NCBI GenBank assembly: GCA_040289475.1
Contig: PSLF01000004.1
Location: 1 to 33,180 of the forward strand
Source of the DNA: Acidimicrobiia bacterium
Lineage (GTDB): Bacteria; Actinomycetota; Acidimicrobiia; ATN3; PSLF01
Direction: 5' to 3'
Length of the DNA: 33,180 nt
The translations under genes were made by a program, and so were the position numbers. The first letter of the stretch is position 1; the number at the start of each line of letters is the position of its first letter. Positions 1 to 33,180 of this stretch are shown in pieces. The notes beneath the pieces were generated by a model. That model saw nothing but the letters and a program-made list of their open reading frames with translations. It made no database searches and was not told where the DNA came from.

Positions 1-2
1 CC

Positions 3-623
3 CCCGTCCCCAAAACCAAAGAGCCTAAGCCAAGGCTCGGCGAGATCCTCGTCTATGAGCCCGACAGGGCTCAGGGTATTCTTTACAGCCTTAGAGAAGG
101 CCGTATACTTCCCTTCAAGCTCGCTGATTCTCCTGGGCTTCCAGGCGACATTCTAAGGCCGGGCATCCAGGTGCACTTCATTGCTGTTACGGACGACGCA
201 GGAGGTTACAAGGCAGTCAACCTCAGCTTGGAACCAGTAGCTTCCCTGGACGCAAGGCTTCGATACGTTGCAAAGCGAGCGGCAAATAGGAGCCGATCTG
301 CTTCAGAGGTCGTGACAGCCGGAACCACATCGACGAGTGCTGCCTCCTGGTCAGTCGGTGACGACATCGCCTTTATGGAGGCAGGGGTCTCCGAGGCTTT
401 GACACGCGGGCGACGAGGTAGTGCGGGCGGACGCCGTGAACGCGAAAAGCCTACGGAGGCAGAAGAGACCAAAGACCTACAGGCCGACTCTGACTCCGAC
501 AGCGCTAAAAGCGCAGACTCCAGGAGCGGGGCAAGCTCCCAACCGACACAAGAGGAAGTAGCTCCAGACGAAACCGGTCGAGTGACCGACGCCGACACAA
601 ACAGCACCTCGGGCGCGTCATAG
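3..623 (+). CDS. Cold-shock-domain-like protein, 5'-truncated by the window edge
   Basis: The frame is open from the first bases and stops with TAG at 621-623, so the start lies outside the window. The first ~65 residues read like a degenerate cold-shock (OB-fold) domain: a beta strand GEILVYEPDRAQGILYS in place of the usual G-x-VKWFN-x-x-KGFGFI, then a later strand with Pro-Gly-x-x-V-x-F and an AVNLSL ending like the family's final strand. The aromatic RNP1/RNP2 residues are largely missing, so nucleic-acid binding is uncertain. The remaining ~130 residues are low-complexity, rich in Ser, Glu, Asp and Arg, and probably disordered. A GTG at 171 could start a shorter reading, but the domain clearly continues upstream of it. 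The gene is convergent with the lipoprotein gene that follows. The domain call is inferred from the pattern, not from a search. Confidence 0.55.
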   Translation, partial: PVPKTKEPKPRLGEILVYEPDRAQGILYSLREGRILPFKLADSPGLPGDILRPGIQVHFIAVTDDAGGYKAVNLSLEPVASLDARLRYVAKRAANRSRSASEVVTAGTTSTSAASWSVGDDIAFMEAGVSEALTRGRRGSAGGRREREKPTEAEETKDLQADSDSDSAKSADSRSGASSQPTQEEVAPDETGRVTDADTNSTSGAS

Positions 624-663
624 CTGTCGGATACTTTTGAGGAATGGAACGGCGCAAGCCCCC

Positions 664-1584
664 TCAGGTAGCGTGGATTACGCTTGGAAATGGACTCGGC
701 GTCCCCAAGCGTTCGGGCTGGGTAGGTGGAACGAAATCTGAGTCCGAGGGGGAGGAAACCCGGTCAGCGGTGATCGAAAATAACTCCGCGTCGAGGACGG
801 TTAACTTAAGTAAAACTCCCCCGGATCCAAAACACATAGTTCCGCCCCGGTATAACACCTCGACTATCAAACTGCTTCGTAACAGTTCCAGCGAATTCGG
901 ATCGATCTTCGGTATTGGAGTTAGAGGCGGTACCGGTCCCGCACCCGCCTCTCCCTCATCACTCGACCCCACGAACAGTTGCGGCTGGGGAACAATGTCG
1001 AAACACGAAGCGGAGTACCCAGCAAAGTTCTCCTCAGTCTTTTTGTAGTTGTCCGATGGAATCGAAGGAGCCACAAGAGACAGGAACTCAAAAGATCTTC
1101 TGTCGAATAGAACAGGAGCCTCGTCCTTACTAGAGCCACCTTCGAAGCAGTGCCATTCTTTCTCGAGTAGGCAGAAGATTGTGTCTGTGGGGGTCTCCAA
1201 GACCCAAGCAGTGACAGACTGTGCGCCCTCTGGACTTCCCTTGCGTGACTGGGACGGCTGTTGCTCGAGACGCCACAAAGTCTTCTCCGCTCTTGCCGCG
1301 TAAACCAAGCGACCTTTTCTAGAAGCTGTGTCGAGCGCGTATTCGACCTTCCGATCGGAAGAACGCGCCGCCTGACGAGCAGCTTCCGCAAGATCGGATG
1401 GAAGAGGAGAGGCTGACGGAGCGCCCTCGACTGATGAGGCGCTCGCCGCGTCAACCGGTGTGTCGTTCCGAACAGGCCTATTACAGGAAGTGGCAGTCAA
1501 GACGAGGGCGACCAACGCTACTCCCCCGGCTCGGAACATCGCCAGTGCCAGGCCTCGACTTCCACATCGTCGCGGCCTAAACAT
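664..1584 (-). CDS. Putative secreted lipoprotein of unknown function
   Basis: A 306-residue protein with an N-terminal basic stretch, a hydrophobic segment (about residues 16-33) and a lipobox-like LTATSC, which predicts lipidation on Cys34 and anchoring outside the membrane. An internal ATG at codon 16 would give a more typical short signal peptide and may be the true start. After the Cys comes a Ser/Ala/Pro-rich linker, then a region with several Cys residues that could form disulfides. I do not recognise the family. The gene starts 8 bases after the stop of the PPOX gene, so the two are probably co-transcribed. Function is unknown. Confidence 0.7.
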   Translation of the reverse strand: MFRPRRCGSRGLALAMFRAGGVALVALVLTATSCNRPVRNDTPVDAASASSVEGAPSASPLPSDLAEAARQAARSSDRKVEYALDTASRKGRLVYAARAEKTLWRLEQQPSQSRKGSPEGAQSVTAWVLETPTDTIFCLLEKEWHCFEGGSSKDEAPVLFDRRSFEFLSLVAPSIPSDNYKKTEENFAGYSASCFDIVPQPQLFVGSSDEGEAGAGPVPPLTPIPKIDPNSLELLRSSLIVEVLYRGGTMCFGSGGVLLKLTVLDAELFSITADRVSSPSDSDFVPPTQPERLGTPSPFPSVIHAT

Positions 1585-1592
1585 CTCGATCG

Positions 1593-1982
1593 TTAGCTTC
1601 TTGCGAACGTGAGCTCCCGCTCCGGTCTTATGCGTAATATGATCCGCACTTCCCCTGGAGTACGAAACGGATACTGGTCGGCGCCAAGATACTTCTTTGC
1701 CAGCTCGTCTATATGCTGGTCTGCTCCTTCTCTAGTGATCTCGACGACCTTTCCTATAACCGATACCCACTTATAAGGATTATCCCGGCTAACTATGAGC
1801 ACTCCGACATCGGGATTGTCTTGAACTGCACGTGCCTTTACCCGTCCTTCTGCAGTGTTCACCAATAAGTCACCGTTTTCGTAATCTATCCACACTGGGG
1901 TGACATGAGGTCTCCCTCCTAGCAGCACAGCCAAAGCCGCAATGTTAGGTTCTTTTGCAAGCGACTCGAGAATCTCGCTCAT
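1593..1982 (-). CDS. PPOX-class, probably F420-dependent, oxidoreductase
   Basis: A 129-residue protein matching the short split-barrel (pyridoxamine-phosphate-oxidase-like) family of Actinobacteria, many members of which use cofactor F420. Family-like segments are RPHVTPVWIDYENGDLLVNT near residue 24, the following GRVKARAVQDNPDVGV strand-helix, and WVSVIGKVVEIT. The N-terminal helix and the length are typical for this class. The substrate cannot be told from sequence; relatives reduce a range of small molecules or bind F420 or heme. It lies 86 bases downstream of ccr on the same strand and 8 bases upstream of the lipoprotein gene, so it may belong to the ccr transcript. The family call is firm; F420 rather than FMN is inferred. 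Confidence 0.82.
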   Translation of the reverse strand: MSEILESLAKEPNIAALAVLLGGRPHVTPVWIDYENGDLLVNTAEGRVKARAVQDNPDVGVLIVSRDNPYKWVSVIGKVVEITREGADQHIDELAKKYLGADQYPFRTPGEVRIILRIRPERELTFARS

Positions 1983-2068
1983 TTCCGCCTTCCTCGTCTG
2001 GTGTCCCTAATTGCCCCAGCCTTACGGTTGGAATCGTCTCGGCCCTTTTTACGGCCCCACTAACGGCC

Positions 2069-3412
2069 TCACTTGCCCTTGAATCTATTGAGGCTCTCCT
2101 CCCCAACCTTCTGTCGCAGCTCTGGATCATCGATACCTAGGCCAGTCTGGGGTGCCATGCACAAAATCCCAAGCTTTCCGACGTGCAGATTGTGGTGCAC
2201 CTCGTAAGCCGCCTGACCAGTCTCGTCGAGAGTGTAAGTCTTAGAAAGAATTGGGTGAATTTTGCCAAGCGCGACGAGTCTATTGGCTTCCCACGCTTCG
2301 TTGTAGTTGGCAAAGTGTGATCCGATAATGCGCTTGAGGTTCATCCACAAGTAGCGGTTGTCATAGATGTGCATGTAACCGGAGGTCGACGCACAGGTCA
2401 CAACTGTTCCCCCACGCTTGGCTAAAAACACCGATGCTGCAAAGGTGTCTCGTCCGGTGTGCTCAAAGACAATGTCGGGATCCTCGCCCCCGGTTAGGTC
2501 TCGTATCGCCTTTCCGAGTCTTCTGAACTCCGAAACATTTGGATTTCCTTCTTCGTCCCAGAATCGAAAGCCTTCCGCTTTTCTGTCTATGATCCACTCA
2601 ACCCCCATGGAGCGGAGAATTTCCGCTTTTTTAGGACTGGACACGATAGCCACGGGGAATCCGCCCCCATTGAGCACGTACTGACAGGCGAACCCCCCGA
2701 GCCCCCCAGCAGCTCCCCAGATGAGCACTACCTGTCCCTGCCGCATCCGGGCGGCATTCTCTCCTACTAGCATTCGATAAGTTGTCGAGTTGACAAGTCC
2801 AGGCGAGGCCGCCTCCTCCCACGTGAGGTGCTTGGGCTTTGGCATCAAGGCGTTGGCTTTCACAAGTGCGATTTCTGCTAAGCCTCCGAAGTTGGTCTCG
2901 AATCCCCAAATTTTCTGGTTTGGATCGAGCATCGAGTCCTCGTGGCCTTCTGGATCCTGAAGATCTACGACGTTGCAATGAACAGTGACTCTATCCCCAG
3001 GCTTCCAGCGCCTTACGGCTTCGCCGACCCTGAGGACGACACCCGAAGCGTCCGATCCCATCACATGGTATGGAAGGTCGTGTTTCTTTGTCGCGTCGGA
3101 AAGCTTTCCGTATTTCTCGAGAAACGCGAAGGTGGGTATCGGTTCGAAAATCGAAGTCCAAACCGTGTTGTAGTTGATGGAAGAGGCCATAACAGCGATA
3201 TATGCCTCGTCCGGACCGAGCTCGGGCAGCGGGACATTTTCGATATGGACAGACTTCCTGGGATCCTTGTCCTGGTGAGCTAAGCCTTCGAACATACCGA
3301 CATCTTCCTTACGGACGACGGCAGCTTTGTATGACTCAGGCAATGGGATCGAAGCTATCTCGTCGCCCGAAGCTCCCTCTAGAACGGCTTGCCGGATTTG
3401 TTCTACAGACAT
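2069..3412 (-). CDS. ccr: Crotonyl-CoA carboxylase/reductase
   Basis: A 447-residue medium-chain dehydrogenase/reductase matching Ccr over its full length. Ccr performs NADPH-dependent reductive carboxylation of crotonyl-CoA to (2S)-ethylmalonyl-CoA in the cytoplasm, the signature step of the ethylmalonyl-CoA pathway, and also supplies extender units for polyketides. The four CO2-pocket residues known from Kitasatospora Ccr (Asn81, Phe170, Glu171, His365) appear at a constant +1 offset as Asn82, Phe171-Glu172 (in WGFETNFGG) and His366 (in IIGSHFANYNEAWEANRL). That argues for a true carboxylating enzyme and not a simple acrylyl- or crotonyl-CoA reductase. The nucleotide-binding motif WGAAGGLGGFA is at 232-242. 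The ATG is preceded by a strong ribosome site (AAAGGAGG, about 10 bases upstream). It is divergent from the ethylmalonyl-CoA mutase gene, its pathway partner. Confidence 0.95.
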   Translation of the reverse strand: MSVEQIRQAVLEGASGDEIASIPLPESYKAAVVRKEDVGMFEGLAHQDKDPRKSVHIENVPLPELGPDEAYIAVMASSINYNTVWTSIFEPIPTFAFLEKYGKLSDATKKHDLPYHVMGSDASGVVLRVGEAVRRWKPGDRVTVHCNVVDLQDPEGHEDSMLDPNQKIWGFETNFGGLAEIALVKANALMPKPKHLTWEEAASPGLVNSTTYRMLVGENAARMRQGQVVLIWGAAGGLGGFACQYVLNGGGFPVAIVSSPKKAEILRSMGVEWIIDRKAEGFRFWDEEGNPNVSEFRRLGKAIRDLTGGEDPDIVFEHTGRDTFAASVFLAKRGGTVVTCASTSGYMHIYDNRYLWMNLKRIIGSHFANYNEAWEANRLVALGKIHPILSKTYTLDETGQAAYEVHHNLHVGKLGILCMAPQTGLGIDDPELRQKVGEESLNRFKGK

Positions 3413-3452
3413 ACCAACAATGGCCTCCTTTGCGACTGCGCCTAGACTCTTC

Positions 3453-3481
3453 GCGATAGGACTAGGCCTCTGTCATATCAA
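3453..3481 (-). promoter_or_regulatory. Candidate sigma-A-type promoter for ccr
   Basis: Read on the minus strand, TTGATA (5 of 6 to the -35 consensus) is followed after exactly 17 bases by TATCGC (a weak -10). It would start transcription about 35 bases before the ccr ATG, leaving room for the observed ribosome site. The -10 match is poor, so this is only a candidate. No cobalamin riboswitch motif was seen in the 3413-3782 control region, although Ecm is B12-dependent. Confidence 0.3.
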
Positions 3482-3580
3482 AATACCCACCCATGTCGGG
3501 GCTTTAGGTCGTGAGGTACTGTTGCGGCGCCCAGAGTTTGCCCCGCTGCCCTGTTAAAACTCGACTCTTTATGGGCACCC

Positions 3581-3597
3581 GCGCCGAATTCCGGCGC
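3581..3597. repeat. Inverted repeat in the ccr/ecm divergent region
   Basis: GCGCCG (3581-3586) and CGGCGC (3592-3597) form a perfect 6-bp inverted repeat around the 5-base centre AATTC. It lies in the 370-base region (3413-3782) shared by the divergent ccr and ecm genes. It could be an operator for a dimeric regulator or a small hairpin in the ecm leader. No T-run follows, so it is not an intrinsic terminator. The rest of this gap shows no gene I can support. Confidence 0.4.
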
Positions 3598-3782
3598 AGT
3601 TAGACTAGACAAGCCCGCTCTGCGGATTCAACCGCACTGTGATGTGGACGCACTCGCAGCCCGCAGCACCTAGCGTAGAAGGCAGACGGGTTTTCCAATC
3701 CAAGGTACAACTATGCGTTGACGGTCTCCGCTTGAGACTCGTCGATCCTTCTCGACCCAGTGAGCAGGGAGAGCGTGAGGGA

Positions 3783-5765
3783 ATGGCCGAAAAAGACCGC
3801 CCGTGGATAATGCGAACGTACTCCGGTCACACTTCTGCAGAGGCGTCTAACGCGCTCTACCGGACGAACCTAGCAAAGGGCCAGACCGGGCTGTCTGTTG
3901 CATTCGACCTCCCCACCCAGCTCGGATACGACCCCGATGACCCCATGGCACAGGGAGAAGTGGGTAAAGTGGGCGTCCCTATTACCAGCATCGCTGACAT
4001 GGAAAGGCTTTTCGAAGGAATCCCTCTCGAAAAGATGAACACCTCGATGACCATCAACGCTACAGCGCCCTGGTTGCTAGCACTATACGTAGCGGTTGCC
4101 GAACGCCAACGAGCGCCAGTAGATCAGCTGAGAGGAACTACCCAGAACGACATAGTCAAAGAGTACCTCTCCAGAGGAACTTACATATTTCCCCCACGCC
4201 CTTCAATGCGACTTACAGTCGATGTAATAGCGTTTACCGCTAAACATATGCCCAAATGGAACCCGGTAAACGTTTGCTCCTATCACTTGCAAGAGGCCGG
4301 CGCGACGCCCGTTCAAGAACTTGCGTATGCATTGACAACTGCTATCGCAATCTTAGACGCCTGCAGGCAATCCGGTCAGATCTCGGAGGACGAGTTTCCC
4401 TTCGTTGTGGGTCGCATATCCTTTTTTGTAAACGCAGGGATTAGATTCATCGAGGAGATGTGCAAACTTCGGGCGTTCGCCCTCTTGTGGGACGAGATAA
4501 CCAGGGAAAGATACGGGGTGAACGACGAACGCTTTAGGCGCTTCCGTTATGGCGTGCAAGTCAACTCCTTGGGACTCACTGAAGTACAGCCCGAGAACAA
4601 CATCATCAGAATCGCGTACGAAGCTCTGGGGGTTACGTTATCTAAACGAGCCAGAGCCAGCGCCATCCAGCTTCCCGCCTGGAACGAAGCCTTGGGGCTT
4701 CCCAGACCATGGGACCAGCAGTGGTCCCTCAGAATCCAACAGATACTCGCCTACGAGACAGATCTCCTGGAGTACCCAGATATCTTCGATGGATCTCCAG
4801 TTATAGAGAAGAAAGTCTCCGACATGGCAGAAGAGGCTCGCGCGGAGATTCAAAAAGTCCTGGAAATGGGCGGGGCTCTAGAGGCTGTGGAGTCAGGATA
4901 CATCAAGTCGCAGTTGGTCGCCTCGAACGCCGAGCGGCTCCGCAGAATCGAAAGTGGAGAACAGATCGTCGTGGGATTGAACGCCTTCACTGAAGCAGAG
5001 CCGTCACCGCTTGTGGCGCAAGACGGACATGCAATCTTGAGGGTCTCTCCCGAGGCAGAATCAGCCCAGATCGAGAAAGTGCGAGAGTGGCGCTCACGCC
5101 GTGATAATGAAGCTGTCAAAAAAGCGATCGCAGAGCTCCAGGATGCGGCGAAAAGTGGGGAAAACATAATGCCTGTGTCTATACGAGCTGCTCACGCTGG
5201 CGTTACGACTGGAGAGTGGGGAGCCGCTTTGCGAGAAGTGTTCGGTGAGTATAGACCTCCCACAGGAATCTCCTCGGTCGTCGCCCCTGCTGTAGCCGAG
5301 TCTTTGGGAGAGGTTCGAAAGAAGGTGCAGGCTGTATCCAAACGACTTGGACACCCTATACGAATGCTCATAGGAAAGCCGGGTTTAGATGGTCACTCCA
5401 ATGCTGCAGAACAGTTGGCTTTGCGAGCTCGAGACGCTGGCGTAGAAGTCATTTACGAGGGGATTCGGCTACTTCCCGAACAAATTGCTCGAGCAGCAGT
5501 CGAAGAGGGGGTCGACCTTGTGGGCGTGTCGATCCTCTCTGGTAGTCACATGGAGCTGGTTCAGCGCCTTCTCGAGAAAATGAGGGAGGAGGGCGCAACA
5601 GAAGTACCACTAGTTGTGGGAGGAATCATTCCTCCCGAAGACGCAGTCAAGCTTGAGGAGCTGGGCGTAGCGAAGGTATACACGCCCCAGGACTACGACC
5701 CAACGCAGGTTGTGTCCGAGCTAGTAGACATCGTCGCCGATTCATCGAGCAAGCGTGTTAGCTAA
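3783..5765 (+). CDS. ecm: Ethylmalonyl-CoA mutase (B12-dependent)
   Basis: A 660-residue adenosylcobalamin-dependent acyl-CoA mutase. It fits ethylmalonyl-CoA mutase better than methylmalonyl-CoA mutase: the N-terminal region has the Ecm-type RTYSGHTSAEASNALYRTNL, AFDLPTQLGYD and TSMTINATAPWLLALY. In contrast, methylmalonyl-CoA mutases carry AFDLATHRGYD and SVSMTMNGAV. Ecm converts (2R)-ethylmalonyl-CoA to (2S)-methylsuccinyl-CoA. A TIM-barrel substrate domain is followed by a C-terminal B12 domain with LDGHSNAAEQ (Asp536, His538), SILSGSH and VVGGIIPPED. The usual DxHxxG is DxHxxA here. I chose the ATG at 3783 (MAEKDRPW) because known Ecm proteins start at this point and a GTGAGGGA purine stretch precedes it. 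An in-frame ATG at 3639 would add 48 unconserved residues. It is divergent from ccr and directly followed by the cupredoxin gene. Confidence 0.92.
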   Translation: MAEKDRPWIMRTYSGHTSAEASNALYRTNLAKGQTGLSVAFDLPTQLGYDPDDPMAQGEVGKVGVPITSIADMERLFEGIPLEKMNTSMTINATAPWLLALYVAVAERQRAPVDQLRGTTQNDIVKEYLSRGTYIFPPRPSMRLTVDVIAFTAKHMPKWNPVNVCSYHLQEAGATPVQELAYALTTAIAILDACRQSGQISEDEFPFVVGRISFFVNAGIRFIEEMCKLRAFALLWDEITRERYGVNDERFRRFRYGVQVNSLGLTEVQPENNIIRIAYEALGVTLSKRARASAIQLPAWNEALGLPRPWDQQWSLRIQQILAYETDLLEYPDIFDGSPVIEKKVSDMAEEARAEIQKVLEMGGALEAVESGYIKSQLVASNAERLRRIESGEQIVVGLNAFTEAEPSPLVAQDGHAILRVSPEAESAQIEKVREWRSRRDNEAVKKAIAELQDAAKSGENIMPVSIRAAHAGVTTGEWGAALREVFGEYRPPTGISSVVAPAVAESLGEVRKKVQAVSKRLGHPIRMLIGKPGLDGHSNAAEQLALRARDAGVEVIYEGIRLLPEQIARAAVEEGVDLVGVSILSGSHMELVQRLLEKMREEGATEVPLVVGGIIPPEDAVKLEELGVAKVYTPQDYDPTQVVSELVDIVADSSSKRVS

Positions 5766-6365
5766 ATGAAGCCCTCGATTCGGACTGTCAAGCAGACCCA
5801 TCCAAAGTATTCGCTGATCTTGCTCACAACTGTGATGGGAGCTGTTGCGATATCGGGGTGCAGCGCACTGCGAGCCCGGGGGGAGGCCCAATATAGTGAA
5901 CGCTCCAAGCGAGGGCAAACAACCCCTTCGCCCGCTTCCCAAGTGGTATCGGAAACGCTTTCGGGTACTCAGACTGTATCCTCCGGCACTTCCTCAGGCG
6001 GAAGTAGGCCCATTCCCCCGGCGGTAACTAGCTCTCCCTTTCCGGAGGCCGAAAAGCTGCCAGCAGTCGAGATCGAAATAAAAGACGGAAGCATCGGCAT
6101 CGACCGCACTGCGCTGAATATAGGGACATCCTACAGATTCATAATCGCCAACCGAGGGACTCGAGCCCATTCGCTGGAGCTGAGGACGGCCTCATATAAG
6201 ACAGAACAGCCAACACCGGTCTTTACGCTCGAAGGAGATCCTCTGAGACCGGGCGAAACCCGAGTGATAATCGTTAGTTTCACTCTCCCGGGCCCTTACC
6301 AGCTCGTGTGCCCATTAGAAGGTCACCGGGATTCGGGCGAAATCGCCTCTTTGGCGGTTCTTTAG
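5766..6365 (+). CDS. Cupredoxin-like lipoprotein
   Basis: The ATG directly abuts the ecm stop codon (zero spacing), so translation is probably coupled. The 199-residue protein has a signal segment ending in the lipobox ISGC (lipidation at Cys32), a Ser/Thr/Pro/Gly linker to about residue 95 and a C-terminal beta-sandwich of cupredoxin type. Candidate type-1 copper ligands are His135 (in GTRAHSLEL), Cys182 and His187 (in LVCPLEGHRDSG). Relatives have GHxxxGM with Met as axial ligand; the equivalent residue here is Glu192. It probably sits on the outer face of the cytoplasmic membrane as an electron carrier or copper-binding protein, but the changed axial position makes redox function uncertain. 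Its link to ecm is by position only. Confidence 0.75.
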   Translation: MKPSIRTVKQTHPKYSLILLTTVMGAVAISGCSALRARGEAQYSERSKRGQTTPSPASQVVSETLSGTQTVSSGTSSGGSRPIPPAVTSSPFPEAEKLPAVEIEIKDGSIGIDRTALNIGTSYRFIIANRGTRAHSLELRTASYKTEQPTPVFTLEGDPLRPGETRVIIVSFTLPGPYQLVCPLEGHRDSGEIASLAVL

Positions 6366-6477
6366 TTGCAGTCTTAGAACACCAGCAAAAAGCCGTTGGG
6401 GTATCTGGATCAGGGTCAAAGTCCGGCAAAATACCCCGATCGCTGCGAGGCTACCGAAATGTCTAATTTCCTCTTAC

Positions 6478-6506
6478 TTGGCGGGATTGGCGGGTTTCTT
6501 GGCGGG
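6478..6506. repeat. Three short direct repeats TTGGCGGG
   Basis: Identical 8-mers TTGGCGGG start at 6478, 6487 and 6499, in the ~200-base gap between the convergent cupredoxin and DUF5667-like genes. A looser inverted pair GGGGTAT (6398-6404) and ATACCCC (6431-6437) lies upstream. No clear intrinsic terminator is visible. The repeats may be a slippage tract or binding sites; function is unknown. Confidence 0.5.
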
Positions 6507-6569
6507 TTTTACATCATTTTTTCCGGGCGAACCTTTAGGATCTCAGTCTTTAGCGTTAGGCTCGCGGGC

Positions 6570-7364
6570 CTAGCCAGGGGGTACTTCTTTGCCGGACTCT
6601 ACCTGACCTGATCCCCCTCTGTCGGACGATAAATCGGTTGCACCCTCCCCACCTCCGCTTTTCGATTTTTCACCGCTATTGTCCAGCGTCTGATCACTCT
6701 TGTCCAGACCCTGCGAATCTGGTTTACCATTCGAACCTTTTCGTGCTGCCGCACCTGGAAGCCTCCTTCCGAGTGCATCGCACACTGGGCCCCCTGGCGG
6801 CGGAAGCTGACCGAGCTTAGCTTCGACTCCAGCCAGCACGACCACGGCGTTGGAGTCGCTCGTATTCTGCTTCTGCTCTATTTTCTCTCGGGCTCGGCGA
6901 ACTCTCTCGACTGCCTCTCTCCTTGCGGTCTCAGTGCCCTTGGAGTCGCAACGAGAAGCTTTGTCTAACGCAAGGTCAGCGGCTTGATCCGCTTGCTGAG
7001 CGAGAGCGTCTGCCTGCCTATCTGCAGAAGTAAGTGACAGTTCCAGATTCCATCCCGCCGCCCTTAGGGTCCACAAAGCCGAGCCCGGCTCAGCCTTCGA
7101 GGAGGCATAGGCGGTGCCCCCGAGAATCCCTAGTACAAGAGAGGCTGCAATAAAAGCTGCGCCCCGCCTCCACCAGGTCCTCTGAGTAACTCGAGAGGCG
7201 TCAATCGCCTCAATGAATGCTGCCCGGGAACGCGCAAGGCTCTCGGCAGGAACTTCAATCTCTAGCGCGGCCTCCTGTAGTCTCTCAGCGAGATCGTCAT
7301 ATATGTCGAGATCGAAGGCCTCCAGGCTATTGGGGTCTACTGCAGCTTTGTCCTTGTCAGACAT
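6570..7364 (-). CDS. Single-pass membrane protein, DUF5667-like, probable partner of the adjacent sigma factor
   Basis: A 264-residue protein with a ~65-residue acidic N-terminal cytoplasmic part, a basic WWRRG stretch, one membrane helix (about 69-87) and a predicted external part. Just after the helix, KAEPGSALWTLRAAGWNLELSL and an Ala/Gln/Asp-rich helix resemble the DUF5667 pattern found beside actinobacterial ECF sigma genes. The C-terminal ~70 residues are low-complexity Gly/Ser/Lys/Asp. Its start overlaps the sigma gene end by 8 bases, so translation is probably coupled. By position it may act as an anti-sigma or sensor protein. No zinc-binding HxxxCxxC anti-sigma motif is present, so that role is inferred. 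Confidence 0.72.
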   Translation of the reverse strand: MSDKDKAAVDPNSLEAFDLDIYDDLAERLQEAALEIEVPAESLARSRAAFIEAIDASRVTQRTWWRRGAAFIAASLVLGILGGTAYASSKAEPGSALWTLRAAGWNLELSLTSADRQADALAQQADQAADLALDKASRCDSKGTETARREAVERVRRAREKIEQKQNTSDSNAVVVLAGVEAKLGQLPPPGGPVCDALGRRLPGAAARKGSNGKPDSQGLDKSDQTLDNSGEKSKSGGGEGATDLSSDRGGSGQVESGKEVPPG

Positions 7365-7986
7365 GCAAGTCTCTCGGCTCTCTCTTCAAGGCTGCTAGAG
7401 CCCTGTGCTGCAACACTCTTACTGCGCCTGCGCTCTTGCCCAACACCCGGCCAACCTCCTCGGCGCTGAGCCCCGCTATAAATCTAAGTGAGAGCGTCTC
7501 TCTCTGCGTTCGCGGCAGCCGAGCAACCCTACCCCACAGCTCCCCGAGTGATCCGTTGCTGAGCAATGAATCCTCGGGGCTGGGCGAGGACTCCGCAGGG
7601 AGTTCTTCGCTTCTCTCGAATAACTCAACCGGATGCCGTGCTTTGCGCCTTAGCTCGGTCGACACCACGTTGTGAGCAATTCGAAAAATCCACGCTTCGA
7701 ACGAGCCCTCTCCACGCCAGTCGAACTTTCCAATGTTCTTCAGCACACCCACAAAAACTTCGCTTGTAACGTCCTCGGCATCCGAGAAGTTCCTAAGCGA
7801 CACTAACGCGTAGCGAAACACTCGCTGTGCGTACCGGTCATACAGTGCCACAAGAGCTTCTCGGTCTCCCTTGGAAGCCCTCGAAACAACCTCTTCTAGA
7901 TCTTGCCCAGGAGGCTGATTGCTCCAACGTTCTTCCTGACCGGAGCTTTTTCTTCCCCCTGATTGACTTTCGCTGTTGTGGGTCAT
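7357..7986 (-). CDS. ECF-type RNA polymerase sigma factor
   Basis: A 209-residue sigma-70-family factor with only regions 2 and 4, as in extracytoplasmic-function sigmas. Region 2 spans about 43-115: LVALYDRYAQRVFRYAL, then SDAEDVTSEVFVGVLKNI (2.2, core binding), then EAWIFRIAHNVVSTELRRK (2.3-2.4, -10 recognition). Region 4 spans about 150-203: LPRTQRETLSLRFIAGLSAE, then a helix-turn-helix VGRVLGKSAGAVRVLQHRAL (-35 recognition). The first ~28 residues are polar and unconserved. The gene overlaps the downstream membrane-protein gene, the usual layout of a sigma factor with its regulator. The target regulon is unknown; such factors often control their own operon. Confidence 0.9.
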   Translation of the reverse strand: MTHNSESQSGGRKSSGQEERWSNQPPGQDLEEVVSRASKGDREALVALYDRYAQRVFRYALVSLRNFSDAEDVTSEVFVGVLKNIGKFDWRGEGSFEAWIFRIAHNVVSTELRRKARHPVELFERSEELPAESSPSPEDSLLSNGSLGELWGRVARLPRTQRETLSLRFIAGLSAEEVGRVLGKSAGAVRVLQHRALAALKREPRDLHV

Positions 7987-8035
7987 TCGTTACGTTGTGC
8001 TCCGATTGCGTCCCATCGCGACCTACAATACACTG

Positions 8036-8190
8036 CGCGGCCCAGCGTCGATTCTTTAGTCAGAGAGCCCGGCGTACCTTGAGGGCTGGTCTCCCAGTGC
8101 TGAGATCTCATGGTTGTCGGGGCTCCCCAGCAGGAAGGGCGCATGGGCCCGGTTCCCGTTTTCTCCCCCGGGGATCGGGCCTTTTCTTTA
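8036..8190 (+). ncRNA. Candidate small RNA or leader ending in an intrinsic terminator
   Basis: The 409-base gap 7987-8395 between the divergent sigma and MFS genes holds a good intrinsic terminator on the plus strand (8146-8190) with no gene before it. A -10-like TACAAT at 8024-8029 could start a transcript near 8036, about 155 bases long. The segment can also pair GGGCTGG with CCAGC around 8090-8130. No -35 with good spacing was found. It may be an independent small RNA or a transcription attenuator for the MFS gene, 205 bases further on. I could not assign it to a known RNA family. The rest of the gap (8191-8395) shows nothing else I can support. Confidence 0.3.
8146..8190 (+). terminator. 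Intrinsic terminator in the leader region of the MFS gene
   Basis: GGCCCGGTTCCCG (8146-8158) pairs with CGGGGATCGGGCC (8169-8181) over 13 base pairs, two of them G-U, around a 10-base loop. TTTTCTTTA follows directly. The T-rich side faces the plus strand only, so it would stop rightward transcription before the MFS transporter gene. Confidence 0.6.
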
Positions 8191-8395
8191 TGCACTGTTG
8201 ACCTATTCGCGAGGCAGTCCGACATCTGCGGTCACAACCTTTAGCCCGGGGCTCGCAGATTCCGGCCCGCCAACCCCAGGTTTTACTCTCATCTTCTCTC
8301 GCTAAGTTGCATAATGAAGCGTCGTCATTTACTTTGCGCTATTCAAGGACGCCGCACTCGCTAGAGCGTCTTTGTCTCTGTAGTATCGATCGACA

Positions 8396-10417
8396 GTGCA
8401 ACCCTCACACACAAGTAGTACTTCCAGACATCAAACGAAAGGTAAATGGATCGAGGTCTCCGCCAAGACGGTAATCGATTGGCCTCTAAAGCTAATCTCT
8501 ACCGTCCTAGAGAATGGCACTGGATGGAGTTGTTGGCTTCCTGGAGCCTCGGAAGAGTCGGCGGGCGAGGAGGCGCCATCGGGGTCGCTAACTCCTATAA
8601 AGGGAACGTCCCACTCTCAGAGCTCTACGTCCAAAGTTCGCTCCATCCAAGTGCGAACCGAGTTTTTCTCGGCCCGGCTGGAACTTCCGCTCCCCACTGA
8701 CGAGCTTTCTTTCAGCAATGACCAGACCTCTGAGGCGCTAGCCGATGAGCGGCCTCGAGCACGCGAGTACATCTTAGAGGCATCAGAGCTTGTCATGGGG
8801 CCAATCACACAGTTCCAGCTTATCGTTCGCCTAGAGCCAACCAACGCGTTTGCCATGCGAAGAGCCGCCAGAGGCATGGAGCATCACGATGCGGCATCAA
8901 CGATCGCTTCTATACTTGTGCGATGGCGAGGAAACATTCCTTACTTCGGGATTTTATTTAGGCCCCTATTCGCCTCTTACTTCAAGTCATATGCCAAGGC
9001 GGCTCTGGAATCGTTCGTTGGCTCTGTAAGCAAGCTCGTGTCGGAGAGACAGAAACACAAACATGATTTGCTGTCGGAAGGCGCCGCTTCATCTTCGCTC
9101 TCGCTATCACCACGAACGCAGAGCCTTCAAAACAGACCAGCGATCGTCACCACACATCCATGGTGGGCCCCAGCTCAACCTCTCAGCGTCCAACAAACCC
9201 GTGCACTAGCAGCTTTGTGCTTTTATGCAATGGTCATGGGGTACATGACCTCGCTGGCCGGCATTGCACAGCACCAGGTAATCGAGAGCTTTCATGCGGA
9301 CGACGCAGCGCTAGGAAGTATGCTCTTCGCCCTTAACATCGGTGCGCTTCCGGGGATCTTTCTATTGCCACTAGGCGACCGAGTCGGTAGACGAAAAATT
9401 CTGCTGCCTGCCCTAGCAATTACTGCAATAGCCTCAGGTATGTCGGCGTTGTCGCCAAACCTATGGACATTCACGCTGCTTCAGGCATTGGTAAGAGCTC
9501 CCCTTTTTGTCGCTCTCAGCCTTGCTTGGATCTACCTCGTAGAAGAGATGCCCCCTAGGGGGCGTGCCTATGCAATCAGCTTGTTTACGATGACCGGAGG
9601 CCTGGGAGGAGGCATTGGACTGCTATCGCTTCCGCTAGTCCAGCACCTATCTCGTGGGGGATGGAGGATCCTTTTCGCTGCTGGGATCGCAACCCTCGCC
9701 GCAATCCCGTCGCTAGTAAAAGACTTACCCGAGACACACCGATTCACCAAGGCCTGGCACGGAGCTAGTCCCTTGTTTCTTCTAAAAAAGCCTCACCTGC
9801 GAAGAATTCTGATTTTGTTGGGCGCAGCGCTCGCTGCTTCCGTATTCGGAAGCCCGGCAGCTCGCTACCAGGGGCGCTACATACAAAACGCTCTCGGGTA
9901 CACGCCGGGCATGTACGTTCTCTTCACGGTGGTAACGACACTTCCCGCAGCTCCTGGAATGCTAATCGGAGGCAGGATCGCCGACTCTCTAGGCCGCAAA
10001 ACAGTTGGCATACTCGCTGCCACGGTCGGGGCCTTATCCCAGGCCTTGCAGTATTGGCTGTCGGGAGCACCGCTTTGGATCTCCTCGGCAATTGGAAGCT
10101 TCGTTGGCGCCATGTGGATACCAGCTATGGGGTCCTTTTCGACCGAACTGTTTCCTACTTCGCTGAGGGCAAATGCGTCGTCTGCGACCTCGGCAGTAGG
10201 GATGGCCGGGGGCGCAGCAGGTTCGTTGATAGCAGGATCCCTAATTGTGTCTATGGGCTCCTACGCTAAAGCAATTACCGCTTTGCTCCCGGCTGCCCTT
10301 GTCTCCGGCCTGCTAGTGCTACTGCTGTTCCCCGAAACCAAAGGAAAAGAACTAGACGAGATCTCTCCAGAGATCGGACCTCCAACCCCCGGAATTACAG
10401 GATCCTTTGTCCGGTAA
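8396..10417 (+). CDS. MFS transporter with a ~260-residue N-terminal extension
   Basis: The last ~400 of 673 residues are a 12-helix major facilitator protein: LGDRVGRRK between helices 2 and 3 (about 327-334), a second loop motif GGRIADSLGRK, and a sugar-porter-like end PETKGKELDE. The substrate is unknown. Before the first helix (about residue 268) lie ~80 polar Ser/Thr-rich residues and a ~135-residue region (about 85-215). Its pattern of beta strands ending in a long helix (FGILFRPLFASYFKSYAKAA) looks like an SRPBCC/polyketide-cyclase-type fold, which is only an inference. The GTG start at 8396 has no clear ribosome site; a GTG at 8651 would begin just at the putative domain and is an alternative. 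The gene is convergent with fumC. Confidence 0.8.
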   Translation: MQPSHTSSTSRHQTKGKWIEVSAKTVIDWPLKLISTVLENGTGWSCWLPGASEESAGEEAPSGSLTPIKGTSHSQSSTSKVRSIQVRTEFFSARLELPLPTDELSFSNDQTSEALADERPRAREYILEASELVMGPITQFQLIVRLEPTNAFAMRRAARGMEHHDAASTIASILVRWRGNIPYFGILFRPLFASYFKSYAKAALESFVGSVSKLVSERQKHKHDLLSEGAASSSLSLSPRTQSLQNRPAIVTTHPWWAPAQPLSVQQTRALAALCFYAMVMGYMTSLAGIAQHQVIESFHADDAALGSMLFALNIGALPGIFLLPLGDRVGRRKILLPALAITAIASGMSALSPNLWTFTLLQALVRAPLFVALSLAWIYLVEEMPPRGRAYAISLFTMTGGLGGGIGLLSLPLVQHLSRGGWRILFAAGIATLAAIPSLVKDLPETHRFTKAWHGASPLFLLKKPHLRRILILLGAALAASVFGSPAARYQGRYIQNALGYTPGMYVLFTVVTTLPAAPGMLIGGRIADSLGRKTVGILAATVGALSQALQYWLSGAPLWISSAIGSFVGAMWIPAMGSFSTELFPTSLRANASSATSAVGMAGGAAGSLIAGSLIVSMGSYAKAITALLPAALVSGLLVLLLFPETKGKELDEISPEIGPPTPGITGSFVR

Positions 10418-10463
10418 GGGGCCGCGGCTCGAAACTCGGATATGAACCTCTCCGAGCATCTCC

Positions 10464-11849
10464 TCACAGACCAGGCCTTGTCATAGCTTCCAAATCCAGG
10501 GCTCGGTCCACCGCTTCTTCAGGAAGTCCTCGCTCTATGGCAACCTCTCGAATCGTTTTACCGCTCAAGGCAGCCTCTTTAGCGATCTCCGCACAGGCGT
10601 CGTACCCAGCCAATGGGACCAAGGCCGTTACGATCGAAAGACTGGACTCCGCTCCTCGTCTACACTTTTCTACGTTTGCCTTTATCCCATCGATACATCT
10701 CTCAGCGAACACCCGCAGCGACGAGGACAAGAGTGCCACCGACTCTAAAGCGTTCCACCCCATGACGGGAATCATCACGTTCAGCTCGAAGTTACCCGAA
10801 AGTCCTGCCACCGAGATCGTCGAATCGTTTCCTATGATTTGGCACGCTACTTGCATCACAACTTCAGAGTAGACGGGGTTGACTTTTCCCGGCATGATAG
10901 ACGACCCCGGCTGAACAGCCGGAACTGTGATCTCTGCGATCCCCGCCATAGGCCCAGAATTCATCCATCTAATGTCGTTGGCAATCTTGTACCCCGACAC
11001 TGCGATCGTCTTCAAAGCGCCCGATAATTCAACCAGACCGTCGCGGGCTCCTTGTGCCTCAAAGTGATTCTGAGCCTCTTTGAACTCCAAGCCAGTGGCA
11101 TGAGAGATGCGTGTTATCGCCTTTCGCGGAAAATCGGGGTGCATGTTTATCCCGGTCCCCACGGCTGTCCCACCCAAGGGAAGCTCGAGGAGGCGCTCCA
11201 TAGCGCATTTGATCCTTTCGACACCTGCCTCGACCTGCCTGCGATATCCACCGAACTCTTGACCCAGGCGGATTGGTGTCGCGTCCATCAAGTGTGTTCG
11301 GCCTGTTTTTATCACAGAGTTGAACTCGCCCTCCTTGGCCGCCAGCGAGTTCTGAAGGACCTCGAGAGCTGGCATCAGTTTTTTCGTTATTTCTTCAGCA
11401 ACAGCAATATGAACAGCGGATGGAAACACGTCGTTGCTCGACTGTCCGAGGTTGACGTGGTCGTTAGGGTGGACCTTCGCCGATCCGCCAAGCGCCAACT
11501 CCGCAAGGCGCGCGATCACTTCGTTGGCGTTCATGTTCGTCGACGTTCCTGACCCAGTCTGAAAAACATCTAGAGGAAAATGGTCTAGGTGCTTACCCTC
11601 TGCGACCTCTAAAGCTGCGGATGCAATGGCGTCGGCGATAACAGGATCTAGCGTGCCGAGTTCTTTGTTGCTCTCGGCAGCTGCCCACTTTATGAGACCC
11701 AGCGCTCGAATAATTGAACTCGGCATCTTATAGCTGCTTATCGGAAAGTTGAGATACGCCCTCTGCGTCTGTGCTCCATAAAGCGCATCTTTAGGAACTT
11801 CCATCTCTCCCATCGAATCTCGTTCTATACGAAATTCACCCTTTTTCAT
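10464..11849 (-). CDS. fumC: Fumarate hydratase, class II
   Basis: A 461-residue protein matching class II fumarase along its whole length; it interconverts fumarate and L-malate in the TCA cycle as a cytoplasmic tetramer without an iron-sulfur cluster. Diagnostic segments are the N-terminal KDALYGAQTQRA, TGSGTSTNMNANEVIA, HPNDHVNLGQSSNDVFPSA, TGRTHLMDATPIRLGQE (catalytic His) and the superfamily signature GSSIMPGKVNPV. Aspartase and argininosuccinate lyase share this superfamily, but the N-terminal and HPNDHVN segments favour fumarase. The ATG has GGAGG about 6 bases upstream. It is divergent from the D-threonine-aldolase-like gene across 69 bases. Fumarase also completes the route from succinate formed by the ethylmalonyl-CoA pathway to malate. 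Confidence 0.95.
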   Translation of the reverse strand: MKKGEFRIERDSMGEMEVPKDALYGAQTQRAYLNFPISSYKMPSSIIRALGLIKWAAAESNKELGTLDPVIADAIASAALEVAEGKHLDHFPLDVFQTGSGTSTNMNANEVIARLAELALGGSAKVHPNDHVNLGQSSNDVFPSAVHIAVAEEITKKLMPALEVLQNSLAAKEGEFNSVIKTGRTHLMDATPIRLGQEFGGYRRQVEAGVERIKCAMERLLELPLGGTAVGTGINMHPDFPRKAITRISHATGLEFKEAQNHFEAQGARDGLVELSGALKTIAVSGYKIANDIRWMNSGPMAGIAEITVPAVQPGSSIMPGKVNPVYSEVVMQVACQIIGNDSTISVAGLSGNFELNVMIPVMGWNALESVALLSSSLRVFAERCIDGIKANVEKCRRGAESSLSIVTALVPLAGYDACAEIAKEAALSGKTIREVAIERGLPEEAVDRALDLEAMTRPGL

Positions 11850-11918
11850 CGGATCCTCCCATAGCTTCTCGGCCAGCAGATAGTACTATCCGATTATCGA
11901 AAGCGGGAAGCGAGGCGT

Positions 11919-13034
11919 GTGTTAGAAGCAAAGAGGGACCGTGTGACTCGAGACGAAGTTCCGACACCTGCTCTAGTAGTGGATGCATCTGTCCTCGACG
12001 CGAACATCTCGAAGATGGCCTCCTACTTCGCGAACCGAAAGACCAAACTGAGGCCTCATTTCAAAGCCCATAAATGTGTAGAGATTGCCCGGGCCCAGAT
12101 TGCAAAAGGCAGCACTGTGGGCCTTACCTGCGCCACGGTAAGAGAGCTAGAAGTGCTAAGAGAAGCCGGCTTCCCAGATGTTCTGCTCGCCAACGAGATA
12201 TCCACCCAAGACAAAGCGGAAAGAGTCGCAAACGTCGCACGCGATATCTCCGTGAAAGTAGCTGTCGATTCGCGGCGACAGATCGACCTCCTCGAAGAAG
12301 CGTGTTCACAGGTTGGAGGCGAGTGCGGAGTATTGGTAGACATAAACGTAGGCTTGCCCCGCTGCGGAATCCCGCCAAGCCGTGCACCCAAGCTAGCACA
12401 AAGCGTAGTTGACTCCCCCCACCTTCGTTTTGAAGGGCTCATGGGGTACGAGGGGCACTGCGTACTGTTGGAGGATCCTCAACTCCGTAGGGATAACACC
12501 CTCGCAGCAATGGACCTGTTGCTCGAAGCCAAGGAGGCTGTGGAGGCGGCTGGCATCGAGGTGCGAATCGTCTCCGCCGGCGGAACCGGCACCTACGACA
12601 TAACCGGAAATCTAGAATTTGTCACTGAAATACAAGCCGGGTCTTATGTCTTGATGGACGACGCTTATTACAAGTTAGGTCTTGGGTTCGAAAGAGGGCT
12701 GTACCTTCTTTGCACGGTGATAAGTAGGAGCTCTTCTGCTATCGCAGTGGCCGATGGAGGTCTGAAAGCGCTCTCCACCGACCACGGATTGCCGACTGTT
12801 CTAGAGTCCAAAGAAGCGAAGGTAGCGTTTCTTTCGGATGAGCACGCCACAATACTGGCTCCACCCGACCGGAGTGAACTCGAAGAAGGCTCCAAGATTC
12901 ACCTGACCGTTACGCACATCGATCCGACTATAAACATGCACGACGAGCTGTGGGTACTTGACGGTGAAAAAGTCGTAGACGTTTGGCCCATTGCAGCGAG
13001 GGGATATGGAAGGCGATCAAACGGGGGGTGCTAA
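11919..13034 (+). CDS. D-threonine aldolase-like (fold-type III) PLP enzyme
   Basis: A 371-residue alanine-racemase-fold enzyme of the D-threonine aldolase/D-serine dehydratase-like family. The PLP lysine is Lys49 in [17 protein letters not shown] is a likely phosphate-binding loop, and [14 protein letters not shown] follows. Near the C-terminus [18 protein letters not shown] contains His333 and Asp335, matching the His-x-Asp pair that binds the divalent metal in D-threonine aldolases. Known members cleave D-beta-hydroxy-amino acids to glycine and an aldehyde, or dehydrate D-serine; the substrate cannot be fixed here. The GTG start is preceded by the purine-rich GGAAGCGAGG. Its end overlaps the chemoreceptor start by about 29 bases, so the two are probably co-transcribed. 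Confidence 0.85.
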
Positions 13035-15429
13035 CCGAGTGAGCGATTCAAACTCAGGTGGGGCGCATCACTCAGAAAATTCGGACAAGAAGTGGGCCCT
13101 CCAAGCCGACGAGGGAACGGATGACCTTCTAGTAGGGGACACTGTTTTTGCCTCCGGGGCACAGCCTTTGGGTGGCCCGCCGCTTGGTTCTCCTATACCA
13201 TTGGAAGCCCCTCCTGTCGAAGATTCGCTACCGGATACGCCTTCAGTCCCTCAGCACGGCAGCATCTCGAGCGGAATGGATTTCGGGAAACGGGCGGAGT
13301 TTTTCAAGGTTCTCGAGGAAACCCAATCCCAGCAACGGCGACAAGATTTTCGTGGCTCTCCGAACCCCGAGCAAGAGGCAGGGTCCCGCTCGCTCCAGGG
13401 CTTTCACGCCTCCAGGATCGGCGAAAAACCTGGCTCAGGCGGCTTTTCTCTTCCGGAAACGATGTCTGTAGAGGGGCCGGTTCCGCCGCCCCCCCAGCAG
13501 AGCAGTTCTAGCCCTCCGTTAGATAAGGGACTCGAGGAAGCTCTCTCGTTCCGCCCACTTCCCAGGACTCCAGCGATAAAAAAGGGGGAACTTTCTACGC
13601 CTGAAGAGGCACTAGCAGAGACAGCAGAGAGGGTGACTCCTTACCAACCCGCCTCGTTTATGGGTCCGGTGAGTGAGGCCCAGCGATCCGTGATCCCGCC
13701 CGAGATTGGCACGCCAGAGGTGCCAGCGCCGCGCGATCGCTATCGACTACCGGAGAGTCTAGAGGCCTCCGTAGAAAAAGTAAGTGAGGCCCAACCAGGT
13801 GAGGTCGATGGCGACAAGCACGCGAAGTCGGAAATTTCCCCAATCCCTGGCGAGGATACTCTCGCAGCCGAGTCGTTCAGACGGTTGTTGTGGATTTTCG
13901 GAGCAGTGCGCTGGCTGGGAGTGGTACCGGCCACGGCACTTCTGATAGTGCTTTGGGATCAGCTCCCCCATCCATTGGTTTCCGCTTTTGCTCAGGGGTT
14001 TGCAGCCGTGGGAACCGTGGTTCTCTTTCTGATCGGGAGGACTGTCAAGATAGAAAGGTTTACAACAGAACTCCCGTATCCCGTAGAGCTTGGAGTAGTT
14101 TTCCTCGAGACTTCGTGGATTTCGGTGTCAGTCTGGGCAGCTGGGGGACTTCGATACCCGTTCTACGTCTTCTTTTTCGCTCTCGCTGTAGCAGCGTGCA
14201 TGCGGGTACATCCCAATCCCCGCCGTGCTTTGGGTAATTGGGCTGTAGTCGTGGTGGGGTTTATAGCTACAGCACTCGCTTCAGGGTCATCACCCTCACA
14301 GTACTACCCTCACTATGTAGCGAGCTTAGCGACCTTCACTATCGTATGGGTCCTCGCCGTTGGCTATGGTTGGGTCTCTGACGCTGAAGTCGAGTTCGTA
14401 AAGAAATCGCATTCTCGACTATCCGAAGGAACCAAATTGGTCGGGGATGCCTTTCGAAAAGCAGCGTCTGGAGATTTGTCCTCAGTCCGTCTAGATCTCG
14501 AAGCGTTTCGAGCCGTAGACGAGCACGGCGTTTTCGCAGCCGTCGAGGAAGGATTCAACTCCATGGTGGAAAGCCTCGGCCGCCTCATTGGAGACGTCAG
14601 ATCGGCAGCCTCCTCACTCGACGCCTCGGTACAGGAAATTCAAACGGCCGCGGAGACCATAGCCACTGCTGCGATGGATCAGAGCGGCGGTGTGGCGGAG
14701 ACATCAGCTGCCGTACAAGAGCTAGCTACGACGGCAGCTGGAATCGCCGAAAGCGCTCGCACTGTGACTCACTATGCGGAGGAGACTTCGTCTTCTTCCA
14801 AGTCGGGAGCTGAGTCACTGGCTACTGCCTCGGCCGCGGTGCAAGACCTCTCTCAAAAAGTGCAGACCGTCCACGAAAAGACGCATCGCCTGGCCGAGCT
14901 GTCAGGTGAAATCTCCAAAATCTTGGAGTTCATCGACGACATCTCGCGTCAAACCAACCTACTAGCGCTAAATGCTGCTATAGAGGCAGCACGCGCCGGC
15001 GAGCAGGGAAGTGGTTTCGCTGTAGTGGCAGACGAAGTAAGAAAGCTCGCCGAAAGGACAGCTTCTGCCACCCACGAAATCAAGACACTCGTAGAAGAAG
15101 TCCGAAACGAGACGGCGGCTGCCTCCGAGGCGGTTGAGGAGGGGATGAGCTCTGTGGCGAGAGGGTCCGAGACAATTTCCGGGGCAAGGGAGGCACTAAG
15201 AAAAATCGAGGAGATGGCCGCCGCGACTGTCGATTCAACTCGGCGAATAGAGATAGCCACCGCAGAGCAGCGGCGCGCCTCTGACCAGGTAGCTATGGCC
15301 ACGACAAGTCTGGCGGCATCTGCCAAGGAGTTTGCAGACACCGCAACCAGCACTCGTCGGATAGCAGAACAGCTGGCTCGTACCGCCCAGGCTCTATTGG
15401 TCTCTTTAGAACGCTTCAAAACTCGCTGA
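13006..15429 (+). CDS. Methyl-accepting chemotaxis-type receptor with cytoplasmic low-complexity N-terminus
   Basis: The protein begins with ~290 residues rich in Pro, Ser, Glu and Gly (probably disordered), then has about six hydrophobic segments (encoded around 13880-14390). A HAMP-like linker and a C-terminal coiled-coil signalling domain follow. The hairpin tip is canonical: [20 protein letters not shown] followed by [20 protein letters not shown]. It should dimerise and control a CheA kinase, but no che gene is in view. No periplasmic ligand domain is visible; sensing may occur within the membrane bundle. I chose ATG 13006, with GAGGGG just upstream; TTG 12991 and GTG 13039 (after GGGGGG) are alternatives. 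It overlaps the preceding aldolase-like gene. The receptor class is certain; the signal is unknown. Confidence 0.9.
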
Positions 15430-15575
15430 AGCACGGTCGACAAAGTGTTCCAGAGAAACCAACGCCTACCAGGTCTGGAGCCTATGGCAACTTTCTCGCA
15501 GTCCCCGGTCTTCGGGTTCCCTAACCCGATCCTCGCTCTAGATCCGCAGCGATCACAGAGCTATCAATTGAATCG

Positions 15576-15659
15576 TGCCCGGGGGGGGATTCGAACCCCC
15601 ACGCCCTTTCGGGCAGGCGGGTTTAAGCCGCCCCTGTCTACCTGTTCCAGCACCCGGGC
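15576..15659 (-). tRNA. tRNA-Leu (anticodon UAA)
   Basis: On the minus strand the acceptor arms GCCCGGG and CCCGGGC pair over 7 bases, with discriminator A at 15576. The anticodon stem GGCGG/CCGCC encloses loop CTTAAAC, giving anticodon TAA (positions 15625-15623) for UUA codons. A long variable arm (TGCCCGAAAGGGCG) marks a class II tRNA. The T arm is GGGGG-TTCGAAT-CCCCC. The CCA end is not encoded. The gene begins 9 bases after the end of the upstream glycosyltransferase gene, so it may be processed from that transcript. Confidence 0.95.
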
Positions 15660-15668
15660 GAACACACA

Positions 15669-18482
15669 CTAGAACGAGTGCACAAAAAAGAGCATTCCGC
15701 CTGCGTATATTGGCTTGTCCGAACTGATCCTGAAGGCAGTGTCCCGGGAGGCAGCTGCTCCCTCAGGTGAAGACCTCAGATCGAACTTCAAAATTGCTCC
15801 TGGGCCGACTCTAACAGTCTTGCTGAGAGCAGTATCTAGAGACGACGCCAACCATACCAACCGGCTTGGATAGTAGTCGATGCGTACCGTAGTCTCCTCA
15901 GAGGAGGGGTTGTAGATAACGAGCTCCGATCTGAAGTCAGGGTTGGTCGTGGCAAACGGAAAGTCAAGCCGCCGATTTTCATCCGTCTGGGGACGCTCAG
16001 TAAACCCATCGCTGAACGCCCCGTCGAGGACGAGCGATTCGAGCTCGAATGACACCGGGTGCGTACTCTTCACCACCAGCGAATAAACACCGGACCGCAC
16101 TCCGAGCCCCGCGCCTACGGCAACATCTAAATCTATGTCGCTTCGACCCGGAGCTATTTGAACCTCCCGCATCTGCTTCTCGCCAGAAGAAAGAACATAC
16201 TCCAGGCTGACTCGTGCAGAGTCGGAAGCCGGATTGAAAGCCACGAGCGTGGGATGATACCCCGCCCCAGAGAGTACTAAAGGAAAAACTCCCTCCTTGG
16301 TAAGGGGTGCCGGCGGGGAGGTGTCGCCTCCGCTGACTCCCCCAACCGAGTAGTAAATCTGGCGTTCCACAACAACGGGCTCGGAGGACCGCACTACCGT
16401 AGCTAGATAGTTTGCACTGGAGCCAATTCCCCCATCTTTTGGACTGGAAGTGACATCTACAGTCGCTGGTGCTCTTGGGGGAACAGCGATTGTTGTCTCT
16501 ATACTTCTGCCGTCGGCTATGTACTCGATCGAAACCCTAGCCTCTCGATCAGCAGGGTTCAAAAACCCGAGGATTTGCGAGTATCCCCCCCCCGTTCTTC
16601 CTACTGGAAAGTACGCCTCTGTGGTCGGCTCCGGGAGACCAGAATGGATTGTCCCTCCCGTCCACCCGCGATCGCTCACAAAGAAAAACGATCCACGCGC
16701 TGCGGCGATCGGAACATCTGAGTCCACCACCAAACCTAACATCAGATGGCCCGCACCATAACCGCCCCCCCTGTCGAATCGGGTATTGATAGTCAGCCCC
16801 TCTTTGGGCATGACCACAGCTCTTCGCAGACCAACCGTCCTCCCACCAGGAAAGTAGTTCAGGTTGACCGTGGCCGCTACATCTGTGGGGTTGAAGAGAT
16901 ACACAAGGTCGACAAAGCCACCCTCATTTCGTCCAGGACCGAAATACCAGCGAGTTCTGGCCTGTTGTACGCCGTTCAAGTAAGTAAGACCGTCCGCCAC
17001 CCTTGAAGTCGAGCGACCCGATCGGGTCCACCCGACCAGGTTGAACACGTTCAACAAGATAAAGAGAGCAAAAAGGAAGCAAGACACTAAAGTCCTGAGT
17101 CTAGGGCCTCTAAAAACAGATGCAATCCCAAAGACGGTTGCAACAGATATCGGAGCCGACAGGGGGTACATATAGCGTCCGACCATAGCAATTCCCCCGA
17201 GGAGTGGTAGCACAAGCATGAAAGCGTATCCGGAGACGATCGAGCCTGTAGAGATGAGCAGACTTTGTAGCCGGAGCGACCCCATCGCTGTCGGCCGACT
17301 CAAAAGCGTTGGCCTGCCCTCGACAGCCCTGAGACGCAGAAGCCAGAGAATCCAACCTGCGACAGCAAGCGTCCACACCGTAACCGCTGCCGCGACGTTG
17401 TAGCGCTTGTCAGCCCAAACCCAGGTAGGCTCACCCCAGATGTAAGACAGGAGTAGATGCCTCGAAGAAGAGAGAATGTACCCAGCCACCGAGCTGAGAT
17501 TGTCGAGGCTTGGGGCCGGGAAAAAAGCTCCTAGGAATCTCGACATCCTGCTCTGGCCTGTGGCCTCTCCGTAAACAAGGATGTTCCTCGCCAACCATGG
17601 AAGGAAAAGGGTCATGCTCGAGGCCGCTACCGGCACGAGCTTGCGAATTCCCTGCTGAAGCCCCAACCGTGCCACGAAAACAACCACCGTTAGCGGCGCA
17701 AGATACCACAGAACCGACTTCGTTAGAAGCGCGGTGCCCAAAACCACCCCGCCCGCTAGCAAGCGTCTGTTGTCCAGCGCCTGCTCAGGGGTCTGCCAGA
17801 AAGAGACGAGAAGGAGGATCACAACTCCCCCCATAACAGCAGCCAGGGCGTCATTGGTAACCTGGCTCGAATTGAGTAGGTATCCCTGAAGAACTAAAAA
17901 GGAGGCCGGTGCACCTATCTGGAGCATTCGCGTGCCAGGAGAAATTCTTCGGGCGAGGCGGTAAGAAACAACAACGGAGAGAGATGCTAAGAACGCCGAA
18001 AAAATCCGAACCGCATACACCTTGAGGATTGTCGACCCCGGGACTGCTAAATACACAAGAGCCGCCGCAAGATAGTACATAGGTGGCTGAATAGCCTCGT
18101 AGTTGAATCGCCACAAGTTGTCTCTAACCCACTGCGACACGTCTTTTTCAGGAAGGTTCTCTGGCGCAGCACCAGTGTAGAGCCGCAGGGAAGGATCTCT
18201 GGGATACTGCCATCCCCATTGGCGATCCCTGCCGATTGCAAGCACTTTCTCGGAAACCACAGTGTCCCCGGCACGCGGGAGCTCGCCGTGTTCGGCCACC
18301 AGCTCGACGTATCCGAAGTGCGGGCCCTCGTCCACCACACTCCAAACCGGCTGTATAAGCGCGTACGCTACCGCGGCAGCGAAAACCGCGAGCCAAATTG
18401 CCACAGCGATGGCCGCCACATTTTTATCGCTTTCGTCGTAGGGAAACACCCGACAAAGTTTTGTGGCTAGCCTACCCACCAC
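15669..18482 (-). CDS. GT-C (GT39/ArnT-like) membrane glycosyltransferase with C-terminal beta-repeat region
   Basis: About 937 residues. The N-terminal half has roughly ten membrane helices and, after the first helix, the motif VVDEGPHFGYVE; a DE-x-x-H of this kind in the first outer loop carries the catalytic acid in polyprenyl-phosphate-sugar-dependent GT-C enzymes. The C-terminal ~430 residues hold four related units of ~100 residues, each with a start like YFPVGRTGGGYSQILGFLNP, an N-P turn and a VxIxY strand, then a proline- or glycine-led strand. They resemble the actinobacterial DUF5719 pattern and are predicted to lie outside the membrane. The reading frame extends further upstream but would overlap the preceding gene by >200 bases. 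A GGGAGAGGG site supports GTG 18482 or 18479 as the start. Confidence 0.82.
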   Translation of the reverse strand: MVGRLATKLCRVFPYDESDKNVAAIAVAIWLAVFAAAVAYALIQPVWSVVDEGPHFGYVELVAEHGELPRAGDTVVSEKVLAIGRDRQWGWQYPRDPSLRLYTGAAPENLPEKDVSQWVRDNLWRFNYEAIQPPMYYLAAALVYLAVPGSTILKVYAVRIFSAFLASLSVVVSYRLARRISPGTRMLQIGAPASFLVLQGYLLNSSQVTNDALAAVMGGVVILLLVSFWQTPEQALDNRRLLAGGVVLGTALLTKSVLWYLAPLTVVVFVARLGLQQGIRKLVPVAASSMTLFLPWLARNILVYGEATGQSRMSRFLGAFFPAPSLDNLSSVAGYILSSSRHLLLSYIWGEPTWVWADKRYNVAAAVTVWTLAVAGWILWLLRLRAVEGRPTLLSRPTAMGSLRLQSLLISTGSIVSGYAFMLVLPLLGGIAMVGRYMYPLSAPISVATVFGIASVFRGPRLRTLVSCFLFALFILLNVFNLVGWTRSGRSTSRVADGLTYLNGVQQARTRWYFGPGRNEGGFVDLVYLFNPTDVAATVNLNYFPGGRTVGLRRAVVMPKEGLTINTRFDRGGGYGAGHLMLGLVVDSDVPIAAARGSFFFVSDRGWTGGTIHSGLPEPTTEAYFPVGRTGGGYSQILGFLNPADREARVSIEYIADGRSIETTIAVPPRAPATVDVTSSPKDGGIGSSANYLATVVRSSEPVVVERQIYYSVGGVSGGDTSPPAPLTKEGVFPLVLSGAGYHPTLVAFNPASDSARVSLEYVLSSGEKQMREVQIAPGRSDIDLDVAVGAGLGVRSGVYSLVVKSTHPVSFELESLVLDGAFSDGFTERPQTDENRRLDFPFATTNPDFRSELVIYNPSSEETTVRIDYYPSRLVWLASSLDTALSKTVRVGPGAILKFDLRSSPEGAAASRDTAFRISSDKPIYAGGMLFFVHSF

Positions 18483-19624
18483 CCTCTCCCGAAGAGATAA
18501 GCAAGCACTAACTGAGATCCCGCAAAGAGAGCCCAAAGAATGAGCCGTAGCCGCTTTTTCCGTAAAATCCACCCTAATCCAGCAAAGAAGGGAAAGAACG
18601 AAAGCGCGTAGCGAGCGAACGAGTTGGTGGTCCCGGACAAGAGGGGTAGCGAAGAAGCCGAGGCCCAGAAAAGGATCCACGTCCCGTTGAGCTTTCTCAC
18701 CGCCAAAACCAGTATCGCCACCACGGCTACAACTGTCATCAAGTCAAGCAAGTAGGCCCAATAGAGATCCGGCCGCGTCCCGCCAATGTAGGAGTTAGGC
18801 CGCAACAGCTCGCCAGCGGTCTTTATCACTGGTACGAAAACCGCGGACCTTTGATGAGGCCACCCGTCTAGCTGTGCCGAATAGAAAGCGGCTGGATTTC
18901 TAAAACGCGCCCACAAGTAAAAGCAGTATGAAGCCGCACCGGTCAAACTCGCGATCCCGGCTGCCGCGGCAAGCGCTGGTGGACGGCATCTGAGACGGCC
19001 GAGGTTCCAATTGGCTTTGTCCAGCGCCATCCAAAGAAACGCTGGAGCTAGAAGAACTCCAAAGACTTTGAGGGCACTGGCAACTGCTCCAACGGTGCCT
19101 GCAAGCCACCACCTGCTTTTCGACGCAAAGAAAAACGCAGCGAGTACTGAGGCAACGAACGCTGCTTCTGGATAGGGTAGAACGAAAAAAAACGCAGTGG
19201 GAAACAGCGCCAGGCTGATCGCTGCGCGCCTCCCCACTTTCGGTCCGAGCTGTTCGCGTACCACTGCGTATGCCAAGGGCGAGATGACTATCGACACAGC
19301 AAGCGAAATGGCAACCCCCGCCCACGCATAGCTAATTGAGGCGATCTCGCCGAGATACCTCATCGCCAAAGGAAATGCCGGAAAAAATGCGACGTTGGAA
19401 TCAGTGCCGGAAAGATAGTTGTACCCACTGGCTGCAATACCCAGGTACCAGTGGCCGTCCCAGTTGACGATGGCTTCGCCAAGGCCCGAGCTCAACTTTT
19501 GAGAAAGTGAGGCACCACCGAGAGCTAGCGCTGCCAAATCGGCAAGGCGCATGCCGATTGGCAACAGCCAAAGGACAGCGAGATGAGTCTTGCTAGACGA
19601 AGCTTCGTCAGGATCAGGCTGCAT
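18467..19624 (-). CDS. PIG-V-like mannosyltransferase, GT-C fold
   Basis: A polytopic protein of ~385 residues with about ten hydrophobic helices. NWDGHWYLGIAASGY in the first outer loop matches the W-D-G-x-W-Y-x-x-I-A-x-x-G-Y motif of bacterial PIG-V-type mannosyltransferases, and SNVAFFPAFPL follows as in that family. Members move mannose from polyprenyl-phosphate-mannose to lipids or proteins on the outer side of the membrane. Acceptor and sugar here are inferred. I chose the ATG at 19624; a TTG at 19642 would add six residues. The start overlaps the end of the ppx gene by 11 bases, and its end overlaps the next glycosyltransferase start by about 16 bases, so the three are a tight operon. 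Confidence 0.85.
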   Translation of the reverse strand: MQPDPDEASSSKTHLAVLWLLPIGMRLADLAALALGGASLSQKLSSGLGEAIVNWDGHWYLGIAASGYNYLSGTDSNVAFFPAFPLAMRYLGEIASISYAWAGVAISLAVSIVISPLAYAVVREQLGPKVGRRAAISLALFPTAFFFVLPYPEAAFVASVLAAFFFASKSRWWLAGTVGAVASALKVFGVLLAPAFLWMALDKANWNLGRLRCRPPALAAAAGIASLTGAASYCFYLWARFRNPAAFYSAQLDGWPHQRSAVFVPVIKTAGELLRPNSYIGGTRPDLYWAYLLDLMTVVAVVAILVLAVRKLNGTWILFWASASSLPLLSGTTNSFARYALSFFPFFAGLGWILRKKRLRLILWALFAGSQLVLAYLFGRGWWVG

Positions 19625-20621
19625 CTGATCCCAACAACCCAAGAGAAATCGCTAATGCCGCGCCGTCCAAGATATCGGCCTCGGACACGATGACCTCTTC
19701 GAACTCCCACCGTCTCAAAATCGCCACTAACACAACTGTGCCTCCGACAATCACGTCGGCGCGCTTAGGTTCAAGCCCAGGCTCGTTGCGAAGTTCCTCC
19801 TTTGGAGTTGTAGCGAGGTACCTAAACAGCTCCTCCACCTGACGTCTGCCAAGACGGTGGTGGTGCACCGCGTCAGGGTCGTAAGACTCCAATCCCAAGT
19901 CCATTGCGGCAAGGCTCGTTACAGTGCCCGCCAGCCCGACGAAGGAGCGTGCACTTCTGGCCGGAAACTCTCTCTCGGCACTTACCAAACAGCAGTTGAC
20001 TTCCCTAAGGGCCTCCGACAGTTCCTCCGCTCTTGGAGGATTCGAATGCAAAAACCGCTCGGTAAGCCGTACACAGCCAATGTCGAGGCTGGCCCAGCCC
20101 ATCAATGAGATCCCTGGGAAAACAAGAGGTTCATCGTCGGAGTACGACAAGATGGAATTTGGCCCAGACTTGCTCTCTTGTAGACCTAATGCCAGCTCCG
20201 TGGAGCCGCCCCCTATGTCAACGACCAAAATTGGTCCAGGGCCAGCGTCTGGCCATGCCCCAATGGCCCCCGCGAACGACAACATTGCCTCTGCTTGCCC
20301 GCTTAGCAGCGTTGGACGTACTCCCAGCGAGTCCTCTACCTTGACGAAGAATTCCTCGTGATTGCTGGCATCTCTGCAAGCGCTCGTGGCAATTGCGCCA
20401 ACTCGGTCGGCCCCCAACGATCGAATCGTTCGAGAGTACTCGCATAGAAGAGCGCACGTTCGCTCCATAGCTTCTAATTTGATGATTCTTTCGGAAGAGA
20501 CGCCCTCGCCCAGACGTGTGATCGTGGTTGTACGCACGATCGTCGATAGACCGTCACCTTCGGTGTCAGCCACTAGAAGTCGTGTCGAGTTTGTTCCTAT
20601 GTCGACCGCTGCAACCCTCAT
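19614..20621 (-). CDS. ppx: Exopolyphosphatase / pppGpp phosphohydrolase family protein
   Basis: A 335-residue Ppx/GppA protein of the sugar kinase/actin ATPase fold. The first phosphate loop is VAAVDIGTNSTRLLVAD at the N-terminus and the second is VVDIGGGSTELALG; GLAGTVTSLAAMDLG and a C-terminal VIVSEADILDGAAL also fit. The family hydrolyses inorganic polyphosphate or pppGpp. The length matches the short actinobacterial form (Mycobacterium Ppx2-like), which lacks the extra HD domain of E. coli Ppx. The reading frame could start 90 codons earlier, but homology begins at ATG 20621, which has GAGGA upstream. It overlaps the DUF501 gene by 56 bases. The enzyme class is sure; polyphosphate versus pppGpp preference is not. 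Confidence 0.92.
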   Translation of the reverse strand: MRVAAVDIGTNSTRLLVADTEGDGLSTIVRTTTITRLGEGVSSERIIKLEAMERTCALLCEYSRTIRSLGADRVGAIATSACRDASNHEEFFVKVEDSLGVRPTLLSGQAEAMLSFAGAIGAWPDAGPGPILVVDIGGGSTELALGLQESKSGPNSILSYSDDEPLVFPGISLMGWASLDIGCVRLTERFLHSNPPRAEELSEALREVNCCLVSAEREFPARSARSFVGLAGTVTSLAAMDLGLESYDPDAVHHHRLGRRQVEELFRYLATTPKEELRNEPGLEPKRADVIVGGTVVLVAILRRWEFEEVIVSEADILDGAALAISLGLLGSDAA

Positions 20622-21189
20622 CAGATCCTCGTTTTGCTGGCTTCCTAGGTCCCGATACCGGGTGATGTGGCTCCCTCCACAACGGATTCCTGGCCGTGCC
20701 CACAACACAGGGTAGCTCGCAGTCGAGGGGCTCCACGTCAGGAGCCACATCCTCTCCGACTGGATTTGGATACCCGGCGAGAAAATGCGCGTAGTGAGCA
20801 TGAAGGCACTTGATGGCGCAAGGCGACGCCGACCCAGCAATCCCACCCTTTGGTCGAGGGCCCAAGTATCCATTGGGAATGTGAGCATCACGCTCCCGGG
20901 CGTATGCTATGTGCGCTTCAGCAAGGCGCCGGGCGAAATTTGGATCCCTCCTCGTCCTCTGGGACAACTCGTGGATCCTACACATTCCTTCTAGTCGCCC
21001 AACCCGAGAGACCGCCAATGGACAGGTTAGCCAGAACCGGGTAGGAAAAGGGGTCCCGTCATCGAGGAGGGGTGAAACTTCTATAGAGACAGGAAGACCC
21101 AAATGACAAAGGGACACGACTTTTACGCAGCCCCTCAGTTTCCTGCCTACCTGAACCGATGCAGCGGCGCGTAACCGATCCTCGTCCAT
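20566..21189 (-). CDS. DUF501 family protein
   Basis: A 207-residue protein matching the DUF501 family: an early VQVGRKLRG, CHLGLPVSIEV, then DDGTPFPTRFWLTCPLAVSR and the conserved IKCLHAHYAHFLAG followed by NPVG. The Cys and His residues of the KCLHAHYAH segment look like a metal or catalytic site, but no activity is established for the family as far as I know. The last ~45 residues are polar, not conserved, and lie over the start of ppx. In Mycobacterium the same order of enolase, FtsB-like protein, DUF501 and Ppx is found. Role unknown. Confidence 0.9.
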   Translation of the reverse strand: MDEDRLRAAASVQVGRKLRGCVKVVSLCHLGLPVSIEVSPLLDDGTPFPTRFWLTCPLAVSRVGRLEGMCRIHELSQRTRRDPNFARRLAEAHIAYARERDAHIPNGYLGPRPKGGIAGSASPCAIKCLHAHYAHFLAGYPNPVGEDVAPDVEPLDCELPCVVGTARNPLWREPHHPVSGPRKPAKRGSDEGCSGRHRNKLDTTSSG

Positions 21190-21358
21190 CTCTATTAGAC
21201 GAAGCGTCCTTGAAACGTTTTAAGAAGCTTTCGAACTTGGCACACGCCTCTATACACCAACCTTCGAAATTGTTACCGAGCCTGCCTCGGCTTGAACCAT
21301 GCGTCAGAGAGTCGGGGCCGAGGTGCGTCGTGCTTCGACATTGATCGTTTTGCCAGCT

Positions 21359-22021
21359 CTACCCCTTCGTAGACGACGCCTTCGTTGCCGGCTGCGGCGA
21401 AGATTGACGCAGAGGTGAACGACTGGGGCTTGGAGTTGGCGTCGGGCCGGTTTTATCCGGGGACCCGGCGCTCTGTGTCCTTCTAGAAGTATTAGATGTC
21501 GGTGCCAACGTAGTCTGGCTTTTTTGAGTAGGCGCCTCGGAGACGCTGTTTGGCGTAGAAGATCGAGTCTTCGTAGGATCAGGCCAAGGCCCTTCAACCG
21601 GAACAAAGACAATCTCGCCGGGGCGAGCCAGACCGAGATTTTCACGTGCCAACCGCTCGATCGACGCCGGGTTACGTGCCTCTTTGGCTTTGTTTCGAAG
21701 CACCTCCGCTTCTAACCGCAATCTGGCAGCCTCCGTCCGCATCCGAGAGGCGTCGCTACGGTAGGAAAGGATTTTTCCTAAAGGGAGCGCGGCTATAAAC
21801 ACAATGACTACACATATTGCTAGTACCAAGAAGTAGTGAAGTAACCAGCCTTCCAGAACCGATCCAACGGTATTGAGTTCTTGATCAAGTCCTACGTGTG
21901 TTCGCTTCTTGTTCTGGAAGGTCAAATCCCCCGAAACCGGGAGCGCCGAATTTCTCTCGTCCGATAATTTCCGAGGATTCCGGCGAAACTTTCCAGTGAA
22001 GAGTGCAGGATTAGAAGCCAT
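21359..22021 (-). CDS. FtsB/DivIC-like septum formation initiator
   Basis: A 220-residue single-pass protein: a basic cytoplasmic N-terminus, one membrane helix (GWLLHYFLVLAICVVIVFIA), then a short coiled coil (RMRTEAARLRLEAEVLRNKA) and the family's closing element IERLARENLGLARPGEIVFV. FtsB/DivIC proteins form a complex with FtsL and FtsQ at the division septum. The C-terminal ~75 residues are Ser/Thr/Pro-rich and probably disordered. The frame opens 50 codons earlier inside enolase, but ATG 22021 lies 19 bases after the eno stop and fits the family, though no strong ribosome site is visible. The 169 bases between this gene and DUF501 hold nothing I can support. Confidence 0.88.
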   Translation of the reverse strand: MASNPALFTGKFRRNPRKLSDERNSALPVSGDLTFQNKKRTHVGLDQELNTVGSVLEGWLLHYFLVLAICVVIVFIAALPLGKILSYRSDASRMRTEAARLRLEAEVLRNKAKEARNPASIERLARENLGLARPGEIVFVPVEGPWPDPTKTRSSTPNSVSEAPTQKSQTTLAPTSNTSRRTQSAGSPDKTGPTPTPSPSRSPLRQSSPQPATKASSTKG

Positions 22022-22040
22022 AGCAAACGACAGAGATCTA

Positions 22041-23423
<1,383 letters not shown>

Positions 23424-23487
23424 CTAGCGCTCGACCAGCCTGGATGGTGCGCATCAGAAAGATTGCTTGCTTTGCTAGCTCACGACC

Positions 23488-23516
23488 ATTGTAAACCAAG
23501 TCACGCTCAATGCCAT
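23488..23516 (-). promoter_or_regulatory. Candidate promoter for eno
   Basis: On the minus strand ATGGCA (4 of 6 to the -35 consensus) is followed after 17 bases by TACAAT (5 of 6 to the -10). It would give eno an untranslated leader of about 135 bases. The match is moderate and could arise by chance in this gap. Confidence 0.3.
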
Positions 23517-23628
23517 CAGAATGCAACAATTCGATCCTGGAAGGCGATCGAGGCTAGAGGACAACGCAGCGACGAGGTTCACAAACGCTCAGATAAGGTG
23601 CCGCCCTGCTACCGCAAAATTCGCGCAA

Positions 23629-23799
23629 TCAACTCGCTCTAAATCGAGGAATGGGTGCTAGATAGGCATGTCTCGCGCAAAAGTCGCCCTTGTTGTAGAA
23701 GGAAAGTGCAACGTTGCAGCCAGCAGCCATGCAGCGGCGTTTTTTCTTGGCGACTTCAGCGGCTCTTTTATCTTTAAGAATCTTTCTATTTCGTGCCAT
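23629..23799 (-). CDS. Small basic zinc-finger-like protein, 56 residues
   Basis: An ATG at 23799 opens a 56-codon frame ending in TGA at 23629-23631. The first 22 residues are strongly basic (MARNRKILKDKRAAEVAKKK). Then Cys23, Cys28, Cys41 and His44 form C-x4-C-x12-C-x2-H within RCMAAGCNVALSFYNKGDFC followed by ARH. This resembles small zinc-knuckle modules with the pattern C-x4-C-x(n)-G-x-C-x2-H that bind nucleic acids. No clear ribosome site precedes the ATG, and an in-frame TAA lies four codons upstream, so the start is either this ATG or further downstream. The frame sits in the 700-base gap 23346-24045 between divergent eno and the thioredoxin gene, which holds no larger gene I can support. 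The call rests on the motif alone. Confidence 0.45.
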   Translation of the reverse strand: MARNRKILKDKRAAEVAKKKRRCMAAGCNVALSFYNKGDFCARHAYLAPIPRFRAS

Positions 23800-24045
23800 A
23801 AGGATCGGTTACCGGTGCCGAGCGTTCTCACGCGCTGTGACCCTGCTCGTATTTTGGATGTCGCTTTGAATCTCGGCGGAAATAAGCTGCCTCTTGAGAA
23901 GCACTTCGATTTAAGTGTGGAAGCACACGATCCAGGAAAACAGTGAGGAAGTTTTTTCAAGACAAATTTTGATTTAAGTCGCCTACAGCTTCGTACGCGA
24001 TGGATGCGAAAGATATCGTTCTTTTGCAGAGGGTTTCACTAGGAG

Positions 24046-24678
24046 ATGGCAGACACTCACAGAGAATCCAATCAAAGCCAAAATTACACAGGCAAAACCA
24101 TTTCTTATAAAAAAAGCTCCATTCTGGGATGGCTAGCTCCAGTACTCGTCTCAGCAGGGCTGGCAACTGTCGCGATCGTAGTGACCGTATCGACGGCTCG
24201 GTCTCCCACGGTTTCGGGTCCTGCCGACAACTCCGAGGATTACGGGGTCGCCACACTCGGGCGTCCCGCTCCTGACTTCAACGTCGAGCTCATAGACTCG
24301 GGAACTTTCCGCCTATCTGAAGCCAAGGGTAAGGTCGTACTAATCAATTTTTGGGGCACCTGGTGCGCTCCGTGTGAAAAAGAGATGCCTCTCCTCCAGC
24401 GGGCCTCCAAAGCATTCGAGGGCGAGTTGATCGTTGTGGGCCTTGCGGTCAATGACTCCAAGGACGCAGTCTTGAAGTTCAGATCGCGTCTGGGGATCAC
24501 CTTTCCTGTCGGCCTGGATGACGGCCGCGTGGCCGGATACTACCTTGTATCAGGGTTTCCTACCACAGTGATAGTCGGTAAAGACGGAACCGTGGTGTCT
24601 AGGGAAAGCAGGGCATTTTTAGACTATGAATCACTGATCAAAGAGATCGACAAGGCTAGATTGCAGTCAGATTCTTGA
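24046..24678 (+). CDS. Membrane-anchored TlpA/ResA-type thioredoxin-like protein
   Basis: A 210-residue protein with a short polar N-terminus, one membrane anchor (about 27-50) and an external thioredoxin fold of the TlpA/ResA/AhpC-TSA type. The active site is NFWGTWCAPC (Cys107, Cys110), with the cis-proline loop SGFPTTVIV (Pro172) and the usual GRPAPDF entry strand. Such proteins reduce disulfides outside the membrane, for example in cytochrome c maturation or as general thiol reductants. The ATG is directly preceded by AGGAG, with AGAGGG further upstream. It is convergent with ccdA, its likely electron donor, and the last 12 bases of both genes overlap. Confidence 0.92.
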   Translation: MADTHRESNQSQNYTGKTISYKKSSILGWLAPVLVSAGLATVAIVVTVSTARSPTVSGPADNSEDYGVATLGRPAPDFNVELIDSGTFRLSEAKGKVVLINFWGTWCAPCEKEMPLLQRASKAFEGELIVVGLAVNDSKDAVLKFRSRLGITFPVGLDDGRVAGYYLVSGFPTTVIVGKDGTVVSRESRAFLDYESLIKEIDKARLQSDS

Positions 24679-25422
24679 CAGTCCATCCAAGCCGACAGCC
24701 GAAAATCCTCGCAATAGCCAGATAGAGATGATGGACACCTTGTTGAAAAAGAGAAGCGCACCGAACGCTACCAGAGTGACTCCCGCGATAGCCACGAGCT
24801 TACCCGAGTGTGGCCTCAGGCGCTTGGCCACCCCTAAAGCCTTGGATGTAGCAACAGCCACCAAAAGAAAAGGGACTCCTAGTCCCGCAGAGTAGGCGAG
24901 AAGGAGCAACGTTCCTTTCAACGCGGTGCCAGAAGTGTTGGCCACGGCGAGTACTGAGCCCAGAACCGGGCCTATGCATGGAGTCCACCCGAAGGCAAAA
25001 GCTGCCCCGAGTAGCGGTGCTGCCCACAGCCCTCTCTTGTTTCTAAGAAGTCCCTCTGCTGAAGAGGGTCGCACTGTCTTCATCAGCCAGGGGAACCGTC
25101 CGGCAGCAAACGCTACCAGAGCCGCTCCCATAATCACCACTACGAGTCCGGCAACTCTTCTCAGTACTACTTGGTTGGAAACCAACACCTGAGACACAGC
25201 CGAAACCGTTAAGTGGAGCAACACGAACACGGCAGTAAAGCCGATGACAAAAAGAATCACACCCAAAACCAGAGGTCCTCGGGGCACCGATCCTTCCTCT
25301 ATTTCGGAGGCTGACATTCCAGTAATCATTGAAAGATAGGCGGGGACGAGAGGCAGGACACAGGGAGACAAAAACGAGACCGTCCCCGCCACAAATGCTG
25401 AAGCTACTCCTACGCTCTCCAC
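24667..25422 (-). CDS. ccdA: CcdA-type thiol-disulfide transmembrane transporter
   Basis: A 251-residue protein with about six membrane helices that carries reducing power from cytoplasmic thioredoxin across the membrane to TlpA/ResA-like proteins. The two conserved cysteines lie in the expected intramembrane motifs: FLSPCVLPLVPAYLS (Cys21) and FGWTPCIGPVLG (Cys149). Length and topology match CcdA and not the larger DsbD. It starts with GTG that shares a base with the TAG stop of the NTF2-like gene (TAGTG), so translation is coupled. It is the last gene of a minus-strand run and meets the thioredoxin gene tail to tail. Confidence 0.93.
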   Translation of the reverse strand: MESVGVASAFVAGTVSFLSPCVLPLVPAYLSMITGMSASEIEEGSVPRGPLVLGVILFVIGFTAVFVLLHLTVSAVSQVLVSNQVVLRRVAGLVVVIMGAALVAFAAGRFPWLMKTVRPSSAEGLLRNKRGLWAAPLLGAAFAFGWTPCIGPVLGSVLAVANTSGTALKGTLLLLAYSAGLGVPFLLVAVATSKALGVAKRLRPHSGKLVAIAGVTLVAFGALLFFNKVSIISIWLLRGFSAVGLDGLSRI

Positions 25423-25808
25423 TACTTACTTCTCATCAAAAAGCGCTTGTCAAACGCAACACGCTCTCCACTGATCCCTAGAATTGCTACGCCTGCCCCA
25501 TCGAGAATCCCACCGTGGAGCAGATACTCCGAACAGATAATCCCATTGCTCCATACTGGCTCCCGCCACTCTATATCCACCTCATCGGGGCCCTCCACAA
25601 GCACCTGCAACGCTCTCTCGACAGATGTTCTGCCGTATGCCTGGATTGATAAATCTGAGACCTCCAAGTAAGCATCAGTTTCGTATAGCGATATTAGTGC
25701 AGCTACATCTTTTGATCGAAAAGCAGTTCGCCACCGTTTAAGTATCTGCCTTGCGACCATAGATTCATCTGGCAGTTCACTCGTACGCTTTCTCTGCTCC
25801 TCTTCCAC
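25422..25808 (-). CDS. NTF2/SnoaL-like protein
   Basis: A 128-residue protein of the NTF2-like alpha+beta barrel. It has a first helix ILKRWRTAFRSKDVAALISL followed by YETDAYLEV, a GRTSVERALQVL helix and strands IEWREPVWSNGIICSEYLLH and RVAFDKRFLM. Members bind or isomerise small hydrophobic molecules or act as accessory domains; the exact role is open. It starts with GTG, with GGAG about 6 bases upstream, and overlaps the ccdA start by one base. The 132-base gap before it (25809-25940) contains no gene I can support, so this pair may have its own promoter. Confidence 0.72.
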   Translation of the reverse strand: MEEEQRKRTSELPDESMVARQILKRWRTAFRSKDVAALISLYETDAYLEVSDLSIQAYGRTSVERALQVLVEGPDEVDIEWREPVWSNGIICSEYLLHGGILDGAGVAILGISGERVAFDKRFLMRSK

Positions 25809-25940
25809 TAATACTCCACTCCTTCATTCAGCTGATAGATGGCTTCAAATCCGACATGGAATAGAGAGGGCACAAAGAGCACCCAAAAACGTCTCCCGCA
25901 AAGGTTTACCGCGATTCACACATCAAGAGGTTTTAGGCTT

Positions 25941-26633
25941 TTATGCATTCGTATACCAGGAAAGAATTCTTCCTATCGTCTTCTTGTGGATCGAAACGCT
26001 GTGGCGAGAACCCTGCGATATGTCTTTAACGAGAGAGTTGACTCGCGCCCAGAGATCGTCGGCAGACTCAGCAAGCTCATCAACTACTCTTCTCCTCAAA
26101 GCCTCCTCGGCTGAATATTCTCTGGAACGGAGAAGAAAGTCTGCTGCCGCTTGCTGTCCTGCCACGGCCACAATGCGCTCAACAACGGTGTTCGAGAGAG
26201 TAATCCCCAAGCGAGAAGCAGGAATTCCAATTCTAAGTGTGGGCGCGGCAATACGGAAGTCGGAGAAAAGAGCAAGTGTCGCCCCGCCCCCTAGAGAGGG
26301 CCCTTCCAGTGCAGCGATCACGGGTATATCTAGGAGGGCGATGCGGGAGCAGACTTTCTCGAAAGCCTCCCCGAATTTTCTCAGAGCCTCTTCTTGACTC
26401 GACCATGGCGAATCGGGTCTGCACGATATCTCGCTCAAGTCAGCGCCAGAACAAAAGCACCCTCCAGCACCGCTCAAGATGACCGCTCTAGCCTCGCTGG
26501 TCTCAGCCTTGTCGAGGGCTTCCAAAAGCAAGAGCGTAGCTTCCAGGTCGAGAGCGTTTTTTCGTTCTGGCCGATTGAGGGTGATGTAAAAAGCGTCGCC
26601 AGTTAGATGAGTCCGAACTTTGGGCTCATCCAT
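25941..26633 (-). CDS. Enoyl-CoA hydratase/isomerase (crotonase) family protein
   Basis: A 230-residue crotonase. The oxyanion-hole regions are present: CFCSGADLSE and ALEGPSLGGGATLAL. In rat crotonase the catalytic acids are Glu144 and Glu164. Here the first falls in RIGIPASRLGI, where the usual P-E is P-A, and the second falls in a segment without a matching Glu. So hydration of enoyl-CoA by the standard mechanism is doubtful; another crotonase reaction (isomerase, thioesterase or decarboxylase type) or loss of activity is possible. The protein is shorter than the usual 255-265 residues. It lies 33 bases downstream of the GRAM-like/VOC gene on the same strand and is probably in the same operon. 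Confidence 0.85.
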   Translation of the reverse strand: MDEPKVRTHLTGDAFYITLNRPERKNALDLEATLLLLEALDKAETSEARAVILSGAGGCFCSGADLSEISCRPDSPWSSQEEALRKFGEAFEKVCSRIALLDIPVIAALEGPSLGGGATLALFSDFRIAAPTLRIGIPASRLGITLSNTVVERIVAVAGQQAAADFLLRSREYSAEEALRRRVVDELAESADDLWARVNSLVKDISQGSRHSVSIHKKTIGRILSWYTNA

Positions 26634-26666
26634 TTGGGTCTCGCCACCTCCAGATGGAGCTGAACG

Positions 26667-28190
26667 TCAGCCTTTCGGACGCTCCCAGATGGCGATACGG
26701 TTCCGGTCCTTGTCGTAAATGAAAAAGTAGCGTTCCCCGTCCGGACCATCCAGTATTTCTTCAGGAAAGGCGCCTTTTTGCCTGAGGGCTTCCCGAGCTT
26801 TTTGGATGTCTTCTACCTCTAGAGCAACCACAGCGCCTCTCTGGCTCCCTCCACCGGAAGAGCGCAGAGCAAAACGAGAATCTCCGGCCTTCAGCCATAC
26901 CACCTGTGTGCTTTTTTGGCCTTCCACCTCGAGGCCTAGAACACCCTCGTAGAACGACAAGGCTGACACGACATCGGAGACTTCGTAATATGCATGACCA
27001 ATTCCGATAATCGCGATCTGCTCTTCTGAAGGTTCCTCTGGCTCTTGGGGAGCTTCGGCTGACTCGACTTTGGCTTCGTGTGCTTTAGCACTTTCCTGTA
27101 CCAGCGCCTCTGTCGCTGTCAAAAACTCGCCTGATGGCGTTGCACTCAGAGAGAATGTTTCTGCTGCGACCGGCTCTTTCTCGGCCACCGGCGAGGTCTC
27201 CTCACTAGCCCGCACCTCGACGTGGTGATAGGCAGCCTCGGCTGCCGCTTCCCTTTCCTCGGCTTCGCTAGCGGCTCTACTCTGCTCTGGTGAAGCCGTT
27301 ACACTCCCGGAGGTTCCCTGAGCTGCTCCCTCGGCTACCCCTTTCAGATCGTCAGGGATTGGCGGTGCCTCCGGAATCAGCGGCTCCGATGGTGGAGGAG
27401 CTATAACGAACTGTCGCTTCTTCTCTCCCGCTTCTTCACTAGCGACCTTAGCTTCCTCGGAGGCAGAAGGCATCTGTGACGCCGCTTCTCCTGCCGCCTC
27501 AGAAGCCACGACACGAGCATCACTCTCTCCGCTCCCAGAAGCGCCTGCTTGCTCAGAAACCGCTGGGGACGGCGATGCATCGGCAGGCTCGGTTCGCACG
27601 GCTGCTGGCGCCTCTCCTGGACCTGCAATCTCGATCACTGATTGCTGGTGAGTCGGCGATGGCTCTACAACCGGCGGTGCAGACGGAGCTGGAGGGCTCC
27701 CAACGGATCGCGAAGGAGGAATGGGAACTCCTGGAGGAGGAGCAGGTGTCGGAGGAAGTGGCACCCCCGGAGCAACTGACGGCGGCGGCGGGGATGCCTG
27801 GGGAACCGGAGGTGGAGGAGGTGCGACAGGCTGGTATGGCGTTGGCTGCGGCTCTCCTTTTACTGCGCGTACCTGGGCGGCTACTTGAGATACCCAGTAA
27901 TCGACGTTGTCGACCGCAAACTGGTAATCCTGACCACCCGCGACTATCCGGATTGGGGTCTTGAGCCCGGTCTGTAGAACGCGGCCGACTTCGACCTCTC
28001 CCCTTCCTACGAAATCTACAGTGTTCAGTGCCAGTGATAAGTTTTGCATTCCCAGAGCCGCCTCTGGAGGCGCAGGTTGAAATACCAGCCACTCTTTCAT
28101 CAACCAAAGGTGGCCCTGGACCTCTCGCGCCCCGCGAGGAAGGTACTGAGCGGGACCGCTCGACAAGACGTCGTGACTTGCTTCACTCAT
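26667..28190 (-). CDS. GRAM-like domain / Pro-Ala-Glu-rich linker / VOC domain fusion protein
   Basis: A 507-residue protein in three parts. Residues ~15-105 (YLPRGAREVQGHLWLMKEWL then VFQP, later strands up to YWVSQVAAQ) look like a GRAM/PH-type domain. Residues ~115-390 are a low-complexity linker, first Pro-rich and then Ala/Glu/Ser-rich. Residues ~395-505 form one glyoxalase/VOC domain (IGHAYYEVSDVVSALSFYEG then VLGLEVEG, ending FIYDKDRNRIAIWE). Metal ligands are poorly conserved: the second His is replaced (GAVVALEVED), so it may bind a ligand without catalysis. Methylmalonyl-CoA epimerase is also a VOC protein, but the sequence does not support that role. The ATG has GGAGG upstream. It follows the carboxyltransferase gene by 53 bases. 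Confidence 0.75.
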   Translation of the reverse strand: MSEASHDVLSSGPAQYLPRGAREVQGHLWLMKEWLVFQPAPPEAALGMQNLSLALNTVDFVGRGEVEVGRVLQTGLKTPIRIVAGGQDYQFAVDNVDYWVSQVAAQVRAVKGEPQPTPYQPVAPPPPPVPQASPPPPSVAPGVPLPPTPAPPPGVPIPPSRSVGSPPAPSAPPVVEPSPTHQQSVIEIAGPGEAPAAVRTEPADASPSPAVSEQAGASGSGESDARVVASEAAGEAASQMPSASEEAKVASEEAGEKKRQFVIAPPPSEPLIPEAPPIPDDLKGVAEGAAQGTSGSVTASPEQSRAASEAEEREAAAEAAYHHVEVRASEETSPVAEKEPVAAETFSLSATPSGEFLTATEALVQESAKAHEAKVESAEAPQEPEEPSEEQIAIIGIGHAYYEVSDVVSALSFYEGVLGLEVEGQKSTQVVWLKAGDSRFALRSSGGGSQRGAVVALEVEDIQKAREALRQKGAFPEEILDGPDGERYFFIYDKDRNRIAIWERPKG

Positions 28191-28243
28191 TTCAGCCTCC
28201 TCGGATAGATCTCCCCATGAAGGTGGACTCCCCGCAACTTCCC

Positions 28244-29884
28244 TCAGACCGGAATTACCCCATGCTTCTTCCAGGGCCTGTCGAGCGTCTTTCGGACCGA
28301 CAGCTCCAGCGCTTTAATTATTACTTTTCGTGTCTCTTCAGGTCTTATGACGTCGTCCACGTGTGCGTGCCCCGCCGCCACGTACGGATCGATAGATTTG
28401 CGTACCCATTCGATTTTCTGTTCGCGTATCTTGTCTTGCTCCTCTGGAGGAGCCGCTGCAATTTCTTTTCGGAAAATAATGTTCACCGCTCCCTCGGGGC
28501 CCATTACAGAAATTTCGGCGGTTGGCCATGCAACGATGAAATCTGCCTCATAAGCCCGACCGTTCATCACAAAGTAACCCGCACCGTAGGCTTTGCGCAT
28601 CACAACCGTAACCTTCGGAACGGTTGCCTCGCTCACTGCATAAAGCATTTTGGCACCGTGCCTGATAATCCCCTGCTTTTCAACTTCCGAGCCCACTAAA
28701 AATCCTGGTACATCTTGGAGAAACACTAGGGGAATAGAGAAAGCATCGCACAACCACACAAAGCGTGCTGCTTTGTCTGCCGCATCATTGTCCAAGGCCC
28801 CGCCCATCACCGAGGGCTGACTTGCCACAATCCCCACGGGCCTGCCGCCCATCCGGGCAAGAACCGTAACTATGTTCTGGGCAAAATCCGGCTTTATCGG
28901 AAAGTAGCTACCGTAGTCAACAATGACTTCTATGACGTCATAGACGTCGTAAACCTCTTTAGGATCCGAAGGAACGATTGACAGCAACTCATCGCATAAT
29001 CGATCTACAGGATCATCGCACGGGGCTACCGGGGGATCTTCAAGGTTACAGGAAGGGAAATAGCTTAGGTAATCACGGATAGCCGACAGGCAGCTTACAT
29101 CATCGGGTAGTTCTAGGTCGGCACAGCCTGAGATACGGCAGTGGATCTGGGGGCCGCCCATCTCGTAGTCACTGATTTCCTCTCCAACGGCGGCACGCAC
29201 CAGGTGACTTCCCCCCAGCGCCATAGAACCCGTATTCGCCACCATGAATACAACATCAGCTAGGGCAGGAATGTAAGCGGTTCCTGCAGCACACGGCCCC
29301 ATGACAGCGGCGACCATCGGAACAACCCCCGACATTACGACCTGCTCTTTGAACAGCGCGCCTGCGGCCGCAAAGGTGCTACCAACCCCTTGTTGTATCC
29401 GGGCTCCTGCCGAATCCAGAAGCCATATAAAAGGGATCTTTTGGCGTAGAGACAGCTCTCGCAAACGGGCAACCTTTTGCTCACCTACATTGCCCATAGA
29501 CCCAGCCATCACGGTGAAGTCGTAGGCGCAGACCGCCACAGGTCGACCCTCGAGCTTCCCTAGGCCGCAGATTACGCCATCGGCAGGAGCGTCCTTTCCC
29601 GCCGCGGCTAGCTGAGGATCCATGTGATTGGCTAGCATCCCAAATTCCATAAACGATCCAGGATCGCAAAGTAGGTCGATGCGCTCGCGGGCAGTCAACT
29701 TTCCTTGCGAGTGTTGACGCTCCACATTGCTAGAGCCCCCCAGCTCTAGGGCTTTGTGTCTCCGCTTCTCCAACTCGTCCAGCAGTTGCTGAGAGTAGCG
29801 AAGGCCAGACTTACCTCCGGCCGCCTTCTTGGAGTTTCTCTCCAAGACCCCATCCTCAGAGCCACTTTCATCTGCAAAATTCAT
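28244..29884 (-). CDS. Acyl-CoA carboxylase beta (carboxyltransferase) subunit
   Basis: A 546-residue biotin-dependent carboxyltransferase of the AccD5/PccB type with N and C crotonase-like halves. The N half shows QGKLTARERIDLLCDPGSF, DFTVMAGSMG and the oxyanion segment GPCAAGTAYIPALAD. The C half shows FLQDVPGFLVGSEVEKQGII, RKAYGAGYFVM and AWPTAEISVMGPEGAVNIIF. It moves CO2 from carboxybiotin to an acyl-CoA. In Streptomyces PccB, Asp422 sets propionyl-CoA preference; the aligned residue here is Phe in YGAGYFVM, so the substrate may differ (acetyl-, propionyl- or another acyl-CoA). No biotin carrier or carboxylase subunit is in the window. It lies 75 bases downstream of a crotonase gene. Confidence 0.92.
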   Translation of the reverse strand: MNFADESGSEDGVLERNSKKAAGGKSGLRYSQQLLDELEKRRHKALELGGSSNVERQHSQGKLTARERIDLLCDPGSFMEFGMLANHMDPQLAAAGKDAPADGVICGLGKLEGRPVAVCAYDFTVMAGSMGNVGEQKVARLRELSLRQKIPFIWLLDSAGARIQQGVGSTFAAAGALFKEQVVMSGVVPMVAAVMGPCAAGTAYIPALADVVFMVANTGSMALGGSHLVRAAVGEEISDYEMGGPQIHCRISGCADLELPDDVSCLSAIRDYLSYFPSCNLEDPPVAPCDDPVDRLCDELLSIVPSDPKEVYDVYDVIEVIVDYGSYFPIKPDFAQNIVTVLARMGGRPVGIVASQPSVMGGALDNDAADKAARFVWLCDAFSIPLVFLQDVPGFLVGSEVEKQGIIRHGAKMLYAVSEATVPKVTVVMRKAYGAGYFVMNGRAYEADFIVAWPTAEISVMGPEGAVNIIFRKEIAAAPPEEQDKIREQKIEWVRKSIDPYVAAGHAHVDDVIRPEETRKVIIKALELSVRKTLDRPWKKHGVIPV

Positions 29885-29959
29885 GTCGCCCGTCGATCTC
29901 CTCCTTTTGATTCCAGCTGGAAGCTCACGTGAAGACGGCGCGCACCATTGCCGATCACA

Positions 29960-30745
29960 TCACCGCATTTTCCAGCGAGGCTGGCGCTTTTCGAGAAAAG
30001 CTGCTATACCCTCTCTTGCGTCTTCAGAACGCACAAGCACCGACAGCTCGGCTTGCAAAAGCTCTAATGCAGCGGCATCGTGTAGCCACATGCTCGCGTA
30101 AAACGCATCCCGCCCCATCCTCATCGCTGCGGGACTCTTAGCTCGGAGCAAAGTGACCAGCTCATCTACCGCAGCGTCAAGCTCGTCTTTGGGAACTACT
30201 CGATCAACCACGCCTAAGGCCTCCGCTTCTTCAGCTGTAACTCTCTTTCCTGTCATCATCAACTGAAGGATCTTCTTGGGTGGCATCGCGCGTCTTAGAA
30301 CAACAGTGATCATCATCGGCCATAGCCCAACGTCGATTTCCGGCGTGCCGAAAGTAGCACCTTCGACGGCCACCACGAAGTCCGCTGCAGCTGCGAGGCC
30401 AAAACCTCCCGCAAGAGCGTGACCGTTGACTCGCGACACTACAGGTTTTCCGAGCTTTGCCATAGACATGAAAATGTCGGCGAGCCGCCCTCTCTCGTAG
30501 TGGGAGGCAACTGCGTCACCTTCCGCATCCGGAATCGTCGTAACAAGATCAGCTCCCGCGCAAAAAGCTTTGTCGCCGGCACCGGTCAGCACGACGACTC
30601 GGACTTGAGGATCGCTTTTCGCTTTAGCTAACCCGTCCTCGATTCCATGCAAAACAGTCGAATTCAAGGCGTTGCGCCTGTCCGGTCTGTTGATCGTTAT
30701 TAGCGCGACACCTTCTGACACTTCGTAGATGACCTCGTCGCTCAC
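29960..30745 (-). CDS. Enoyl-CoA hydratase/isomerase (crotonase) family protein
   Basis: A 261-residue crotonase acting on CoA thioesters. The oxyanion-hole segments are KAFCAGADLVT and VNGHALAGGFGLAAAADF. The first catalytic Glu is present (FGTPEIDVGLWPM), but the second is not obvious, since WPMMITVVLRR replaces the usual PGxGGTQRL. That pattern occurs in enoyl-CoA isomerase/hydratase-type members. I chose GTG 30745 (VSDEVIYEV) because AGAGGA precedes it; a TTG at 30784 would add 13 residues. It appears to be the first gene of the run with the carboxylase beta subunit. The divergent glycosyltransferase gene begins about 230 bases upstream, and no clear promoter was seen in that gap. Confidence 0.88.
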   Translation of the reverse strand: MSDEVIYEVSEGVALITINRPDRRNALNSTVLHGIEDGLAKAKSDPQVRVVVLTGAGDKAFCAGADLVTTIPDAEGDAVASHYERGRLADIFMSMAKLGKPVVSRVNGHALAGGFGLAAAADFVVAVEGATFGTPEIDVGLWPMMITVVLRRAMPPKKILQLMMTGKRVTAEEAEALGVVDRVVPKDELDAAVDELVTLLRAKSPAAMRMGRDAFYASMWLHDAAALELLQAELSVLVRSEDAREGIAAFLEKRQPRWKMR

Positions 30746-30973
30746 GTATCCTCTCTTCGCCTCAATTTGTCTTTGGATGCACAAGCTTTAATTGCATAAC
30801 GCGACCCCATTGATCCAAGGTATCGGTTCGTCGACCGGTCCCATCTACTTGGACCCTAGTCGTCATATAGAGGATTGTCGCTAAGCTCTAAAGGCTAACT
30901 GATTTCGGTATTTGTGGGCTTCGGGACCTAGCACGTTACACGAAGTTCGCACTGTTGACGGGGGAGCGAAAAG

Positions 30974-32341
30974 ATTAGGGTTTTATTCACATCGTTCCGG
31001 TTACGCCACACCGACGGGGTCTCTGTAGAGGCAGCAAAACTAGAGCGATTATTCGAACACTGGGGGTGGGAAGTAGGAGAGTTGGCAGGTGAGTTTGGGC
31101 AAGCCACCGGCCACACAGCACCTGCGACTGTTTCCTTGTTCTCGAGGCCAAAAAGCGCTGCTGAAATAGAGAGCTCCCACATCGTCACGTTCGAGGATCC
31201 CATGCTTTCGATAAATCACGCTGCTGGCCTCAAGAAGCTGGGGCTATGGAAGGGGGAAAACGGGTCTCTGTGTCTAGAGACAATCCTCGAACACTCAAGG
31301 AAAGCTGGTGTATTTATCGAAAAAGTTCTCGAGACCTTCTCGCCTGACCTTGTCGTAGTTGAAAACGTCTTCGGCCTTCCCCTCAATCCAGGTTATGCCG
31401 AGGCATTGCGCCGATCGTTAGTTTCGAGGAACATCCCCGCGATACTCCGCCATCACGATCTCATCTGGCAGCGACCGGAGTTTAGACTCGAGCGATTGCA
31501 AGGGCCGCTGAGCCGTCTCATCCAAGCGAACTTCCCGCCTCGTATCGAGAGAGCTGTTCACGTGAGTATCAACAGACTCTCTAAGGCAGAGCTCAAAGAG
31601 CGAGGCTTCGAGTCGTTTCTCATGTACAACGCCTTCGAATTCCCTGACATGCTCGCCGTAGGACATGAGCTCGAGGCAAAGAAAGAGCAGGCTCGTCTTC
31701 GGCTGGGAATACCCAGAAGCTGTTTACTCTTGGTGCAACCGACACGGGCGATCGAGCGGAAGGGCGTCCCAGAATCTATTTCGTTGGGACACAGACTCGC
31801 CGCGGAGCTCGGCAAGGAAGTAGTGCTTTTGGTGTGTGGGCCTCCAGAAGACGAATACGACCATGCTTTAGCTGAGTTGGCTCGCGGTGTCTCATCAGGT
31901 GAGCAGAACCAGAAGAGTAGTGGCTCGTTCAGACTGATGTTAGGAATGGGCAAGTTACCTATCGACCTTGCATATGAAGCCGCCGACTTAGTTGTGTTTC
32001 CTAGCCGCTGGGAGGGATTCGGGAACCCGGTGTTAGAGTCGGTTGCGTTCTGCAAGCCTCTAGTAGTGAGAAAATATCTAGTTCTGTCAGAGATTTGCGA
32101 CACTGGGCTCCGCTTTATCGAGTGGGATCCGGATCCGCTCGAGAATGTTCTCTCCTGGAGCAAACTGGATGAAGCTGTAAAGAACCGAATTCTTTCACGC
32201 AATCTGGTAATTGCAAAGCGCTGGTTCTCTATACAAAAGCAGGCATCCCGCCTAAAACAAATTCTCGCTCACTTAGGTTTTCGAAATGGCGAAATTCGTC
32301 TAGTAAATGGAAGCGCAGGCGTTGAGTTGCTCGAAAGCTAG
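30974..32341 (+). CDS. GT4-family (GT-B) glycosyltransferase, start codon unusual (probable ATT)
   Basis: A GT-B enzyme. The C-terminal domain has LLLVQPTRAIERKGVPESIS, VVFPSRWEGFGNPVLESVAF (E-x7-E nucleotide-sugar motif) and the KPLVV strand, which mark a retaining GT4 glycosyltransferase. Homology-like sequence begins before the first standard start (TTG 31082): codons 30974-31081 read IRVLFTSFRLRHTDGVSVEA and then AKLERLFEHWGWEVGELAGE, the expected first strand and helix of a GT-B fold. Between the in-frame TGA at 30956-30958 and this strand there is no ATG, GTG or TTG. ATT at 30974 has GGGGGAG seven bases upstream and is the best start. A one-base error in the G-run at 30960-30964 is the alternative. 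Sugar and acceptor are unknown. Confidence 0.82.
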   Translation: MRVLFTSFRLRHTDGVSVEAAKLERLFEHWGWEVGELAGEFGQATGHTAPATVSLFSRPKSAAEIESSHIVTFEDPMLSINHAAGLKKLGLWKGENGSLCLETILEHSRKAGVFIEKVLETFSPDLVVVENVFGLPLNPGYAEALRRSLVSRNIPAILRHHDLIWQRPEFRLERLQGPLSRLIQANFPPRIERAVHVSINRLSKAELKERGFESFLMYNAFEFPDMLAVGHELEAKKEQARLRLGIPRSCLLLVQPTRAIERKGVPESISLGHRLAAELGKEVVLLVCGPPEDEYDHALAELARGVSSGEQNQKSSGSFRLMLGMGKLPIDLAYEAADLVVFPSRWEGFGNPVLESVAFCKPLVVRKYLVLSEICDTGLRFIEWDPDPLENVLSWSKLDEAVKNRILSRNLVIAKRWFSIQKQASRLKQILAHLGFRNGEIRLVNGSAGVELLES

Positions 32342-32391
32342 TGCTCATAAGGCTCGACAACAGCCTTTGTAGTTCCGGGTGGTACACCAGA

Positions 32392-33180
32392 ATGGAAGCT
32401 ATGAAGGCTTTTTCCAAAACTCGGTACTCATCTAAACGAGACGATTACAGCAACGACACAAGAAAGATTGGCTACGCCGTAGGAAAAGCTAGCGAGGCCA
32501 CGGCATCCTCTAAATCTCCATACGACGTTGGAGCCCACGTCTTCAAGAAGTCCACTCGAGTCTGGGTCACCTTAGCACTCGGAGCTTTTTGTGTTGCCGT
32601 AGGGGCGAGTTCTGCATGGATGTCAGAACCGGGCCGCTCGGCTTTGTTAGCTACTGGATATCTCCCTACAGCATGCGTGGGATTCGTCACAGCGAGAGTA
32701 GCCGCTGGCAGAACCGAAGGTCTGGTGCGTCAGATTTGGAATCTGTTTTCGATAGCCATGGGCCTAGCCGTCGTAGGAGCACTAGTCTACGCAATCGATT
32801 TCGGTCTTAACATACGAACCCTCGGACTGCTCGGCGTGCCGGTGATCGTAGCGGGTGTAGGGATCTTTGCGAGGATCTACGCCCTTGCTATTCGTCTGTT
32901 CCGCGGCTCTTCGGAAAACCTCCTTGAGTTGGTGGACTTCGCGACCGTTGCCTTTTGCATTTGTTCGGTCGTGGTGTATGGAGCTGCCCTTCCCCTGATT
33001 GCCAACGGTGAGCTCGACAAGATCCATGTTGCGTTGTTGCCGGCCTTCTCAGCGGTGTTTATCCTTGCGATTCTATACATCGTCACTGCGCCGTCCTCCA
33101 GACCCAAAAGCCCCGAGTACGCGTTTTTGTTGGCAGGATGCCTGCTGTGTGTAGGCGCAGTTTCTGAATCGGCTGTTCTC
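32392..33180 (+). CDS. Polytopic membrane protein, 3'-truncated by the window edge
   Basis: The frame is open from ATG 32392 (a second ATG at 32401) to the window end, 263 codons without a stop. It starts 50 bases after the glycosyltransferase stop; GGGTGG lies about 10 bases upstream of the ATG. The first ~55 residues are polar and charged. At least seven hydrophobic segments follow, starting with VWVTLALGAFCVAVGASSAW; later ones include NLFSIAMGLAVVGALVYAI and LLGVPVIVAGVGIFARIYAL. No domain is visible. Membrane modules like this often precede signalling domains such as GGDEF/EAL or histidine kinases, but the missing C-terminus leaves that open. It could also be a transporter or another envelope protein. 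Confidence 0.75.
   Translation, partial: MEAMKAFSKTRYSSKRDDYSNDTRKIGYAVGKASEATASSKSPYDVGAHVFKKSTRVWVTLALGAFCVAVGASSAWMSEPGRSALLATGYLPTACVGFVTARVAAGRTEGLVRQIWNLFSIAMGLAVVGALVYAIDFGLNIRTLGLLGVPVIVAGVGIFARIYALAIRLFRGSSENLLELVDFATVAFCICSVVVYGAALPLIANGELDKIHVALLPAFSAVFILAILYIVTAPSSRPKSPEYAFLLAGCLLCVGAVSESAVL

Follow-up and report, generated by a model that had tools for sequence, protein, structure and literature searches.

What does a protein with a GRAM-like domain at one end and a VOC domain at the other do among the genes of an acyl-CoA carboxylase cluster? The question is raised by positions 26,667–28,190 (minus strand) of the DNA analysed here, a 33,180-nucleotide stretch of an Acidimicrobiia genome (the window). 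A sequence-only reading had proposed the two domains and a long linker between them, had found no standard bacterial protein to compare with this architecture, and had suggested a scaffold or ligand sensor of acyl-CoA metabolism. Our searches agree on the architecture: no Pfam or NCBIfam model spans the GRAM–linker–VOC layout, and a library of open-licence papers yielded no description of it. The domains are of known kinds, and their fusion and its place in the cluster appear to be new as far as these searches go. The suggested role may hold in a more specific form. We tentatively favor, at somewhat less than even confidence, a non-catalytic two-headed adaptor in which a GRAM-like dock, a linker spacer and a VOC dimeriser or ligand binder would together serve the neighbouring acyl-CoA enzymes.

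A three-part protein in a conserved gene cluster

The gene starts with ATG and encodes 507 amino acids in a single reading frame whose coordinates are exact, and a likely Shine-Dalgarno sequence (GAGGAGG, 28,196–28,202, minus strand) precedes it. Its product consists of a GRAM-like domain identified by profile searches (residues 1–112; 27,855–28,190), a linker delimited by composition, P-rich and then A/E-rich (residues 113–392; 27,015–27,854), and a VOC domain matching PF00903 (residues 396–500; 26,691–27,005), all on the minus strand. An orthologue of 516 amino acids with the same three parts was found in the MAG ATN3 (QEUQ01000015.1; L016:3311–4861). The source genome (1.97 Mb in 24 contigs, 96.8% complete) and ATN3 belong to different families, and the layout common to both led us to reject a chimaeric assembly. 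The architecture is genuine, and its recurrence in ATN3 together with the gene order makes a fault of assembly improbable.

The surrounding genes lie on the same strand and include, as the sequence-only reading had noted, a carboxyltransferase and crotonases, of which there are two. The fused gene is preceded by the crotonase-family gene ECH1 (29,960–30,784; PF00378, E = 1.3e-59; TTG start uncertain) and by CT, an acyl-CoA carboxylase-type carboxyltransferase (28,244–29,884; PF01039, E = 7.2e-167). It is followed by a second crotonase-family gene, ECH2 (25,941–26,633; PF00378, E = 2.5e-36), a gene for a SnoaL-like small protein (25,422–25,808), and one for a CcdA-type membrane protein identified by family search (24,667–25,422). 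The PF12680 match of the SnoaL-like protein (E = 0.0032, 18.5 bits) is below the cut-off of 27, and the ATN3 locus contains a 31% identical match to it. Gaps of 53 bp and 33 bp separate the fused gene from CT and ECH2, respectively. A survey of gene neighbourhoods, which had been proposed as a check, revealed the identical order ECH1–CT–GRAM-linker-VOC–ECH2–SnoaL–CcdA in ATN3, with TlpA convergent. The GC content at third codon positions is 0.52 in the fused gene versus 0.53–0.56 in three neighbours. A consensus scan for promoters and terminators yielded little beyond chance (promoter-like, 1 versus 2.5 expected; terminator-like, 10 versus 6.1).

Elsewhere in the window, a crotonyl-CoA carboxylase/reductase is encoded at 2,069–3,412 (minus strand; TIGR01751, 575.2 bits, cut-off 378.55). 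Beside it, at 3,639–5,765 (plus strand), lies a gene for a methylmalonyl-type acyl-CoA mutase that is below the equivalog cut-off (538 versus 876); the pair (2,069–5,765) possibly belongs to an ethylmalonyl-CoA pathway. The gene at 12,991–15,429 (plus strand) encodes a methyl-accepting chemotaxis-type protein, with matches only in its C-terminal part and below the cut-offs. The long P-rich N-terminal stretch of this protein represents another low-complexity extension in the genome. A role in phage defence was rejected, as PADLOC gave no match at E ≤ 0.01.

The N-terminal domain is related to GRAM through intermediate sequences

Pfam alone was silent on the N-terminal domain, which yielded no match even at E ≤ 10, whether taken from the source genome or from ATN3. 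In neither case did it reach the gathering cut-off of PF02893 GRAM (23.6 bits), and we therefore refer to it as GRAM-like and not as GRAM. The proposed relation nevertheless found support in profile intermediates. A two-sequence profile of the source genome and ATN3 gave weak matches in 7 of 395 other genomes of a phylum sample (8 of 396 if the source genome is counted), at E-values of 4.7e-5 to 0.003 and with five of the seven from a single family (f74). Searching the same sample again with the widened profile brought the number to 13 other genomes of 396. The 16-sequence alignment of GRAM-like domains includes two paralogues and leaves out a likely chance match (G620, L120; E = 7.6e-4) in a 999-aa frame. 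PF02893 was matched at E ≤ 0.1 by nine of the 16 family members, weakly (best E = 3.6e-5), and the L098 protein scored 21.9 bits against the cut-off of 23.6.

In the reverse direction, a profile of only seven stand-alone actinobacterial relatives matched the source genome (G000) at E = 5.2e-14 and ATN3 (G001) at E = 2.4e-14, with a best match of E = 0.005 in 14 other class genomes; because these seven had been chosen by the source/ATN3 profile, this is a reciprocal rather than an independent test. An hhalign comparison of the two profiles gave 98.2% over 104 columns. The columns G-x-L-x-L ... F-x-P ... F ... D are invariant in a 9-sequence alignment and nearly so in the 16-sequence one. These profiles, rather than structure, support a relation of the N-terminal domain to GRAM through intermediate sequences. 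A common profile links the domain to actinobacterial proteins that stand alone, some with PF02893 matches of their own, but it differs from GRAM and bacterial PH-like domains proper in being below Pfam detection on its own, and from the stand-alone relatives in its fusion to a linker and a VOC domain. Those relatives are encoded in open frames of 126–296 aa (the doubtful G620, 999 aa, apart) and, read by eye, seem to occur in other gene contexts. In three loci of family f74 (L098, L102 and L104), the GRAM-like gene is followed by what seems, by eye, to be an Rrf2-type regulator.

Structure prediction, which had been suggested for both ends, was informative for the VOC end and failed for this one. 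AlphaFold produced a poor N-terminal model from the two-sequence alignment (pLDDT 44.7), and no weight was given to a fold search with it, which listed many PH domains among 50 matches, none at E ≤ 0.001. The best match in a profile search of the PDB was 4u08_A (LIC11098) at E = 0.04, which we take as chance; chains of TFIIH p62 appeared at E = 0.31–0.74. TFIIH p62 has an N-terminal PH domain, the PH-type fold comprising seven strands and a C-terminal helix, and eukaryotes are well known to have both GRAM and PH-like domains. With 9 K+R and 11 D+E, the domain carries no net positive charge, which speaks mildly against acidic-lipid binding and fits protein docking rather than lipid binding. Passages of one report describe the bacterial PF08000 PH-like kind as being of unknown physiological function (PMC2817789). 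What is described of that kind points likewise to protein docking, though only as an analogy that does not imply membership.

The linker keeps its composition but not its sequence

The linker, put at about 275 low-complexity residues by the sequence-only reading, extends over about 280. Within residues 113–385, P (19%), A (19%), E (14%) and S (12%) together account for 63%, with no W or C; the ATN3 linker contains 36% P, 26% A and 23% E. Between the two orthologues the bias in composition persists although the sequence differs, as a spacer would be expected to show, and from its composition the linker is probably disordered. One P-rich stretch (APPP...LIP..PP; residues 264–279; 27,354–27,401), standing between the P-rich and A/E-rich halves, is alike in both linkers, which may be chance.

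The VOC domain retains one of four metal ligands

A direct Pfam match, lacking at the N-terminal end, was obtained for the C-terminal end: PF00903 (Glyoxalase) covers residues 396–500 at E = 1.4e-11, with 45.3 bits against a cut-off of 20.6. The AlphaFold model (pLDDT 85.8, pTM 0.79; from two sequences) shows two paired babbb modules, and both score and fold place the domain in the VOC superfamily. Foldseek returned 454 PDB matches to this model at E ≤ 0.001, with E-values down to 1.3e-8. Among the 50 listed, the titles of 39 name a glyoxalase, lyase, epimerase or dioxygenase or refer to bleomycin/fosfomycin resistance, and the remaining 11 carry other or no functional names. The top match by E-value among those listed is 3r4q, named lactoylglutathione lyase (TMq 0.72–0.74). 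The highest TMq among the 50 listed belongs to the bleomycin-resistance protein 1qto (0.76), followed by TnmS1 (0.75 and 0.74); Fos enzymes reach up to 0.71, and methylmalonyl-CoA epimerases 0.46–0.49. Binding proteins and enzymes overlap in TMq, and the fold comparison alone does not separate them. The predicted likeness to bleomycin-resistance-type binding proteins, VOC dimers that bind a ligand without metal, is one of fold only and hardly above that to enzymes (0.76 for 1qto versus 0.74 for 3r4q).

The metal site was read from an alignment with eight other VOC proteins, including the genome's own epimerase, at four positions that we take to be the metal ligands of the family. One of the four, the first (H399 here), is kept in both orthologues, in line with the earlier impression of an incomplete site. 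The second and third places are held by A441 and V454, and the fourth by A500 in the generic VOC register (L009, L011) or by W502 in the epimerase register (L105); the corresponding residues in ATN3 are H, R, T and then T or Y. The domain thus differs from other members of the superfamily in lacking the four-ligand set of metal-dependent VOC enzymes, as well as in sitting on a 280-residue linker. Because only one of the four usual ligands is kept, the usual metal-dependent chemistry appears unlikely.

A VOC domain beside a propionyl-CoA-carboxylase-type carboxyltransferase resembles the setting of a methylmalonyl-CoA epimerase, but besides the missing ligands the protein scores only 17.1 bits with the epimerase model TIGR03081 (cut-off 114.95). 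A different protein of the genome (C11:43756–44139) passes with 150.8 bits; its gene and that of a further carboxyltransferase, at C11:44372, are about 230 bp apart. The 150.8-bit protein is likely the genome's methylmalonyl-CoA epimerase, away from this locus, and the VOC domain is ruled out for that function. Three carboxyltransferase genes are present in the genome (G000:C11, C4 and C15), the best-scoring of which adjoins the protein that passes the epimerase cut-off.

The VOC head could still be an enzyme of another kind, such as an isomerase or lyase acting on an acyl-CoA or related compound through an unusual or metal-free site, with the GRAM-like head only positioning it. The intact fold, the first histidine shared by both orthologues, the lyase name of the best listed fold match by E-value and the adjacent crotonases and carboxyltransferase would fit such an enzyme, as would E503, a neighbour of the fourth ligand position that might stand in for the usual residue. 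Nevertheless, ATN3 has Q at the place of E503, three of the four positions hold no usual ligand in either orthologue, and the epimerase score is far below a cut-off that another protein passes; we consider this alternative unlikely.

Both ends look constrained

The N-terminal domain is 60% identical to that of the ATN3 orthologue, and the VOC domain 40%. Nei-Gojobori estimates of dN and dS are 0.36 and 2.26 for the GRAM-like domain and 0.70 and 1.47 for the VOC domain, with dS near saturation. Since dN is low relative to dS at both ends, both domains look constrained. The higher identity and lower dN of the N-terminal domain would suit a protein whose working part is the GRAM-like head, as in the relatives that stand alone, with a VOC tail of relaxed fold retained for dimerisation or stability only. 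The VOC domain itself argues against this: its dN/dS is about 0.47 (0.70/1.47, dS near saturation), its FY..VLGLEV core is kept, and a merely structural tail seems improbable to us.

The layout looks restricted to one lineage

The order is represented by two genomes in our collection, and both have the gene. Of the 395 genomes in a class sample, only these two were matched by the GRAM-like profile at E ≤ 0.01 and the other 393 gave no match, in a search that scores few first-look candidates per genome (11 in the rows shown), so that a divergent copy may escape. A whole-protein search of 100 relatives returned nine matches, the source genome and ATN3 among them; the other seven cover the C-terminal part only: five of these matches begin no earlier than residue 392, and two begin within the linker (at 287 in G035 and at 378 in G007). 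In all, the fused protein is represented by two sequences, and within what was sampled the layout looks lineage-restricted.

Such a distribution, with only two genomes to compare, would also result from a lineage-specific insertion without functional tie to its neighbours, the shared gene order being simply inherited from an ancestor of these two genomes of the same order. Conserved gene order is no proof of common function. Against an unconnected insertion stand the tight spacing on both sides (53 and 33 bp), the good ribosome-binding site and the preservation of the order in two different families, and we find this explanation doubtful.

The fused protein occupies the slot of a free biotin carrier

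To place the cluster among its relatives, we surveyed the best 80 of 179 relatives of CT. The match starts at base 800 or later in 73 of the 80, and ECH1 ends adjacent in 54 of these 73. At least 3 kb follow the match in 63 loci, 32 of which contain a crotonase (ECH2 as query) within 4.1 kb after CT. A biotin-carrier motif (e.g. ESMKM), found by pattern and not by profile, occurs within 350 bp before ECH2 in 31 of the 32, the sole exception being ATN3. Within 4 kb, the motif is present in 38 of the 63 loci, including seven without a detected ECH2.

The fused protein therefore occupies the slot that a free carrier holds in relatives with this cluster. It shares with the free biotin carboxyl carrier of ECH1–CT–carrier–ECH2 clusters the position between CT and the second crotonase, but not the biotinyl motif or a biotin-lipoyl match. 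The motif is absent from the three minus-strand frames over 24,001–28,244, and the 507-aa protein has no match to biotin-lipoyl families and only VOC families at E ≤ 1; the motif scan and family search together rule out a hidden biotinyl domain in the gene.

In the source genome and ATN3, PF00364 revealed no free small carrier at E ≤ 0.001; its matches lie in frames of at least 136 aa, and two of these, of 642 and 630 aa, look on visual reading like a biotin carboxylase with its carrier attached. With the small carrier of L058 as query, a copy with at least 50% identity turned up in just three of the 14 other class genomes searched (an 85-aa frame in G007, an 82-aa frame in G014 and a 304-aa frame in G019), all three of which also have copies in frames of at least 585 aa. 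The other 11 have only less similar carrier copies. With a close free carrier in just three of these 14 genomes, its absence does not set this order apart. A farther-reaching idea is that, in this order, the fused protein has replaced the free biotin-carrier subunit in its place and perhaps in some of its work. It would then be a non-biotin scaffold or allosteric sensor coupling CT to the crotonases, with a separate fused biotin carboxylase/carrier subunit supplying the carboxyl group; this strikes us as very unlikely.

A possible adaptor for acyl-CoA enzymes

The non-catalytic adaptor that we tentatively prefer would act through its two heads. The GRAM-like head may dock to the membrane or to a partner protein, and the P/A/E-rich linker, probably disordered, would provide a long spacer. 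At the other end, the VOC head has an incomplete metal site; rather than carrying out metal-dependent catalysis, it may dimerise and bind a partner or a small ligand. Made together with CT and the crotonases, such an adaptor could tether or sense that acyl-CoA module.

A fusion of a GRAM-like domain with a VOC domain that has lost most of its metal ligands and is probably metal-less, kept in two genomes within an acyl-CoA carboxylase cluster, offers a concrete example, open to testing, in which such a domain is linked to metabolism. If real, the exchange in the slot, with a biotin carrier out and a tethered adaptor in, could illustrate how a carboxylase module is remodelled.
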